Positions 1-64,000 of a stretch of 64,000 bases of DNA are shown here, one piece after another (within the stretch, counting starts at the first letter, position 1; each line of letters opens with the position of its first letter). Location: contig JAHCBC010000002.1 of assembly GCA_019634595.1 (NCBI GenBank), positions 372,001 through 436,000 on the forward strand. The letters are read 5' to 3'. The position numbers were made by a program, and so were the translations under genes. The notes beneath the pieces are model-generated. The model was not told the origin of the DNA. It ran no database searches and saw only the letters and a list, made by a program, of their open reading frames with translations. This DNA comes from Akkermansiaceae bacterium (GTDB lineage Bacteria; Verrucomicrobiota; Verrucomicrobiia; Verrucomicrobiales; Akkermansiaceae).

Positions 1-246
1 GCCGCGCGGAAATGGTACCTCAGCACGAAGGCCACCCGCTCACCATGGACTGCGGAGTTCAAGGCGGGCGACTACCTCATCTTCGGCCGCGAGACCAAAG
101 GCCTGCCGGAAGAGATCGTCCGCGACGCGGGGAACAATGGCCTGCGCATCCCCATGGCCCCTGGTGGCACCCGCAGCCTGAACCTGGCGACATCGGTTGC
201 CATCGTGTTGTATGAGGCGGTGCGGCAGCAGGGGCCGGAGTGGTAG
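1..246 (+). CDS. trmL: tRNA 2'-O-methyltransferase TrmL, C-terminal part (5' end outside window)
   Basis: The reading frame is open from the first base and encodes the last 81 residues of a SPOUT-class tRNA methyltransferase. It shows the SPOUT signature blocks: FGRETKGLP, then a block around RIPM, then the C-terminal knot segment SLNLATSVAIVLYEA. These match TrmL (YibK), which methylates the 2'-O of the wobble base (C34/U34) of certain tRNA-Leu species with S-adenosylmethionine. The family is about 155 residues, so roughly half the gene lies upstream of the window. It ends in TAG at 244-246, directly before an AT-rich segment of different character. Confidence 0.85.
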   Translation, partial: AARKWYLSTKATRSPWTAEFKAGDYLIFGRETKGLPEEIVRDAGNNGLRIPMAPGGTRSLNLATSVAIVLYEAVRQQGPEW

Positions 247-269
247 CTCGGATTTTTTTCAGAGCAGGT

Positions 270-506
270 TTATTTACTCTTTCGTTGAAGCCCTATTGGA
301 CCGCTCAAACGACGCTTCCTATTGGTATTGGGAGATAATCGCTTACACCGAGATTCGGTTCGTTGTTGCAGCAATAGCATCAGCAGTGAAGTGAACGATG
401 ATCGTCGATCTGCAGGTCTACAATTTCTCACCTTTAATGACGGGACTTTTATCCACGCGACCATAAGGGTCAGGGCCAAGCATAGAATTGTGATTTCTTG
501 GATCAT
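270..506 (-). CDS. possible small membrane protein downstream of the HTH gene
   Basis: This 78-codon frame begins 19 bases after the stop of the HTH gene on the same strand. It opens with a hydrophobic segment (ITILCLALTLMVAWI, residues about 5-19) followed by a strongly basic, serine-rich tail. An AAGG lies about 7 bases before the ATG. No family is recognised. The surrounding stretch 247-525 is AT-rich and holds nothing else that could be supported, so chance coding is possible. It is listed because of its position after the regulator and its single clean transmembrane helix. Confidence 0.25.
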   Translation of the reverse strand: MIQEITILCLALTLMVAWIKVPSLKVRNCRPADRRSSFTSLLMLLLQQRTESRCKRLSPNTNRKRRLSGPIGLQRKSK

Positions 507-525
507 AGAGTTACCTTGGAAGGTT

Positions 526-993
526 TTATTTGATGGTTTTCCGAGATCCCTTATTCGCAATCAGCTGCTCACTTTTCAGATCTACGAGGGCTTCCATTAA
601 TTTCGTAAAATGGAAGCGGTTGGTTGCACCCTTCCTCATTTCCCGATGTAGATATTTTTTTGCCTCGAGACTCGCCGCTAGCCTTCGTGCTGTTTTGTGC
701 GAAACAACCATTCTCACGGCAATGGTTTTGTAAGCAGGGAAAGGTGCTGCGTCGCTCCACTTATACTGCATCAGGTGGATCACAAACATTGCTTCTCCGT
801 GGGTCAATGGGTAGGGCTTCAGTCGGTGATAGTTCTCTAAGAAAAAATTGCTAACTTGAGTGAACCCCTCTTTTTTGATAGCCGGATGCCATCGGTTTTC
901 GAAATTGCGGTCACCGCTTTCGGAGCTGCTTTTCGTGGATTTCTTGGCTGCTTTCTTCGCTGTCATTTGCAGGAACAGTCGCGAATATTGCAT
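526..993 (-). CDS. helix-turn-helix DNA-binding protein (HTH_36-like)
   Basis: A 155-residue basic protein. Residues 1-30 are Lys/Ser-rich and probably disordered. Residues 60-120 form a winged-helix-like region in which PAYKTIAVRMVVSHKTARRL reads as the helix-turn-helix, preceded by LTHGEAMFVIHLMQYKW. This layout resembles the HTH_36 family found in replication-initiator-like and phage or plasmid regulators. A second in-frame ATG at 966 would remove nine residues, and neither start has a clear ribosome site. Upstream, at 1088-1166, lies a phased palindrome array that could be its target. The gene is AT-richer than its neighbours, which suggests acquisition by transfer. Its regulatory target is not known. 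Confidence 0.6.
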   Translation of the reverse strand: MQYSRLFLQMTAKKAAKKSTKSSSESGDRNFENRWHPAIKKEGFTQVSNFFLENYHRLKPYPLTHGEAMFVIHLMQYKWSDAAPFPAYKTIAVRMVVSHKTARRLAASLEAKKYLHREMRKGATNRFHFTKLMEALVDLKSEQLIANKGSRKTIK

Positions 994-1087
994 CCTGTGG
1001 CAAACACATCAGAGTCCACGCGCTGCTTGTATTAGATTATTAGTCTATTTCATCATTTCATCTTCATAAGTTATTCGTCTTCTTTGG

Positions 1088-1166
1088 TAGACATTATTGT
1101 CTAGGCCTCCCTACTCAAAATTGTCTAGGGTTAGAATAGACAATAATGTCTAGGGGGGTATAGACA
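1088..1166. promoter_or_regulatory. phased array of TAGACA-N4-TGTCTA operator-like sites
   Basis: Two 16-bp palindromes, 1088-1103 and 1137-1152, are exact reverse complements of each other (arms TAGACA and TGTCTA, centres TTAT and ATAA). Two further half-sites, TGTCTA at 1122-1127 and TAGACA at 1161-1166, fall so that the four implied dyad centres lie 24, 25 and 24 bp apart. The array sits in the 366-bp gap between the divergent HTH gene and the DUF1080 gene, starting 95 bp upstream of the HTH start. It is most simply read as an operator or iteron set for the HTH protein. A weaker TAGATT...AGTCTA dyad lies at about 1033-1047. A separate AT-rich hairpin occurs at 1238-1261. Confidence 0.6.
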
Positions 1167-1359
1167 TATTTTCCTCCTGAAAATCATCTAACCGTTGAAA
1201 TGGAAAAACCAGATTGGGCGGTTAAAGGACTTGGGTAGCCGAAAAATCGGGTATTTTCGGCCCCCTGCATATGGGCAACCCTGTGAAACTTATCCCTTGG
1301 ATCGCTTGGATAATCTGAAATTCCTTCTCTAAGGACGAAGGCTTCGATAGACGCGATCC

Positions 1360-2256
1360 ATGTCACTCCGCTTTTACGCCAAATCCTTCCTCACCATAAG
1401 CCTTGCTTCGGCGGGTCTAGCGCACGCCACGGAGCAAGACTGGCGGCCCCTCCTCAACGAAAAGATGACCGGTTGGGAGGTCTGGCTCGGCAGGCCGCAT
1501 CCATCGATCCAGGGACTGCCCGCCGACCTGCCGGCGGATGAGAAAGGCAAGAAGCTCCCGCTCGGCCTGGGCAATGATCCTAAGGGCGTCTTCACGATGA
1601 AGATGCAGGATGGCGAGCCGGTGCTGCGCATTTCCGGAGAAATCTGGGGCGGGCTGACCACCACGGAGACGTTCACCAGCTACCATCTGCGGACGCAGAT
1701 AAAATGGGGCGAGCTGAAGTGGGAACCGCGGCTGGACCGGGTGCGGGACAACGGCATCCTCTACCACTGCACGGGCGAGCATGGCGCGGGCGGCGGCAAC
1801 TGGAAGAAGAGCCTGGAGTTCCAGGTGCAGGAGGGCGACATGGGTGACTTCTGGCAGGTGGCGGGCACCCGCGCGGACATCCGTGCGGTCCAGGTGGAGA
1901 AGGATTTCTTTTATGATCCGAAGGGGGAGGTCCGCCGCTTCGGTGAGGCGGAGATGGAGGGCGTGACGAAGGCCCATGTGGCACACCTGCGCGGCGACTT
2001 CGAGAAACCGCATGGGGAGTGGAACACGCTCGACCTCTACGTGGTCGGCCGGGATGCGGTGCACGTAGTGAACGGCACCGTGGTGCTGGTGCTGCGCAAC
2101 GCATCCGCCGTGGACAAGGAGACGAAAACAGAAACTCCGCTCACCTCCGGACAGATCCAGATCCAGTCGGAGGCGGCGGAGTGTTTCTACCGGCGGATGG
2201 AGATCCGTCCGCTGGTGGAGTTCCCCGCGGACCTCAGAAAGGCCGCGGGGCTGTGA
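1360..2256 (+). CDS. secreted DUF1080 (3-keto-disaccharide hydrolase-like) protein
   Basis: A 298-residue protein with a signal peptide (about residues 1-23, cleavage near AHA-TEQ). The rest is a concanavalin-like beta-sandwich of the DUF1080 family. It begins WRPLLNEKMTGWEVW, continues through NGILYHC and SLEFQVQEGDMGDFW, and ends with GQIQIQSEAAECFYRRMEIRPL, which is the typical final strand. Some members act as 3-keto-glycoside hydrolases and others may be non-catalytic lectin-like proteins. The sequence does not separate these roles, so the substrate is left open. It is convergent with rseP, with six bases between the stop codons, and stands alone on its strand. The start at 1360 is followed directly by the signal peptide. 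Confidence 0.75.
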   Translation: MSLRFYAKSFLTISLASAGLAHATEQDWRPLLNEKMTGWEVWLGRPHPSIQGLPADLPADEKGKKLPLGLGNDPKGVFTMKMQDGEPVLRISGEIWGGLTTTETFTSYHLRTQIKWGELKWEPRLDRVRDNGILYHCTGEHGAGGGNWKKSLEFQVQEGDMGDFWQVAGTRADIRAVQVEKDFFYDPKGEVRRFGEAEMEGVTKAHVAHLRGDFEKPHGEWNTLDLYVVGRDAVHVVNGTVVLVLRNASAVDKETKTETPLTSGQIQIQSEAAECFYRRMEIRPLVEFPADLRKAAGL

Positions 2257-2262
2257 GGTGGG

Positions 2263-3693
2263 TCAGTTGGCGGGGGCCGCGGGGAAGACGACCTTGGAGG
2301 CTTTCTTTCCACCGCTGAAGAGGTCGCTGACATCCTTCGAGCTGACGAACAGCATGAGGGAGATGAGCGCCAGCGCGAACGCGGTCTGGATGATCTCGAG
2401 CGGCTTGGCCTTCACCGGCCGACCGGCGATCTTTTCCAGGATGGCAAGGACGATGTGGCCGCCGTCCAGCACCGGGAACGGCATCATGTTCAGCACGGCC
2501 AGGTTCACGTTGAAAAGAACCATGAAAGCCAGGATGCGCCGCCAGCCGTTGTCGGTCTGCAGCAGCTTGAACTTCATGTTGAAGATGCCGACAGGGCCAC
2601 TCAGGTGATCCACGCCGATGCTCGACTGCGGGGAAACCACGCTGGAGATCGTGACCCACATCATGTTCAGGCTGTCCTTCACCTGCCGGATGGGTCCGGG
2701 GTGGACGATGTGGACATCCACATCACTCCGGCCGCTCCATGCGATACCCAGCATGGGGAACTTGTCATTGGGAGGCAGGGGCTTCTTCGGCGTCGCGGTG
2801 ACCTGGCGGATGGATCCGTCTTTCGCCTTCACGCCGAGTTCCACCGGATTCCAGTTCTTCTCCTTCATGTAGGCGCTGAGCTGTACGGGACTCAGGAGAG
2901 GGATGCCGTCATAGGTGACGATTTCCTCGCCTGGCTTGAGGCCGACATCCGCGGCGGAACTGTTGGGGGAAACGGCCTCCACGATCGAAGGGGTGGAGGG
3001 TGCCATACCCACTTCCCGCAACGCACGGCGCTGGAAGAACCCGGTTTTCTCGATTTCAAAGCCAGAGCTGAGCTTGAGCGGCTCCGCTTCGCCCGCCCTG
3101 CGGACGGTGAACTCGATCTTGTCCCCACGGCTGAGGATCACGCTCTCGCTGATGGAGTCCAGGGTGCCCGCGAATCCCCGCATCGGCTCGCCGTTGACCG
3201 CCTCGATCACATCCCCGGGGCGGATGCCCGCCTTATCCGCGGGACCGCCTTTTTCCACATAACCGATCTCCTTGGTGGTGATGACATCGGCGGGCTTGCC
3301 GACCATCCAGACGCCGACCGCCGCCAGCAGCGCGAGCAGCATCGAGAACAGAGGCCCGGCGAACGCGACGATGATCTTGTCGAGAGGCGTGATGGGTGGG
3401 AGCGGCTTCCCATCCTCATTGCGGGTTCCACCTTCGATGGATTCCATCGGCGCCATCTGCGGCAGGGCGACGAAGCCACCGGCCGGGATCCAGCCGAGGC
3501 CATACTGGACCCCGTTGATTTCCTTTTTCCAGATCGGCTTGCCGAACCAGATCTGGAAGCGGTCGATCTTAAGGCCCCGCCATCTGCCGGCGAGGAAGTG
3601 TCCCAGTTCGTGGACGAAGATGATGATGTTGAAGCACAACAGCACGACAAGGATGATGCCGATGGCTTTCAGAACAGTGTAAAGGGTATCCAT
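2263..3693 (-). CDS. rseP: site-2 membrane metalloprotease RseP (M50)
   Basis: A 476-residue intramembrane zinc protease. The catalytic HELGH motif is at residues 28-32 inside the first transmembrane helix. The second metal-ligand motif, PFPVLDGGH, is near residue 410, followed by a final membrane helix. Between them are two PDZ domains (GIRPGDVIEAVNG and GLKPGEEIVTYDG), as in RseP of Gram-negative bacteria. The family cleaves membrane-anchored anti-sigma factors and remnant signal peptides inside the bilayer. No anti-sigma gene lies beside it. It is the last gene of a minus-strand run that includes FloA and two NfeD proteins, separated from the gene before it by 158 bp containing a palindromic repeat. 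Confidence 0.92.
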   Translation of the reverse strand: MDTLYTVLKAIGIILVVLLCFNIIIFVHELGHFLAGRWRGLKIDRFQIWFGKPIWKKEINGVQYGLGWIPAGGFVALPQMAPMESIEGGTRNEDGKPLPPITPLDKIIVAFAGPLFSMLLALLAAVGVWMVGKPADVITTKEIGYVEKGGPADKAGIRPGDVIEAVNGEPMRGFAGTLDSISESVILSRGDKIEFTVRRAGEAEPLKLSSGFEIEKTGFFQRRALREVGMAPSTPSIVEAVSPNSSAADVGLKPGEEIVTYDGIPLLSPVQLSAYMKEKNWNPVELGVKAKDGSIRQVTATPKKPLPPNDKFPMLGIAWSGRSDVDVHIVHPGPIRQVKDSLNMMWVTISSVVSPQSSIGVDHLSGPVGIFNMKFKLLQTDNGWRRILAFMVLFNVNLAVLNMMPFPVLDGGHIVLAILEKIAGRPVKAKPLEIIQTAFALALISLMLFVSSKDVSDLFSGGKKASKVVFPAAPAN

Positions 3694-3765
3694 TGGAGGG
3701 TGTCAGATGCCACGAAACCTAGCGTCACGGGACGCAGCGGCAAGTGGATTAAAATGGGGGCGGAA

Positions 3766-3838
3766 TGGAGCGCGGGCTTCAGCCCGCCCCGGAGAATCCG
3801 GACTTCGCGAAGCCAAGCGGACTGAAGTCCGCGCTCCA
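3766..3838. repeat. 73-bp palindromic repeat, type A (copy 1)
   Basis: The element is bounded by 17-base terminal inverted repeats, 3766-3782 and 3822-3838, that match at 16 of 17 positions (outer half TGGAGCGCGG). The centre carries GAATCC and a CTTCGCGAAG palindrome. A second, more diverged copy is at 45044-45113 and shares the GGAGAATCC and GCGAAGCCAAGC blocks. It sits between rseP and the small membrane-protein gene. The size and structure fit a REP or MITE-like non-autonomous element. Confidence 0.7.
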
Positions 3839-3851
3839 TCCGGAGGTGGAT

Positions 3852-4319
3852 TCACCTCAGCCCCACCGGGGGATCGAGGATCTCCCGCATGACGATGGCG
3901 CGGCGGAGTTCCCGGCGGTCGCGCAGGCGTGACTTGAGGGACGACGGGGAGACCATCGGCTGCGGCGTTGCCTTGGCGGGCTTTCTGCCGGCCTTCGAAA
4001 CGGCGGCCCGTTCTTTCCTCAGGCTGCTCAGGCGTTCCTGCATCGTGCGCTGGCGGGCCAGCTCGCGGTCATCCGCGGCGGGGTCCGGAGCTGCCACCGC
4101 CCGCGGGAGCGGAGGTGGCACCGATGGCCGGTAGGGTGGCGGGACCGGTTCCTGACGTTCGTCGTAGTCGTATCCGTCATCCTCCGGACTCCACTGCTCT
4201 TGCTCCTGCTGCTGTTCCTCCTTGTTCTTCCTGGCCTCGGAAATTTTTCCGATGACCCACAGCACCGCAGCCCCCACGAAAATGAGGATCTTGATGTTGT
4301 TGGTGATGAACTCTTCCAT
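3852..4319 (-). CDS. small membrane-anchored protein, unknown function
   Basis: A 155-residue protein with one N-terminal membrane helix (ILIFVGAAVLWVIG, about residues 10-23). It continues into a Lys/Glu/Gln-rich coiled segment, a proline-rich linker (about 57-75) and a basic C-terminal half rich in Arg that probably faces the cytoplasm. No domain is recognised. It starts 12 bases after the floA stop on the same strand, so it is very likely cotranscribed with the flotillin and NfeD genes. A role as an accessory of the flotillin membrane domain is possible but is inferred only from position. Confidence 0.7.
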   Translation of the reverse strand: MEEFITNNIKILIFVGAAVLWVIGKISEARKNKEEQQQEQEQWSPEDDGYDYDERQEPVPPPYRPSVPPPLPRAVAAPDPAADDRELARQRTMQERLSSLRKERAAVSKAGRKPAKATPQPMVSPSSLKSRLRDRRELRRAIVMREILDPPVGLR

Positions 4320-4331
4320 GGCGGAGGTGGG

Positions 4332-5357
4332 TTATGCGTTCGGGCCGTCTCCCTTGGAAATGCTGCCGCGCATCTGGGTGTCCGCCTTCACGTTCTCCAT
4401 GCGGAAGTAGTCCATGACGCCGAGACGTCCGTTGCGGAAGGCCTCGGCCATGGCGAGAGGGACTTCGGCCTCGGCCTCGACGACCTTCGCCTTCATTTCC
4501 GCGACGCGGGCGACCATTTCCTGCTCGAGCGCGACGGCGGCGGCGCGGCGGATTTCCGCCTGGGCCTGGGCCATGTTCTTGTTCGCCTCCGCCTGGGCTT
4601 CCTGGAGCTGCGCGCCGACGTTCTCACCGACATCCACGTCCGCAATGTCGATGGAAAGGATCTCGAACGCGGTGCCGACGTCCAGGCCGCGGTGGAGCAC
4701 CACCTTGGAAATGCTGTCCGGGGACTCGAGCACCTTCTTATAGCTCTCCGCGGAGCCGATGGTGGTGACGATACCCTCACCCACCCGGGCAATGATGGTT
4801 TCCTCCTTCGCACCGCCGACGAAGCGGTCGAGGTTCGTGCGGACGGTCACCCGCGCGCGGACCTTCACCTGGATGCCGTCCTTCGCCACACCGTCGATGG
4901 TGGTGCGGCCGGTGGCGGGGTTGGGGCAGTCGATGACCTTCGGGTCCACCGAGGTGCGCACGGCTTCCACCACGCTCTTGCCGGAACCTTTCGTCGCCAG
5001 GTCGATGGCGCAGGCGCGGTCCCAATCCAGCTCGATGCCGGCTTTTTTCGCGGCGATGAGCGCCTGGGTGGTGGGGATGACATTGCCGCCCGCCAGGAAG
5101 TGGGCCTCGATGTCATTGATCGGAATCTCGATGCCGGCCTTCTTCGCGGTGATGCGCGCGTCCACGATCATGCCGTAGGGCACCTGCCGCAGACGCATGG
5201 CGATGAGTTCCGTGAAGCCCACGTAGGCACCGGCCAGCCAGGCACGCAGCCAGACGCTGAAGAAGGAGAAGATGATGCCGACGACGATCAGTGCGGCGAT
5301 ACCGGCGATGACGAAGCCGATGATGGTGAAGTCGATGGCGGCGAGATAAGTGCTCAT
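4332..5357 (-). CDS. floA: flotillin-like protein FloA
   Basis: A 341-residue SPFH-type membrane scaffold protein. A membrane hairpin or anchor occupies about residues 10-40, followed by the family segment [20 protein letters not shown]. The SPFH core then runs to an Ala/Glu-rich coiled coil (about 235-320, [18 protein letters not shown]). FloA proteins assemble into membrane microdomains that affect fluidity, secretion and signalling. Length and layout agree with Bacillus FloA (YqfA, about 330 residues). Its ATG overlaps the stop of the upstream NfeD gene as ATGA at 5354-5357, so the two are translationally coupled. FloA-NfeD pairing is a well known conserved arrangement. Confidence 0.93.
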
Positions 5358-5836
5358 GGGATGGATGTTAGGCGTTGTGTGACAATCAGGCGGAAACTGT
5401 CGGCCCCGATGACTTCGAGGGCCGCGCCTGCCGGGGCCTGTCCCGACTGGCAGAAAGCCTCATAGCGCCGTCCGTCGATGCGGACGTAGCCACTGGGCGA
5501 AAGCATGGTAAGCGCCTCGGCCGGTTTCCCCACCAGGGCGATTGCGTCTTTTCCGATGGCTGCGGAAACGCCGGTCACCTCCTCCGTGAGGAAGGCGCGG
5601 CGGCCGATGGCCGTCTTTGGCAGGATCCGGAACTCGATGAACAGGGCCAGCGCCCCGACCACGGAAGCAATTCCCAGCGCGAGGAGTCCTCCGCCGGTCC
5701 CGTAGTCCAGGAAGGCGAGCACGGTCCCGCCAACCATCAGCAGGCCGCCGATGGTGCCGAGGATGGCTCCCGGGACGATGACTTCCGTGGCGATGAGGAG
5801 GATGCCAACGGCAAAAAGCAGGATGATGAGCGTCAT
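5354..5836 (-). CDS. short NfeD-family membrane protein
   Basis: A 160-residue protein with three or four membrane helices in the first 75 residues ([20 protein letters not shown] and on). The rest is a C-terminal NfeD OB-fold domain ending near [16 protein letters not shown], the typical OB signature. It lacks the protease domain of its longer relative upstream. It overlaps that relative by ATGA at 5833-5836 and overlaps floA by ATGA at 5354-5357, so the three genes form a tightly coupled unit. NfeD proteins are thought to partner flotillins at the membrane. The OB domain is probably cytoplasmic or peripheral. Confidence 0.88.
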
Positions 5837-7260
5837 GACAGGATCACCTCCACTTCCAGGCTGAACTCGCCGTGCCGGGTGACCACCACAGGGGTGCCCG
5901 CCTCCGCGTAGCCCACCGCCAGCCGTCCCTCATAGCGTCTGCCGCCGATGCTCACCTGGCCGCTCGGCATCAGGGCGGTCACAGCCACGCCGGACTCTCC
6001 GACGAGGGAGGCGGAGGATGCGCCGCCGCCTGCCAGCAGTGGCCGCGGGCCGCCCGGCTCACCACCCACGGCGGCATTCAGCACCAGCCTGCCCCACGGT
6101 CCGCCACTCGGCAGGAAACGCAGCAGCAGGATGAAAATGAGAACCGCCAGACCCACGCCGATCCCCACGCTCACCAGCGGCTGCAGGAACACATCCGCCG
6201 TGAACTCGACCGGCTGGCTGGGCCACAGGTCCGCCATCGACCACACCAGGGAGCCAAGCATCAGCGCGACCCCCGCCACCGCGAAGGCGATGGAACCGGG
6301 GAAGAAAAAGATTTCCACCGCCACCAGGATCACCCCGAGCGCGAAAAACAGCATCGGCTCATGGCCGGAAAGGCCCGCCACGTAGTGGCCGAGGAACACC
6401 ACCGCCAGCAGCAACCCGCCAGCGATGCCGAAAAATCCGAAGCCCGGCGTCTTGAACTCGATGAACAGGGCGACCATGCCGATGGCCATCAGCAGCGGCG
6501 CGATGCTGGTCAGATACTGCGCCAGCTTTTCCGACCAAGTGACCTCCAGCCGCTGCACCGTCCAGTTGCCTTTCCCATGGAGGCTGTCGAGCAGACCGTC
6601 CATGTTCTCCGCGATGCCCGCCGCCAGCAGCGGCATGGGCGGCTCGCCGTATTCCTTCACCGCTTCCTGGGCGGTCAGGGAAAGCAGCTCGTCCTTCTCC
6701 TTGATGACGACATCCCCGATCTTGAACTCGGATTTCAGGTCGATCATCGCGGAAATGACCTCCGCCCGGTAGCCTTTGCCGTCGGTCAGGGAGCGGACGC
6801 GGGCCTTCAGGTAGCTGACCATCTTCGCCTGCATCGTCTCGTCGATGTCCGAACCGTCCCCGCTGACAGGGGCCGCCGCGCCGATCACGCCATTCGGCGC
6901 GAAGTAGATCTCATCCGTGCCTGCGGAAATGAGCGCCCCGGCGGAGATCGCATTGCTGTTGATGTAGGTGACGGTTTTCCCGGGAAACTTTTCCAGCGCC
7001 TTCAGCATGTCGAAGGTCACATCCACCCGGCCGCCGGGGGTGTCCATGTCCAGCACGATGGTCTGGACGCCATTGTCGATGGCCTCCTTCAGGCCGCGGC
7101 GGAGAATATAAAGCTCCGGCGGGGCGATCTGCTCCTTCACCGGGATCACCACCACTTTCGCCGGTCCGGCGGGCTTCGCCGGCGGCGCCTCATCGGCACG
7201 GCCCAGCCCTGGCGTCATCGCCAGCAGCAGCGCGCAGAATTTCGGGATCCAGTTCCTCAC
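5833..7260 (-). CDS. long NfeD protein with ClpP-class serine protease domain (NfeD1b)
   Basis: From a GTG at 7260 the product is 475 residues; an ATG at 7344 is in frame but adds 28 residues that do not look like a signal peptide. An export signal (IPKFCALLLAMTPGLGRA) is followed by a ClpP/SppA-class protease domain. This contains the SNAISAGALISAG segment with the likely nucleophile serine and a lysine-rich stretch near KMVSYLKARVRS that may supply the general base. Four to five membrane helices and a C-terminal OB domain (SGQVSIGGRRYEGRL) follow. Archaeal relatives cleave stomatin-type proteins, which fits the flotillin gene two positions downstream. The start codon is uncertain. Confidence 0.85.
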   Translation of the reverse strand: MRNWIPKFCALLLAMTPGLGRADEAPPAKPAGPAKVVVIPVKEQIAPPELYILRRGLKEAIDNGVQTIVLDMDTPGGRVDVTFDMLKALEKFPGKTVTYINSNAISAGALISAGTDEIYFAPNGVIGAAAPVSGDGSDIDETMQAKMVSYLKARVRSLTDGKGYRAEVISAMIDLKSEFKIGDVVIKEKDELLSLTAQEAVKEYGEPPMPLLAAGIAENMDGLLDSLHGKGNWTVQRLEVTWSEKLAQYLTSIAPLLMAIGMVALFIEFKTPGFGFFGIAGGLLLAVVFLGHYVAGLSGHEPMLFFALGVILVAVEIFFFPGSIAFAVAGVALMLGSLVWSMADLWPSQPVEFTADVFLQPLVSVGIGVGLAVLIFILLLRFLPSGGPWGRLVLNAAVGGEPGGPRPLLAGGGASSASLVGESGVAVTALMPSGQVSIGGRRYEGRLAVGYAEAGTPVVVTRHGEFSLEVEVILS

Positions 7261-7377
7261 GACGCCGAAAATGGAGCACTCTCCGCATGGGTGCAAGTTT
7301 TCGCGGCCCTTACGGCCCTTATATACCCAGCTTTCTCCCAACAACTGTTCCAGCCGGAGCGGTTGGGGAATGGATCC

Positions 7378-8202
7378 TCACGATGGAGTCCCCACTTGAA
7401 AGCGGTCCCCGCCATCCCCGGTCGACACACGCGCGATCAGCTCCGCTTGGGAATGAACCTGGAAATGCAGGAAGACCGTCTTCACGTATTCATTCACCGT
7501 GTTTTCCGAAATGCCCAGGTAGTCGGCGATCTTCTTCCGGCCCCAACCCTCGCAGAGGCAGTTGAGCACAGTCCGGTGGCGGGGGAAAAGCCGCGTGATC
7601 TCCCTTCCCTCCTGGCCCGGGAAGCTCTGGAAGTGCAACCACGGGACTTCGCTGAGAAGGATGTGGCAGATCCGGGCCTCCCGCTCCCCGAACTGGGAAC
7701 GCCCGAGATTCCGGTACACCCCCACCCCGCTGACCCCTCCTCCCGGCATGGGACGGAGGGAGGTCATGATGACGTCGATGTCCGCCCGCACCCAGGCCGG
7801 GTAGGCGGCGGAAGCTTCCAGAGAACAGTCGCTCCCTTTCAGAAGCTGTTTCTGGGTTCTTGTGAGATGGGTCCCCCGCTGTTGCAGCTCTTCCGACTGC
7901 GGCCTGCTGATGCGCTCCATGTCCGGGTGGTTGATCGCCTCGATGTAGCGTGCGAACCGCTTTTCGGTGAATCCCCCGTGCAACAACCCCAGGAAAGAGG
8001 GTGGTTTGCGCGGATCGAACTCCGCCATGCACCAAACCCAGACGTCGGCGGAAATGAGCTGACACAGTCCGTCCATCAGCCGCCTTCGGCAGACGTTGAT
8101 GTTCCCTCTCATCGCGATCACCTCCCCCAGCAGGCGGACGATCCCCCTGACATCGTTTTCCGGGAGCACGAATCCCTCCGCCATGTCACTCACGGATGGC
8201 AT
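7378..8202 (-). CDS. LuxR-type (FixJ/NarL-like HTH) transcriptional regulator
   Basis: About 274 residues from the ATG at 8202; ATGs at 8289 and 8184 are alternatives. The N-terminal 190 residues form an unrecognised, probably GAF/PAS-like sensory region containing [13 protein letters not shown]. The C-terminal 60 residues are a GerE/LuxR helix-turn-helix with [21 protein letters not shown], then [17 protein letters not shown], the usual recognition helix pattern. There is no receiver domain, so activation by a small ligand or by protein contact is more likely than phosphorylation. It is upstream of the NfeD-FloA genes on the same strand with a 117-base gap, and divergent from carB. It might control the NfeD-FloA run, but no operator was identified. 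Confidence 0.75.
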
Positions 8203-8440
8203 GGTCGTCACCGGGGACACGGTTTTCCAGCCGAAACCGATGGGAGGCGGCCATCCCGGGAGAAAGGTTTGCCTTTCCGAAATACCCATCCGCCATCCTT
8301 ACCCAAATCCGCAGCGTGCCTCCGACCCGCCCTCCCCTTTGTCCCGACTTCCGCCAATCCCACCCTTTACAAGCGGGAAAATCCCTGCCACACCCCGTCC
8401 AATTTACCCGCCCTGCCGCGCGTCCAACCGTCCCATATCC

Positions 8441-11737
<3,297 letters not shown>

Positions 11738-11774
11738 TCTCCGGTTGATCCCGGCCATCGTGAAGTTTCGAATG

Positions 11775-11803
11775 CCGCCTCCGGGGAACCGGGGGCGGTT
11801 TTT
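11775..11803 (+). terminator. rho-independent terminator of carB
   Basis: A 10-bp stem (CCGCCTCCGG at 11775-11784 with CCGGGGGCGG at 11789-11798, one G-T pair) encloses a GGAA loop. Five T residues follow. It begins 38 bases after the carB stop. Confidence 0.85.
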
Positions 11804-11823
11804 GCGTTATGGAGGGGTGGCAG

Positions 11824-11844
11824 GGACGGTTTTCCAAACCGTCC
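11824..11844. repeat. short perfect hairpin in the carB downstream gap
   Basis: Nine-base arms (GGACGGTTT and AAACCGTCC) flank a three-base loop. It is not followed by a T run. It lies in the 377-base gap between carB and the sigma-factor gene, which otherwise shows no coding capacity. Its function is unknown. Confidence 0.5.
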
Positions 11845-12017
11845 GGCGGGGTGGATTTTCCATCATCCTTTGATTCCGGTCTTCTGACGATTGCCCCCGC
11901 CGGATGCCATGGAATGGAAGCGGACATAACGACGATGTGGCAATGGCATCCCTGCCCTTCATGGATGACGTCTCCTCCCATGCGATGCCGCTGGGAGTAT
12001 GGAAAGTTCTCCCTGCC

Positions 12018-12036
12018 GTAACGGCGCAGCCGTTAC
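12018..12036. repeat. hairpin repeat, type B (copy 1)
   Basis: Eight-base arms GTAACGGC and GCCGTTAC enclose a GCA loop, embedded between CC and GCTAC. A second hairpin with a different stem but the same outer frame (GCCG before, CGCTAC after) is at 45172-45191. This suggests a family whose stem sequence drifts while the fold is kept. Confidence 0.45.
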
Positions 12037-12114
12037 GCTACCTCCAGCGGTGACACTTGAAAACAGCACGCTCTAGTCACCACCACACCCGCCGCAGCCT
12101 CCTCCATCGCCCCC

Positions 12115-12831
12115 TCATCCGGAGAACAGCCGGAGCAGATACCGGATCTCATCCTCGATCACATCCTCCGAGCTGACCGTTTGCCGGACCTCCTCCCGCA
12201 GGAAGCCGCCGAACTCCCGCAGCATCCGGTGGAGCGCGGTGCGCAGGGCTTCCTCCGAAATGGAAAGGGACGCCGCCAGTTCCTTGCTGTTCCGTCCGCG
12301 CAAGGTGCCTCCTTCCGCAATCACCGGGCGGAGGACCTCAAAGAGCCGGAGTTTCCCCAAGCACTCATAGTGTGCGCCGAGCCGATCAAGCGAAGCATGG
12401 AGCACGGAGACCGCCCATGAGCGCTCATAGGCCAGATCCGGGGAGACTTCCCGGGTGATGAATCCTTCATACCGCCGGCCCAACCCGGACGCGGAGGCAT
12501 CCTGCGCGGGAAGCCTCCGCGAGCTACGGGATCTCCAGTCGATCAGGCACCGCTCCAGCGAGGTCATCAGGTATCCCCGCAGACGCCCTTTCTCCTGATC
12601 CGCTTTCTGGAAGGAGCGGAGGCGGATGAACCGCGCGAAGAAATCCTGGAGAACATCCTCCGCATCCTGATGGGCGAGCCTCTTCCCGCGGAGATAGCAG
12701 TAGAGGGGGAAGCGGTAGCGGGAGTAGATGTCGGCCAGGGCGGCTTCCACCACCAGGGGATCTTCACCCGATGCCCTGGCGATCAACGTCCAGGATGTCT
12801 CCGGAAAGTAGCTCGGGAAAGGTGCGCTCAT
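12115..12831 (-). CDS. ECF-type RNA polymerase sigma factor
   Basis: A 238-residue protein started at the ATG at 12831, which overlaps the kinase stop as ATGA. Sigma region 2 is clear at about residues 25-95 (LADIYSRYRFPLYCYLRG, then HQDAEDVLQDFFARFI). Region 4 near 180-220 (NSKELAASLSISEEALRTAL) is a recognisable helix-turn-helix. The linker between them is longer than in classical ECF factors, as is common in planctomycete and verrucomicrobial sigma factors paired with Ser/Thr kinases. No anti-sigma gene is adjacent, so control by the coupled kinase, directly or through phosphorylation of a partner, is the likely mode. That link is inferred from gene coupling. Confidence 0.85.
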   Translation of the reverse strand: MSAPFPSYFPETSWTLIARASGEDPLVVEAALADIYSRYRFPLYCYLRGKRLAHQDAEDVLQDFFARFIRLRSFQKADQEKGRLRGYLMTSLERCLIDWRSRSSRRLPAQDASASGLGRRYEGFITREVSPDLAYERSWAVSVLHASLDRLGAHYECLGKLRLFEVLRPVIAEGGTLRGRNSKELAASLSISEEALRTALHRMLREFGGFLREEVRQTVSSEDVIEDEIRYLLRLFSG

Positions 12832-14513
12832 CGGGTTGGTTTCAAAGTTCGCGTGATCACCGCCACCACATCCCCGTCCGGGGTTCCCCCGAGGTCCAGC
12901 CACCGGATGTCCCGGACTTCCACCTCCTCGCCGCCCTTCGGGTTCTTCGGCGCATCGGAGCTGAGCGCGAAGTGGATCCTCTCCGAAGGCTCCGCCACCG
13001 GGAGACTCCCTATCAGTTCGCCGTCCACCCATGCGTGGAAATTCCGGGCCGTCCAGGCCACACACAGCTCCGCCTCATGTCCGGGAAGAAGGGGCATGGC
13101 ATGTGGCCTGCGGATGCCACGGACGTTCCACCCAGCGAGGCGGACATCCTCACTCCGGTAGAACAACGCTGTCAGGCGGTCCGTCTTGCCCACGGCCAGC
13201 CGGAAAAGTTTCGAGGTGCCGTTCCACCTGACCTTGCAACGGATCGCTCCGCTGGCCGCGGGAACCTTGCGGACCTGCCAATAAGATGCGCCGTCCAGCC
13301 TCGCCCATCCATCCGGCCCACGGAGATCTTCCAGAAAAGGCTCCTGACCTCCCTCGGCGGACAAGACCGTCCAGCCCGGACGGCCGGGACCGGATGGGAA
13401 AACTTCCGTTCCGGCATTCCTGCCCGCGAACCAGTGGGCGGACAGACCGAGGGCCGCCGCAGCCAGAACACCAATCATGCCTTTGGCCAGCGGCCGCCAC
13501 GGCTGTCTCCTTTCCGGAACTTTCTCCCGGACCGGTGGCAGACGGATGGCCTCGATATCCGCCTTCATTTCATCCGCCGATTGGTACCGGCGTGCGGGAT
13601 CCTCCTGCAACGCCCTGATCAAGATCCCGTCGATGAGCGGGTCGATCGCTACTCCATCACCCGGGAGGTGCCAGGCACCCTGGGGGGTGCGGCCGCACAG
13701 CATTTCATAAAGCACCACGCCGAGCGCGTAGAGGTCGGCGCGGTGGTCCCCCTCCCCGCGCTTCTGCTCGGGAGCCATGTAATCCGGGGTCCCCATGGCC
13801 AGACGGGGCAGGGTGAGCTGGCCGGCATGGTCGGCGAGGGTGGGCCTGGCCAAGCCGAAATCCGCAAGCTTCACCGTCCCATCCTCCGCCACCAGGATGT
13901 TGGCCGGCTTGATGTCCCGGTGGACCACCCCCTTTCCGTGGGCCGCCCGCAGGGCATCACAGACCCTGGAGACGATCTCCAGCGATCGCATGGGAGATAG
14001 TCCGCCTTCGCGGATCAGCCGCTGGAGATCCGTGCCATCGACGAACTCCATCACGAAGTAAAGGTGTCCCTCCGGCGTCTGGCCGGAGTCATGGATGGCG
14101 ACGATCCCCGGGTGGCTCAGCTTTGCGAGCGTGCGCGCCTCACGCTCGAACCGGACGGTGAAATGGACATCATCCGCCAACTCGGCGGGAAGCAGCTTGA
14201 TGGCGACAGGCCTTTCCAAACGGTTCTGCGTGCCTTGGTACACCGCCCCCATCCCACCCCGGCCGAGCATCGCCGCTATTTCATACTGCGGGAGCAACCG
14301 GTGGAGTTCCTCCGGCGAAGGCGGATGCCATGCCCTGATCTCCGGCTCCGGCGGCGGCAGCAATCCCAACTCCAGCAGGCTCGTGGCGTTCAGCCCCTCG
14401 ATGAGTTCCCCGCCCTGATGGGAAGCCGGGGCCGTGAGTCCGTTGCCGCATGCCGCACAAACGGTCCCGGAGATTTCCTGGAGCGCCTGGCAATGCGGAC
14501 AAGGGAATTTCAT
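12828..14513 (-). CDS. transmembrane Ser/Thr protein kinase with N-terminal zinc ribbon and lectin-like ectodomain
   Basis: 561 residues from the ATG at 14513, chosen because it opens with the zinc-ribbon sequence KFPCPHCQ (second pair CAAC). A Hanks-type kinase domain (about 75-330) follows with a glycine loop (LGRGGMGAVYQG), the VAIK lysine, HRDIKPANI, a DFG triad (ADFGLA) and an APE-type APEQ, so it should be active. One membrane helix (GMIGVLAAAALGLSAHW) leads to an extracytosolic C-terminal domain of about 170 residues. That domain has a concanavalin-like pattern (FHAWVDGELIGSLP) resembling DUF1080/LamG folds, so it could sense a carbohydrate or other ligand. The sigma-factor gene overlaps its 3' end by four bases, indicating a kinase-sigma signalling pair. 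Confidence 0.9.
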   Translation of the reverse strand: MKFPCPHCQALQEISGTVCAACGNGLTAPASHQGGELIEGLNATSLLELGLLPPPEPEIRAWHPPSPEELHRLLPQYEIAAMLGRGGMGAVYQGTQNRLERPVAIKLLPAELADDVHFTVRFEREARTLAKLSHPGIVAIHDSGQTPEGHLYFVMEFVDGTDLQRLIREGGLSPMRSLEIVSRVCDALRAAHGKGVVHRDIKPANILVAEDGTVKLADFGLARPTLADHAGQLTLPRLAMGTPDYMAPEQKRGEGDHRADLYALGVVLYEMLCGRTPQGAWHLPGDGVAIDPLIDGILIRALQEDPARRYQSADEMKADIEAIRLPPVREKVPERRQPWRPLAKGMIGVLAAAALGLSAHWFAGRNAGTEVFPSGPGRPGWTVLSAEGGQEPFLEDLRGPDGWARLDGASYWQVRKVPAASGAIRCKVRWNGTSKLFRLAVGKTDRLTALFYRSEDVRLAGWNVRGIRRPHAMPLLPGHEAELCVAWTARNFHAWVDGELIGSLPVAEPSERIHFALSSDAPKNPKGGEEVEVRDIRWLDLGGTPDGDVVAVITRTLKPTR

Positions 14514-14786
14514 TCGTGAAGAGGATGGGACGGAAAACGCCTGCCCCCCATTCTTATCCATGAGATCCCGGCGGCGGTCACGGCATTTGTTGCCGTCTCC
14601 GTGCGGATTCCCGGAAGGAACGATTCCCTCCAATTCGGGTAGCAGGCGGGCGGCGGCGGAAACCCTGCGGATTCCGGGGCGGAGCACGTTTCTTTGCGAA
14701 ATTTGTCACGATGGAGACCGGGGGGCGTAATACCCGGCGAACGACCTCGGATTTCTCTGGAAATCCCACATAGTCCCCCATTTGCC

Positions 14787-17700
14787 ATGAAACCGAAACT
14801 CCTGCTCCTCTCCGGCATTCTTTTCTTTCCCTCCCTCCACGCCGCCGAACTCACCGCGTCCGACGGAGCGGCGGGCGATTACTTCGGCGGGTCCCTGAGC
14901 CTTTCCGGCTCCATCGGTATCGTCGGGGCAGAGCAGGATGACTACAAGGGCTCAGCCTATGTCTTCCGTGACCTCGACACTGCCAGCGGCACCGTCACCC
15001 AGAACGTCAAGCTCACCGCATCCGACGGCGCGGCCTATGATCGGTTCGGCACATCCGTGAGCCTCTCCGGCTCCATCGGCCTCGTCGGAGCGTTCAGCGC
15101 GGCGTTCTGGGATGAGAATACCAGAGGCTCCGCCTACGTTTTCCGCAATCTCAACACCGCCAGCGGCACCATTACCCAGAACACAAAGCTCACCGCCTCC
15201 GACGGCGCGAAAGACGATTTCTTCGGCACATCCGTGAGCCTCTTCGGCTCCATCGGCCTCGTCGGGGCGTACGGGGATGACAGCTATCGCGGCTCCGCCT
15301 ACATCTTCCGCAACCTCAACACCGTCACCGGCTCCATCACCCAGAATGTCAAGCTCACCGCTTCCGACGGGGCGGCATCCGATCTCTTCGGCACTTCCGT
15401 GAGCCTCGCCGGTACCGTCGGCCTCGTCGGGGCTTATGGGGATGACGGCTATCGCGGCTCGGCGTATGTGTTCCGCAACCTCCATGTCCCCACCGGCTCC
15501 GTCACCCAGAATGTCAAGCTCACCGCTTCCGACGGCGAGGCATTCGATGAGTTCGGCGTCTCCGTCAGCGTCTCCGGCTCCATAGGTCTGGTCGGGGCCT
15601 CTGGGGATGATGATATAGATCCCAATTCCGGCGCGGCGTATGTGTTCCGCAACCTCGGCGCCGCCACCGGCACCATCACCCAGAATGCCAAGCTCACCGC
15701 CTCCGACGGCGCGGCAGGCGATTACTTCGGCTACTCGGTGAGCCTCTCCGACAGCATCGGTCTCATCGGGGCCTATGCTGATGACGACAACGGAACCGAT
15801 TCCGGCTCCGCCTATCTCTTCCGCAACCTCGACACCGCCACCGGCGCTATCACCCAGAATCTCAAGCTCACCGCCGGCGACAGCATGGCAAATGATCGTT
15901 TCGGCTGGTCGGTGAGCCTCGACGGTGACCTCTTCACCATCGGCGCTTACGGCAGGAACTCCTTCCGTGGCAAGGCCTACACCGGCAGCGTCAGCAGCCT
16001 CACCACCCTCGATCTTGGAGCCGCCTCCCGCACCATCTCCGGCATCAGCTTCGTTTCGCAGGAGGACTGGATCATCGGCCGGACCACGGATGACAACACC
16101 ATCACCCTTTCCTCCGGGAGCACCGCGGATGTCACCGCCTCCGGGAAGGCCGTCCACATCGGCATGGACGCCGGGAGCGATGGCAACACCCTCATCATTT
16201 CCGGGAACCTCTATGCCACTGAAGTCAACGTCGGCTCCACCGCGGGCAATGCCGGAAACGTCCTCCAGTTCGACGCCTCCGCCAACGTCGGGGTCTGGGC
16301 CATCCGCCTGACGGCGGACAATCTCCTCCGCATTCAGGGGGACCACACCGCGGATCCCTTCGCCTACCTCGGCGCCACCGCCCTCGAGGTCTGGAACGGC
16401 GGAAGCTGGCAGACCGTCACCCCGGCGAACCGCGCCACCCTCCTCTCCACCAGCTACGGGAGCGGCTACACCACGCTCACCCCCATTCTCTCCTCTCCTC
16501 CCGCCTTCCATGCTTCCGAACTCACCGCCTCTGACGGCACTGGGGCCGATTACTTTGGCTATTCCGTGGGCCTGTCCGGCTCCATAGGTCTTGTTGGAGC
16601 GTATGGGGATGGCGACAACGGCAGCAGTTCCGGCTCGGTGTATGTCTTCCGCAACCTCGGCACCGCCACTGGTTCTGTCACCCAGAACGCCAAGCTCATC
16701 GCCTCCGACGGCACGACATCCGATGAGTTCGGCTGGTCCGTGAGCCTCTCCGGCTCCATCGGTCTGGTCGGGGCGATCCGGGATGACGACAAAGGCACCA
16801 ATTCCGGCTCTGCGTATGTTTTCCGGAGCCTCGACACCGCCACAGGCGCCATCATCCAGAACGCCAAGCTCACTGCATCTGACGGCTCTTTCGACGATCA
16901 CTTCGGCTGGTCCGTGAGCCTCTCCGGCCCCATCGGCCTCGTCGGCACGCAACTGGACGACTTTAGCAGAGGCTCTGCGTATGTGTTCCGGAATCTCGAC
17001 ACCGCCACCGGTACCATCACCCAGAACGTCAAGCTCACCGCCTCCGACGGCACCGCAAATGATCGCTTCGGCTATTCCGTGGGCCTCTCCGGCAACATCG
17101 GTCTGGTCGGGGCAGTGTATGATGATGCCCAGCGCGGTTCCGCCTACGTCTTCCGCAATCTCGACACCGCCACCGGCTCCGTCACCCAGGACGTCAAACT
17201 CACCGCCTCCGACGGTGCGGGGGGCGATCACTTTGGCTACTCCGTGAGCCTCTCCGGCAGTACTGCCATCGTTGGAGCCTATCTGGATGACGACAACGGC
17301 TACAATTCCGGCTCCGCCTATGTCTTCCACAACCTCGACACCGCCACCGGCTTTATCACCGAAAATGTCAGGCTCACCGCCTCCGACGGAGCGGTGAGTG
17401 ATTACTTCGGCTGTTCCGTGAGCCTCTCCGGCAGCATTGCCATCGTCGGGGCTTATGGGGATGACGACAACGGCAACGCTTCCGGTTCCGCTTATCTCTT
17501 CCGCAACCTTGACACCGCCACCGGCACCGTCACCCAGAACGTCAAGCTCACTGCCTCCGACGGCGCGGTAAGCGATTGGTTCGGCTGCTCCGTGAGTCTC
17601 GACGGGGATCTCTTCATCGTCGGTGCGGTCGGCAAAAACTCCTCCACCGGCAAGGCCTACACTGGCAGCGTCAGCAGCCTCACCACCCTGGATCCCGGAG

Positions 17701-20180
17701 CCGCTTCCGGAACCATCTCCGGCATCAGCTTCGTCTCGCAGGAAGACTGGATCATCGGCCGGACCACGGACAACAACACCGTCACCCTTTCCGCCGGGAA
17801 CACCGCGGATGTCACCGCCTCCGGGAAGGCCGTCTTCATCGGCATGGACGCCGGGGCGGATGACAATGCGCTGGTCATCTCCGGCACGCTCAATGCCACG
17901 GAGGTGTACATCGGCTCCACGGCGGGCAATGCCGGGAACGTCCTCCAGCTCGACGCCTCCGCCACCGTGGATGCCGGCGCCATCCGCCTGACGGCGGACA
18001 ATTCCCTCCGCATCCAGGGCGACCACACCGCGGATCCCTTCGCCTACCTCGGTTCCACCGCCCTCCAGGTCTGGAGCGGCGGAAGCTGGCAGACCGTCAC
18101 TCCGGCGAACCGCGCCACCCTCCTCGCCACCAGCTACGGGAGCGGCTACACCACCCTCACCCCCTCCGGGATGGCGGAAAACCTCCCGCCCGTGGTCACG
18201 CTCAACGGCGCGAACCCGATCACCCTGGAATGCTATGTGGACTTCTACACGGAGCATGGCGCGACCGCGGTCGATCCGGAGGACGGCTCCATCGACGTCG
18301 TCATCACCGACACGGTGGACCGCACCCACGTCGGCACCTACACGAACACCTACACCGCCACCGACAGCAAGGGGCTTTCCACCTCGGTGACCCGCACCAT
18401 CCATGTGGTGGACACGCGGCCACCCGTCATCACGGTTCCGGCGAACATCCTCATCCCGTCCGTCGTCAAGAACCCGTCGGGGCCGACCTTGTCCAATCCC
18501 GTCTTCTATGCCCCCACCGTGACCGCCAGCGATGTGGCGACGGGCAACCGCCTGGTGACCCTCTCCCACCCGACCGGGACCCGCTTCCCGGTCGGCAGGA
18601 CGACGGTGACCGCGATGGCATCCGACCCCAGCGGCAACACCGCCACGACCACCTTCGACGTGATCGTGCTCGAGCACCAGGAATCGCCCGGCGTCCGTTT
18701 CATGGACGTGATCGCCTACCGCGGTGAGCCTGCCACCGGAGCCCCCCTCGGCACGATCTTCAACGTCAACCGCGCGTTCGTGAACAACCGCAGCGACGTG
18801 ATCTATGACGCGGCCCTCTCCGGAGCCGGAGCCAACGACACCGCGGTGTTCTACGGCCCGCTCAACGGGGCGCAGACCGTGCTCGCCGTCAAGGGGACCG
18901 CTTCCGGGGTGGGCAACTTCGGAGCCTTCAGCAACCTGACGCTCAACCACCTCGGTGACGCCGGCTTCGAGTCGCTGGTCGGTTCGACCCCCGCGCAGTT
19001 CAGGAGCGCCGGCGGTGCGGCCGCGGTGGTTTCCGCGGCGAAATCCGGAGCCGCGCCGACGGGCGGCGGTGAAGCGTTCAGCACGCTCTACCAACCGGCG
19101 ATGTCCTCCAACGGCCTGTTGCTCACACCGGCCACCCTGCAGCTCGGTTCGGGGGCCGGGGTGACTGTCGCCAATGACACGCTCCTGGTCACCAGCGGCG
19201 GTGGCGTGCTCGCCCGCGAAGGCAGCCCCACCGGCGTCGCCGGAGTGAGCTACGGCCAGTTGCACCCGCGTGTGGTCGCCAGCCGTGCGAACGAAAAGTA
19301 TGCGTTCTCCGCCTTCCTGGAGACGCCGGTGTTCGACCCTGACACCAACACCGGCCTGTTCGTGGGGACCGTGGGTGGCGGAGCGCCGGACCTGGTGGTC
19401 CGCGAGGGGAATGCGGCCAACGGGGTGACCGGGGCGAGGATCTTCCAGTTCCTGGGTGAATCGGTCAACAGCGCCGGGGAGATCGCCTTCCGCGCCACCA
19501 TCACCGGGACCGGGGTGACCGCGGCGAACAATGACGGCATCTGGAGCAACTCCGGAGCGGTGGGTTCCCCGCCGGTATTGGTTGCCCGCAAGGGTGCCAT
19601 CGTCCCGCTGGCTCCGGCCAACCGGATCGCCTTCAGCCGGTTCACCGCGCTGCACATGCAGGATGACGGTTCGGTGGTCTTCCACGCGTTCCTGCAGGAC
19701 GCCACGGCGGTCGCGGTGGTCAACTCCAACAACGACGGCAGCATCTGGCGCTGGAGCGGTGGCAGGCTGACGCTGCTGGCCCGTGAGGGGGATCTGGCCA
19801 ACAACACGGCGGGCGGGCGTTTGCTCAACATCAATGGATTCGACTGCAACGACATGGGCGGGATCGTCTATGACGCGACGCTGGTTCCGGGGGTGGGTGA
19901 CACGACCACGGCCACGAACCAGGCGGTGTTCATCAACCGCGGCAACGGTCTGGACCCCGCGCCGCTGCTGGCCATGCGCCGCAACGACAGCTTCGAGGTG
20001 ATGGGTGCCAAGCACATCGTGGCGGGGATCAAGATCAGCACCTCGGTGAACTCCGGAGGAGGGACCGGCGGTTATGGCCGTGCGATCAACGATTCCGGGG
20101 AGGTTGTGTTCAACCTGACGCTGTCCGGACTTCCGGGGCCGAAGTCGGGGATCTTCCTGCTCGGCTCGGCGCCGAACTGA
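14787..20180 (+). CDS. giant exported protein with two seven-repeat FG-GAP-like propellers, HYR-like domain and C-terminal propeller-like domain
   Basis: 1797 residues started at the ATG at 14787, just before a signal peptide (about 1-21). Residues 22-1125 are a tandem duplication. Each half has seven repeats of about 50 residues (core KLTASDG...FGxSVSLSGSIGLVGA, ending GSAYVFRNL). Each half then has a roughly 170-residue segment around SFVSQEDWIIGRTTD that ends with PANRATLL. Seven repeats per half fit a seven-bladed FG-GAP/integrin-like propeller. An Ig/HYR-like region follows (about 1130-1300, DPEDGSIDVVITD and PPVITVPANI). A 490-residue C-terminal domain has recurring GEVVF/GEIAF motifs. 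No PEP-CTERM or sorting tail is visible. The surface role is unknown. It is divergent from the kinase-sigma pair and ends at a strong terminator. Confidence 0.8.
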   Translation: MKPKLLLLSGILFFPSLHAAELTASDGAAGDYFGGSLSLSGSIGIVGAEQDDYKGSAYVFRDLDTASGTVTQNVKLTASDGAAYDRFGTSVSLSGSIGLVGAFSAAFWDENTRGSAYVFRNLNTASGTITQNTKLTASDGAKDDFFGTSVSLFGSIGLVGAYGDDSYRGSAYIFRNLNTVTGSITQNVKLTASDGAASDLFGTSVSLAGTVGLVGAYGDDGYRGSAYVFRNLHVPTGSVTQNVKLTASDGEAFDEFGVSVSVSGSIGLVGASGDDDIDPNSGAAYVFRNLGAATGTITQNAKLTASDGAAGDYFGYSVSLSDSIGLIGAYADDDNGTDSGSAYLFRNLDTATGAITQNLKLTAGDSMANDRFGWSVSLDGDLFTIGAYGRNSFRGKAYTGSVSSLTTLDLGAASRTISGISFVSQEDWIIGRTTDDNTITLSSGSTADVTASGKAVHIGMDAGSDGNTLIISGNLYATEVNVGSTAGNAGNVLQFDASANVGVWAIRLTADNLLRIQGDHTADPFAYLGATALEVWNGGSWQTVTPANRATLLSTSYGSGYTTLTPILSSPPAFHASELTASDGTGADYFGYSVGLSGSIGLVGAYGDGDNGSSSGSVYVFRNLGTATGSVTQNAKLIASDGTTSDEFGWSVSLSGSIGLVGAIRDDDKGTNSGSAYVFRSLDTATGAIIQNAKLTASDGSFDDHFGWSVSLSGPIGLVGTQLDDFSRGSAYVFRNLDTATGTITQNVKLTASDGTANDRFGYSVGLSGNIGLVGAVYDDAQRGSAYVFRNLDTATGSVTQDVKLTASDGAGGDHFGYSVSLSGSTAIVGAYLDDDNGYNSGSAYVFHNLDTATGFITENVRLTASDGAVSDYFGCSVSLSGSIAIVGAYGDDDNGNASGSAYLFRNLDTATGTVTQNVKLTASDGAVSDWFGCSVSLDGDLFIVGAVGKNSSTGKAYTGSVSSLTTLDPGAASGTISGISFVSQEDWIIGRTTDNNTVTLSAGNTADVTASGKAVFIGMDAGADDNALVISGTLNATEVYIGSTAGNAGNVLQLDASATVDAGAIRLTADNSLRIQGDHTADPFAYLGSTALQVWSGGSWQTVTPANRATLLATSYGSGYTTLTPSGMAENLPPVVTLNGANPITLECYVDFYTEHGATAVDPEDGSIDVVITDTVDRTHVGTYTNTYTATDSKGLSTSVTRTIHVVDTRPPVITVPANILIPSVVKNPSGPTLSNPVFYAPTVTASDVATGNRLVTLSHPTGTRFPVGRTTVTAMASDPSGNTATTTFDVIVLEHQESPGVRFMDVIAYRGEPATGAPLGTIFNVNRAFVNNRSDVIYDAALSGAGANDTAVFYGPLNGAQTVLAVKGTASGVGNFGAFSNLTLNHLGDAGFESLVGSTPAQFRSAGGAAAVVSAAKSGAAPTGGGEAFSTLYQPAMSSNGLLLTPATLQLGSGAGVTVANDTLLVTSGGGVLAREGSPTGVAGVSYGQLHPRVVASRANEKYAFSAFLETPVFDPDTNTGLFVGTVGGGAPDLVVREGNAANGVTGARIFQFLGESVNSAGEIAFRATITGTGVTAANNDGIWSNSGAVGSPPVLVARKGAIVPLAPANRIAFSRFTALHMQDDGSVVFHAFLQDATAVAVVNSNNDGSIWRWSGGRLTLLAREGDLANNTAGGRLLNINGFDCNDMGGIVYDATLVPGVGDTTTATNQAVFINRGNGLDPAPLLAMRRNDSFEVMGAKHIVAGIKISTSVNSGGGTGGYGRAINDSGEVVFNLTLSGLPGPKSGIFLLGSAPN

Positions 20181-20212
20181 CGGGCTGGGAGCGGCCTGTT
20201 CCAAAGGATCCG

Positions 20213-20251
20213 GCGGGGTCGTCCTTCATCAGGACGGCCCCGCTTTTTTTT
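20213..20251 (+). terminator. rho-independent terminator of the giant repeat protein
   Basis: A 13-bp stem (20213-20225 with 20231-20243, one G-T pair, loop TCATC) is followed by eight T residues. The remaining 150 bases before the next gene contain only G/C-rich short inverted repeats, including an AAAGGCATCCCGGG block also seen in reverse orientation near 24450. Confidence 0.9.
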
Positions 20252-20402
20252 GGGGTGGGCACAAGGAGGGCGGCCGTCCCTCCGGCGGTCGCAAAGGCAT
20301 CCCGGGGCAAAGGGATCCCGGAGCGGTAGGGATAAAGGGACATATGGGATTCCCGAAAAATTCCGCTGCAATCCCTTCCATATGCCGTCAGGATAGGGCC
20401 GC

Positions 20403-21998
20403 ATGCTACGTTGGATCGCCTGTCTCGCCCTGACCATCCCGCTTTTTTCCTGCCAGAGAGAAACGCAGGTCGAAAAGGCGAACCGTGAGGGCATCCTCCT
20501 GGTCGGGAACTCCGCGGAGCCGAAGTCGCTGGACATCCACCTGGTGACGGGCGTCATCGAGAGCAAGGTGCTGACCTCCCTGTTCGAGGGTCTGGTCGCG
20601 AATGACGCGGTGAGCGACGACGCGACGCCACCCGGCGCGGCGGCCTCCTGGGAGCACAACGAGGACATGACGGAGTGGACGTTCAAGCTCCAGCCGGAGG
20701 GAAAGTGGTCCGACGGCGTGCCGGTCACGGCGGATGACTTCGTCTTCGCCTACCACCGCCTGCTCCACCCGGACCTCGGCGGACCGTATGCGGAGATGCT
20801 GTATTTCATCACCGGTGCGGAGGATTTCAACCGCGGCACGCAGAAGGATTTCTCACAGGTGGGGGTGAAGGCCATCGACGCCCTGACGCTGCAGGTAAAG
20901 CTGCGCGAGCCGGTCCCTTTCCTCCCCTCCCTCACCCGCCACTACACGTGGTTCCCCGCGCCGCGCCACGTGATCCTGAAGCACGGCAAGATGGAGGCGC
21001 GCGACAACCCTTGGTTCATGTTCCCCAACATGGTGGGCAACGGTCCGTTCAAGCTGAAAGAGTGGCGCTTCCATGACGTCATCGAGGTGGACCGGAATCC
21101 GTACTACTGGGACGCGGCGAATGTGGGCATCAATGGCATCCGCTTCCTGCCGATCGAGAATCCCTACACGGAAACGCGGGCGTTCCTGGCCGGGCAGCTC
21201 CACACGACGTACCAGGTGCCGTCCGACCTGATCAAGTCGATGAAGCGGGACCACTCACGCCACTTCCGGCAGGAGCCGTATGTCGGCACCACCTTCATCC
21301 GCCTGAACACGACGCGGCCGGTGCTGAACGACGCGCGGGTGCGCGAGGCACTGGCGCTGACCATCGACCGCCAGTTGCTGTGCGAGCACGTGACGGAGGG
21401 ATTCCAGCCGGCCGTTTCCTTCACGCCGGACATGGGGTCGTTCCACCCGCAGCCGGTGCTGACGTTCGATCCGGACAAGGCGCGCCGCCTGCTGGCGGAG
21501 GCGGGCTTCCCGAACGGGGACAAATTCCCGCGCTTCTCCCTGCTGATCGCGCGGCCATCGGCACGCGCCAGCGCGGAGGCCATCCAGGCGATGTGGAAGA
21601 CGCACCTCAACATCCTCATCGACATCCAGAACAAGGACTGGGGTTCCTATGTGAGCGCCCAGCAGAGCCTGGACTTCGACATGGCCGCCGCAGGATGGAT
21701 CGGCGACTACCTGGACCCTACCACTTTCCTCGGCATGTGGACGAAGGGCAACGGGAACAACAACACCGGCTGGAGCGACACCCGTTATGAGGAAATGCTG
21801 CGTGAGGCGGCCGCCCAGGCGGACCCGGCCAAGCGGCTGGAATACCTGCAGCAGGCGGAGACGATCCTGATGGGCGCACTGCCGATCCTGCCGATGACCC
21901 ACTACGCCCGGAACTACCTGCACCATCCGTCCGCCACGAACTGGCATCCGCTGTTGCTGGACCATCACCCCTGGAAGGCGATCCGCCTCGAGAAGTAA
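20403..21998 (+). CDS. oppA: oligopeptide ABC transporter substrate-binding lipoprotein
   Basis: A 531-residue SBP_bac_5 family protein. A lipoprotein signal ends in the lipobox LFSC with Cys17 as the probable lipidated residue. The mature protein opens with NSAEPKSLDIHLVTGV and includes FEGLVANDAV, then WTFKLQPEGKWSDGVPVTADDFVFAYHR in shorter family blocks, which are the classic OppA motifs. It should capture peptides outside the cytoplasmic membrane and pass them to the permeases encoded 18 bases and 961 bases downstream. The exact ligand (oligopeptide, dipeptide or murein peptide) cannot be assigned. No regulatory site was identified upstream. Confidence 0.92.
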   Translation: MLRWIACLALTIPLFSCQRETQVEKANREGILLVGNSAEPKSLDIHLVTGVIESKVLTSLFEGLVANDAVSDDATPPGAAASWEHNEDMTEWTFKLQPEGKWSDGVPVTADDFVFAYHRLLHPDLGGPYAEMLYFITGAEDFNRGTQKDFSQVGVKAIDALTLQVKLREPVPFLPSLTRHYTWFPAPRHVILKHGKMEARDNPWFMFPNMVGNGPFKLKEWRFHDVIEVDRNPYYWDAANVGINGIRFLPIENPYTETRAFLAGQLHTTYQVPSDLIKSMKRDHSRHFRQEPYVGTTFIRLNTTRPVLNDARVREALALTIDRQLLCEHVTEGFQPAVSFTPDMGSFHPQPVLTFDPDKARRLLAEAGFPNGDKFPRFSLLIARPSARASAEAIQAMWKTHLNILIDIQNKDWGSYVSAQQSLDFDMAAAGWIGDYLDPTTFLGMWTKGNGNNNTGWSDTRYEEMLREAAAQADPAKRLEYLQQAETILMGALPILPMTHYARNYLHHPSATNWHPLLLDHHPWKAIRLEK

Positions 21999-22016
21999 CA
22001 CCCTCACCTTTCCGAC

Positions 22017-22946
22017 ATGCTCGCCAACATCCTCCAACGCCTGCTGCAGGGCCTGCTGGTTCTCTTCGTGCTCTACACGATCACGTTCTTCCTCATCAAG
22101 GCGCTGCCCGGCGGACCGTTCAAATCCTCCGAACGCGCGATCCCGGAGCACATCCTCCAAAAACAGATAGCCTACTACGGTCTGAATGAAGACACCCACG
22201 TCCAGTATCTGAAACAGCTCGGGAATCTGGTGAAGGGAAATCCCGGAACCAGCATGCGCCTGGAAGGCCGCACGGTGACGGAGATCATCTCGCAGGGCTT
22301 TCCTGTTTCGCTCCGGCTGGGCGTGCTGGCCATGCTGTTCGCCATCTGCACCGGCATCCCGCTGGGGGTGATCGCGGCGTGGAAGAAAAACACGCTGATG
22401 GACTACTCCGCGATGGGGCTGGCAATGATCGGGATCTGCATCCCCGCCTTTGTCGTCGGGCCGTTATTGGCGGACTTTTTCGGTCGCCATCTGCAACTGG
22501 TGCCGGTGATGGGGTGGAACCCATCGATGCCATCCTCCCTGCTGCTGCCGTCCATCACGCTGGGGCTGGTGACGGCCGCTTATATCTCCCGCCTGACGCG
22601 CGCGGGGATGCTGGACATCCTGAGCCAGGACTTCATCCGCACGGCGCGGGCGAAGGGCGTGGGCAGCTTCCGCCTGCTGGTCCGCCACTGCCTGCGCGGC
22701 GGCATCATCCCTGCCATCGCCTATATCGGGCCGGCATTCGCCGCGGTGATCTCCGGCGCGGTGGTGGTGGAGAGCATCTTCGCCATGCCGGGGCTGGGCC
22801 TGCATTTCATCAAGTCCATCGAGGTCGGTGACGCGCCCGTCATCCTAGGCGTGGTCATGCTCTACGGCCTGCTCATCATCATCGCCAACTTCGCCACCGA
22901 TCTTATCGGCATCTGGCTGAACCCACGCCTGCGCGGCAGCCGCTGA
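22017..22946 (+). CDS. oppB: oligopeptide ABC transporter permease OppB
   Basis: A 309-residue inner-membrane permease with six predicted helices and the N-terminal segment LLQGLLVLFVLYTITFFLIK typical of OppB/DppB. The EAA loop that contacts the ATPase is visible as RTARAKGVGSFRLLVRHCLR near residue 205. It follows oppA by 18 bases and precedes oppC by 13 bases, so the three form one operon. Its role is to form half of the translocation channel for imported peptides. Confidence 0.92.
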   Translation: MLANILQRLLQGLLVLFVLYTITFFLIKALPGGPFKSSERAIPEHILQKQIAYYGLNEDTHVQYLKQLGNLVKGNPGTSMRLEGRTVTEIISQGFPVSLRLGVLAMLFAICTGIPLGVIAAWKKNTLMDYSAMGLAMIGICIPAFVVGPLLADFFGRHLQLVPVMGWNPSMPSSLLLPSITLGLVTAAYISRLTRAGMLDILSQDFIRTARAKGVGSFRLLVRHCLRGGIIPAIAYIGPAFAAVISGAVVVESIFAMPGLGLHFIKSIEVGDAPVILGVVMLYGLLIIIANFATDLIGIWLNPRLRGSR

Positions 22947-22959
22947 CCCTCTACCCGCC

Positions 22960-23937
22960 ATGTCCGGAACCGACTTCGAGAAAAGCCAGTCCCTCTGGAA
23001 AGACGCCTTCCACCGGCTGCAGCGCAACCGCGCCGCGATGGTGAGCGCCGTGCTGCTGTTCCTCATCATCGGCGCGTGCATCCTGCTGCCCGCCATCAAG
23101 GACCTGCTGCAGGACCCGAACGCGCAGAACCTGCCGAACAAGAACCTGCCGCCCTCCGGCGCGCACTGGTTCGGCACCGATCACCTCGGCCGGGACATCC
23201 TCTCCCGGGTGCTCTACGGAGGCCGCATCTCCATCGCGGTTGGCCTCATCACCACGCTGGTGTCCGTCTCCATCGGCGTGTGCTGGGGCGCAACCGCCGG
23301 CTACGCGGGCGGCAAGATCGACGCGCTGATGATGCGCATCGTGGATATCCTCTACGCGCTGCCTTTCCTCATCATCGTCATCCTGCTGGGCAAGACGCTG
23401 GAGCCGATGACCGCGGACCTGACGGAGTGGATCGTCAACCTGATCAGCGGCAGCGATGCGAAGACCGCCGACGTCAACCGGATCCGCTCGAAGGTGGAGC
23501 CGATCACCACGCTGGTGCCGTTGTTCATCGCGATCGGCACGCTGTCCTGGCTCACGGTTTCCCGCATCGTCCGCGCGCAGGTCCAGAGCGTGGCGAAACA
23601 GGAGTATGTGGAAGCGGCCCGCTCGCTGGGCCTGGGACCGGTGCGCATCCTTTTCCGCCACATCCTGCCGAACACGCTGGGACCGATCATCGTCTACACC
23701 ACGCTCACCATCCCCAGCGTGATGCTGCTGGAGGCGACGATGTCCTTCCTGACGATGGGGGTGAAACCGCCGCACAGCTCCTGGGGCATCCTCATCGACG
23801 AAGGCGCGAACCGCATGATCTCGAATCCGTGGCTGCTGTTCTTCCCCACCCTCTTCTTCGCCACCACGCTGTTCTCGCTGAACTTCCTGGGGGATGGGTT
23901 GCGCGACGCTCTCGATCCGAAGTCGGCGAAGGATTAG
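22960..23937 (+). CDS. oppC: oligopeptide ABC transporter permease OppC
   Basis: A 325-residue permease. The OppC N-terminal domain (SLWKDAFHRLQRNRAAMVSA) leads to the first helix, followed by HWFGTDHLGRDILSRVLYGG, a diagnostic OppC block. The EAA loop is EAARSLGLGPVRILFRHILP. An insertion of about 45 residues between two helices (near residues 150-195, LTEWIVNLISGSDAKTADVN) is longer than in E. coli OppC. No OppD/OppF ATPase genes follow, so the transporter must use ATPases encoded elsewhere. Confidence 0.92.
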   Translation: MSGTDFEKSQSLWKDAFHRLQRNRAAMVSAVLLFLIIGACILLPAIKDLLQDPNAQNLPNKNLPPSGAHWFGTDHLGRDILSRVLYGGRISIAVGLITTLVSVSIGVCWGATAGYAGGKIDALMMRIVDILYALPFLIIVILLGKTLEPMTADLTEWIVNLISGSDAKTADVNRIRSKVEPITTLVPLFIAIGTLSWLTVSRIVRAQVQSVAKQEYVEAARSLGLGPVRILFRHILPNTLGPIIVYTTLTIPSVMLLEATMSFLTMGVKPPHSSWGILIDEGANRMISNPWLLFFPTLFFATTLFSLNFLGDGLRDALDPKSAKD

Positions 23938-23977
23938 AACGGGTGGTGATCGTTGTCCGCCGTTCTTTTTTCCATCC

Positions 23978-24244
23978 ATGCTGCCATTCCACCTACCCGA
24001 GCATGTGGGCTACTGCATCAGTTGTTATGATGCGGAGGGTCCCCTGTTTTCCATTCCCATCAGCGTTTCCACCGCCCAGCTCCGCCAAACGCTCGGCAAA
24101 CAGTGGCCCATTGACGCGACACCACTGACGCGGGAGGAACTGGAGGCGGTGTATCTCTTCGTCACCGGATACATTTCCCTGGGGTGGAGGGAGGAACTCA
24201 AATACTATATCGAGGGGGACAATCTCCCGCCGGGCTGGGAATAG
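23978..24244 (+). CDS. small hypothetical protein
   Basis: An 88-residue protein started at the ATG at 23978, 40 bases after oppC. It has no signal peptide or membrane helix and contains a balanced set of acidic and aromatic residues (YISLGWREELKYYIEG near the C-terminus), which supports real coding. No family is recognised. It may be transcribed with the opp genes. A repeat cluster begins about 90 bases after its stop. Confidence 0.55.
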   Translation: MLPFHLPEHVGYCISCYDAEGPLFSIPISVSTAQLRQTLGKQWPIDATPLTREELEAVYLFVTGYISLGWREELKYYIEGDNLPPGWE

Positions 24245-24333
24245 CGTTGGAGACACTTCTCCGTCAGTCTCTTGGCGCAAGCAGATCTTTCTGCGATCAC
24301 GATATCCGTGTGCTTTGTGTTCCCGTTGCAGCC

Positions 24334-24546
24334 GGTGGACAAGAGTGTCCACCCTCCTTACTGGGAACAGCCGGAGCTGGAGAAGTAAGGAGGAGGGACA
24401 CTCCTGTCCCTCGGCGGCATTGGCGAATAAAGGGACAGGTGGATCTATCCCGGGATGCCTTTGCTATGGGTTCCCATTGCAGCCGGAGGACAAGAATGGG
24501 AGCGCAGCGGACATAGCGGCTCTGCCGCAATGTCCTCCCTCCTTAC
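24334..24546. repeat. cluster of three palindromic stem-loop repeats (type C)
   Basis: Three hairpins share a conserved GTAAGGAG block beside an 8-bp stem. The first is in reverse orientation at 24334-24361 (stem GGTGGACA/TGTCCACC). The second is forward at 24385-24426 (GAGGGACA/TGTCCCTC). The third is reverse at 24485-24546 with a longer loop (GGAGGACA/TGTCCTCC). A fourth copy is at 59353-59394. The stems differ between copies but always by paired changes, so the fold is conserved. The last copy overlaps the priA stop codon. The 298-base gap between the small gene and priA holds nothing else. The organisation is like REP/BIME clusters, and no associated transposase gene was seen here. Confidence 0.75.
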
Positions 24547-26771
24547 GAAAAATTCAGCGCATCCATGTCGAAGGTGACGATGACATCCTCCGGCAGTGTG
24601 GTCCTGGCGAGGACGGCCTGGACGTGGCGTGTGAGGGCGCGCGCGCGGTGGCAGCGGAGGGTGATCTGGAAGCGGAACTGACCGTGTGAGCGGATCAACG
24701 GTGAAGGTAGTACTTCCCCCAGGGTCATGCCCGCGGGCAGGTCCTCCGCCAGCCGAAGGTGCAGGGTCTGGAGCGTGAACTCCGCCCTGCGTTCATGCGT
24801 GGAGCGTGCCGTCAGCACGGCGCAGTGGGAATAGGGCGGAAAGGCGAACTGGTGGCGGAACTCCATCTCCTGCTCCGAGAAGCCGTCGAAGTCATGTTTC
24901 CGCGCGTACTGGATGGACGGCGAGTGCGGCGTGAACGTCTGCACGATGACCTCTCCCTCGAGGTCCCCCCGCCCTGCACGACCCGCGACCTGGGTGAGCA
25001 GCTGGAAGGTGCGCTCGCCCGCCCGGAAGTCCGGCACGTGCAGGCCGAGGTCCGCGTTCAGGATGCCGACCAGAGTCACGTTCGGGAAATGCAGGCCCTT
25101 CGCGATCATCTGGGTGCCGATGAGGATGTCGATCTTGTGCGCCTTGAACGCGTTCAACGTGTCGCGCAGCGCGTTTTTCCGCCGCATGGCGTCCGCATCG
25201 ATGCGCGCGAACTTCGCGGACGGGAACACCTTCGCCAGCACCTCCTCCACCTTCTGCGTGCCGAAGCCCTGGAGAATGATGGCGGGGTCATGGCATTCCG
25301 GGCACTTGCGCGGGACGATCGCCTGGTGGCCGCAGACGTGGCAGACCAGCCGCTCGTCGGTGCGGTGGTAGGTCAGCGCGACCGCGCAATGCGGGCACTG
25401 GCAGACATGGCCGCACTTCGGGCACTGGAGGGAGCGGGCGAAGCCGCGGCGGTTCAGGAACAGGATCGCCTGTTCCCCTTTTTCCAGCCGCTGCTCCAGC
25501 GCGGTGCGCAGCTTGTCGGAAAGGATGGGCAGGCCGCCTTTCATCTTCGCTTTCTCAAGGCGCATGTCCACAACCCTCACCAGCGGCATGGACTGGCCGT
25601 CCGCCCGTTGGGTCAGCCTCACCAGATCATACTTCCCGGTGGTGCAGTTCTGCCATGATTCCAGCGACGGGGTGGCCGAGCCGAGCACGACGGCACAAGG
25701 CTCGAAATGCGCGCGCAGCACGGCGACGTCCCGGCCGTGGTAGCGGGGCGGGTTCTCCTGCTTGTAGGAATTCTCATGCTCCTCATCCACCAGGATCAGC
25801 CCGAGGTCAGGCAACGGCGCGAACACCGCCGACCGCGCGCCGATGACGATGCGCGCCTTCCCCTTGCGGATGCGGTGCCATTCGTCAAAGCGTTCGCCCT
25901 GCGAAAGGTTGGAGTGCAGCACGGCGACCTGATCCTGGATCGCGGCGAAGCGGGCCTTGAAGCGCCGCACGGTCTGAGGCGTCAGTGAAATCTCCGGCAC
26001 CAGGACGAGCACCGTCTTTCCCAGATCCAGCACATGCCACGCCGCCTGAAGATAAACCTCCGTCTTTCCCGATCCGGTGACGCCCAGCAGCAGGATGGGC
26101 TTCGCCGCCCGCGGATCCGCCACGGCCCGGCACACGGTTTCCAGTGCCGCCGCTTGCTCCGTGTTCAGTTGCAACGGCTTCGACTCCAGGATCTCCTCCA
26201 CCATGTCGCCGTCCGGGTCACGGCGGACTTCCTCCGCTTCCAGGGTGATCATGCCGGCTTTCTCCAGCGCCTTCAGCGTCGCCGCGGAGCCGTCGCCGAG
26301 ATCCGCCACGGGCATCCTCTTTCCCTCCGCGTGCATGAGCAGCGACAGGATGGCATGCTGGCGGGGCGCGCGTTTTCCGAGCTTCTCCAACGCCGCCGCG
26401 TCAGGCTCCGCGGCCAGGATGGCAATGCGCCGGGTCTTCGCCGAGTTCTCCTCCGTCCTCACCGCCTCCGGCAAAAGGGACCGCACGACGGATTCAATAC
26501 TGCACCCATAGTAGTCCGCTATCCACCGCCCGGTCTCCAGCAGCACGGGGGTGATGAGCGGCTCCGGCTCCACCAGCGCCTCCAGCTCCCGGAGCGCGAA
26601 GTCGGCCTGGCCGTCCGCCTCACCGACGGAGAGGACGGTACCCGCGGCGGACTTCCGCCGCAGCGGGACACGCACGCGGCAGCCCGGCCGGACGTTCATC
26701 CCGGCGGGGATGCCATAGTCGAAGACCAGCTCCGAAGGTCCGTCGATGAGCACGCGCGCGTTCAATGCCAT
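24543..26771 (-). CDS. priA: primosomal replication restart helicase PriA
   Basis: 742 residues from the ATG at 26771 (ALNARVLIDGPS), which fits the family better than the longer frame start at 26819. The N-terminal 3'-DNA-binding domain (about 1-100) is followed by the superfamily 2 helicase core. Walker A is VTGSGKTEVYLQAA, the Walker B-type box is LVDEEHENSYKQE and the last motif is QVAGRAGRGDLEG. The cysteine cluster (CPKCGHVCQCPHC, then CHVCG and CPEC) binds two zinc ions. PriA recognises stalled or recombining forks and reloads the replisome. Its 3' end overlaps a type C repeat. Confidence 0.95.
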   Translation of the reverse strand: MALNARVLIDGPSELVFDYGIPAGMNVRPGCRVRVPLRRKSAAGTVLSVGEADGQADFALRELEALVEPEPLITPVLLETGRWIADYYGCSIESVVRSLLPEAVRTEENSAKTRRIAILAAEPDAAALEKLGKRAPRQHAILSLLMHAEGKRMPVADLGDGSAATLKALEKAGMITLEAEEVRRDPDGDMVEEILESKPLQLNTEQAAALETVCRAVADPRAAKPILLLGVTGSGKTEVYLQAAWHVLDLGKTVLVLVPEISLTPQTVRRFKARFAAIQDQVAVLHSNLSQGERFDEWHRIRKGKARIVIGARSAVFAPLPDLGLILVDEEHENSYKQENPPRYHGRDVAVLRAHFEPCAVVLGSATPSLESWQNCTTGKYDLVRLTQRADGQSMPLVRVVDMRLEKAKMKGGLPILSDKLRTALEQRLEKGEQAILFLNRRGFARSLQCPKCGHVCQCPHCAVALTYHRTDERLVCHVCGHQAIVPRKCPECHDPAIILQGFGTQKVEEVLAKVFPSAKFARIDADAMRRKNALRDTLNAFKAHKIDILIGTQMIAKGLHFPNVTLVGILNADLGLHVPDFRAGERTFQLLTQVAGRAGRGDLEGEVIVQTFTPHSPSIQYARKHDFDGFSEQEMEFRHQFAFPPYSHCAVLTARSTHERRAEFTLQTLHLRLAEDLPAGMTLGEVLPSPLIRSHGQFRFQITLRCHRARALTRHVQAVLARTTLPEDVIVTFDMDALNFS

Positions 26772-26858
26772 GAGGATGCGCCGCGTCCATGCGCGGGCCA
26801 AGCGCCAAGTCACTGGCATACCTCACGGACGGCGACCAATGATCGCCGCCACTTTCGG

Positions 26859-28835
26859 TCACGGCACGATCATCACGCGGTCACCGGCTTCCGTCATGGC
26901 GAACAGCTTGGCCGCATTTCCCGCAGGCACGCGGATGCAGCCGTGGGATGCGGGGTATCCCGGCACCACCCCGGCATGCAGGCCGAAATCACTGCAGCTC
27001 AGCCGTTGGAAATAGGGCATGCTGGCGTGGTAGATGGTGGAGGTCCAGGCGCGGTGCTTGTTGGTGATGACGTACTCACCGGTCGGCGTCGCATAGCCCT
27101 TGCGGCCGGTGGAGACCTTCGTGGTGAAGATCTCATTCCCCTCCGCGTCATAGACACTGGCTTTCTGCTCCTTCAGGTTGACCACGATGTGGCGGTCCTC
27201 CTTGTGGGGGTCGCGTCCGAGAATCAGCCGCATCATCTTCACATCCGCGCGCCGCGAGGCGAAGTTGATGGGCCACAGACTGGACACCCGGGACCAAGTG
27301 TTCTTCTTCGCCCCGGCGTTGATGAGATGACGGGCGACCGCCGTGTTGCCGGAGTCCGCGGCGATCATGAGCGGCGTGATGTTCCGGTCCACCCGCAGCG
27401 CCCAGCGTGCGACGCCCGGACGGACCTGACGGACGAACTCACGCCGTGCGGGGATCTCGAAAATTTCGTTCGGGTCCGCGCCATGACCGACCAAGGCTTT
27501 CACCGTGGCCGGGCAACCGAGCGCGACCGCCAGGTGCAGCGGCGTCTGGCCTTCCGGCATGGGGAAGCGGATCTTCGCACCACCCCTCACCAAGGCCGCC
27601 GCGACCGCGTCATGGCGGTGGCGGATGGCCACGGAAAGGGGGCGGTCCAGAAAGGGAGGATGCACCACGTCCGGGTTCATGCCGAGGTGCAGCAGCAGCT
27701 CCACCATCAGCCTGTCCCCCACGGCGGCGGCGAGGTGCAGCGAGCGGCCCGCAGGACTGCCGTAGTCCGAAAGCAGCTTCACCATGCTCCCCTCACGCGC
27801 CAGCACGGCCCGCTCGATGGGCAGCCAGCCATCACTGCCGTGGATGTTCGGCCGGGCACCGTGGCGCAGCAGCAGCCGCACCATGCCCATGTCCTTCGCC
27901 TCCAACGCGTCCGCCAGCCAGCGGTCGATCCGGGATTGCTCGAGCTTCACTTTTCGGTCCAGGAACACCTGGAACACCCGGCGGTCCTGGTGGGTGAAGG
28001 CGATCTCCAGCGGCGTTTTTGAAAGTGTCCCGTCCTCACCGACCGGGTGGCGGAAATTCGGATCCGCTCCGGTGCCCAGCAGCAGCCCCATCATCGGCAG
28101 GTCGGCATCCATGACCGCTTGGGCAAGCGGCGAATGGCCGGATGGTCCCGGCAGGTTCGGGTCGGCCCCGGCTTTCACCAAGGATGGGATTGTCTCCAGC
28201 CATCCGTTCCGGATCGCGGTATGCAGGGTGGATTCACCACGAGCGTTTTTTTGGCCTGGGTCCGCGCCCAGCTTGATGATCGCCTCCATGAGGTCGCGGC
28301 GGTCGGCCTGCATGGCCACGTGGAGTAGAGGATTCCCCTCGCGGTCGGTCATGTGCGGATCCGGGGCCGCCGCCATCAGCAGCTCCACCAGCTCCGCGCT
28401 CCCCTCCCTGATGGCCCATGGCAGGATCTCCTCGCCACCGGGCATGGTCGCGTCCGGGCTGGCCCCGCGCTCCAGCAGCCTGCGGATGAACGCGGCATCC
28501 ATCCGCCTGACGGCGGCACCGAGCACGCTGGAGCCATCCGCCGCGCGGGAGTCCGCATTCGCACCTCCGTCCACCAGCCTCAAGGCGGTGAACCGGTCAT
28601 CGGCATCCACGCTCAGGCGCAACGGGGTGCGGCCCTGTGCGTCCTTCCGCTCCGTATCCACTTCCGCGAGCAGCAATGAATCGACGAGAGGACCATTCCG
28701 TGCCTCCACGGCCTCCACCAGGGAGCGGCCCGTCGGCTCGATGCCGGCACGGCTCAACCCGCGCAACGCCTTTTTCTTCGGGCTGTCGCACGATACGAAC
28801 ATTCCTGCGGCCACAACGACGAGACATGCCCGCAT
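26859..28835 (-). CDS. ankyrin-repeat lipoprotein fused to an L,D-transpeptidase (YkuD) domain
   Basis: 658 residues from the ATG at 28835, which begins a lipoprotein signal with lipobox FVSC; an ATG at 28901 is also in frame. About 14 ankyrin-type repeats follow (for example TPLHLAVALGCPATVKALV and LLHVAMQADRRDLMEAII) over residues 40-520. The C-terminal 120 residues are a YkuD domain with the catalytic SHGCIRVP motif and an upstream histidine (HAGVV). YkuD enzymes form 3-3 crosslinks in peptidoglycan or attach lipoproteins to it. A large ankyrin array in front of a periplasmic transpeptidase is unusual and may position the enzyme against a protein partner in the envelope. Its gene neighbours give no further hint. 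Confidence 0.85.
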   Translation of the reverse strand: MRACLVVVAAGMFVSCDSPKKKALRGLSRAGIEPTGRSLVEAVEARNGPLVDSLLLAEVDTERKDAQGRTPLRLSVDADDRFTALRLVDGGANADSRAADGSSVLGAAVRRMDAAFIRRLLERGASPDATMPGGEEILPWAIREGSAELVELLMAAAPDPHMTDREGNPLLHVAMQADRRDLMEAIIKLGADPGQKNARGESTLHTAIRNGWLETIPSLVKAGADPNLPGPSGHSPLAQAVMDADLPMMGLLLGTGADPNFRHPVGEDGTLSKTPLEIAFTHQDRRVFQVFLDRKVKLEQSRIDRWLADALEAKDMGMVRLLLRHGARPNIHGSDGWLPIERAVLAREGSMVKLLSDYGSPAGRSLHLAAAVGDRLMVELLLHLGMNPDVVHPPFLDRPLSVAIRHRHDAVAAALVRGGAKIRFPMPEGQTPLHLAVALGCPATVKALVGHGADPNEIFEIPARREFVRQVRPGVARWALRVDRNITPLMIAADSGNTAVARHLINAGAKKNTWSRVSSLWPINFASRRADVKMMRLILGRDPHKEDRHIVVNLKEQKASVYDAEGNEIFTTKVSTGRKGYATPTGEYVITNKHRAWTSTIYHASMPYFQRLSCSDFGLHAGVVPGYPASHGCIRVPAGNAAKLFAMTEAGDRVMIVP

Positions 28836-28998
28836 GGCTCCTGAAATCCCCCGTCTTTTCACGATCAAGCGGAGGCTAACGATTCCGCCATGCGAGATCA
28901 AGTCCGCTAAAACTCAGGAAATCCAGACATCTTATCCCACATCATCTTCCGGAAGATCATTCCATCGGGCAACAGGCGGCAACCCACCCGTGCACCCA

Positions 28999-30804
28999 TC
29001 ACTGCCCATCGGCGTCCGCGTCGTCCGCGACCTCCACCTCACCGATCACGGCGTTCAGTTTGCTCAAGGTGGTATTGATGGATTCCCTCATCTCGACGAA
29101 CGCCTCCGCCGCGGCGACGGCCTCCCGCTCCCGGGAGAGGCTGAGCCGCTGCGCGCGGGAGAACGTGCGCAGGGTGGTGGTCATTTCCCGGACAGAGGCC
29201 AACAGGTCCCGGTCCTCCGAGTATTTTTCCAAGCTGTCCACCTGCGCCCGGGCGGAATCATAACTCTTGTCGAGCTTGGCGAGATCAATGTCAGCAGCGG
29301 CCTTCCCCCTCAGCCACCCCAGCGGCTGCATGGCACCGCGCAGCTCGAAGGCGAGGATCTTCCGCGAGATCCGCGTGGGACGCTCACCGGCACCCTGGAT
29401 GCCCAGCAGCTTCGGCGAGGCGAAATACGGTGCCTCCACGGACAGCTCCGCCAGCCTCTGGCGCACGAACCGGTTGGTCACGTACTGACCGATCGGCAGG
29501 GTCGCTCCCTTGGCCCGCACTTCCTGAAAGCGGGCCAGGATTTCCGTGAGCGGGCTTTCGGTCGCCGCGGCGGACCGTTCGACCAGCTCCTGATGGTTGG
29601 ACGCGAGCAGGACGTCGTACTTCAGGAAAAACTCCGGATTCTCCAATGCGAGGATCCAGGGCAGGTATTCGGCGGCATCCGCCGGGATCACCAGACGTCC
29701 GCCGGGGCCAGCGGACAAGGCGCGCAGCCGGTCCCAGACATCCGGTGGCGACTTGAACGAGCCATCCGGTTCCAGCCTTCCGATCACGATCCCGGCGGGA
29801 GCTTTTCCGGAAAGGGCTGCATCCAGCAACACGGCCGCCGATCCGGACAACGCATCGCGGTCCCGCGCCGGAAGGTAGGCGGTTTCCTCCCCCAGATTCA
29901 GGGTGACCTGGGATCCAGCCGGGAGCGCACCGTACTGCTTCACCAGCACCGCGTGCAGGGTGCGGTTCATCCGGTTGACCTGCGCGTTCTCCAGCGTGAA
30001 ATCGATGGCAAAGGTCATGGGCTTCACAACGGGAGCCTCCGGTGGCGGAGATGGCAGGATGGAGGCCTTCATCCCCACGGTGGTAAGCTGGAGGCGTTCG
30101 TCGCCGGTGTCCTTGTCCAGCCCCCACAGGGGAGTCAGGATGGAGGTGGATTCCAACTGAAGCTTGGCTTGGGGCAACGGTACCTGCGGGGTCTGGGGAG
30201 TTCCATTCTCCGGGGTCGGCATGTTTTCTGCAACAACCTCTTTTTCAGTTGGTTGTATCTGATCAAAAGCCTTGAGGTCCGCGACCCAGGATTTCCAGGC
30301 ACCCTTCTCCCCTTTTTCGAGCAGGGAAGCGGCATCCGGATGGGTGGGATCCGCCATGGAAATGACATCTCCAAGGCAAGCGGCCAGTGCCTGACCGTCC
30401 GGACCTGCCTCCGGGGACCGCAACCATTTGAGGGCGCCCCAGATCTCGGTGCGGCTCCGCTCCAGTTCGCGCTTCCCGGCCCTGCCACCCTGTGCGCCCT
30501 TGGCGGCTGCAGCCAAAGCCACACGAGCCTCGTCATTGGCGGGATTCAAGGCGAGGGCGAGAGCCAGCATCTGGGCCACGATCCTCCGGTCCGCCGCATT
30601 CTCCCGCCGCTGCGCGTGGCTCAATGACACCAGACCGGAAGAGAGACTGGTCATCAGATCCACCTCGATGGGCAGGCGATCCCGCCGGAAAGCCACCGGA
30701 CCTTCCTTCGGCAATTCAAAGTGTCCCGCGGCGGCGGCCACATCCCCCACCGCCAGCACTCCGGCGATGATCCATCCTCCGCAACTGATTCGCCACGCAG
30801 CCAT
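28999..30804 (-). CDS. exported protein with degenerate Lon-protease-like domain
   Basis: 601 residues from the ATG at 30804, which gives a signal peptide or anchor (GGWIIAGVLAVGDVAAAAG). An alpha-helical, TPR-like N-terminal part and a Pro-rich linker (about 190-220) follow. At about 255-440 the sequence parallels the S16 proteolytic domain of Lon: a DALSGSAAVLLDAALSG helix at the Ser position, PAGIVIGRLEPDGSF for the usual TGE-LxG strands, then GGRLVIPADAAEYL. The Lys of the Ser-Lys dyad is not evident (PPDVWDR where GGLKEK is expected), so activity may be lost. The C-terminus is a coiled coil. The function is unknown and the homology is inferred by eye. Confidence 0.6.
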   Translation of the reverse strand: MAAWRISCGGWIIAGVLAVGDVAAAAGHFELPKEGPVAFRRDRLPIEVDLMTSLSSGLVSLSHAQRRENAADRRIVAQMLALALALNPANDEARVALAAAAKGAQGGRAGKRELERSRTEIWGALKWLRSPEAGPDGQALAACLGDVISMADPTHPDAASLLEKGEKGAWKSWVADLKAFDQIQPTEKEVVAENMPTPENGTPQTPQVPLPQAKLQLESTSILTPLWGLDKDTGDERLQLTTVGMKASILPSPPPEAPVVKPMTFAIDFTLENAQVNRMNRTLHAVLVKQYGALPAGSQVTLNLGEETAYLPARDRDALSGSAAVLLDAALSGKAPAGIVIGRLEPDGSFKSPPDVWDRLRALSAGPGGRLVIPADAAEYLPWILALENPEFFLKYDVLLASNHQELVERSAAATESPLTEILARFQEVRAKGATLPIGQYVTNRFVRQRLAELSVEAPYFASPKLLGIQGAGERPTRISRKILAFELRGAMQPLGWLRGKAAADIDLAKLDKSYDSARAQVDSLEKYSEDRDLLASVREMTTTLRTFSRAQRLSLSREREAVAAAEAFVEMRESINTTLSKLNAVIGEVEVADDADADGQ

Positions 30805-30922
30805 TTTCAAACGAGACTGGCCACTCCTACGACGAACCTCAAGCGAACATTGCAGCGGCATGGCGCAATCTCCTGATGACGATCCCTTGGCAAACGCCGC
30901 CCTTTGCGGCATGGGTTCTGCC

Positions 30923-31324
30923 ATGCCGATTTCATTCCCGACGATGGAGACCCGCGAGGAGGTCATGTTTTTCGACACGGACTGCGGGGGTGTGGTCCAC
31001 AACATCGCCTACCTGCGGATGATCGAAACCTGCCGCACCCGCCTGGCGGCAGGCATGGGCATGGATCTCCGCAGCATGTCGGAAACCCAGCTTTTCCCGG
31101 TGGTGACCCGGACGGAGATCGACTACCGCCGGCCCGCGAGGCTGGGTGACTGGCTGACCATCCGCGGGTCCGTGGCGGAGATTTCCAAAGCCCGGTTCTG
31201 GTGCCAGTTCGAGATGATCCGGGAAAGCGACGGCATCACCTTGGTCACCGCGCGGCAGTCGCTCGCACTGGTGCAGATGCCGGAAGGCAAGCCTGTCCGC
31301 CTGCCTGCGGAGTGGGTCGGATAG
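30923..31324 (+). CDS. acyl-CoA thioesterase of the YbgC / 4-hydroxybenzoyl-CoA type
   Basis: A hotdog-fold protein of about 133 residues; ATGs at 30911, 30923 and 30944 are possible starts. The catalytic block FFDTDCGGVVHNIAYLRMIE matches YbgC-type thioesterases, including the conserved Asp that activates water. The second half has TEIDYRRPARLGDWLTI and ends in a typical strand pair. Such enzymes hydrolyse short-chain or aromatic acyl-CoA thioesters in the cytoplasm, often with a link to membrane lipid metabolism. It is divergent from the Lon-like gene, and a type D repeat follows its stop. Confidence 0.8.
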   Translation: MPISFPTMETREEVMFFDTDCGGVVHNIAYLRMIETCRTRLAAGMGMDLRSMSETQLFPVVTRTEIDYRRPARLGDWLTIRGSVAEISKARFWCQFEMIRESDGITLVTARQSLALVQMPEGKPVRLPAEWVG

Positions 31325-31338
31325 GAAGTTTCATCAAC

Positions 31339-31416
31339 CACAGATGAACGCAGATAAACACAGATTGAAGACACAGATCTAATTTCTTAATCCGTGTTCA
31401 TCTGCGTTCATCTGGG
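31339..31416. repeat. inverted repeat with 10-base internal periodicity, type D (copy 1)
   Basis: Arms of 28 bases (31339-31366 and 31389-31416) match at about 26 positions. Each arm is built from near repeats of CAGATGAACG, giving a 10-base period. A related element is at 61826-61953. It lies in the 124-base gap between the thioesterase and mnmG, which end toward each other. Confidence 0.7.
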
Positions 31417-31448
31417 ATTGATGATCTCCATTTGAGGAGGTGGCAGCT

Positions 31449-33323
31449 TCACTTATCTGTAGTCTCGCGTTCCAGCTTCTCCAGCCAGACGACCAGCATG
31501 GCGACATCCGCAGGGGTGATACCCGGGATGCGGCTGGCTTGGCCGATGGTCAGGGGCTTGACCTCGGTGAAACGGACCTGTGCTTCCTTTTTCAGACCAC
31601 GGATTGACGCGTAGTCGAGATCCCCGGGAAGCCTCCGGTTCTCCTGCCGGGACATGCGGTTGATCTGCGCCTGCTGCCGTTCGAGGTGCCCTTCATACTT
31701 GAAATTGGTCTCGATCAGCGGCCAAAGTTCCACGTGGAACTCTTTAAGGAGGGCTTCCGGAAGGGTTTCCCATTGGTTCTCATTGCGGCGAAGCCAGAGA
31801 TCCAGCTTCACTCCCTCGTGGGACGTCTGCCGCACCCATGGCTCCGCTCTGGCGAGTTCCGCCTGCTTTTCTTCGATCCGCCGCACCCTCTCCCCCGCCA
31901 CGAGGCCGATCTCAGCGGCCTTCGGGGTGAGCCGGAGGTCGGCATTGTCCTGACGGAGGAGCAGCCGGTATTCAGCGCGGCTGGTGAACATGCGGTACGG
32001 CTCCGTGCAGCCGCGGGTCACGAGATCATCCACCATCACCCCGAGATAGGCTTCATCCCTGCCGAGGACGAAATCAGGGCGTCCCAAGGCTTTCAGCGCG
32101 GCATTCGCCCCGGCGATGAGTCCCTGCCCTGCCGCCTCTTCGTAGCCGGATGTTCCGTTGATCTGGCCTGCGAAATACAGACCACCGATCCGCTTTGTCT
32201 CAAGTGTTGGCAGCAACTGGGTGGGCGGGCAGTAATCATACTCCACCGCGTAGCCGGGCCGGAGGATCTCACATTTCTCAAGACCGGGGATGGTCCGCAG
32301 GAAAGCGAGCTGAACTTCATAAGGCAGGGAGGTGGAGACCCCGTTGACGTAGTATTCCAAGGTGTGCCGTCCCTCCGGCTCCAGGAAAACCTGATGGCGT
32401 TCCTTCTCGGCAAAACGGACCACCTTGTCCTCGATGGAGGGACAATATCGTGGCCCAACCCCCTCGATCACCCCGCAATACATGGGGGATTGGTCGAGGT
32501 TTCCCCGTATGATGTCGTGGGTGGCGGGGTTGGTGTAGGTGATCCAGCACGGCATTTGTTCCACGTGGAACGTCGGATCACCCCATGGATTCAATGTGAA
32601 AAGGTCGTCGTCCTGCCTGAGCAGGGTGTCGGCGATGTAGCTGAACTTCGGAATGGGACTATCCCCTTCCTGGCGTTCGCACTTGGAAAAGTCGAGGGAG
32701 CGGCCATTCAAGCGGCAGGGCGTGCCGGTCTTGAACCGCTCGACTTGGAAGCCGAGGCGCTTCAGCGAGTCGGACACGGTGGAGGTGGCGTCCCCCATCC
32801 GTCCGCCCTTTTCATTCCGCAGGCCGACGTGCATGAGGCCGCGCATGAAGGTCCCGGCACTGAGGATGACGGATTTCCCAACCAGCTCCATACCGAGCGA
32901 TGTCATCACACCCGTGATGTGATCGTTCTCGACCAGAAGATGCGCCACATTGCCTTGATGGAGATCCACCCCCGGCATGCCCTCCAGCTCCCGCTTCATC
33001 CGGAACTGGTAGGCCTTCTTGTCGCATTGTGCGCGGGGCGCCCGGACGGAAGGCCCCTTGGAGGCGTTGAGCATGCGCCACTGGAGGGCGGTCGCGTCCG
33101 TATTCAGACCCATCGCACCGCCGAGGGCATCGATCTCCCGGACCATGTGGCCCTTTGCCAGACCACCGATCGCGGGGTTGCAGGACATCTGGCCGACCGT
33201 GTCCAAGTTCTGGGTAAGCACAGCGACCTCGCAGCCGAGACGGGCCGCCGCCAAGGCCGCCTCCACCCCGGCATGGCCGGCACCAATCACAATCACATCG
33301 TAGCTCTTCGGGTATCTGAACAT
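31449..33323 (-). CDS. mnmG: tRNA uridine-5-carboxymethylaminomethyl modification enzyme MnmG
   Basis: 624 residues from the ATG at 33323, which gives the standard start ([20 protein letters not shown]). The FAD-binding GxGxxG is GAGHAG, followed by [20 protein letters not shown], a signature of MnmG/GidA. A second signature is [16 protein letters not shown] near residue 365. With MnmE it modifies U34 of several tRNAs using FAD and methylene-tetrahydrofolate. No mnmE, rsmG, parA or parB gene is beside it here. Two parS-like palindromes lie inside the gene (31726-31741 and 32557-32572) and a third is upstream (33379-33396). Confidence 0.96.
31726..31741. promoter_or_regulatory. parS: parS-like ParB-binding site 1
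   Basis: A perfect 16-bp palindrome, AGTTCCACGTGGAACT, lies inside mnmG. Its 14-bp core GTTCCACGTGGAAC is the same as in the other two sites and equals the core of the known chromosomal parS variant TGTTCCACGTGGAACA. Confidence 0.75.
32557..32572. promoter_or_regulatory. parS: parS-like ParB-binding site 2
   Basis: TGTTCCACGTGGAACG, inside mnmG, matches the parS variant TGTTCCACGTGGAACA at 15 of 16 positions. It lies 831 bp from site 1. Confidence 0.75.
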
Positions 33324-33378
33324 CGGCCGGGGGCGCAGTTTAGCCGCAAACTTCCCCACCTCAAGCACCGATCCGGTC

Positions 33379-33396
33379 ATGTTCCACGTGGAACAT
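33379..33396. promoter_or_regulatory. parS: parS-like ParB-binding site 3
   Basis: ATGTTCCACGTGGAACAT is a perfect 18-bp palindrome containing the full 16-bp parS sequence. It lies 55 bp upstream of the mnmG start, in the gap before the DUF6580 gene. It is the strongest of the three sites. Confidence 0.85.
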
Positions 33397-33469
33397 AAGT
33401 GGAGGCGAATCCTTTCAAACACAGGATTTTCCCCTCGCTCATGCCCGGGAAATCCTCCATCGTCGCCGC

Positions 33470-34039
33470 ATGCACCGCTGGGTTCCCGTTCTCATCCTGA
33501 TCGCCTTGCTGGCCGTCTTCCGCGTGCTGGGCAGCACCTTCTCGACGGTTCTTCCGAACTTCCAGCCGCTACTCGCACTGTTCTTGTGCAGCTTCATCTT
33601 TCTCCAGGGAAAACAACGCTGGCTGGTCCCCGGCATCGTCTGGCTGGTTACGGACCCGTTCACCAGCCTGCTCCAAGGACATGCCGTTTTCGGTTGGCAC
33701 CACCTCGCCGTGGTCGCGGGCATCGCCACCACCCTCGGCGTTGCCGGGCTGATCCGCCGCAAGCCGACCGCTGGTCCGGTGCTGGCTGGCGCCGCCGCCT
33801 CCGCGGTCGTGTTCTATTTCCTGACGAACCTCATGGCTTTCGTCGCCGATCCACTCTACCCGAAGACCTTCGCCGGATTCATCCAGGCGCAGTGGAGCGG
33901 CCCCGTCGGCTTTGGTCCGACGTGGATCTTCCTGCGGAATCTGGTGGCCGCGAACGTGCTGTTCACCGCCCTCTTCCTCGCCGCCCGCTGGTCGGTGCCA
34001 GTCCCTGCCACCTCCCCTTCCCACATCCCTGCAAGATAA
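33470..34039 (+). CDS. DUF6580-family integral membrane protein
   Basis: A 189-residue protein with about five or six membrane helices, opening with [17 protein letters not shown]. The [17 protein letters not shown] segment near residues 29-45 is typical of the DUF6580 family, which resembles the substrate-specific components of ECF-type vitamin transporters. Its ligand is unknown. It lies 54 bases before pdhA on the same strand and could be cotranscribed, though no functional link to pyruvate dehydrogenase is known. The start at 33470 is directly followed by the first helix. Confidence 0.65.
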
Positions 34040-34093
34040 GTCTTGCCCACGCCTCCGCCGCTTTCTAAGTCCCTTTCTCCCAAACGCCAGTCC

Positions 34094-35170
34094 ATGTCCA
34101 GCGCCACCTCGACCCCTCTCGATTTCTCGACCGCCGCGATCAACAAGAGCCTCACCGCTGAGCAGAAGATCGACCTCTTCACCCAGATGGTCCGCATCCG
34201 CCGGTTCGAGCAGGCTTCGCTCAAATACTACAATGCGGGCAAGATGGGCGGCTTTCTCCACCTTTACATCGGTCAGGAGTCTGTCGCCGTCGGCACCATC
34301 TCCCTCTGCGGCAAGGATGACCACGTGATCACCGCCTACCGCAACCACGGCCACGGCCTCGCTTCCGGCATGGGCATGAACGAGTGCATGGCGGAGAACT
34401 ACGGCAAGCAGACGGGCTGCTCGAAAGGCAAGGGCGGTTCCATGCACTACTTCGCGCCGGACAAGAACTACTGGGGTGGCCATGGCATCGTCGCCGGCCA
34501 GACCCCGCTCGGTCTCGGCCTCGCCTACGGCGTGAAATACCTCGGCAAGAAAGGTGCCTGCCTTTGCTACCTCGGTGACGGCGCGGTCAACCAAGGTGCC
34601 TTCCACGAGTCCCTCAACCTCGCCTCCCTTTTCGACATCCCGGTGATCTTCGTCATCGAGAACAACGGTTACTCGATGGGCACCTCCCAGAAGCGTTCCT
34701 CCGCCTACAAGGGTTGCCTCGCCCAACGGGCCGAAGGCTACGACATGGAGTGGGACGTCATCAACGGCTCGGACGTCTATGAGGTCCGGGCCAAGACCCA
34801 GATCGCCCTGGAGCGTGCGCACAACGAAAGCCGCCCCACCCTGCTGGAGATCGACACCTACCGCTACTACGGCCACAGCGTCGCGGACGCCAATGCCAAG
34901 AAATACCGCACGCCGGAGGAGATCGAGAACTACAAGCAGAACCACGATCCGATCAACCTGTTCCGCAGCAAGCTCATTGCCGAAGGGGTTCTCACCGAAG
35001 AATCCGCCGAGGAGATCAGCAAGGCTGCCCAAGCTGAAGCCGCCGACGCCGTCAAGTTCGCGGAGGAGTCCCCGCCGCCGACCGTCGCCGACATCATGAC
35101 CGACGTCTATTGGGAGACCGACAACAACACGGAAGCCTCCAAGATCGGCCGCCACTTCTTCAACGACTGA
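34094..35170 (+). CDS. pdhA: pyruvate dehydrogenase E1 component, alpha subunit
   Basis: 358 residues from the ATG at 34094; the longer frame start at 34043 would add an unlikely Pro/Ser-rich tail. The thiamine-pyrophosphate motif is visible as GDGAVNQGAFHESLN followed by IENNGYSMGT. The segment FLHLYIGQESVAVG and the TAYRNHGHGLA block are typical of E1-alpha. It decarboxylates pyruvate and transfers the hydroxyethyl group to E2-bound lipoate together with PdhB, encoded 37 bases downstream. The partner E2 gene is 2.8 kb away at 37969. Confidence 0.95.
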   Translation: MSSATSTPLDFSTAAINKSLTAEQKIDLFTQMVRIRRFEQASLKYYNAGKMGGFLHLYIGQESVAVGTISLCGKDDHVITAYRNHGHGLASGMGMNECMAENYGKQTGCSKGKGGSMHYFAPDKNYWGGHGIVAGQTPLGLGLAYGVKYLGKKGACLCYLGDGAVNQGAFHESLNLASLFDIPVIFVIENNGYSMGTSQKRSSAYKGCLAQRAEGYDMEWDVINGSDVYEVRAKTQIALERAHNESRPTLLEIDTYRYYGHSVADANAKKYRTPEEIENYKQNHDPINLFRSKLIAEGVLTEESAEEISKAAQAEAADAVKFAEESPPPTVADIMTDVYWETDNNTEASKIGRHFFND

Positions 35171-35207
35171 TTTCCCATCAACCTTCACACCTCTCTCTTT
35201 TACTTAC

Positions 35208-36194
35208 ATGTCACGCATTCTTACCTACCGTGAAGCGCTCCGCGAAGGTCTCGATGAGGAACTCGCCCGCGACGAGAACGTCGTCCTGATGGGCGAGGAG
35301 GTCGCCCAATACAACGGTGCCTACAAGGTGACCGAAGGCCTCTGGAAAAAGTGGGGTGACAAGCGCATTGTCGATACCCCCATCTCCGAAGCTGGCTTCA
35401 TCGGCATGGGCATCGGTGCCTCCATGCTGGGCGTCCGTCCGGTCATGGAGCTGATGTTCTGGTCCTTCCACTCCGTGGCCTTCGACCAGCTCGTCAACAA
35501 TGCCGCCTGCGTCCGCTACATGTCCGGTGGCCTCGCCAACTGCCCGATCGTCGTCCGCGGTCCTGCCAACGGCGGCACCGGTGTGGGTGCCACGCACTCC
35601 CACATTCCGGAAGGCCTTTTCGCCGCATTCCCCGGTCTGAAGGTCTGCGCACCCGCGACCCCGGCTGATGCGAAAGGTCTGATCAAGGCCGCCATCCGCG
35701 ACAACGACCCCGTCTATGTCATGGAGAACACCCTTCTCTACGGCACCACCGGTTCCGTGCCGGATCCCGCCGACGGTGACTTCGTCGTGCCGCTCGGCCT
35801 GGCCGACATCAAGCGCGAAGGCTCCGATGTCTCGCTCATCGCCCACGGCCGCTCCGTGATCCAAGCGCTCGCCGCCGCGGAGATCCTCAAGGAAAAGCAC
35901 AACATCAACGCCGAGGTGCTCGACCTCCGCTCGATCCGCCCGCTCGACCAGGACGCCATCCTCAAGACCGTCAAGAAGACCAACCGCGTCGTCTTGGTGG
36001 ATGAATCGAAAGGCTTCGGCGGTGTCTCCGCGATGGTTTCCCACCTCATCCAGGAACACGCCTTCGACTACCTCGACGCGCCGATCAAGCGGGTGACCAC
36101 TATCGATGCGCCTGCGATCTACTCGCCGCACATTGAGAACGAACAGCTTCCGAATCCACGCCGGATCGTGGAGAAGGTGCTGGCCCTCGGTTGA
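35208..36194 (+). CDS. pdhB: pyruvate dehydrogenase E1 component, beta subunit
   Basis: A 328-residue transketolase-like protein with LTYREALREGLDEELARDE at the N-terminus, VVLMGEEVAQYNGAYKVTEG, and the C-terminal transketolase block with RSIRPLDQDAILKTVKKTNR. It forms the E1 heterotetramer with PdhA. A rho-independent terminator follows at 36224, so the pdhAB transcript probably ends before the AbrB-Doc module. Confidence 0.95.
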   Translation: MSRILTYREALREGLDEELARDENVVLMGEEVAQYNGAYKVTEGLWKKWGDKRIVDTPISEAGFIGMGIGASMLGVRPVMELMFWSFHSVAFDQLVNNAACVRYMSGGLANCPIVVRGPANGGTGVGATHSHIPEGLFAAFPGLKVCAPATPADAKGLIKAAIRDNDPVYVMENTLLYGTTGSVPDPADGDFVVPLGLADIKREGSDVSLIAHGRSVIQALAAAEILKEKHNINAEVLDLRSIRPLDQDAILKTVKKTNRVVLVDESKGFGGVSAMVSHLIQEHAFDYLDAPIKRVTTIDAPAIYSPHIENEQLPNPRRIVEKVLALG

Positions 36195-36223
36195 TCAATC
36201 GGCTGAAGCTCCAGAATTTCAAG

Positions 36224-36255
36224 ACCCGGCGCGCTTTCCGTGTGCCGGGTTTTTT
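36224..36255 (+). terminator. rho-independent terminator of pdhAB
   Basis: A 7-bp stem (ACCCGGC at 36224-36230 with GCCGGGT at 36244-36250), extendable by G-T pairs, is followed by six T residues. Confidence 0.8.
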
Positions 36256-36261
36256 AGCATC

Positions 36262-36289
36262 TTGATTCCGTTTGAACATGAGTTATAAC
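36262..36289 (+). promoter_or_regulatory. possible sigma70-type promoter of the AbrB-Doc module
   Basis: TTGATT at 36262-36267 and TATAAC at 36284-36289 are separated by 16 bases. Transcription would start near 36296, almost at the AbrB ATG at 36299, which would give a nearly leaderless message. The assignment rests on pattern matching only. Confidence 0.35.
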
Positions 36290-36298
36290 TCAACGGAC

Positions 36299-36526
36299 AT
36301 GAATGCGACTCTGAAGATCACAACCATCGGAAACTCGGCTGGAGTCATCCTTCCCAAGGAGGTTTTGGAAAAACTCCGGGTGAGCAAAGGCGACAGCATT
36401 ACCCTTACGGAGACCCCCGATGGCCTTCTTCTGACTCCTTTCGATGAAACCGTCGCCCGCCAGATGGAGGTGGCTGAGCGGATCATGCGCGAGAACCGGA
36501 ACATGCTCAGGAAACTCGCCCAGTAA
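36299..36526 (+). CDS. AbrB/MazE-type antitoxin
   Basis: 75 residues from the ATG at 36299; an ATG at 36278 is an alternative. The swapped-hairpin AbrB domain fills the first 50 residues (LKITTIGNSAGVILPKEVLE, then GDSITLTETPDGLLLTP), followed by a helical tail that probably wraps the toxin. It should bind its own promoter DNA and neutralise the Doc protein encoded five bases downstream. The pair sits between pdhB and pdhC. Confidence 0.85.
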   Translation: MNATLKITTIGNSAGVILPKEVLEKLRVSKGDSITLTETPDGLLLTPFDETVARQMEVAERIMRENRNMLRKLAQ

Positions 36527-36531
36527 TCATT

Positions 36532-36933
36532 ATGAGTGCTCCAGAACCTGAGTGGGTGGCGGGGACAACCTTGCGCCTCGTTCATCAGCGGCAGCTCGCC
36601 GAGCACGGTGGACTGCCGGGAATCCGGGACGAAGGACTCTTCCTCTCCGCCATCGCACGGCCGCAGCAACTTTGGTGCTACGGGGATCCGCCACCGGATC
36701 TCTGCCAGCTCGCCGCCAGCTACGCCCACGGTCTTGCCAAGAATCATCCCTTCCTCGACGGCAACAAGCGAACCGCTGCCATCGCCTGCGAACTTTTCCT
36801 CAACCTGAATGGTATCTTCTTCCTTGTGGGAGAAGAGGAGAAGTATCCCCACTTTCTCGCCCTCGCCGCCGGCGACCACACGGAGGAATCCTTCGCCGCC
36901 TGGCTGCGGTCGGTCACAGCGCCGGCCGCTTGA
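36532..36933 (+). CDS. doc: Doc-type (Fic family) toxin
   Basis: A 133-residue Fic-fold protein with the Doc motif KNHPFLDGNKRTAAIA at about residues 70-85, containing the catalytic His and the anion-binding GNKR. The opening (LRLVHQRQLAEHGGLPGIRDEGLL-like block) is also typical of Doc. Phage P1 Doc is a kinase that phosphorylates elongation factor Tu, and this protein probably acts in the same way. The pairing with an AbrB-type antitoxin, rather than Phd, is common in chromosomal modules. Confidence 0.88.
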   Translation: MSAPEPEWVAGTTLRLVHQRQLAEHGGLPGIRDEGLFLSAIARPQQLWCYGDPPPDLCQLAASYAHGLAKNHPFLDGNKRTAAIACELFLNLNGIFFLVGEEEKYPHFLALAAGDHTEESFAAWLRSVTAPAA

Positions 36934-36974
36934 AAATCCTTGCACCCCGAACCTTCCATCCGAATTTAGGAGTT

Positions 36975-37274
36975 ATGAAAGCGTCCCTTTTCCTGCCCCT
37001 CGCCCTGCTCACCGCCGCCTGCCAGCCGAAGAACGCTCCGGATCCACCACCGCCGGATGCCGCCGAAAAGCAGCCTTCCGATGCCGTCCCCACACCGGAT
37101 TCTTTCGTCGGACTGACCCTTGAGGCGGCCGAGGCGAAGGCGAAGGAGGCCGACCTCCCCTGCCGTGTTGTTAGAAAGGACGGCGAGGACTTCCCCGTCA
37201 CCCGCGACTACCGGCCGGAGCGCCTCAACTTCACCGTTGAAAAAGGAGTGGTGACAAAGGTGACCACCGGTTAG
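36975..37274 (+). CDS. lipoprotein with peptidase-inhibitor I78-like domain
   Basis: A 99-residue protein with a lipoprotein signal (lipobox TAAC, Cys17) and a Pro-rich spacer. A C-terminal domain of about 55 residues runs from FVGLTLEAAEAKAKEADLPC to a TRDYRPERLNFTVEKG block. The DYRPxRLN motif is characteristic of the I78 peptidase-inhibitor family, which includes the Aspergillus elastase inhibitor, so an envelope protease inhibitor is a reasonable guess. The disulfide of the family is not evident. AGGAG lies two bases before the ATG. Confidence 0.7.
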   Translation: MKASLFLPLALLTAACQPKNAPDPPPPDAAEKQPSDAVPTPDSFVGLTLEAAEAKAKEADLPCRVVRKDGEDFPVTRDYRPERLNFTVEKGVVTKVTTG

Positions 37275-37340
37275 ATTCAGGCCCTGCCATGGTGCTTTTT
37301 CATTGCCAAGACATCCGCGGCTTCTAGCATTTCCACCAAT

Positions 37341-37415
37341 ATGAAACGCATTGCCGTCCGTCTCGCACTCGCCGCCGTGGCGATCGCCCTCAGCTCCTGC
37401 TGCTGTCTCTTCTGA
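37341..37415 (+). CDS. 24-residue lipopeptide / truncated lipoprotein
   Basis: ATG at 37341 begins a 24-residue frame consisting of a basic start (MKRIAVRLALAA), a hydrophobic core and the ending SSCCCLF followed by TGA. This is a complete lipoprotein signal with almost no mature part. The gene 26 bases downstream has a very similar signal ending SSCCSMF. It may be a small lipopeptide like entericidins or a remnant of a duplicated lipoprotein. Confidence 0.45.
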   Translation: MKRIAVRLALAAVAIALSSCCCLF

Positions 37416-37440
37416 TTTCCAACAAAAACTCGAACCCGTC

Positions 37441-37830
37441 ATGAAAAACCTGCTGCTCCTCGTCTCCCTCGTCGCCGTTTCCCTCGGCTTCTCCTCCTGT
37501 TGCTCCATGTTCGGTGGTGCGCCAACCGCCGACTACCGCACCGTCACCAAGAAGGTGAAGACCTGCGGCTACGACATTGTCACCGAGCAAGTCCACACTC
37601 CGGGTGCCAAAGGCGGCATCACCGAGACCGTCGAGAAGAAGGTCCCCCGCTACAAGACCGTCACCAAGAAGGTCAAAGTGAGCTGCGGTTCCTGCGTCCG
37701 CTTCTATTGCCCGAAGAAAGGCTGCTGCGGCACCTCCCATGACAAGTTCCTCAAGATGGCGACCGTCCAGGGCGGAACCGGCAGCCCCCACATGGGCCTC
37801 GTTCCTTCCATGAAGCCACTGGCTCCCTGA
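37441..37830 (+). CDS. cysteine-containing lipoprotein, unknown function
   Basis: A 129-residue protein with a lipoprotein signal (FSSCC) and a mature part with two copies of a YRTVTKKVKTCGY / YKTVTKKVKVSCG motif at about residues 36 and 77. Clustered cysteines follow (CGSC, CPKKGCCG). The repeated motif and cysteines suggest a small metal-binding or disulfide-stabilised fold, but no family is recognised. A terminator follows at 37854-37888, which separates it from pdhC. Confidence 0.65.
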   Translation: MKNLLLLVSLVAVSLGFSSCCSMFGGAPTADYRTVTKKVKTCGYDIVTEQVHTPGAKGGITETVEKKVPRYKTVTKKVKVSCGSCVRFYCPKKGCCGTSHDKFLKMATVQGGTGSPHMGLVPSMKPLAP

Positions 37831-37853
37831 GGCACCGGCCAGAACCCATCTCC

Positions 37854-37888
37854 AAAGCGCGGCGGCGATCCAAAGCCCCGCGCTTTTT
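37854..37888 (+). terminator. rho-independent terminator
   Basis: A 9-bp stem (AAAGCGCGG at 37854-37862 with CCGCGCTTT at 37878-37886) has a 15-base loop and runs into five T residues. Confidence 0.7.
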
Positions 37889-37968
37889 CTTTTCCCCCTA
37901 GGCCTGAAAAGGCTGGAAAACCCCCGTTATTCTCCCATCTTCACCCCGACCCCATTTTCATCCAAGCC

Positions 37969-39282
37969 ATGTCAGTGAACATCGAAATGCCAAAACTCTC
38001 GGACACCATGACCGAGGGCACCCTTATCAAATGGCACAAAAAAGTCGGCGATAACGTCGAGATCGGCGACATCCTCGCGGAGGTCGAAACTGACAAGGCA
38101 ACGATGGAGATGGAAGCCTTCGACGAAGGCGTGCTGACGGAGATCCGCGTGCAGGAAGGCGACAAGGCGACCATCGGTTCAGTCCTGGCCGTTCTCGGTG
38201 GGGAATCCGGTGGCAGTGCTCCCGCACCTGAGAAAGCCGCCGCACCTGCCGAAGAAAAGGCAGCCGAGCCAAAAGCCGAAGCGGCACCTGCCGAAAGCGC
38301 TCCCGCACCGGCAGCCGCAGCCCGTGAAGACGGTGAGCGGATCAAGGCATCCCCTCTCGCACGCAAGATCGCCGCAGACCTCAATGTTGATCTCGGCAAT
38401 GTCACCGGCAGTGGCCCGGCCGGCCGGATCGTGAAGAAGGACGTCGAAAGCGCCTCCTCCTCACCGGCGAAGAAACCTTCCAGCGACGCCGCAGCCGCAG
38501 CCGCCCTGGCCGCCTCCGCGAAAGGCAAGGCCTCCGCTCCTGCCGCAGCACCGGCACCTGCCGCCCAAGCGATCCTTCCGACCGCAAAAGAAGGCGACGA
38601 ACGCATCGAACTTTCCAGCATGCGGAAGATCATCGCATCCCGCCTGCTGACTTCGAAGGTCACCATCCCCCATTTCTACCTCCACCTGGAAGTGGACGCC
38701 TCCCCGCTCATGACCCTCCGAAAGCAGGTCAACGACCAAGCGGAGAAAACCCACGGCAACAAGTTCTCCGTCAACGACTTCATCCTCCTGGCCACCATCC
38801 GTGCGGCAGAGGCGGTGCCCGCCATCAATGCTTCCTTCGCCGGTGACCACATCGTGAAGTTCAAGCACGTCGGCCTTTCCGTCGCCATCGCCATCGAGGA
38901 CGGCCTCGTCACCCCGGTCATCAAGAAGGCGGAAACCCAGTCGCTGCTCGCCATTTCCCAGGCGGTCAAGGACTTCGCCAAGCGCGCCAAGGAGAAGAAA
39001 CTCAAGCCGGACGAATTCGACGGCGGCACCATCACCGTCTCGAACCTGGGTGCCTGGGGCATCGAGTCCTTCGACGCGATCGTCAACCCGCCGCAAGCCG
39101 CCATCCTCTCCGTGGGAGCCGCCATCGAGAAGCCTGTCGTCAAGAACGGCCAGATCGTCCCCGGCCTCCGCATGAACATCGGCCTCTCCTGTGACCACCG
39201 CGTTGTCGATGGTGCCGTGGGAGCCGAGTTCCTCGCCCAGATCAAGAAGCTGCTGGAGCAACCCGCTCTCATGCTCCTCTGA
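37969..39282 (+). CDS. pdhC: pyruvate dehydrogenase E2, dihydrolipoamide acetyltransferase
   Basis: 437 residues. An N-terminal lipoyl domain has the lipoylated lysine in EVETDKATMEMEAFDEG (about residue 43). An Ala/Pro/Glu-rich linker leads to an E1/E3-binding domain (SPLARKIAADLNVDLGNVTG). After a second Ala-rich linker comes the catalytic acetyltransferase domain ending with LSCDHRVVDGAVGAEFL, whose His and Asp are catalytic. It forms the core of the complex with PdhA and PdhB. The E3 (lpd) gene is not in the window. The gap before it contains a terminator, so it is probably expressed from its own promoter. Confidence 0.95.
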   Translation: MSVNIEMPKLSDTMTEGTLIKWHKKVGDNVEIGDILAEVETDKATMEMEAFDEGVLTEIRVQEGDKATIGSVLAVLGGESGGSAPAPEKAAAPAEEKAAEPKAEAAPAESAPAPAAAAREDGERIKASPLARKIAADLNVDLGNVTGSGPAGRIVKKDVESASSSPAKKPSSDAAAAAALAASAKGKASAPAAAPAPAAQAILPTAKEGDERIELSSMRKIIASRLLTSKVTIPHFYLHLEVDASPLMTLRKQVNDQAEKTHGNKFSVNDFILLATIRAAEAVPAINASFAGDHIVKFKHVGLSVAIAIEDGLVTPVIKKAETQSLLAISQAVKDFAKRAKEKKLKPDEFDGGTITVSNLGAWGIESFDAIVNPPQAAILSVGAAIEKPVVKNGQIVPGLRMNIGLSCDHRVVDGAVGAEFLAQIKKLLEQPALMLL

Positions 39283-39355
39283 TCCCGGGAACGGATTCAC
39301 CAATTCCCCAAGCGGCGGCTCCTTTCCGGGACCCGCCGCTTTCCGCATTCCCCCC

Positions 39356-39685
39356 ATGGCCGCCAGAAAGCTCCTCTTCATCTGTTCGCAGAACAAACTC
39401 CGCAGCCCCACCGCGGAAACGATCTTCTCGGACACCCCCGGGATCGAGGTGGACTCCGCCGGACTGAACCATGACGCCATCGTTCCACTCAGCCCCGAGC
39501 AACTGCGTTGGGCAGACCTCATCCTGGTGATGGAGTCCACCCACCGGAACCGGCTGGCGAGGCACCACAGCGCCTCCCTGAAGGGCAAGCGGGTCGTTGT
39601 CCTGGGTATTCCGGACGACTACGACTACATGGATGAGGAGCTGGTCAGGATCCTGAAAGTGAAGTGTGCCCGTTATCTGCCGTGA
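39356..39685 (+). CDS. low-molecular-weight protein tyrosine phosphatase-like protein
   Basis: 109 residues from the ATG at 39356. The P-loop CSQNKLRS (C-X5-R-S) lies at residues 10-17, directly after the first strand KLLFI. The C-terminal DDYDYMDEELVRIL resembles the aspartate-containing loop of this short family (COG4551 type), which is smaller than classical 150-residue LMW-PTPs. Substrates are unknown. It follows pdhC by 73 bases and may be cotranscribed. Confidence 0.75.
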   Translation: MAARKLLFICSQNKLRSPTAETIFSDTPGIEVDSAGLNHDAIVPLSPEQLRWADLILVMESTHRNRLARHHSASLKGKRVVVLGIPDDYDYMDEELVRILKVKCARYLP

Positions 39686-39898
39686 GCCTCCCGTTTGATC
39701 CGCTCTCTGATGAATTCTTCATTTTTGACCTCATAAGATCATCTTCTTAATCGTGTGAACAACCTCCCGGAACGGCTGTTCCCCATTGCAGTGACCGGCG
39801 TTCCACGGAAAGAATAACGTGGGCAGTAACCTGCACCCTCCGGGAAAAAGTGGCTTTGGAAGGATCTGACAAACTTCCTTTTCCCAGACATTCGGAGG

Positions 39899-39907
39899 TT
39901 ATCCACA
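39899..39907 (+). promoter_or_regulatory. isolated DnaA-box match
   Basis: TTATCCACA is a perfect DnaA box in the 292-base gap between the phosphatase and the SDR gene. The gap has an AT-rich start (39710-39760). No second perfect box was found beside it, so this alone is not evidence for an origin. It is recorded because parS-like sites lie 6.5 kb away. Confidence 0.3.
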
Positions 39908-39977
39908 GCCTTTGAACGGATCTCTGGGAATATCCCGGTGCTTGCCGCTCCGTGCCGTTCGTTGCAGCGTCGCGTTG

Positions 39978-40619
39978 GTGAAGAGAATCGTCATCACAGG
40001 TGGCCGGGGAGATCTCGGAAAGGAGATCGCCGCTGTGTTCAGCGAAGAAGGGTGGCAGGTTGATGCCCCCGGCCGCGACGTATTGGATGTCTCCGACGCG
40101 GCAAGGGTTGCGGAGTATTTCCAGTCTGGTCCGGTGGATCTCCTGGTGTGTTGCGCGGGGGTGATCTCTGACGCACTGGTGGCGAGAACGTCGCCGGAGG
40201 ACTGGGACCGGATCGTGAAAGTGAACTTCGATGGAGCTGCCGCCGCGGCTGCCGCGGTATTGCCGGGCATGAGGGACCGGAGGGAAGGTCACATCGTCTT
40301 CATCTCCAGTCATTCCGCCATCCACCCGCCCGCGGGCCAGGCTGCCTATGCCACGGCAAAGGCCGCGTTGCTCGGACTGACAGCTTCCCTGGCCCGGATC
40401 CATGGTGGGGCGAACGTGCGGGTCAATGCCATCCTGCCTGGTTTTCTCGAAACGAAAATGACGGATGATGTCACACCACGCAGGCGTCATGAAATATCGG
40501 GCGAACACTGTTTGGGCCGTTTCAACACGGTCGGGGCGGTGGCTGGATTCGTCCGTTACCTGCATGACGGTCTGCCGCACACCAGCGGCCAGATCTTCCG
40601 GTTGGACAATCGGCCTTAG
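39978..40619 (+). CDS. short-chain dehydrogenase/reductase
   Basis: 213 residues from a GTG at 39978, chosen because it opens directly with the Rossmann strand (KRIVITGGRGDLGKEIA); an ATG at 39912 would add 22 residues of low similarity. The NAD(P) motif is TGGRGDLG. The catalytic residues are seen as the serine in FISSHSAIHPP and the YATAK tetrad pair, and the later NAILPGFLETKMTDD loop is typical of FabG-like enzymes. The substrate cannot be read. It precedes the flavin redox operon by 104 bases. Confidence 0.8.
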   Translation: MKRIVITGGRGDLGKEIAAVFSEEGWQVDAPGRDVLDVSDAARVAEYFQSGPVDLLVCCAGVISDALVARTSPEDWDRIVKVNFDGAAAAAAAVLPGMRDRREGHIVFISSHSAIHPPAGQAAYATAKAALLGLTASLARIHGGANVRVNAILPGFLETKMTDDVTPRRRHEISGEHCLGRFNTVGAVAGFVRYLHDGLPHTSGQIFRLDNRP

Positions 40620-40661
40620 TTTCCACTTGCCGATGATTCGGCTTTCCCTGCTTTCTTTTTT

Positions 40662-40690
40662 TGAAAAACTAGCACTCCGCGTCGAGTATC
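40662..40690 (+). promoter_or_regulatory. possible sigma70-type promoter of the flavin redox operon
   Basis: TTGAAA at 40662-40667 (5 of 6) and GAGTAT at 40685-40690 (weak) are 17 bases apart and end 33 bases before the ATG of the FAD enzyme. This is pattern matching only. Confidence 0.35.
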
Positions 40691-40723
40691 ACCACGCTCC
40701 TTAACCAAGCCCAGAGACAACAC

Positions 40724-42568
40724 ATGAAATTTCTTTTACCCATATGCCTCTCCGCCGCGTTGCCGTTGCACGCCGGCACTTTCCTCGTTGAAGCGGAACA
40801 GTTCACCGACAAGGGAGGCTGGGGAGTCGATACCCAGTTCATCGAGACCATGGGTTCTCCCTACCTGATCGCCCACGGCCTCGGCAAACCGGTGGCGGAT
40901 GCCAACACCGAAGTCGAGGTCAAGGAAGCCGGCAACTACCGTGTCTGGGTCCGCACCATCGACTGGACCAAACGCCTCGGCCAGAAGGACAGCGCCGGAC
41001 GCTTCCAAATCTCCATCGACGGCAAGCCGCTCGTCGCGGAACTCGGCAAGGACGACACCAAGTGGACCTGGCAGCCCGCCGGCAAGGTGGACCTGAAGGC
41101 CGGCAAGGTGAAGATCGCGCTCAAGGACCTCACCGGCTTCGACGGCCGTGCGGACGCAGTCCTTTTCAGCAGTGATGAGGCGTTCACCCCGCCGGGCGAC
41201 GCCACCTTTGAGGAGCGGACCGCATGGAAGATCCCGGGTGTGCCAAGCGCCATCGAGGACACCGGGAACTACGACCTCGTCGTCGTGGGTGGTGGTTACG
41301 GCGGTCTGGGCGCTGCGATCTCCGCAGCCCGTATGGGTGCGAAGGTCGCGCTCATCCAGAACCGCCAGGTTCTCGGCGGCAATGGTTCCTCCGAGATCCG
41401 GGTCTGGGCGATGGGCAACTATCCGCCGAGCGAGTATCCGCTGGCCGACATCATCAAGGAGTTCGAGGACAAGGCATCCGCCTCCCCCGCTCCGGCGAAG
41501 GAATTCGTCGATGACAAGAAGATGGACGCCGTGAAAGCGGAGAAGAACATCACCCTTTACCTCGGCCACCATGCCTACGGCGTGGACATGAAGGAAGGCA
41601 AGATCGCCTCCGTCAAAGCCGTCGATGTGGAAGCCGGCAAGATCAAGCGCATCAACGGCCGTCTCTTCGCGGACTGCACCGGTCACGGTTTCATCGGCCT
41701 CTGGTCGAAAGCCGACACCGAGATGGCTGAAAAGGGCCGCATGGGCATGAGCAACATGTGGATGTGGGAGAACCAGGCCGAGCCGGTGAAATTCCCCGAC
41801 CAGCCATGGATGCTGAAGTTCGACGCCAACAGCTTCCCTTATCCCCGTATCCGCCACGGCTTCGGCCACGCGGAATGGTTCTGGGAGAGCGGTTATGACG
41901 ATCACCCGATCAACGACCTCGAAAACATCCGCGACCTGAACCTGCTCGCCTCGTTCAGCGCCTGGAACGCCATCAAGAACCACGGTGCCTACGCCGACCG
42001 TGACCCGAACAAGCACGAGAACGCCGCCCTCACCTGGCTCGCCTACGTGGGTGGCACCCGTGAAACCGTGCAGATCCTCGGTGATGTGGTGCTCTCCGGT
42101 GAGGAAATCGTCGGCAAGAAGGAATTCAACGACGCGACGGTGCTGACCACCTGGTCGATCGACCTCCACTACCCGCTTGAGAAGTACAAGGACTCGATCC
42201 CCGGCCGGCCGTTCATCTCCCGCGCCGTGCACGGCAAGGGTGTGGACAAGAACGTCGGCTACCCGATCCCCTACCGCACGCTCTACTCCCGCAACGTGCC
42301 GAACCTGTTCATGGCAGGCCGCAACATCAGCGTGAACCGCGACGCGCTCGGCACGATCCGCGTGATGAAGACCATCGGCATGATGGGTGTGACCGTCGGC
42401 CGCGCCGCCGCCCTGGCGACCGCGCGTGACTGCATGCCACGCGACATCTACACCAAGCACCTCGATGAAGTGAAGACGCTCTGGAAAAAGCCAGGCAAAG
42501 AACGCGTGGAGAACATCGATGAGCTGCGCAAGTCCCTCGACGACAAAGCCAAAACGCCTTCCCTCTGA
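40724..42568 (+). CDS. exported FAD-dependent oxidoreductase with N-terminal carbohydrate-binding-like domain
   Basis: 614 residues with a signal peptide (about 1-17). Residues 20-150 form a beta-rich domain starting FLVEAEQFTDKGGWGVDTQF, like CBM6 or galactose-binding domains. The FAD-binding dinucleotide fold follows (DLVVVGGGYGGLGAAISAAR near residue 188; VLGGNGSSEIRVWAMG). The closing block with NISVNRDALGTIRVMKTIG matches the PF12831 FAD-oxidoreductase group. The reaction and substrate are unknown; the domain order suggests oxidation of a carbohydrate-linked compound outside the cytoplasm. The next gene overlaps it by 50 bases and encodes a membrane electron carrier, so that protein is its likely redox partner. 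Confidence 0.85.
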   Translation: MKFLLPICLSAALPLHAGTFLVEAEQFTDKGGWGVDTQFIETMGSPYLIAHGLGKPVADANTEVEVKEAGNYRVWVRTIDWTKRLGQKDSAGRFQISIDGKPLVAELGKDDTKWTWQPAGKVDLKAGKVKIALKDLTGFDGRADAVLFSSDEAFTPPGDATFEERTAWKIPGVPSAIEDTGNYDLVVVGGGYGGLGAAISAARMGAKVALIQNRQVLGGNGSSEIRVWAMGNYPPSEYPLADIIKEFEDKASASPAPAKEFVDDKKMDAVKAEKNITLYLGHHAYGVDMKEGKIASVKAVDVEAGKIKRINGRLFADCTGHGFIGLWSKADTEMAEKGRMGMSNMWMWENQAEPVKFPDQPWMLKFDANSFPYPRIRHGFGHAEWFWESGYDDHPINDLENIRDLNLLASFSAWNAIKNHGAYADRDPNKHENAALTWLAYVGGTRETVQILGDVVLSGEEIVGKKEFNDATVLTTWSIDLHYPLEKYKDSIPGRPFISRAVHGKGVDKNVGYPIPYRTLYSRNVPNLFMAGRNISVNRDALGTIRVMKTIGMMGVTVGRAAALATARDCMPRDIYTKHLDEVKTLWKKPGKERVENIDELRKSLDDKAKTPSL

Positions 42569-44213
42569 GGGCAGGCGGCGGCTGAAAAAGTGGGCGATCG
42601 CCTGCTACCGGCTCGGCATCATTCTGGCGGCGCTCGCATGTCTGCGGGCGCTGCCGAAGGCCGGGCCTTCGCTTGACCCGGACCGCCTCCTCACGGAGGC
42701 GAAGTCCGTTTTCCCGAACACGGCATCGGTCGGGAACCCCAGCGAAGGGATCTATCCCCTGCTGGACGCCAATGGCGACACCCCAATCGGGTGGGCCACC
42801 TCGAATTTTCCCCAGGGAGCGAAGATCCAGGGCTACTCCGGACCGAGCGAGGTCCTCGTGATCTTTGACGCCAACCGCGCCGTGAAGGCGGTGCGTTTCC
42901 TGGACAGCGCGGACACCGCCGGACACGTGAAGATGGTCCGTGATGACCTCCCTTTCTGGGAACAGTGGACCGGCAAGGCGGAATCCACCCTCGGCAAGCT
43001 GCAGAGACCGCGCGTGGTTTCCGGCGCCACCATCACCAGCGAGGCCATCGCCCGCGGGATCGCGGCGCGTTTCGGTGCGGAGGGCATGGACGAATGGTTC
43101 CCGGAACCCCTGAAGCTGGAGTGGATCGCGAAGTGGTTTCCGGGAGCGGATGCCATCGCGGAAACCCGCGAGCCGGGTGCCTTCCACATCCTCAAGGGCG
43201 GCACTACGATGGGCACCGTACTCCGCAGCAGCCGGATGGGTGTTTCCGCCCGCGGTTTCAATGGCACCTCGGATGTCATCGTCTGTCTGGACGCATCCGG
43301 AGGGAAGATCCTGGGTGTGGGTTTCCTGGGGAGCCGTGACAACGTCCCGTACATCGATGATGTGCGGGAGGAGATGAAGTATGGTGACGGCTTCGCCGGA
43401 AAGAATGTGGCGGACGTCATGAAGGAGGATCCGGAGCAGTCGGAGAGCCTCTTTGTCAGCGGAGCGAGTGTCACCACCTACGCGGTGATCGAAAGTGTTC
43501 ACGAAATGCTCCGCCGGCATGCCGCGGAGGAGGGCAAACATGGCTTTCCCTGGAAAAGCGCGCTCGCCTTCTCATGGATCGGCCTCGGTGTGGTGGTTGG
43601 CCTGGCGAAGTGGGGCAACAAGGCGAAGATCCGGCTCGGCTTCGCGGTCATTTCCGTGGCGGCCGGTGTGACGTTGGGCTGGATGGTCAGCCAGGACCAG
43701 TTGGTCGGCTGGGGTGAGAATGGCTTCAACCTGCGCGGCGCGCTGCCGCTGCTGGTGCTGACCGCAGTGGCGATGGTGGTGCCCGCCTTCACGGGAAAGA
43801 ACATCTATTGCGCCCGGATCTGCCCCCATGGAGCCGCACAGACCCTCGCCGGGCAGGTGATCAAGAAGCGCTTTCCCCTGCCGCGGAAGGTCCATGCCGT
43901 CATGGAGCGGGTGCCGTGGCTCACGCTCGGCGTGATCTGGGTGCTGGCGTTCCTTGGCAGTGGCATTCCATTCGCCTACTTCGAGCCTTTCGAGACGTGG
44001 AGCAGCGGGTTCGTCGCTTTCATCCCGGCTGCCATTTTCACCATCGGCATCATCGGCGCGTTCTTCCTCCCGCAGGCGTATTGCCACTATGGCTGCCCCA
44101 CCGGCGCCATGTTCAAGTTCCTGACCCATGCCCCGGGGAGGTGGACATCGAAGGATTCCATCGCGGGGACGCTTGTCCTCGCTTCCGTCGTGCTGGTAAT
44201 CATCAAGCGATGA
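42519..44213 (+). CDS. NosR/PceC-like flavinylated membrane electron-transfer protein
   Basis: 564 residues. An N-terminal helix (about 24-44) leads to two FMN-bind domains outside the membrane. The flavinylation motifs are SGATIT (about residue 168) and SGASVTT (about 313), whose last Thr would carry FMN. Then come five or six helices with two iron-sulfur-type CX3CP motifs, CARICPHGAAQ and CHYGCPTGAMF. This matches NosR and PceC, which pass electrons between a quinone pool and an extracytosolic enzyme, but it lacks the C-terminal ferredoxin of NosR. Two FMN-bind domains suggest a chain of flavins. The ATGA overlap at 44210-44213 couples it to apbE. Confidence 0.88.
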   Translation: MSCASPSTTKPKRLPSEGRRRLKKWAIACYRLGIILAALACLRALPKAGPSLDPDRLLTEAKSVFPNTASVGNPSEGIYPLLDANGDTPIGWATSNFPQGAKIQGYSGPSEVLVIFDANRAVKAVRFLDSADTAGHVKMVRDDLPFWEQWTGKAESTLGKLQRPRVVSGATITSEAIARGIAARFGAEGMDEWFPEPLKLEWIAKWFPGADAIAETREPGAFHILKGGTTMGTVLRSSRMGVSARGFNGTSDVIVCLDASGGKILGVGFLGSRDNVPYIDDVREEMKYGDGFAGKNVADVMKEDPEQSESLFVSGASVTTYAVIESVHEMLRRHAAEEGKHGFPWKSALAFSWIGLGVVVGLAKWGNKAKIRLGFAVISVAAGVTLGWMVSQDQLVGWGENGFNLRGALPLLVLTAVAMVVPAFTGKNIYCARICPHGAAQTLAGQVIKKRFPLPRKVHAVMERVPWLTLGVIWVLAFLGSGIPFAYFEPFETWSSGFVAFIPAAIFTIGIIGAFFLPQAYCHYGCPTGAMFKFLTHAPGRWTSKDSIAGTLVLASVVLVIIKR

Positions 44214-45028
44214 GCGGAAGGTCCATCGTGCTGCCGGGCTTCGTCCTGTTGGTGCTGGCGATGCTCGCCGTCATCCTGATCCGGAAATCCGGTGGTGGTG
44301 CGACCGCCATCCATGGATCGGCGATGGGCACCCGCTGGACGCTGGAGTGGCGGGGAAAGGCGCCGGAACCCGTCGCCCTGAAAGCCGAAGTCGCCGCCAC
44401 GCTGGAGAAATGGGAGCAGGTGCTCAGCCAGTGGCGGGGGGATTCGGATCTTTCACGGTTCAACCGCGGGGAACCCGCCACGGTGGAGCTGTCACGGGTG
44501 CTGGAACTGGCGGACGGGATCAAACGGAAATCAGGGGGGGCATTCGACCATCATCTCCTGGCGGAGGTGCATGCGGCGGGATTCGGACCGGCGGGAAAAG
44601 GGGTGGATCTTTCCTCCATCGGCAAGGGATTCGCCGTGGACCGTGTTTGCGAACGTCTCCGCGGGCTGGGGATGGGTGACTTCGTGTTCGCCCTCGCCGG
44701 AGAGGTACGGGCCGTTGGCGGGCCGTGGCCGGTGGAGATCGAGAAGCCGCTGGTCGCGGAATCCGTGGCGGATCATGTGGTGATGCTGGAGAACCAGGCC
44801 GTTGCCACCAGCGGCAACTACCGCCAGTTCCGGCAGACGGACGCGGGGCTGGCCACCCACATCATCGATCCCGCGACGGGCCGGTCCGTCATCCGCCCGC
44901 CGTCATCTGTGACGGTCATCGCCGGGGACTGCGCGACGGCCTCCGCATGGGCTACTGCGGTTTTCGTACTAGGACCGGAGTACAAGGGGGATCTGCCGGA
45001 ACTCCGGGTTTCCTGGCAGCATCCGTGA
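44210..45028 (+). CDS. apbE: FAD:protein FMN transferase ApbE
   Basis: 272 residues with an N-terminal membrane anchor (PGFVLLVLAMLAVILI), so it acts outside the membrane. Family blocks are SGGAFDHH, VDLSSIGKGFAVDRVCERL, NQAVATSGNYRQF, THIIDPATGR and GDCATASAWATAVFVLG. It uses FAD as donor to attach FMN covalently to Thr of FMN-bind domains, releasing AMP in a Mg-dependent reaction. The gene directly upstream encodes such a domain protein, so the substrate is clear from context. It is the last gene of the operon, and a type A repeat follows. Confidence 0.93.
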   Translation: MSGRSIVLPGFVLLVLAMLAVILIRKSGGGATAIHGSAMGTRWTLEWRGKAPEPVALKAEVAATLEKWEQVLSQWRGDSDLSRFNRGEPATVELSRVLELADGIKRKSGGAFDHHLLAEVHAAGFGPAGKGVDLSSIGKGFAVDRVCERLRGLGMGDFVFALAGEVRAVGGPWPVEIEKPLVAESVADHVVMLENQAVATSGNYRQFRQTDAGLATHIIDPATGRSVIRPPSSVTVIAGDCATASAWATAVFVLGPEYKGDLPELRVSWQHP

Positions 45029-45043
45029 GGTGGAGGTGCCGGA

Positions 45044-45113
45044 TGGGTCGCGGATTTCAGTCCGCCACGGAGAATCCTGCCAGCGAAGCCAAGCCGGCTG
45101 AAGCCGGCGCTCC
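45044..45113. repeat. 70-bp palindromic repeat, type A (copy 2)
   Basis: This copy shares the GGAGAATCC, GCGAAGCCAAGC and CTGAAG...GCGCTCC blocks with the element at 3766-3838, but its terminal repeats are more diverged. It lies just after apbE. Confidence 0.65.
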
Positions 45114-45171
45114 GTCCGGGGGGAAGTCCTCCGGGGACCGGAGCTTGTCCGGCAGGGGCCATGCACCCCGC

Positions 45172-45191
45172 CGAAGGTCTTACGACCTTCG
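45172..45191. repeat. hairpin repeat, type B (copy 2)
   Basis: Eight-base arms CGAAGGTC and GACCTTCG flank a four-base TTAC loop. The outer frame (GCCG before, CGCTAC after) is the same as at 12018-12036 although the stem differs. It lies ten bases before the pseudokinase stop codon and may help terminate convergent transcripts. Confidence 0.5.
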
Positions 45192-45200
45192 CTACGCCCG

Positions 45201-46703
45201 TCAGTTCTGGTCCGGGTCGAACACGACGCGGAAGCCCAGGTCCGGGCGGCGGAGGGAACGGTCCGCCGTCCACTCGCGGGAGAGCGCTCCCTGTGCGGGT
45301 TTCAGGTAGGAGCCGCCGATGATGACGCGCAGGCTTTCGCCCAGCGGGTTCGACGGATCGGGCGCGGGGAGGAGGATCCATTCGGAAACGGAGCCGGCCA
45401 TGCCGACGATGCCGTCCGGAGTGCGGTCGGGCGTCTTGTCGGTGACGGCGGAGAGCCAGTTGCCGATCGGCAGCGAGGTGGGCTTGGCGACGGACTTGCG
45501 GAGTGCGGCGAACCATTCCTCCTGCGTTGGCAGGCGGGCGCTCTTCCACTCCGCGTAGGTCATGGCGTCCCACCAATCGACCCCGACGACGGGTGACTGC
45601 AGGGTGACGTTCCTGCCCTGCCAGGTGCCGTTGCCCTTTGCGGCGGCGAGGAGTGCGGCCCAGTCATCCGGCTCGTGGCCGTTCTTTTCCGCCGGCTGGC
45701 CTTCCGGGTCGAACAGTTTCTCGCGGCCCGACTTGGCGAGGATGGTCAGGGCGTCGAGAAATTCCTGGTATTCGCCGATGGTGGTTTCATGGGCGGAAAT
45801 GCGGAAGGAACGCAGCGTTTCCTCCGTGCCATCCGGTGTGGGGTAGGTGCCCTCGGGGACCAGCACGGGGGCGGGCAGCGGGAGGCGGGCGGTTTGTTTG
45901 GTGACGGGCGGCTTGGTTTTGAAAGCGATGAACGCGATGGCGGCGAGGGCGGCACCGGTGATGATGGAGATCATCAGGATGGGCTTCCGCTTGGTGATGT
46001 CCCGTTTGCCGTAAGGCGCGCTGATGTTGGAGAGCGGTCCGGTGAGCTGTTCCTCGATCTGCTCGCAGAACGTCCTGACGTCCTGCCAGCCGATGGGTTC
46101 GACGATGCCCTCCCCCCTCATCCAGCCGAGCACGGACTGGATGCGGGTGGTGCCGGGCTGGTCCGGGGCGACCAGCGTGCGCAGCGCTTCGCCCATCTTC
46201 CGGATGTCGCGCAGGGACTGGTCCGGTGTCCGTCCTCCGGCGATGACCAGGTTCTTCAGGCGGATGACGTTGTGATCGTCCAGATGGATGGAATCCAGGT
46301 TCAGGTGGGAAGTGGCGAAACCGTGGGACTCATGGTACAGGTTCGCCTCCGCGATGCGGCGGAGGAACACGGCCATCTTTTCCGGAACAAAAGTCTCCTC
46401 CGCCAGCCGCCGGTCCTCGAAGGTGGCGCCGGGCAGGAACTCGTGGGCATAGAAGCACAGATCCCGCTCGATGACGGCTTCATAGACGGTCCCCACGTGG
46501 GGATGGTCCACGGCGGCCTTTGCCCGGATGTCCGCCAGGAAGGCGGCGCTGCGGGACGCCCGCTGCGGGTCCAGTTCATCCACCAGCACGCGGCGGCCCA
46601 CGGAAACCTGCTCCGCGAGCCAGGTGGTGATGAGGGGGGTTTCGACCAACCGTTCGATCAGCAGATAGTCGCCGAGGCGGCGTTCTTCGTGGGAGGCATC
46701 CAT
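45201..46703 (-). CDS. pseudokinase fused to a formylglycine-generating-enzyme-like (SUMF1) domain
   Basis: 500 residues from the ATG at 46703. The first 270 residues follow a protein-kinase fold (YLLIERLVETPLITTWLAEQ at the glycine loop; LYHESHGFATSHLNLDSIHL at the catalytic loop). They lack the HRD aspartate, the DFG triad and the VAIK lysine, so the protein is probably inactive as a kinase. One helix (ILMISIITGAALAAIAFIAF) crosses the membrane. The C-terminus is SUMF1-like (VVGVDWWDAMTYAEWKSARL, ending RRPDLGFRVVFD). No obvious catalytic cysteine is seen, so it may only bind ligands. Its partner TPR gene lies 19 bases upstream on the same strand. Confidence 0.8.
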   Translation of the reverse strand: MDASHEERRLGDYLLIERLVETPLITTWLAEQVSVGRRVLVDELDPQRASRSAAFLADIRAKAAVDHPHVGTVYEAVIERDLCFYAHEFLPGATFEDRRLAEETFVPEKMAVFLRRIAEANLYHESHGFATSHLNLDSIHLDDHNVIRLKNLVIAGGRTPDQSLRDIRKMGEALRTLVAPDQPGTTRIQSVLGWMRGEGIVEPIGWQDVRTFCEQIEEQLTGPLSNISAPYGKRDITKRKPILMISIITGAALAAIAFIAFKTKPPVTKQTARLPLPAPVLVPEGTYPTPDGTEETLRSFRISAHETTIGEYQEFLDALTILAKSGREKLFDPEGQPAEKNGHEPDDWAALLAAAKGNGTWQGRNVTLQSPVVGVDWWDAMTYAEWKSARLPTQEEWFAALRKSVAKPTSLPIGNWLSAVTDKTPDRTPDGIVGMAGSVSEWILLPAPDPSNPLGESLRVIIGGSYLKPAQGALSREWTADRSLRRPDLGFRVVFDPDQN

Positions 46704-46722
46704 GGGTGGCGGGTCGGAGAGA

Positions 46723-47868
46723 TCAGTTGCCGGGGAGCGGAGGGAGCGATTCGATCGGGGGCACTTCCAGCGTCGGGAGCAGGGGCGCGTTGTAGTTGAT
46801 GTCAGGCGGAAGCTGGTCGAAGGAAGGTTCCTGCGAGGGCATCTGCTGCGCGGGCTGGACCCTGGCGCGTCCCGCCAGATCGCGCGGCCAGGCCTGCACG
46901 TCGAGGATCTCACCCTTGTAAAAGAGGGAGACGATCTGGCCGTAGTATTTCTCCTGGCCGAAGAGGTGTCCCGTCGCGCCTTCCTGGGGCTGGATGGTGT
47001 AGGTCACACGCAGCGGTTCCTCGCCACCGGCGAAGTCGATGGGCATGGAGGGCCACTCGTCCTTGCTGGACTCCATGGCGGGGGAATCGGCCGCCTTCAT
47101 GATCTCCCCCCTTGAGTTGCGGTTGAAGAACTCCACCTCCACGGAAATCTCAGCCGGGTCGATCTCCGCGTCGGGGCTTTTCTGGACGGGGATGGTGAGG
47201 ATCACCCGCTCCCCTTTCTCCACCCGCGTGTCCTTGAAGATGCGCACGCGTCCGAGGGCCAGCTTGCCGAGGGCGTCGCCGGGTTGCTCGAAGCCGTCCC
47301 GCAGTTTCCCTGCGGCCAGTTCATAGAGTGCGCCCGCGCCGGAGACACCCATCTGGAAGACTTTTTCGTAGTGGGCGGAGGCTTTGTAAAAGGTGCCCAT
47401 GGTTTCATGCATGAGGCCCAGCTCGTAGTGGACGCTCGGATCATCCGGCGACTGTTTCAGGGCTTCATCCAGCTTGGTGATGGCGGCCATGACGTCCCCT
47501 GCGACGCGGGCTTTCCGCGCCTCCCGCACCAGCCGTTCGGAAACCGGATCCGCGATCGCCGGTGCGGCGATGGGGGTCGGTTCGGGTGCGGGCACTGCGG
47601 GAGGTGGAGGGGCCGGGGCGACCGGTGGCCGGGCGACGATGGAGGCTTCATCCGGCACGGCCGGGTGTTTTGCCGGAACCTCCACCGGGACGATCTTCGT
47701 CACCTCCTTTTCGACGATGCGGACCTGCTTCGACTCCTCCAGCCTCGTGGCGAGGGCCATGCCCGCGATGACAAGCTGGCTGAAGCACACGACCCCCATC
47801 GCCCAGCAGGCGATCGGGAAAATCGGGGCTTTTGACGCCACAGGAGCTTTGCCTTCGGGTCCGGGCAT
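46723..47868 (-). CDS. membrane-anchored TPR protein
   Basis: 381 residues. One membrane helix (about residues 16-40) is followed by a Pro/Ala-rich linker (about 65-105). Two TPR-type helix pairs (about 108-180, AITKLDEALKQSPDDPSVHYELGLM) precede a beta-rich C-terminal domain and a Pro-rich tail. No catalytic site is seen. The pseudokinase-SUMF1 gene starts 19 bases after its stop, so the two likely form a membrane complex. Its upstream 296-base gap contains a long inverted repeat and no gene. Confidence 0.65.
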   Translation of the reverse strand: MPGPEGKAPVASKAPIFPIACWAMGVVCFSQLVIAGMALATRLEESKQVRIVEKEVTKIVPVEVPAKHPAVPDEASIVARPPVAPAPPPPAVPAPEPTPIAAPAIADPVSERLVREARKARVAGDVMAAITKLDEALKQSPDDPSVHYELGLMHETMGTFYKASAHYEKVFQMGVSGAGALYELAAGKLRDGFEQPGDALGKLALGRVRIFKDTRVEKGERVILTIPVQKSPDAEIDPAEISVEVEFFNRNSRGEIMKAADSPAMESSKDEWPSMPIDFAGGEEPLRVTYTIQPQEGATGHLFGQEKYYGQIVSLFYKGEILDVQAWPRDLAGRARVQPAQQMPSQEPSFDQLPPDINYNAPLLPTLEVPPIESLPPLPGN

Positions 47869-47992
47869 TGTCGGGGGAAGATGGCAGGTAGGAACACGGT
47901 GTCAATCCGCCGTGGGAGGGATTCTAGGGCTGCCTTGCTTTGGAATCCGCCGGGATTTCAGAAGGAGCATCATGCGTGAAGAAGGTTCTGAA

Positions 47993-48102
47993 ACCACTGA
48001 TTGCACTGATTTACCGATTTCAGAAGAGTGGATGGAGCGTCAATTCCCACATTCCAGCCATGTTTGTAGGTCTTGGATCAGTAAATCAGTGCAATCAGTG
48101 GT
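47993..48102. repeat. inverted repeat with perfect 22-base arms, type E
   Basis: Arms 47993-48014 and 48081-48102 are perfectly complementary and separated by 66 bases. Each arm has near repeats of CACTGATT at about a 10-base period, which recalls the type D elements. It lies in the otherwise empty gap between the TPR and histidine-kinase genes. Confidence 0.75.
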
Positions 48103-48164
48103 AATCCTTTTCAAATTTTCCAGGGAGCTTCCAAAACGAGGTAGTCGTGGAAGGGATTCCGCCG

Positions 48165-49928
48165 TCAGGCCGGCAGGGAAAGGATGAAGGTCGCTCCCTG
48201 GCCGGGCGTGGATTCACAGGTGAGATCCCCGCCCATGCCCCGGGCGAGGCGGCGGGAGAGGGCGAGGCCCAGCCCCACTCCGGGCCGGCTTTCCGCCGCC
48301 TCGCGCGCGGACTTGTGGAAGGCGCGGAAGATCCGGCGGTGTTCGTCCGGCGGGATGCCCGGCCCATGGTCGGCTACGCGGATTTCGAGTTTCCCGCGGT
48401 TGCGGGCGATGGAAATGTCCAGGATGGCGGGGGAACCCGCGGCGGCGTATTTCGCGGCATTGTCCACGAGGTTGAAGAGGATGTGCTCGATGGCGGTGGA
48501 GTCGGCGCGCAGCGTTTCCGCCGCCGCCGGTCCGTCCAGTGGCATGTGCAGGGACATCCCGGCGGTGGCGAGGCGGGCTTCGAAGCGTTCCCTCATGGAT
48601 GCGAGCAGATCCCCCGCCCGGCTGGAGGAAACGGCGGAGCGGGCGCTGCCGCGCTCGATGCGGGAAAAGGCGAGCACGTTTTCCACAAGGTGGGAAAGCC
48701 GGTCCGCCTCCCGGGACAGGACGCGCAGGTAGTCGCCGCGCTTTTCCGGCTTCACCGCGTTGCTCTCCAGCATGTCCGAGTAGAGGCGGAAGGTGGTGAG
48801 GGGTGTCCGCAGTTCATGGGTGACGGCGGAGACGAACGATGCGCGCCGCTCGCTGAGCCGCATGATGCCGAAGACCAGGAAGGACGCCGCCAGGATGGCC
48901 AGCAGCGCCGCCGCCCAGCCTGTACCCAGCGAGAGCAGGACCGCTGGTGCCGGGGTGGCGGGCATGCTCCGGAAATCCAGCGGCCCCGGCTCCAGCCGCA
49001 GTGGCAGGGAGGCCAGCACCAGTCCATCCGCCGAGGGTGCCATCGCGGGGATGAGGCGTGCGGCGGGGAGAAGGTCGCTGATTTCCCCGAGCAGCCGGGT
49101 TTGCAGGACATCCAGCCGCATCCAGGAACCGGTGATCGCACGCTGCGGGCCGGAGACCGAGCGCAGCAGGAACAGCTCCCCGCCGATCCAGACCGGCTTG
49201 GTGGCGGACATGATCTCCGTCGGCGGCGGGGCGGCGGCGGGAGGGTCCGGTGCCGGAAGGGATTCCGCCGGTGCCCCGGCGGCGGGAGCGGGAACCGTCT
49301 CCGCCAGGAGCGAATCCGCCAGTTCGGCCTCCGCTTTGCTTTCTTCGGCCTTCCTGCGCACGGGAGCCTTCTTCGGTGCCTGCGCGATTTCCTCGATGAT
49401 CGCTTTCTGGCGCATGTTCGCGCCGTCGATCGCACGGTTGCGGCGTTCCAGGTCCAGATGGCCGGTGGCTTTCAGCGCACCTTCGTTTCTTGGTGCGGGA
49501 GCCTGCGCTTCATCTGGAGCGGCGTCGGTCCCGGCGGGGATGGATTTCCAGGTCGGCGAGGCATTCCCCACGCGGACGAAATAGCGCTCGAAGGATTCGC
49601 CGGGTTGGGTGATCGCCCGCTGCAACTCACCGGAGGCGGGGGTGCCGTCCGGCTGGGTGAGCTGGCCGTTGTCCTTCCACAGGAGCCGGGCGCGGATGAA
49701 CTCCGCGGGGCCGCCGAGGCCTTCCTCCAGCAGCACGTCCGCGCCCATGGTGTCCATCCGCCACAGGGCCAGGCGCATCTTTTCCTGCAAGTCCGCCTGC
49801 CGCACCGCGGCGATGCGCTCCCGCTCGGACGCCATGGCATTCCGCGTCTGCCACGCCATCGCGCCGAGGATGGTGGCCGCGCAGAGGGCGAAGGCCGCCC
49901 AGACGAGCCATGTGCGTGGGGATCTCAT
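48165..49928 (-). CDS. sensor histidine kinase
   Basis: 587 residues. An N-terminal helix (about 8-26) and a second helix near 330-355 bracket a roughly 300-residue extracytosolic region with Ala/Pro-rich parts. There is no HAMP domain. HisKA carries the phosphoacceptor His in THELRTPLTTFRLYSDML. HATPase_c has the N box NLVDNAAKYA and the G1/G2 boxes VADHGPGIPPDEH and GVGLGLALSRRLARGMGGDL. Its cognate regulator gene overlaps its ATG by four bases just upstream. The signal is unknown, and the large sensor region resembles no domain that was recognised. Confidence 0.92.
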   Translation of the reverse strand: MRSPRTWLVWAAFALCAATILGAMAWQTRNAMASERERIAAVRQADLQEKMRLALWRMDTMGADVLLEEGLGGPAEFIRARLLWKDNGQLTQPDGTPASGELQRAITQPGESFERYFVRVGNASPTWKSIPAGTDAAPDEAQAPAPRNEGALKATGHLDLERRNRAIDGANMRQKAIIEEIAQAPKKAPVRRKAEESKAEAELADSLLAETVPAPAAGAPAESLPAPDPPAAAPPPTEIMSATKPVWIGGELFLLRSVSGPQRAITGSWMRLDVLQTRLLGEISDLLPAARLIPAMAPSADGLVLASLPLRLEPGPLDFRSMPATPAPAVLLSLGTGWAAALLAILAASFLVFGIMRLSERRASFVSAVTHELRTPLTTFRLYSDMLESNAVKPEKRGDYLRVLSREADRLSHLVENVLAFSRIERGSARSAVSSSRAGDLLASMRERFEARLATAGMSLHMPLDGPAAAETLRADSTAIEHILFNLVDNAAKYAAAGSPAILDISIARNRGKLEIRVADHGPGIPPDEHRRIFRAFHKSAREAAESRPGVGLGLALSRRLARGMGGDLTCESTPGQGATFILSLPA

Positions 49929-50614
49929 CAGGTGGTCAGTTGGTAGCCCTTGCCGCGGATGGTTTTCAGATACGCCTGCTCCTTGTCCCCCAGTTTCGTC
50001 CGGAGGTGCATGATGTGCATGTCGATGGTCCGCGTTTCCGTCCGGTCCGGATCCAGCCCCCAGAGCTGGCGCAGGATTTCCTCCCGCGAGACGATCCTCC
50101 CGTTGGCGTCCAGCAGGTAGCGCAGCAGTTCCGCCTCCTTGTCGGAAAGATCCTCCCTGCGGTCCGGAAAGGCGAGCTGGCGGCGGCGGAAGTCCACCGT
50201 CCCGCCCGGGACGGCGCGTTCATCGGTGGGGGCGGCCCGCTCGCAGGTGCGCCGCAGCACGGCGTCCACACGGGCGAGCAGTTCCTTCATGCTGAACGGT
50301 TTCACCACGTAGTCATCCGCACCGGTGGTCAGGCCGCGCACGCGGTCATTCTCCTCCCCCCGTGCGGAGAGGATGATGACCGCCTGCCCGGGCCGCTTTT
50401 TCTTCAGCGCCTGCAGGATCTCGAAGCCGGACGGGCCGGGCATCACCAGATCCAGCAACAGCAGCCGGTAGTTCGACTTCAGCGCCATTTCCATCCCGAC
50501 ATGCCCGTCCGGTGCCTCCAGAGTACGATAACCGGCGTACTCCAGCACATCCACGATGCCCTGGCGGACGGCGGGGTCGTCTTCTACGACGAGGATGGGG
50601 ATGTCGGGGAGCAT
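49928..50614 (-). CDS. OmpR/PhoB-family response regulator
   Basis: 228 residues. A receiver domain (1-120) has the acidic pair near VVEDDPAVRQG, phosphoacceptor Asp55 in LLLLDLVMPGPSGFEIL, a Ser in ILSARG at the switch position and the conserved Lys in VVKPFS. A winged-helix DNA-binding domain (about 135-228) ends RGKGYQLTT. It is translationally coupled to the histidine kinase gene by ATGA at 49928. It follows the VWA gene by 59 bases on the same strand and may share its transcript. Confidence 0.94.
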   Translation of the reverse strand: MLPDIPILVVEDDPAVRQGIVDVLEYAGYRTLEAPDGHVGMEMALKSNYRLLLLDLVMPGPSGFEILQALKKKRPGQAVIILSARGEENDRVRGLTTGADDYVVKPFSMKELLARVDAVLRRTCERAAPTDERAVPGGTVDFRRRQLAFPDRREDLSDKEAELLRYLLDANGRIVSREEILRQLWGLDPDRTETRTIDMHIMHLRTKLGDKEQAYLKTIRGKGYQLTT

Positions 50615-50673
50615 GGGATGAAAGCCGGAACGAGGTTCACCATGGGAAATGTCCGGAGCAAAGTCGATCTTCC

Positions 50674-51837
50674 TCAGTTGCCGAAGACATAGCCTACCCG
50701 GCCAGCCTGTTCACGGGTGGTTTCCACCATCGCCTCATCCAGCGTTTTCTCCCCGGCCGTGGCCTGCTTCGCGCGTTCCTTGGCGATGAATCCATCGCGT
50801 GCGGCGCCGAGGTCGGCGATTTTCTTCTGGATGGCGGCGCGTTGCTTCGTCGCTTCCTCCACAAAGGCGGTGCGTTCTTCCGGCTTCATGCCACGCATGT
50901 TTTCCGGCAGGTCTTCGGCGGGGACCTTGGCCAGATCGATCGTCTTTTCCCGGACCGCATCGACCAGATCCCAGCTACGGTTGTCGTAGTTTTTGCTCGC
51001 CTTGGAAATGGCGCGCTCGACCGGAGCGGCGGCGGCGGTCTCGCTGGCGGCGTCGGTGTCCGCGGCGACCTGCTTCAACCTCGCCTCCTCACGTTTCCTG
51101 CCGTAGCCGATGTAGGTCTTGTTCAGTTCGATGCCGAGGTCGGAGATCTCCTTGTCCTGGGGCGCGGGGATGCTGGCAATCTTCCGGTCCTGGTCGATGA
51201 CAAGGAATTTTCCCTCCGCGATGGCCGCGCCGTCATGCCAGGAACCCTGCATGCCTTCCTCCCGGCTGCCGCAGTGGATGGTGTTCACGACGATGCCCTT
51301 TGCCAGCGCGTCCTTGCAGGCCTGGCGGGCATCCACGGACCCCTGGGTGAACGGCTCGTTGCCAGCGATGAAGATGGCCTTGTAGGTGTTTTTGGACAGA
51401 TCCCAGTTCAGGTCGGAGAGCGCGCGCTGGATCACCGCGCCGCAGTATTCCTCACCGCCGTTCGTTTTCAGGGAGAACAGCTCGCGGCTGAGTTCGTCCA
51501 GGTCGCGGCCCATCGGTTCAACGAGGCGGATGTATTGGTTCGCCACGCTGAGGCCGCTGTTGCCGTATTCGTAGAGGGCCACCTCGACGAAAGGTGTCTG
51601 GCCGTCGCGCTTCGCCTCGGTGAAGGAGTTGACGACTTTCCAGAGCTGGCTTTTCGCCTGGTCGATCAGGCCGTCCATGCTGCTGGAGGTATCGAGCAGG
51701 ATGGCGATCTGGACCTTGTTGGACTCCGGCTTCGGGTCGGTCGGTTTTTTGTCTCCGGGCTTCGGATCTTCCGCAGCGTGCAGAGGGAGGGCGAGGGCGG
51801 CGAGAGCGCCGAGGATGTAGGTGTAGGTCGTTTTCAT
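50674..51837 (-). CDS. exported von Willebrand factor A (VWA) domain protein
   Basis: 387 residues with a signal peptide (about 1-21) and an acidic/Pro linker. A VWA domain (about 40-235) has the metal-ion-dependent adhesion site DxSxS as LLDTSSSMDG and a later Asp-containing loop (EVALYEYGN). The C-terminal 130 residues are helical and Lys/Glu-rich. VWA proteins bind partners through the metal site. It lies directly upstream of a two-component system on the same strand. No further partner gene is visible. Confidence 0.82.
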   Translation of the reverse strand: MKTTYTYILGALAALALPLHAAEDPKPGDKKPTDPKPESNKVQIAILLDTSSSMDGLIDQAKSQLWKVVNSFTEAKRDGQTPFVEVALYEYGNSGLSVANQYIRLVEPMGRDLDELSRELFSLKTNGGEEYCGAVIQRALSDLNWDLSKNTYKAIFIAGNEPFTQGSVDARQACKDALAKGIVVNTIHCGSREEGMQGSWHDGAAIAEGKFLVIDQDRKIASIPAPQDKEISDLGIELNKTYIGYGRKREEARLKQVAADTDAASETAAAAPVERAISKASKNYDNRSWDLVDAVREKTIDLAKVPAEDLPENMRGMKPEERTAFVEEATKQRAAIQKKIADLGAARDGFIAKERAKQATAGEKTLDEAMVETTREQAGRVGYVFGN

Positions 51838-51964
51838 GACGACCGCATGATGGGGCCGCCCGCCGGTGCCGTCCGTAAAGGGAGTGTAAATTCGCTTCAG
51901 ATCCGCGGTGGCGCTGGAACCACGTGGAATGCGGTCCCTGCCACCCGCTCCGGCAGAGTGAAAC

Positions 51965-54103
51965 TCAGCGGTGCTCCTTCTCCAGCACCGCCGCCTTTTC
52001 CCAGGCGAACGGCGGGCGGTTGCCCAGGATCACGTCGTAGATCCCGTGGTTGGTCTTCGCCATCTCCTCCACCATCGGCTTCCATGGACGGTCGGCGACG
52101 CTGAAGATCCCGGAGTTCGCGCTTTCCCCGTTGTACTGGCTGAACCACCTGCCGGTCGCAGCCTGGTCGATGAGGGTGAACCACTCGATGCCGATCACGT
52201 TGCCGAGCGCGGCGGCCTGCTCGACGTAGTTGCGGTAGATGAGGCCGCGCTCCTGCTGGTTCCCCACCTGGCGGCCGCCGGAAAGACCGGAGTCCTTCGA
52301 GGAGGTCCAGTAGAACTCGGACAGCATGATCGGCTTGCCGCCGGTCCATTGGTGGATCTGGTTCAGGTGCTCCTTGTCCAGCTCATGGGTGTAGTAGTTG
52401 TAGGAGTTCACATCAACGTGTTTGCCGACGATCTCGCAGAGCTGCTGGTCTTTGATGGTGATCGGCTGGAAGCGGTAGCCGATGTTCATGTGGTTCTTGT
52501 CGTACTTGCGGAAGGTGGTGTTGATGAAGCTGAAAAGCTCCTCCAGGAAGACACCGGTGAAGGCCTTCACATCTTCCTTCGCCGCGGGAGTGGCGACGGC
52601 GAGACCCTTCGCGTTCAGCTCGTCGAAAGAAGCGGCGGTGGCTTTCCAGGCGGTGTTGTAGGCGGCGATGTCCGTGTATTTCTTCTTCAGGAAATCGACC
52701 AGGGCGCGCTTGCACGCGTGGTCGGCATTCAGGGACGGAATGACTTTCGGAAGCTCGTCATAGCGCGGCTCGTTGACGACGAAGTAGCCGATCAGCAACG
52801 GATCATCCGCCTTTGCGGGAAGTTTCTCGGCAAGGGTCTTCTCGATGATGGCGCGGCTTTTTTCATCGAAGGGATCCCAGACCTCGTGGGCACCGGGGAT
52901 GGTCTTGAGGCCGGTGCTCCATCTGCCGAGCGGCAGGCTGGTCACGTAGGGGAAAGTCTTTTCCTTCGAGGCCGCAGGAACGGAGGAGAATGCGCCGATG
53001 CCGTTGAAGCCGAACTTCCGCACCCGGTCGATCATGCGGGAGCCGAAGGCCTGGTAGTCGTAAGGCTCGCCATACTTGCGGATGGTATTGGCGACGTAGA
53101 AGGAGAATGCGGTCGGGTCGTCCTTGCGGAAGGCGGTGGCGAAAAGCGGATCGTTCGCCTTCGGCAGCCACGCGTAGATGTTCTCACGGCCCTTGATGTA
53201 GGTGTAGTCGTCGCTGGGTTGGAAGCCGCAGAGGCCGAGGTGGAAGTGGAGGTTGCCTTCCGGATCGACCAGGTAGGATTTACCGCCCTTGGTCTCGATG
53301 TGGAAGAAGCCGGTCTTCTTGAAGCCGAGCTTCGCACCGCTGCCGGGGAGGCTGCCATAGGCTGTCAGAGCCGGTGGCTTGAAGCCTGCATAATAGGCGG
53401 CCTCGCCGGCGGCATCCGCCTTGAGTTCCGCCTCGTCCTTCACTTTGGCCGGCCAGTCTTCCTTGGCGAGCTGGCCGAAGGCATCGAGCACGGTGGTGTC
53501 GCCCTGGCCCCGGAGGAAGCCGATCTTGAGCTTCGAGGTCTTCGTCGAAGCGTTGATGTTGACGAAGGTTTTCAGCGAATAGGCCGCCATGCCCCACTCG
53601 CGGTTGTCGGTCAGTTGGATGAACGAATGGTCCGGGATCTTCAGGTCGAAGGTGTCTCCCGCCGCGTTGGAGAAGGAAACCGAGTTCCCGTTCGCGCTGA
53701 GGAAATGAGGTGGCGAGGCCTTCTCCAGAGGGAAGGCGCCTTCCTTGCCGCCGCCCTTCCACTTTCCGCCCCTGCCGAACGAAATGTTGATGGAGGTGGA
53801 GGTGGAGAAGGATTTCACATCATCCGTGAGGCCGGAAAAGGTGTAGGTGATGTCGCCCGCCTTGGTCGTTGCCACCTCGATGGTCGCTCCGCCTTGGTAC
53901 TTGAGCGTGGCGGAGGCACCAACAGGACGGGCCTCGATGAGCGGCAGCGACTTGTTCGACTTCGTGCCGAGCGCGGGGTAGGAAAGATTGAAGTCCCCCA
54001 TGCTTCCGGCGTCGATGCGGATGCCGCCGGTGCCGGGTTTCAGTTCCAGGGCGGATGCAACGCAGGTGATGCCGGCGAGCGCGGCGAGCGTGTGGGCTTT
54101 CAT
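51965..54103 (-). CDS. secreted glycoside hydrolase-like protein (clan A, agarase-like layout)
   Basis: 712 residues with a signal peptide (about 1-18). A beta-rich N-terminal domain (about 20-250) precedes a TIM-barrel-like part opening with FFHIETKGGKSYLVDPEGNL, which resembles the start of GH50/GH86-type beta-agarases. Candidate catalytic residues are the Glu of VNEPRYDE (about residue 448) and the Glu of MLSEFYWTS (about residue 605), in the right order for acid/base and nucleophile in clan A. The family and substrate are not certain; marine or algal polysaccharide is plausible. It lies 20 bases after rlmN on the same strand. Confidence 0.65.
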   Translation of the reverse strand: MKAHTLAALAGITCVASALELKPGTGGIRIDAGSMGDFNLSYPALGTKSNKSLPLIEARPVGASATLKYQGGATIEVATTKAGDITYTFSGLTDDVKSFSTSTSINISFGRGGKWKGGGKEGAFPLEKASPPHFLSANGNSVSFSNAAGDTFDLKIPDHSFIQLTDNREWGMAAYSLKTFVNINASTKTSKLKIGFLRGQGDTTVLDAFGQLAKEDWPAKVKDEAELKADAAGEAAYYAGFKPPALTAYGSLPGSGAKLGFKKTGFFHIETKGGKSYLVDPEGNLHFHLGLCGFQPSDDYTYIKGRENIYAWLPKANDPLFATAFRKDDPTAFSFYVANTIRKYGEPYDYQAFGSRMIDRVRKFGFNGIGAFSSVPAASKEKTFPYVTSLPLGRWSTGLKTIPGAHEVWDPFDEKSRAIIEKTLAEKLPAKADDPLLIGYFVVNEPRYDELPKVIPSLNADHACKRALVDFLKKKYTDIAAYNTAWKATAASFDELNAKGLAVATPAAKEDVKAFTGVFLEELFSFINTTFRKYDKNHMNIGYRFQPITIKDQQLCEIVGKHVDVNSYNYYTHELDKEHLNQIHQWTGGKPIMLSEFYWTSSKDSGLSGGRQVGNQQERGLIYRNYVEQAAALGNVIGIEWFTLIDQAATGRWFSQYNGESANSGIFSVADRPWKPMVEEMAKTNHGIYDVILGNRPPFAWEKAAVLEKEHR

Positions 54104-54123
54104 AAGAAAAAGGGAGCTGGCCT

Positions 54124-55206
54124 TTACGAAGCGGCGCGTGCCTTTTTATCGGCCTTCAACTGCCCGCACCCTGCCGCGACGTCGATGCCGCGGCGCTGGC
54201 GGAACGTGCAGGGAAACCCCGCTTCACGCAGGATGCGCTGGAATTTCACCCCGGCGGCATTGGCGGAGGTCCGCCCGTCGAAGCCGTTCGTCGGGTTGAG
54301 CGGGATGAGGTTCACGTGGGCGTCGATGCCCTGCAGCAACGCGGCCAGACGATGGGCGGTTTCCTCCGAATCGTTCTTTCCGGCGATGAGCGTCCAGCCG
54401 AAGAAGATGCGCCGCCCGGTGATGGAGCCGTATTGGCGGCACGCGTCGATCAAGGATTCCAGCGACCAGCGCTTGCTCACGGGGATGAGGGAGGAGCGTT
54501 CTTCCTCGGTGGAGCCGTGCAGGCTCACCGCGAGATTGTAGGGCCGGCCCTCCTCCGCCATCCGCAGGATGGAAGGGATGACGCCGACCGTGCTGACGGA
54601 AATCTTCGCCGGGCCGATGCTCGCCCCGCGCACGTCGGAGATGGTGGCGAGCGCGTGCATCACGGCGTCATAGTTATGGAGCGGCTCGCCCATGCCCATC
54701 ATCACCAGGTTGCGCAGCCGCTTGTCCGGGGCGCTCTGTTTCAGCACGCGCCGCACGTGGTTCACCTGGGCGACGATCTCCCCGGGCCGCAGGTGGCGGA
54801 CGAAGCCCATCTGCCCGGTGGCGCAGAACACGCAGCCCATGGCGCAACCGGCCTGGGTGCTCACGCAGGCGGTCTGGCGGCCATCGTAGCCCATCAGCAC
54901 CGTCTCGATGGTCTGGCCGTCGCGCAGCCGGAGCAGGAATTTTTTCGTGAGTCCGTCCGAGCTGTGCGTTTCGTCCACGACTTCCGGAACATCCAGGAAG
55001 AAGCGCTTTCCCTCGCCCACGTTCCGCCCGATCCACTCCCGCAGCGGAGGGGAAAAATCCGCGCGCGCATGCAGGTCCGTCTCCGCCTCCCGGTGGAGCG
55101 CGCGCCACAGCGCCTTCGCATGGATGGGGTTCACGCCATCGGCGCACAGGATCCCTTCGAGTCCGGAAAAGCCGGGATCGTGGAGGGATAGCGGAGCGGC
55201 GTCCAT
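54124..55206 (-). CDS. rlmN: dual-specificity 23S rRNA/tRNA adenine-C2 methyltransferase RlmN
   Basis: 360 residues from the ATG at 55206. The radical-SAM cluster motif CX3CX2C is GCAMGCVFCATGQMG. The block VMMGMGEPLHNYDAVMHAL is typical of the family, and the catalytic C-terminal Cys is in AAGCGQL. The enzyme methylates C2 of A2503 in 23S rRNA and A37 in some tRNAs through a Cys-bound methyl relay. The longer frame start at 55347 adds a stretch unlike the family. No regulatory feature was seen in the 176-base divergent gap. Confidence 0.95.
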   Translation of the reverse strand: MDAAPLSLHDPGFSGLEGILCADGVNPIHAKALWRALHREAETDLHARADFSPPLREWIGRNVGEGKRFFLDVPEVVDETHSSDGLTKKFLLRLRDGQTIETVLMGYDGRQTACVSTQAGCAMGCVFCATGQMGFVRHLRPGEIVAQVNHVRRVLKQSAPDKRLRNLVMMGMGEPLHNYDAVMHALATISDVRGASIGPAKISVSTVGVIPSILRMAEEGRPYNLAVSLHGSTEEERSSLIPVSKRWSLESLIDACRQYGSITGRRIFFGWTLIAGKNDSEETAHRLAALLQGIDAHVNLIPLNPTNGFDGRTSANAAGVKFQRILREAGFPCTFRQRRGIDVAAGCGQLKADKKARAAS

Positions 55207-55382
55207 GGGCGCAGTTGAATGCCGGAATGCGGGGGTATCAAGCGGAGAAAACCACCACCGGCATGGGAACCGTGCAAACGGACGTTTCCCGGATATAGGC
55301 AAAAAATAGCCGAAATCCCCGTGAACGGCTAAGATCCCAACCACCACTTGCGTTCAACACCCCGACCCCACACGCGAAACCG

Positions 55383-58300
55383 ATGACCCCTCGCCGAATC
55401 ATACCTCCCATTGCCCACGGTGCGCTGGCAGCATCCTTCCTGGCAGCTTTCCCCGCCTCCACCGCCCGCGCCCATGAGACCTGGGATCTCAGGAGTGGTG
55501 TGCTTTCCGGCAGCAGCGGCCCCACCCGTGCGGTTCATTCAGGCGGGCGGTTCCTTCTCTTCAGCTCCGGGGCAACCACCACCAGCACCTACTGGCACAG
55601 CGCCGCTGGCACGGCGGCCTGGTCGTTCGCCTCCCTGCCATCCCCTCCGAGCAACTACAATGTCCAGGGGGCGGCGGCGGGCAATGGCATGGTGGTCATC
55701 AGCGGACCCTCCAACACGATCTACACCACGACTACCGCATCCGTGGCCGGCCTCCCCGATACGGCGATCGACTGGACCAAGCGCAATCCCGTCTCCCGCT
55801 TCTCCTTCAACCCGGACCTCTACGGCGTGCGCTTCCTCAACGGCAGGTTCATCATGGGTGCGGCACCCTACACCGAGCCGAACCTCCCCCTCCAGTACAG
55901 CGAGATCCTGACCAGCACCGATGGCGAAACATGGACTTCCCACAGGATCATGGCGACGGCCCTGGGGAACACGACGTTCCAGCCGAGGGACTTCGCGTTC
56001 ATGCCCGGCGGCTCACCCGGGACGGGCACCTGGATCGTCACCGCGAACAACAGTGAAAGGATCTACCGGCTTCCGGAGAACCTTTCTTCCGCCGCGTCGG
56101 TCACCCTGGCTTCCATAGGACTTTCCCAGCGCGTGGTCTTCGCCTCGGGGAAATTCGTCATGGTCAGCGCCAACGGAACCCTCCGCACCAGTACGAACGG
56201 GACAACGTGGACCACGCGCACTTTGCCAGTGGCCAGCTCCTCCCTCAATGACGTGTTCCATGACGGCGCACGGTTTGTGGTGGTCGGTTCCACGGTGACC
56301 GGAAGCAACCCGCAGCGGCCGGCCATCCTGCACAGCACGGACGGGGAGACATGGACGGAGGCCGCGACAGTTCCCTCGACAACCGCGGGCCTCACCAACG
56401 TGATCAGGGCCGACGGACTCTGGCTGGCGACGAGCGGGAACCGGACGGTGATCACCAGCGGCACCGCTTCCGTGGGACTGCCGGTCATCTCGGACGGACC
56501 GTTCCCGCAGGAAGCGAACGCCGGACAGACCGTGACGCTCTCCGCCACGGTGACCGGAAATCCGGCGTCCACCTATCAGTGGCTCCGGAATGGCACGGTG
56601 GTGGCGGACGGAACGACCGCCACCGGGTCCGTGGTCTCCGGCGCTTCCACCACCAGCATCACCATCACCGGCGTATCGGTCCCCGACGCGGGGGAATACA
56701 TGCTGCGCGCCACGAACAACGTCGGTGTGACGAACTCCACCGCAGTCAGGCTCTCCGTTTCCGTCGCTTCGAATGGAGCCGTCCTGACCCCCTACGGGAC
56801 TTCGAACACCCTTGGCGGAACGCTCGTTCCGGGGGCCTCACCGGTGCAGGCTGTGGGGGTGGCGGGATCGCCGGCCACATTCACCATCGGGTCCGGCATC
56901 GATTACCTGCCAAACACCTTCGTCAACCCTGTTACGTACAATCAGACGGGTGGAACGAATCCCGCCGGGACGAAGGTTCTGCTCGGAACCAGTTCCGGTG
57001 CCAACCCGCTGATGGTCTATGATCTCGCCACACGGAGCGGAACTTTGCTTCCTCCCGCCCCGCTTCCGCTGGGACCGGTGACGGCCGTGAACCTCTACCT
57101 GCCCATTTCCCTTGCGGAGAACGGGGATGTCACCGGCATCCTCCAAGACTCCATGGGACAGAACCGCGCGTTCCATTTCTCCGCCGCGACCTCCACCTAC
57201 ACCCTGCTCGGCAACGTGCCGAACGCGGGGAATGACATCGCCTCCAATCCCGGCGGCATCTCGGCGGACGGCCAGTCGATCTCCGGCTATGAACGCACCT
57301 CGTTTTTCGACGGGCCGTTCGTGTGGACCACCACCGGCGGATTCACCCTGCTGCCGTCACCGGCGGGCGGTGCGGCCAATGGTGACGTGCGCGGGATTTC
57401 TCCGAACGGCCGGTGGATCACAGGGTATGGCAACGCCTCCGTGCTCGCGGGATCGGGCCAGGGCGCGATCCGTTGGGACAGGGGCTCCCCGGTGGCTGGC
57501 CCACCAAAGGCGCTTGGCCTCCAGAAACGCGCGGGGGATACCTTCGCGGACGGACGCACGGTGAACGATGACGGCACGGTGGGCGGCAACGTCAGGGCGG
57601 GCTGGAGTTTCGCCGACAACCGCGCGGCGGTCTGGCTCCCGGACGGAGCGCTCGTGGTGATCCCCGACTACCTCCAGTCGAAGTACGGCCTCACCACCCC
57701 CGGCTTCACGCTCAGCCAGGTGACATCCATCTCCGCCGACCTGAGGACCGTGGCAGGCACGGCGAACAACTCCGCCGGGATGAGCGAAGGGTGGATACTC
57801 CGCCTTCCCGAACCCATCTCGGTGACCAGGGTTCCGGACATCGTGGTCCGCGCCAACACCGGATTCCTGAACAGCGGGATGCCGGTCAACTTCGGCACCC
57901 AGGCGGTCGGCGGCAGCCCCGGCCAGCAGACGCTCCAGGTGAGGAGCGATGGCAGTGGCACCCTCTCCTCCATCTCGATCTCGATCACCGGCGCGAACCA
58001 CGGGGACTTCACCTATGTGCTTGATGGCGGGGCAAGTTCCTTCCCGGCCTCCATGCTGGTGGGCGAGCAGGCCCCCATCCACGTGAGATTCTCCCCGTTG
58101 CCGGGTGCGGCGGGAGCGCGGAGCGCCACCCTCACCATCACCAGCGATGATCCGGATGAAAATCCGTTCATCATCAACCTCAATGGGACGGCCACCGTCC
58201 CCGCGCCAACCGCCGCGGAGACGGCCATGCGTGACTACCTTGCCGCTGCCGGCGTGCCGGAGGACAAGCGTGGACCCCTGGATGATCCGGATCACGACGG

Positions 58301-58577
58301 GGTGGTGAACCTGATGGAATTCGCACTGGGACAGCCGCCGATGGGACAGTCCGCGCCGCTGGCATCCACCACCGCCGGAGGGAACCTCACACTCACCTAC
58401 ACCCGCGCGCGGCCGGACGTCGTGGACTATCTTGTCGTCTTCTCCTCCACGCTCGCCTCATGGAGCGAGGCGGGTGTTGACCAAGGGACACCCGATGGCG
58501 CGGGCGTGACCACCGCCACCATCCCGATGGGTTCGGGCCCGGGGTTCCTGAGGCTGCGCGTTTCCCTCAAGCCATAG
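55383..58577 (+). CDS. large exported multi-domain protein (Ig-like, HAF-type and choice-of-anchor D domains)
   Basis: 1064 residues with a signal peptide (about 1-28, ARA). Residues 30-370 form a WD/BNR-like propeller (recurring HSTDGETWT and TSTDGETWTSH). An Ig-like domain follows at about 375-460 (SITITGVSVPDAGEYML). A HAF-type repeat region (NPGGISADGQSISGYER, then ISPNGRWITGYGN) runs to about 790, and a choice-of-anchor D domain (VRFSPLPGAAGARSATLTIT) to about 940. The tail has DPDHDGVVNLMEFALGQPP, typical of the C-terminal extension of verrucomicrobial exported proteins. No anchor motif is seen. The function is unknown, and it stands alone between rlmN and a terminator. Confidence 0.75.
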   Translation: MTPRRIIPPIAHGALAASFLAAFPASTARAHETWDLRSGVLSGSSGPTRAVHSGGRFLLFSSGATTTSTYWHSAAGTAAWSFASLPSPPSNYNVQGAAAGNGMVVISGPSNTIYTTTTASVAGLPDTAIDWTKRNPVSRFSFNPDLYGVRFLNGRFIMGAAPYTEPNLPLQYSEILTSTDGETWTSHRIMATALGNTTFQPRDFAFMPGGSPGTGTWIVTANNSERIYRLPENLSSAASVTLASIGLSQRVVFASGKFVMVSANGTLRTSTNGTTWTTRTLPVASSSLNDVFHDGARFVVVGSTVTGSNPQRPAILHSTDGETWTEAATVPSTTAGLTNVIRADGLWLATSGNRTVITSGTASVGLPVISDGPFPQEANAGQTVTLSATVTGNPASTYQWLRNGTVVADGTTATGSVVSGASTTSITITGVSVPDAGEYMLRATNNVGVTNSTAVRLSVSVASNGAVLTPYGTSNTLGGTLVPGASPVQAVGVAGSPATFTIGSGIDYLPNTFVNPVTYNQTGGTNPAGTKVLLGTSSGANPLMVYDLATRSGTLLPPAPLPLGPVTAVNLYLPISLAENGDVTGILQDSMGQNRAFHFSAATSTYTLLGNVPNAGNDIASNPGGISADGQSISGYERTSFFDGPFVWTTTGGFTLLPSPAGGAANGDVRGISPNGRWITGYGNASVLAGSGQGAIRWDRGSPVAGPPKALGLQKRAGDTFADGRTVNDDGTVGGNVRAGWSFADNRAAVWLPDGALVVIPDYLQSKYGLTTPGFTLSQVTSISADLRTVAGTANNSAGMSEGWILRLPEPISVTRVPDIVVRANTGFLNSGMPVNFGTQAVGGSPGQQTLQVRSDGSGTLSSISISITGANHGDFTYVLDGGASSFPASMLVGEQAPIHVRFSPLPGAAGARSATLTITSDDPDENPFIINLNGTATVPAPTAAETAMRDYLAAAGVPEDKRGPLDDPDHDGVVNLMEFALGQPPMGQSAPLASTTAGGNLTLTYTRARPDVVDYLVVFSSTLASWSEAGVDQGTPDGAGVTTATIPMGSGPGFLRLRVSLKP

Positions 58578-58598
58578 GCACCGGTTGATTCTCCGGTC

Positions 58599-58632
58599 GG
58601 GAGTCCGGCATCATGCCGGACTCCCTTTTTTT
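58599..58632 (+). terminator. rho-independent terminator
   Basis: A perfect 12-bp stem (58599-58610 with 58614-58625, three-base loop) is followed by seven T residues, 22 bases after the exported-protein stop. Confidence 0.92.
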
Positions 58633-58692
58633 GCATCCCGATGGAATAAATTTCCGGAGGACTTTCGCGCGGGATCAGTGTTGAATGCCGAT

Positions 58693-59352
58693 ATGCACAC
58701 CCCCTTTCCCGGACGCCGGACCTTCATGCGGAACTTCGTGGTGGGTGCCGCGGGACTTTGGATCCCCGGAGCCTTCGCCGAGGCGCTCACGCTCACGCCA
58801 CGCCAGACGGAGGGGCCGTTCTATCCCACGGATCTGCCGCTGGATACGGACAACGACCTCATCATCATCAATGATTCCACCAACCCGTCGCTCGGGGAGA
58901 TCACCCATCTCAGCGGGCGCGTGCTGGACGAGAAAGGCGCTCCCATCCGCAACGCGCTGGTGGAGATCTGGCAGGCCGACCAGAACGGGGTCTATCTCCA
59001 CAAGGGGAGCGATGGCGCGGAAAAGCGGGACGGAAACTTCCAGGGCTTCGGCCGGTTCCTCACCGGCTCCGCGGGCGAGTATTATTTCCGCACCATCAAG
59101 CCGGTGAAATATCCCGGCCGCGTGCCCCACATCCACTTCGCCGTGAAGATGAAGGGCCGCGAGAAATGGACCACCCAGCTCTACGTGAAGGGTGACCCGG
59201 CGAACGAAAAGGACTTCGTGATCCGCAACATCAAGGACGCCGCCCAGCGCGAGTCCGTCATCCGCGAGTTCAAGCCCATCCCCGGCAGCAAGGCGGGTGA
59301 ACTGGCCGTGACCTTCGACATCGTGATGGGCTTCACGCCGCAGGATGGGTGA
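58693..59352 (+). CDS. intradiol ring-cleavage dioxygenase-like protein
   Basis: 219 residues from the ATG at 58693. The signal has a Tat-like RRTFM motif and a hydrophobic stretch, so it is probably exported folded. The core opens with TPRQTEGPFYPTDLP, then GRVLDEKGAPIRNALVEIWQ, the family signature. The Fe(III) ligands are expected at Tyr in EYYFRTIKP and the His pair in PHIHFAV, with a further Tyr in FYPTD. Family members cleave catechol or protocatechuate between the hydroxyls. An exported form is typical of Verrucomicrobiota and related phyla, and its substrate is unknown. Confidence 0.82.
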   Translation: MHTPFPGRRTFMRNFVVGAAGLWIPGAFAEALTLTPRQTEGPFYPTDLPLDTDNDLIIINDSTNPSLGEITHLSGRVLDEKGAPIRNALVEIWQADQNGVYLHKGSDGAEKRDGNFQGFGRFLTGSAGEYYFRTIKPVKYPGRVPHIHFAVKMKGREKWTTQLYVKGDPANEKDFVIRNIKDAAQRESVIREFKPIPGSKAGELAVTFDIVMGFTPQDG

Positions 59353-59394
59353 GTAAGGAGGAGGCACACTCCTGTGCCTCGGCGGCATTGGCGA
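59353..59394 (+). repeat. palindromic stem-loop repeat, type C (isolated copy)
   Basis: Forty of 42 bases match the copy at 24385-24426. The only two differences are in the stem and compensate each other (GAGGCACA/TGTGCCTC versus GAGGGACA/TGTCCCTC). Weaker similarity continues to about 59470. It sits directly after the dioxygenase stop and in front of a broken nucleotidyltransferase. Confidence 0.8.
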
Positions 59395-59464
59395 TGGGCG
59401 TGAGGGGCGGATCCTGGCAGGAAATCACTGTCTGCCTTGCGTTCCCATCGCAGCCGTTGAACAG

Positions 59465-59702
59465 GAATGGCAGAGCGACATCGAGCTGGTACTGGAGTTC
59501 GGATCGGACGACGTGGTCCGGGTCGAGGAAGTGCTGGGGCAGGACTACTATGTCTCCGCTGCACTGGGCGCGGGAATCCGGATCGGATCGGCAGCTCGCG
59601 GATGTGGAAAACCTCATTGCGACCGGTTGCGATACCGATTATCTGAGGACATGGTCAGCCGCATTGAACCTGACAGATACGCTGACACGGGTTTTGCCGT
59701 GA
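59465..59702 (+). pseudogene. nucleotidyltransferase remnant (internal deletion and frameshift)
   Basis: Two frames carry fragments of one nucleotidyltransferase. The first (59465 to about 59560) reads SDIELVLEFGSDDVVRVEEV followed by LGQDYYVSAAL, like the conserved middle of the family. The second, shifted frame (about 59580-59702) reads QLADVENLIATGCDTDYLRT and ends in TGA at 59700, like the C-terminal helices. The N-terminus and about 60-90 residues between the fragments are missing. The alignment to the family is by eye. The remnant still overlaps its small partner gene as GTGA. Confidence 0.6.
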
Positions 59703-59908
59703 AAGACACCGCTCCGGAGATCAATGCCATGATCTTCGCCGCGATGATGCGCAGGACGCCGGAGGAGCGGCTGCTGATGGGCTTCGACATGATGGCCACC
59801 GCGCGGGAAATGGTCTGGAGCGGGATCGGCTCCCAGGGAACCGAAGAAGAGAGAAGGGACCGGTTCATGCAGCGGTTCCACGGAACGTCCCGCGCCGGGT
59901 GCCCGTGA
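59699..59908 (+). CDS. small partner protein of the nucleotidyltransferase (possible antitoxin-type)
   Basis: 69 residues from a GTG at 59699 whose codon overlaps the stop of the nucleotidyltransferase remnant. The core, RRTPEERLLMGFDMMATARE followed by MVWSGI, matches small proteins usually encoded directly downstream of such nucleotidyltransferases (patterns like SPEERLRMGFxMFDTAR). Their role is not well established; an antitoxin-like or regulatory function has been suggested by context. The stop at 59906-59908 directly abuts the lepA stop on the other strand with no gap. Confidence 0.55.
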   Translation: MKDTAPEINAMIFAAMMRRTPEERLLMGFDMMATAREMVWSGIGSQGTEEERRDRFMQRFHGTSRAGCP

Positions 59909-61708
<1,800 letters not shown>

Positions 61709-61825
61709 GGGCGGAAAACGGGATCGGCGCGGGGATGGAAAGCACGGATTACCGCACTTGGCACGAAAAATAAAGGGCGCAGGGGTGGGCGGGGGAGCCG
61801 GGAACCCCATTCTGCGACTGATTGA

Positions 61826-61953
61826 ACCGCAGATGAACGCAGATGAACACGGATCAAGATTAAGATGTCCGGCTCTCCAAGATTACCGGCCCGATTGAGC
61901 GAGATGGACCGGGATTTTTTCATTCCAAACATTCACCTGCGTTTATCTGCGGT
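61826..61953. repeat. inverted repeat with 10-base internal periodicity, type D (copy 2)
   Basis: The left arm starts at 61826 and is made of CAGATGAACG-like units ending CACGGAT. The right arm ends at 61953 and is its near reverse complement with two or three differences. The spacer is longer than in the copy at 31339-31416. It lies between lepA and the OB-HD gene, and nothing else was found in that gap. Confidence 0.65.
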
Positions 61954-62058
61954 TGAAATACGCATCCCGCGCAGCTCCCGCTCCGGGTCCTCCAGCGTGG
62001 GGGGCAGATCCTTCGTGACAGGGAGATGGGTGCTGGCATGCTCCGGGGTGTGAGTCCC

Positions 62059-63153
62059 ATGACCATTGCCGCCATCAAGGATCTGGCGGGCGAGATCCCC
62101 GTTTCCGCCGCCATCCATGCCCAGCTCCAGTCCCGGGCCACGAAGATGACCAAGGGAGGGAAGCCCTACCTGGAAGCGGTCTTCGCGGATTCCACGGGAA
62201 ATTTCACCCTCAAGCTGTGGTCGGACTCCGTAGCGTTCGATTCCGCCTCCGCGCTGGAGGAAGGCGCCATCCTCCGGCTGGAAGCCGCCTGGACGCAGAA
62301 CCAATACGGTGTCAACGCGAACGGGCTGGAGTGGTTCCGCCCGGATGGGGACGCCATCGCGGATTTCCTTTCCGGCGATCCCACCCTGCGGGCGAAACAG
62401 GAGGCGGACTACGGGCGGATCACCGCACTGTGTGACTCCATCCTCGACCCCCGTCTGCGGACCCTGTGCTTCCATTTCCTCGACACGATGGGGGACCGGT
62501 TCCGGAGAACCGGGGCGGCGAAGAAAAACCACCACGCCCGGCGCGGCGGTCTGGTCGAGCACGTTTCCCAGATGATGGCTTCCGCGGACGCGCTCTGCCC
62601 CGTCTATCCGGAGTTGAACCGTGACCTGTTGCTGACGGGAGTGCTGTTCCACGACAGCGGCAAGCTGTGGGAGAACACCTACCCGAAGTCCGGCTTTGCC
62701 CAGCAGATCAGCGTCTATGGGGAAATGCTCGGCCATATCCCGCTGGGGATCGAACTGGTGAACAAGCTGTGGCACGACATCTGTGCATCGGAGGAAGCAT
62801 CGGGCTGGGAAGCGCTGGTGCCGAAAACGGAAAGCGTCCGCCTGCACCTGCTGCACCTCATCGGCAGCCACCACGGGCAGCTTGAGTTCGGCTCGCCGGT
62901 CCTGCCGCGCACCCCGGAGGCGCATGCCCTCCATTACATCGACAACCTGGACGCGAAGATGGAGATGATCCGCGAGGCCTATACCACCTCGAACGAGATC
63001 GCCCCCGGCATCTACGACCGCATGTTCCCCCTGCCCGCGAATCTCATCGAACCGCTGGAGGTGTTCGTGCCAGCGGAAACGGAAGCCGGTCCCGATTCCG
63101 CCGCCGGAGAAGCACGGGAAGAGAACGCGCCGGATGAGGTGGAGGCCGTCTAG
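62059..63153 (+). CDS. OB-fold / HD-domain hydrolase (YhaM-like)
   Basis: 364 residues from the ATG at 62059. The N-terminal 95 residues resemble a nucleic-acid-binding OB domain (KPYLEAVFADSTGNFTLKLW). The HD phosphohydrolase domain follows with HHARRGGLVEHVSQMM and the metal-binding FHDSGKLWE, then a late GSHHGQLEFGSPV block. The same order of OB and HD domains occurs in YhaM, a 3'-5' exoribonuclease of Gram-positive bacteria. The C-terminus is a short acidic tail. The next gene begins 12 bases downstream. Confidence 0.85.
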   Translation: MTIAAIKDLAGEIPVSAAIHAQLQSRATKMTKGGKPYLEAVFADSTGNFTLKLWSDSVAFDSASALEEGAILRLEAAWTQNQYGVNANGLEWFRPDGDAIADFLSGDPTLRAKQEADYGRITALCDSILDPRLRTLCFHFLDTMGDRFRRTGAAKKNHHARRGGLVEHVSQMMASADALCPVYPELNRDLLLTGVLFHDSGKLWENTYPKSGFAQQISVYGEMLGHIPLGIELVNKLWHDICASEEASGWEALVPKTESVRLHLLHLIGSHHGQLEFGSPVLPRTPEAHALHYIDNLDAKMEMIREAYTTSNEIAPGIYDRMFPLPANLIEPLEVFVPAETEAGPDSAAGEAREENAPDEVEAV

Positions 63154-63165
63154 CGGGAACGGGAA

Positions 63166-64000
63166 ATGAAAGAGATGACCACCGGGGAAAATACGGCGTT
63201 CCGCGAAATCGAACTGACGGCACCGGCCCGTGCCTACCGGGCGGTGTCATTCATCCGTGAGCTTGCGCGGGTGGTCTGTTTTTTCGGCAGCCCGCTGGTG
63301 GCATGGATGTTCATCCAGCATTTCTTTCCGGATCTGCCCGGTGGGGGCAAATTCTGGGGCTGGCTGGCCGGGACGGTGTTCCTCTACCTCGTTTCCTATC
63401 TGGGGCTGACTTTTTCCGCCCTGACGATGAGGCCGGGATTGGCGGTGTTGTTTCTCGCCATCGTTGCCGGGCCGGCATTGTGGACGGTCGTCCCCTATGT
63501 ATGGCAGACGAAGGACGCGCAGAGTTACGCGATCGTTTTCGGCGGGATCACCGTTCTGGCGCTGCCGTTCCTGTGGGCGGGACTGCAGACGGTGCGCCTC
63601 GGTCGGGCGGGGAGGGAGATCGCGCGGCCAAGTCCGCCGATCCGGTCGTTTTCCGGCTTTCTGAGGGAGGTTTTCGTCGTCTGGCCGGGCTTGAAGCGGT
63701 CTTTCTGGCGGATGGTAGGGGCTGACATCCTGACCTATACGGCGTCGCTGGCGCTCTGGACCGGCACGATGCTGCTCGCGATCTTGGGCTTTCTGGTGAT
63801 CTGCCTGTTCCCTGTCTTTCTCCAGACCCATGGCCTCGGGGAGGTGACGGCGCAGGTGGCCGCGCTGGTGGTGCTGGCCTTCGTCACCGGGGCGGTCCAG
63901 AGCCTGCTCCGGAGTGCCGCCCGGTGGTTTTCGCGGGCGTCCTATGCCGACCAGGTGGAGCGCGACGGACGACCGCCGATCCTGTTCCTGCGTTCCTTCC
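63166..64000 (+). CDS. multi-pass membrane protein, cut off by window end
   Basis: The frame runs open from an ATG at 63166 to the last base (278 codons). It has about six membrane helices (for example FFGSPLVAWMFIQHFF, WGWLAGTVFLYLVSYLGL, and a pair near residues 190-245). The last visible residues are ADQVERDGRPPILFLRSF. Short RPxLFLRSF-type sequences mark the start of a cytoplasmic domain in some bacterial membrane proteins, so a soluble domain probably follows outside the window. It starts 12 bases after the OB-HD gene and may be cotranscribed. Confidence 0.7.
   Translation, partial: MKEMTTGENTAFREIELTAPARAYRAVSFIRELARVVCFFGSPLVAWMFIQHFFPDLPGGGKFWGWLAGTVFLYLVSYLGLTFSALTMRPGLAVLFLAIVAGPALWTVVPYVWQTKDAQSYAIVFGGITVLALPFLWAGLQTVRLGRAGREIARPSPPIRSFSGFLREVFVVWPGLKRSFWRMVGADILTYTASLALWTGTMLLAILGFLVICLFPVFLQTHGLGEVTAQVAALVVLAFVTGAVQSLLRSAARWFSRASYADQVERDGRPPILFLRSF

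Follow-up and report, generated by a model that had tools for sequence, protein, structure and literature searches.

The array of inverted repeats at positions 1088–1166 of the window (the whole 64-kb stretch of DNA analysed here) is probably an operator array through which an acquired, defence-associated regulator, now an orphan, controls its own gene. Its four units start at intervals of 24/25/24 bp (Table 1). Dyads 1 and 3, both of the form TAGACA-N4-TGTCTA, are exact reverse complements of each other, whilst dyad 2 is degenerate and unit 4 is a lone half-site. The preliminary description of this DNA reported 16-bp dyads that are exact reverse complements, half-sites and a 24–25-bp spacing, and both sequence and coordinates bear this out.

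Table 1 Features of the array, its surroundings and related loci (window positions, except for the hairpins, which are given relative to the start of the HTH gene on each plasmid)
Feature	Position	Strand	Basis or remark
Perfect dyad 1, TAGACATTATTGTCTA (TAGACA-TTAT-TGTCTA)	1088..1103	.	Sequence and motif match
Degenerate dyad 2, TACTCAAAATTGTCTA (TACTCA-AAAT-TGTCTA)	1112..1127	.	One perfect arm, one 4/6 arm
Perfect dyad 3, TAGACAATAATGTCTA (TAGACA-ATAA-TGTCTA)	1137..1152	.	Sequence and motif match
Half-site 4, TAGACA, lone	1161..1166	+	Sequence, half-site count
HTH gene, 155 aa, DnaD_N/HTH_36 winged-helix protein	526..993	-	ORF, Pfam, alignment
Possible small hydrophobic ORF (MIQEITILCLALTLMVAWIKV...), downstream of HTH gene	276..506	-	Doubtful
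AT-rich patch, 44.6% GC	247..1359	.	Between trmL and 3-keto-disaccharide hydrolase gene; part of 2.0-kb insert
Hairpin, L044	-63..-27		
Hairpin, L046	-47..-11		
Hairpin, L062	-52..-16		
Hairpin, L047	-74..-38		

A stretch of 366 bp contains six TAGACA/TGTCTA half-sites, whereas 0.14 would be expected; the maximum in 5000 dinucleotide shuffles was three, and the whole 64 kb holds just one half-site besides the six of the array. At up to two mismatches the dyad has four matches in the window (0.33 expected), and at up to one mismatch it is confined to the array across the 5.09-Mb (5,094,573-base) genome. For the pair of half-sites that face outwards in the array, the genome holds one further match, at one mismatch. 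An exact single-copy dyad in one relative (G068) is taken as chance because a reversed control pattern also yields single hits, in four genomes. No sigma-70-like promoter was found in the AT-rich patch. The TGTCTA half-site led us to consider a BlaI/MecI-type operator; this was rejected because a global regulator should have numerous sites, not a single genomic locus for its dyad, and because the adjacent protein has no BlaI/MecI-family Pfam match.

On one side of the array is the HTH gene and on the other, divergently oriented, a 3-keto-disaccharide hydrolase gene (1360–2256). The HTH protein scores slightly above the Pfam cut-offs for both DnaD_N (30.3 bits, cut-off 27) and HTH_36 (26.1 bits, curated cut-off 25), in agreement with its initial assignment as HTH_36-like. 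A profile of the family matches structures of the DnaD N-terminal domain in hmmsearch (2vn2 at 3.3e-9, 2v79 at 3.1e-8). The AlphaFold model of the window protein is of low confidence (pLDDT 62.6) and Foldseek returned no match for it at E below 1. Alignment with one relative (L052) favours an in-frame ATG at 963 (145 aa), making this a more likely start than the ATG at 993; the 95 bp originally given between gene and array holds for ATG 993 but becomes 125 bp for ATG 963. We also considered a leader peptide ahead of the HTH gene, where an ATG comes after a Shine–Dalgarno-like stretch near 1163 (minus strand), but rejected it because, by eye, its start codon is not conserved in L053. The doubtful small membrane ORF downstream has no Pfam match, and no counterpart was noticed in L051–L053. 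In L054 an ORF of ~42 aa with one hydrophobic stretch (about 2142–2270) directly follows the HTH gene and is itself followed by a TIR-domain gene.

Several observations indicate that this DNA was acquired. The AT-rich patch stands out from a window-wide GC content of 63.3%; the window's lowest-GC 1.1-kb tiles fall here, and the patch stops short of the hydrolase gene, which is 63.7% GC. We compared the positions of trmL and rseP across a set of 61 genomes of the genus, working out the gaps by hand from match ends. The two genes are convergent and adjacent on one contig in ten genomes, of which eight have gaps of only 9, 15, 15, 15, 16, 32, 52 and 133 bp; the gap is 2022 bp in the window genome and 2674 bp in G028. 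In G001 and G004 the genes share a contig yet lie far apart, and in the remaining genomes they are on different contigs or gave no hit. The gap in G028 holds, by eye, two short-chain-dehydrogenase-like genes and a regulator, and this different cargo in another species (on contig C254 of G028, L131:948-3561) suggests that the trmL–rseP junction is a recurrent insertion point. The AT-richness noted at the outset is real, and the suspicion of acquisition is supported by the empty site in relatives and by the absence of the gene from 58 other genomes. Some 1.6–4.1 kb to the left of the window start, a patatin-like phospholipase gene precedes one that matches SLATT_1 (SMODS/SLOG-associated 2TM) (L066:9909-12429, minus strand); both are of normal GC content and the pair is a possible defence cassette near the insertion.

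The DnaD_N/HTH_36 family to which the window protein belongs is rare in the phylum and common on plasmids. The window protein was found in one of the 59 genomes of a first relative set, this being its own genome, and in 2/387 genomes of the phylum and 2/384 of the class, sets that overlap and include its own genome each time. A scan of genome contigs gave four relatives, L051–L054, that are 39–59% identical in the alignment; a further locus, L050, was dropped as it shares sequence with L054, lies on a contig of equal length and looks like the same locus. Amongst plasmid records, 37 were matched by the window protein and 351 by a Sulfitobacter member, so that the plasmid link suggested earlier for the gene holds for a family that is mainly plasmid-borne. 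We read 24 plasmid stretches, having dropped two near-identical copies (L043 of L045 and L058 of L036) before counting. Members are common on small plasmids from Enterobacteriaceae, Acinetobacter and Alphaproteobacteria. The listed plasmid rows name the proteins no more precisely than 'helix-turn-helix domain-containing protein' or 'hypothetical protein', or leave them unannotated. Viral contigs held two relatives of L055 and none of the window protein, the close-relative alignment A3, L034, L039 or L064; 50,697 phage records gave one weak hit. No papers on the family or the array were recognised in the open-access literature, judged mostly by title and abstract.

Related sites recur upstream of part of the family. 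We searched the 350 bp before the gene start at 29 non-redundant loci (24 plasmid, four chromosomal and the window). The pattern GAC-N6-GTC, which was chosen after reading some of the sequences tested, occurs 17 times against 1.5 expected; leaving out the window gives 15 occurrences for 1.4 expected, a number reached in 0/200 shuffles. Spacings of 0–5 and 7–12 between GAC and GTC gave just 0–4 occurrences, none comparable to N6. The strict dyad RGAC-N6-GTCY is present in only five of the 29 regions. Pair distances were then measured between sites with at least five of the six letters of GAC-N6-GTC, with the window left out: 12 pairs lie 22–25 bp apart against 0.5 expected (0/200 shuffles) and six lie 46–49 bp apart against 0.41 expected, with lesser excesses of 3–4 pairs each at 5–9, 14–17, 42–45 and 50–53 bp. 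The 22–25-bp pairs come from six of 28 regions (L039, L053, L055, L057, L059 and L064), two of which, L055 and L057, are not independent, as their proteins are 78% identical. The window itself contributes nothing to this bin because its second dyad is degenerate. Examples include Pseudomonas p11K1, with four sites at 22/23/23 bp, and Sphingomonas, with three at 24/23 bp; L041 (Methylosinus) has a CGTCA-N4-TGACG variant phased at 24/24 bp. Judged by these patterns, a portion of the family shows 22–25-bp phasing.

In the intergenic regions of the close relatives, half-sites of the set TGTCYA, TRGACA, TGGTCA and TGACCA number five in L051 (p 0.000), three in L052 (p 0.006), three in L053 (p 0.003) and four in L054 (p 0.000), against 0.34–0.42 expected; on a narrower GTCYA/TRGAC count L052 is not raised (1, p 0.589) and L054 only slightly (3, p 0.046). 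Searches of three complete plasmids show the cognate dyads concentrated ahead of the HTH gene, with four of six matches there on L138, 4/7 on L137 and 8/20 on L139, where the element is held twice with four upstream dyads per copy and a further match lies near a DNA-invertase gene. The k-mer test, applied per locus, found an enriched 5-, 6- or 7-mer (p<0.01) in six of 30 non-window regions (L041, L047, L051, L053, L064 and L065). Three loci found later gave little support when run through the same script: L141 showed one 22-bp pair of imperfect sites, a result reached by 23/1000 shuffles, and L142 and L136 showed none; L136 has a different repeat, at 22–23 bp.

Four gamma-proteobacterial plasmids have, immediately before the HTH gene, perfect 15-pair hairpins with 7-nt loops, identical in geometry and unrelated in sequence (Table 1). 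The GAC-N6-GTC array is missing from this subgroup and is therefore not universal in the family. The preliminary description had attached weight to whether homologous HTH genes have such sites upstream, and here the family divides: several relatives carry them, whilst L142 gave no 22–25-bp pair and the hairpin subgroup has no GAC-N6-GTC array. Its suggestion of a self-regulated switch is likewise in line with a phased array common to part of the family, though not to the whole of it.

What lies beside these genes suggests a possible link between the family and defence. Plasmids in general are rich in defence, toxin–antitoxin and nuclease genes. In a set of 29 loci (the 28 upstream-set loci other than the window, plus L136), with calls made by annotation or profile search, such a gene is present in the fetched stretch at 18, as a raw count with no background control: L034, L035, L037–L042, L046, L047, L052, L054, L055, L059, L061, L063, L064 and L065. 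L036, L044, L045, L048, L051, L053, L056, L057, L060, L062 and L136 were not counted; candidates seen by eye in this second group are an NYN-like gene in L136, an AlbA-like gene in L051 and, in L053, a PIN-like gene and a GNAT-like gene below the cut-off. The defence models matched were Gabija, Shedu, PD-T4-5/AbiD, HEC-09, PDC-M04A and TIR, and further neighbours have HEPN or NYN matches or Abi, restriction–modification or toxin–antitoxin annotations. The array of Sulfitobacter p5 separates the HTH gene from a divergently oriented gene that matches HEPN_RiboL-PSP.

Under the favoured reading, array and HTH gene would have arrived together on a mobile element that inserted between trmL and rseP. 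Each 16-bp dyad (TAGAC-N6-GTCTA) is probably bound by a dimer of the winged-helix protein, and dimers on neighbouring sites ~24 bp apart may assist each other's binding, such that cooperative occupancy would shut off the HTH gene's own promoter. Because relatives such as Sulfitobacter p5 have the array placed between their HTH gene and its neighbours, the family probably autoregulates and holds toxin or defence genes silent. With no effector adjoining the HTH gene here, the module in the window looks like an orphan or remnant. That same lack of an effector in the window genome counts against an operator, as do the failure to find a sigma-70-like promoter in the patch and a spacing of 24.5 bp, which does not correspond to an integral number of helical turns. 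One family member, moreover, is the only annotated gene of a 2.3-kb ColE1 plasmid, a poor fit to a regulator of neighbours.

Two known defence regulators invite comparison with the predicted operator. Proteins of the BrxR family, found in phage-defence islands, are HTH regulators that bind inverted repeats upstream of their own genes and have diverse defence neighbours, as described in PMC9122601; in our case binding is predicted and the defence link a possible one. Repeats were found there for only 193 of 347 BrxR homologues (PMC9122601). BrxR differs in its WYL domain and in its inverted repeat, which is 11 bp long and has a 5-bp spacer (PMC9122601), whereas the window encodes a short DnaD-like protein beside phased 16-bp dyads, and neither it nor the four relatives scanned have a Pfam match to WYL. 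AbiEi, an antitoxin and autorepressor linked to abortive infection, is a winged-HTH protein that binds two inverted repeats in its own promoter, but it is described as belonging to a two-gene operon and as binding non-cooperatively (PMC3985639); the HTH gene in the window has no adjacent toxin partner.

Other explanations can be set against this predicted operator. That the repeats are fortuitous or neutral is barely credible: AT-rich DNA favours palindromes, but none of the 5000 shuffles reached six half-sites and the sites recur upstream of relatives. Only slightly less remote is the idea that the array, lying as it does between two divergent genes, serves the hydrolase gene and answers to a chromosomal regulator whose gene lies elsewhere; the dyad has no second locus in the genome, the array sits in the AT-rich patch that ends before the hydrolase gene, and relatives with other neighbours have similar half-sites by the HTH gene. 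A role in replication, with the array as an iteron-type origin and the protein as its initiator, is also improbable. Iteron-type modules have repeats phased at about 22 bp, and the 24/25/24 phasing of the array, with the 22–25 bp seen in part of the relatives, is of this kind; the protein resembles the DnaD N-terminal domain and its two closest PHROG matches are replication initiators, with weak scores (7e-4 and weaker). DnaD of Bacillus and Geobacillus, however, differs in that members of the window-protein family reside on plasmids and in islands and the rest of DnaD is not seen in these short proteins. DnaA boxes have the motif TTWTNCACA, and none was found near the array, the nearest being at 3251. 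The HTH_36 Rep proteins proposed for Paracoccus plasmids and pKL1 RepA offer a precedent, being HTH_36 proteins of small plasmids with repeats upstream (PMC3832669), but pKL1 RepA aligns over 48 HTH columns only and shares just that motif, and the window-protein family coexists with other replicons. These are ColE1 RNAI on L036, L043, L044, L045, L046 and L058, RepM on L047, a rolling-circle-type rep ('protein rep') on L048 and RepA on L139; the protein is therefore not a needed initiator on those plasmids, and a replication role is disfavoured. On L035, L137 and L138 no annotated initiator was seen. The preliminary description's alternative of a relic plasmid replication module thus loses ground, and a phage replication module sits poorly with the viral and phage searches above.

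A more serious contender than any of these, if still a doubtful one, is plasmid maintenance, in which the protein coats the phased array and the resulting complex acts like a centromere or by handcuffing, as for the single-protein StbA/stbDR system of R388, and the chromosomal copy is the fossil of an integrated plasmid. The family's abundance in plasmid records fits this, as do its presence on ColE1-type plasmids of 1.7–6.8 kb and its being the sole annotated gene on one of them. StbA is likewise described as a small plasmid DNA-binding protein acting on repeats at its own promoter, with the ATPase StbB dispensable for stability (PMC3098194). The stbDRs, by contrast, are 9-bp direct repeats with 2-bp spacing, in a stbABC operon beside the origin of transfer (PMC3098194), where the window has dyads every 24–25 bp. 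ParA genes are already present on plasmids such as L062, L138 and L139, and many family members lie near defence genes.

Returning to the family as a whole, we tentatively consider a broader possibility, one that we think rather unlikely as it stands: that this widespread, unnamed DnaD-like plasmid family, with a lineage-specific dyad every 22–25 bp ahead of each gene, acts as a one-protein module. Such a module would either segregate plasmids with no need of an NTPase or switch on plasmid-borne defence genes once the nucleoprotein array is disturbed or lost, and the window would hold a domesticated chromosomal copy. A recurring operator with fixed phasing offers a direct, testable handle on the family's function. 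Were it to control defence genes, it would add another class of regulator beside BrxR; were its role plasmid segregation, it would be a rare example of a system that works without an NTPase.

Two of the plasmid records show features of their own. That of Sulfitobacter pontiacus p5 (L139) appears to hold the whole plasmid twice, its genes repeating at about 19.4 kb, and a 5.7-kb Vibrio plasmid (L035) carries the PAGEV RNA family twice, at 818–1036 and 3572–3790.

Follow-up and report, generated by a model that had tools for sequence, protein, structure and literature searches.

A family of hairpin repeats with covarying stems, mostly arranged as inverted REP-like pairs, and its probable RAYT transposase in an Akkermansiaceae bacterium

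The window analysed here, a stretch of 64,000 nucleotides (C2:372001-436000 of the draft genome G000, which comprises 5.09 Mb in nine contigs), carries four copies of a short stem-loop repeat, three of them clustered at 24320-24546 (Table 1). All four were located where a first-pass annotation had placed them, and each of their stems (GGTGGACA, GAGGGACA, GGAGGACA and GAGGCACA) is accompanied by its exact complement. A unit runs from the head GTAAGGAG, of which the window contains four compared with an expectation of 0.51, through an 8-bp stem, a loop of CTC[C/T] and the second arm to a tail of one of two types, GGCGGCATTGG or GGCTGCAA, and measures about 42 nt in its short form or about 76 nt in its long form. 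The annotation had described a common flank and 8-bp stem, which holds for all four copies, but copy 3 proved to be a long form whose arms lie 38 nt apart, as against 4 nt in the short form, with a 34-nt module occupying the loop; in folding, the inner hairpin is favoured over the outer 8-bp stem. Copies 2 and 3 are the left and right halves of a complete inverted pair with outward heads, full-length relatives of which occur elsewhere in G000 at 82-90% identity. Copy 1, with the loop AGAG (CTCT on the minus strand), is a single unit whose left partner is missing or decayed. Copy 4 has no recognisable second unit to its right, and its head lies immediately 3' of the TGA of the ORF at 58585-59352. 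The head of every unit also holds TAAGGAGG (for example at 24385-24393), a Shine-Dalgarno consensus that in many genes begins with the stop codon.

Table 1. Repeats and associated features in the 64,000-nucleotide window.
Feature	Position	Strand	Parts and remarks
REP copy 1, short form	24320-24361	-	covariance-model match C2:396320-396361; tail 24320-24333; hairpin 24334-24353, stem GGTGGACA 24334-24341 / TGTCCACC 24346-24353; head GTAAGGAG 24354-24361
REP copy 2, short form	24385-24426	+	head 24385-24392; stem GAGGGACA / TGTCCCTC 24393-24412; tail GGCGGCATTGGCGA
REP copy 3, long form	24471-24546	-	hairpin 24485-24538, arms 24485-24492 and 24531-24538; head 24539-24546; best score of the long-form covariance model (C2:396471-396546)
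34-nt module in copy 3 loop	24496-24529	-	on the minus strand TGCGGCAGAGCCGCTATGTCCGCTGCGCTCCCAT; CAT on either side
Complete inverted pair, REPIN/BIME-like, heads outward	24385-24546	.	162 bp; copies 2 and 3
priA stop codon TAA	24543-24545	-	provided by the copy 3 head; gene 24543-26819 (-)
REP copy 4, short form	59353-59394	+	head 59353-59360; stem GAGGCACA / TGTGCCTC 59361-59380; tail GGCGGCATTGGCGA
Second-family copy, decayed long form	11897-11960	-	shortened module
Second-family copy	51918-51942	-	
GTAG-type REP (GGTAGCGTAACGGCTGCGCCGTTAC)	~12017-12041	-	resembles the REPs on either side of the third RAYT

The proposal that the stem bases change in pairs was borne out across the genome. 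By head, loop and tail, and with no pairing condition, 113 short copies were gathered, which reduced to 79 distinct sequences with 17 stem types. Relative to the commonest stem pair, 51 changes were compensatory and only 8 one-sided or unpaired, so that unpaired changes are far from being as frequent as paired ones. Fully paired stems were found in 73 of the 79 distinct copies, compared with a mean of 25.5 after shuffling of the arms, and G-U combinations filled 2 of 904 cells. The statistical test that the annotation had called for, run on 39 representative distinct rows, likewise returned strong covariation: 98.4% of cells were paired versus 86.0% after shuffling, and the covariation score reached 0.343 versus 0.094, with none of 500 shuffles equally high and no slid stem register approaching the true one. 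Part of this within-genome covariation reflects whole units having been exchanged at sites that stay fixed, and the 51 cells are not 51 independent events.

Two covariance models run over G000 gave at least 149 matches of the short type and about 60 of the long type, defining a non-coding family of about 185 heads or units that stand mostly in inverted pairs at gene ends. Once clustered, the matches resolved into 67 head-out pairs ('+-'), 48 single units and one '-+' arrangement, the pairs being about 104-370 bp long with perfect terminal inverted repeats. A short palindrome in high copy number, lying mainly between genes (145 heads have an ORF end nearby) and predominantly in inverted pairs, corresponds to what is expected of REPs and REPINs. 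The GT[A/G]G foot of such elements is absent, however, and its place is taken by GGAG, conserved at 100, 100, 99 and 96% over its four positions in the 79 distinct copies. The family is accordingly classed as a REP variant and not as a GTAG REP; subclass 2.6 has been reported with atypical structures.

The search for a RAYT/TnpA-REP gene, another suggestion of the annotation, was successful. RAYT1 (C5:198137-198736; product of 200 aa) lies between ffh and miaA in G000 with REP pairs on both sides. It fell below the threshold of a Pfam Y1_Tnp search of G000 and was located via the sister species G093 (one contig), which carries the same REP family (144 matches) and, at the same ffh/miaA locus, a Y1 transposase gene between two REP pairs (C1:3699981-3700580), whose protein is 92% identical to RAYT1. 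The six Y1_Tnp genes returned by the Pfam search of G000 were rejected as the cognate transposase, none of them adjoining these REPs; most are flanked by terminal inverted repeats and one by GTAG-type REPs. RAYT1 possesses the HUH motif (PNH-x-H) and the catalytic tyrosine (YIRRNP), as seen in its alignment to E. coli TnpA-REP (PDB 4er8, E 2e-5). Its best family is NCBIfam REP_Tyr_transpos (E 2e-15), at 56.7 bits against a curated cut-off of 80, and the assignment as a RAYT rests on its other features.

Furthermore, among 145 sampled Akkermansiaceae genomes, relatives of RAYT1 at 49-66% identity were found in 21 genomes beyond G000 and G093, giving 23 in total; nearly all relatives have a single orthologue in each genome. 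The PNH-x-H motif, the WQ and the tyrosine of YIRRNP are nearly invariant across the 23, and most of the genes are sandwiched by hairpins. Of 68 hairpins lying no more than about 260 nt from the genes, G000 and the sister included, 50 carry the GGAG foot. The stems beside the relatives are perfectly paired and are unrelated both to the G000 stems and between species, as in GGGCTGG[TCT]CCAGCCC, CGCAGCA[TTC]TGCTGCG and CATCGACA[TTCC]TGTCGATG; these between-species stems are stronger evidence for the fold than the covariation within one genome. The GGAG of the downstream REP directly abuts the stop, be it TAA, TAG or TGA, in 12 of the 23 RAYT1-type genes. The REP pattern was detected in 16 of the 23 genomes with RAYT1 and in 17 of the 122 without it (P 1.4e-7, uncorrected for kinship), the association being weak when only the genus is considered (P 0.09). 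RAYT1 is missing from some REP-positive genomes, which suggests that other RAYTs may act on similar REPs.

Taken together, these repeats are very probably REPs, mostly joined as REPINs, that are non-autonomous and mobilised by the HUH/Y1 transposase RAYT1, with binding, cleavage, single-stranded transposition and target choice deduced from homology and pattern. On single-stranded DNA, for instance on the lagging strand, the palindrome would fold into a hairpin, and RAYT1 would recognise this hairpin along with GGAG, the foot at the hairpin's 5' base and the putative equivalent of the GTAG guide in known REPs. The enzyme would then cleave through a 5'-phosphotyrosine link, and the pair would be joined to new sites, with a preference for gene ends that place TAA or a similar stop immediately before GGAG. 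Together with exchange between copies, selection for the hairpin substrate could keep the arms complementary as their sequence shifts. The first-pass annotation had offered two grounds for selection on the fold, as RNA or as a DNA substrate of a RAYT-like transposase; the DNA half is well supported by RAYT1 being embedded in the repeats here, in the sister and in most of about 20 further species, and the RNA half less so. Mobilisation by RAYT1 is nevertheless opposed by the absence of the defining GTAG/GTGG foot, by a profile score below the NCBIfam cut-off, by the weak genus-level association, by the REP-positive genomes devoid of RAYT1, and by the sister genome, where REPs occupy the same place at most aligned loci and no recent move to new sites is documented.

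At 31 loci both flanks could be aligned to the sister; 28 carry REPs in both genomes, and no clean empty site was found in the sister. At the loci in common, the inner sequence is only 19-86% identical while the flanks are 76-97% identical, which indicates that units have been replaced in place, either by gene conversion or by repeated insertion, two routes that the data do not separate. Position-matched outer units differ accordingly, 12 of 39 having another stem in the sister and 15 of 39 the other loop form (short versus long). Tandem runs of short units (of the GGCGTCCTT and GGCTTTGC type) were also observed in or beside REP pairs of the sister (G093:C1:1926000-1945500, L220; also L310), and these runs are short or absent in G000. 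Such exchange of whole units at shared sites whose flanks stay similar lends some weight to the idea that covariation reflects no selection at all, perfect arms being restored when one copy converts another or when the template switches within the palindrome. This is rather unlikely as the full account, since it leaves unexplained both the unrelated stems beside orthologous RAYTs and the conserved GGAG foot, and arm correction and selection may act together.

The position of the heads relative to genes was assessed in 700 kb around the hits in G000 and in about 1.4 Mb of the sister genome. For 145 of the 185 heads, the end of a long ORF falls between -120 and +60 nt of the head. In 58 of the 185, the head itself provides the ORF stop as TAA (or TGA, TAG), and in 10 the stop stands directly before the head; the offsets thus form a sharp spike, with 58 of 145 at a single value and the next highest reaching 10. 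The same offset recurs in the sister (28 of 74), and A occupies position -1 of the head in 53-70% of cases, compared with 18.5% in the background. It might be argued that the heads follow no preferred stop-codon site and that the REP inserts inside a gene end and supplies a new stop; the head does carry TAA in one frame, GTAG REPs are reported as a frequent source of TAG stops (Di Nocera et al., 2013; PMC3733652), and RsmI appears shorter than its family model, ending at 220 of 275. RsmI is the exception, however: where family models exist, most proteins that stop in the head reach the C-terminal end of their model, including TrmD (222 aa, to 221/221), PriA (757 aa, to 728/729), alanine racemase (370 aa, to 369/369), Rho, homoserine dehydrogenase and ALAD, which suggests insertion at existing stops and not truncation. 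At one locus, moreover, the stop is identically placed in the sister although its REP lies about 30 bp away. Given these proteins and the recurrence of the one-offset spike in the sister, insertion that creates new stops is unlikely. Head-supplied stops are a parallel to the TAG stops that GTAG REPs often give to flanking ORFs (PMC3733652), measured more closely here.

The proximity of 145 heads to ORF ends would also place the hairpins in many 3' UTRs, where, their RNA folding being stable, they could be kept mainly as RNA, as 3'-end elements that end transcription or protect the 3' ends of mRNA. G-U pairs are tolerated in RNA and not in DNA, yet the stems show almost only Watson-Crick swaps; the near-absence of G-U speaks for DNA over RNA hairpins, with the reservation that arm correction inside palindromes would look alike. 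No T-run follows the arms of the REP hairpins on either strand, so that they lack the combination of GC-rich hairpin and T-run of an intrinsic terminator, and two weak terminator-like hits at 24200-24700 are not in the REP stem register. An Rfam search of the whole window returned no match. In addition, RAYT1 genes flanked across species by stems that differ and remain paired support a single-stranded DNA substrate over an RNA element. Maintenance mainly as RNA is consequently very unlikely, and a secondary RNA role may exist besides that of a DNA substrate. A further possibility, that a DDE transposase moves the pairs as MITEs bounded by the terminal repeats GTAAGGAG...CTCCTTAC, draws on their size of 100-370 bp and on the perfect match of their terminal inverted repeats. 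It was rejected as extremely improbable because target-site duplication at the 67 pairs was no more frequent than in shuffled flanks, which fits the expectation for the IS200/IS605 type, and because the occurrence of single units and of a RAYT between REPs points to REPs.

The loop of the long form has the content TGCGGC-NNN-GCCGC-[T/C]ATGTCCGCTNCGCT[C/T]CCAT, with CAT on either side. About ten places carry the same 34-nt module in hairpin loops of a second family, GGCAGGGACCGCAT-TCC-ATGCGGTC. This second family also forms head-out pairs with paired stem changes, and it surrounds its own RAYT, L230 (G000 C5:41117-41323; ORF of 222 aa; REP type GGCAGGGACCGCATTCCATGCGGTC), which scores 77.4 bits against the NCBIfam RAYT model with its cut-off of 80. 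In the part of the sister genome that was read, 20 modules lie in the first family. In 58 other relatives, only two single partial matches to the module were found, both outside REPs; across the genomes of 59 relatives and a named genome collection, matches beyond the clade were likewise only single, partial and without REP context. The lower strand of the module reads GCGNAGC, with all four bases seen at N, a type of sequence associated with GNA-loop DNA mini-hairpins of exceptional stability. It is conceivable, though doubtful, that the module is itself mobile or copied, entering REP loops at CAT^TCC and spreading in two REP families served by two RAYTs, and the GCGNAGC sequence would suggest selection on single-stranded DNA. 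An apparent third REP-RAYT pair of G000 consists of L036 (C1:1021124-1024285) with REPs CGTCGTGGCGCAGCCACGACGCTACC on both sides.

RAYT-like Y1_Tnp domains were also noticed in frame within housekeeping ORFs (L033, G000 C5:75232-78408; L035, G000 C2:345277-348480; L185, L202, L182, L184, L254 and L253). The hosts are MetH and IspG in G000, IspG and leucyl-tRNA synthetase in relatives, and an HsdR-like protein in another, and the G000 copies have terminal inverted repeats of 25-47 bp on their flanks. A narrow literature search found no paper on such in-frame domains.

Compared with known systems, the family resembles the GTAG-superfamily REPs in its short palindrome with an unpaired 5' head, its many copies and inverted dimers, its placement at gene 3' ends, the stop codons given by its heads and the presence of several families per genome (Di Nocera et al., 2013; PMC3733652), and families of that superfamily also occur in Verrucomicrobia, in Opitutus terrae (PMC3733652). 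It differs from them in the GGAG foot (head GTAAGGAG), in a stop of TAA instead of TAG, and in the 34-nt module common to the loops of two families. The pairs resemble REPINs, in which two inverted REPs form a mobile unit with many copies and one RAYT (Bertels and Rainey, 2011; PMC3116915), but they end in GTAAGGAG, their left and right units carry two tail types (GGCGGCATTGG and GGCTGCAA), and their left and right loop forms often differ. Similarly to RAYT/TnpA-REP genes, RAYT1 lies between inverted REPs, carries HUH and tyrosine motifs and usually has one orthologue per genome (Nunvar et al., 2010; PMC2817692); a further likeness is that it adjoins miaA in no fewer than three species (G000, G093 and G192), in line with a single-copy gene that is inherited vertically. 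Similarity to E. coli TnpA-REP is low (27.8 bits), and the RAYT1 clade of Akkermansiaceae is set apart by proteins of about 200 aa, an N-terminal PHWQQ...FVTFRL region and the cognate foot GGAG. Perfect palindromes are a likeness to RAYT group 3 enzymes (PMC8266576). Related Y1 proteins in G000 with terminal inverted repeats of 21-47 bp recall TIRYT elements (subclass 2.1; PMC6006769), whereas RAYT1 is flanked by REPs and not by terminal inverted repeats.

Altogether, the system is of a known kind, REP/REPIN-RAYT, and departs from the GTAG superfamily in its GGAG foot and nested loop module. It extends RAYT-REP systems to a clade present in 23 of the 145 sampled Akkermansiaceae genomes. Within this clade, each genome has its own stem and largely the same GGAG foot, providing a natural series from which to learn how foot, loop and stem are read by a RAYT. 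That heads coincide precisely with native stop codons, in the sister species as well as here, offers a testable target rule. Furthermore, two sister genomes with the same sites and exchanged contents allow the in-place replacement of REP units to be measured, which bears on REPIN dynamics.
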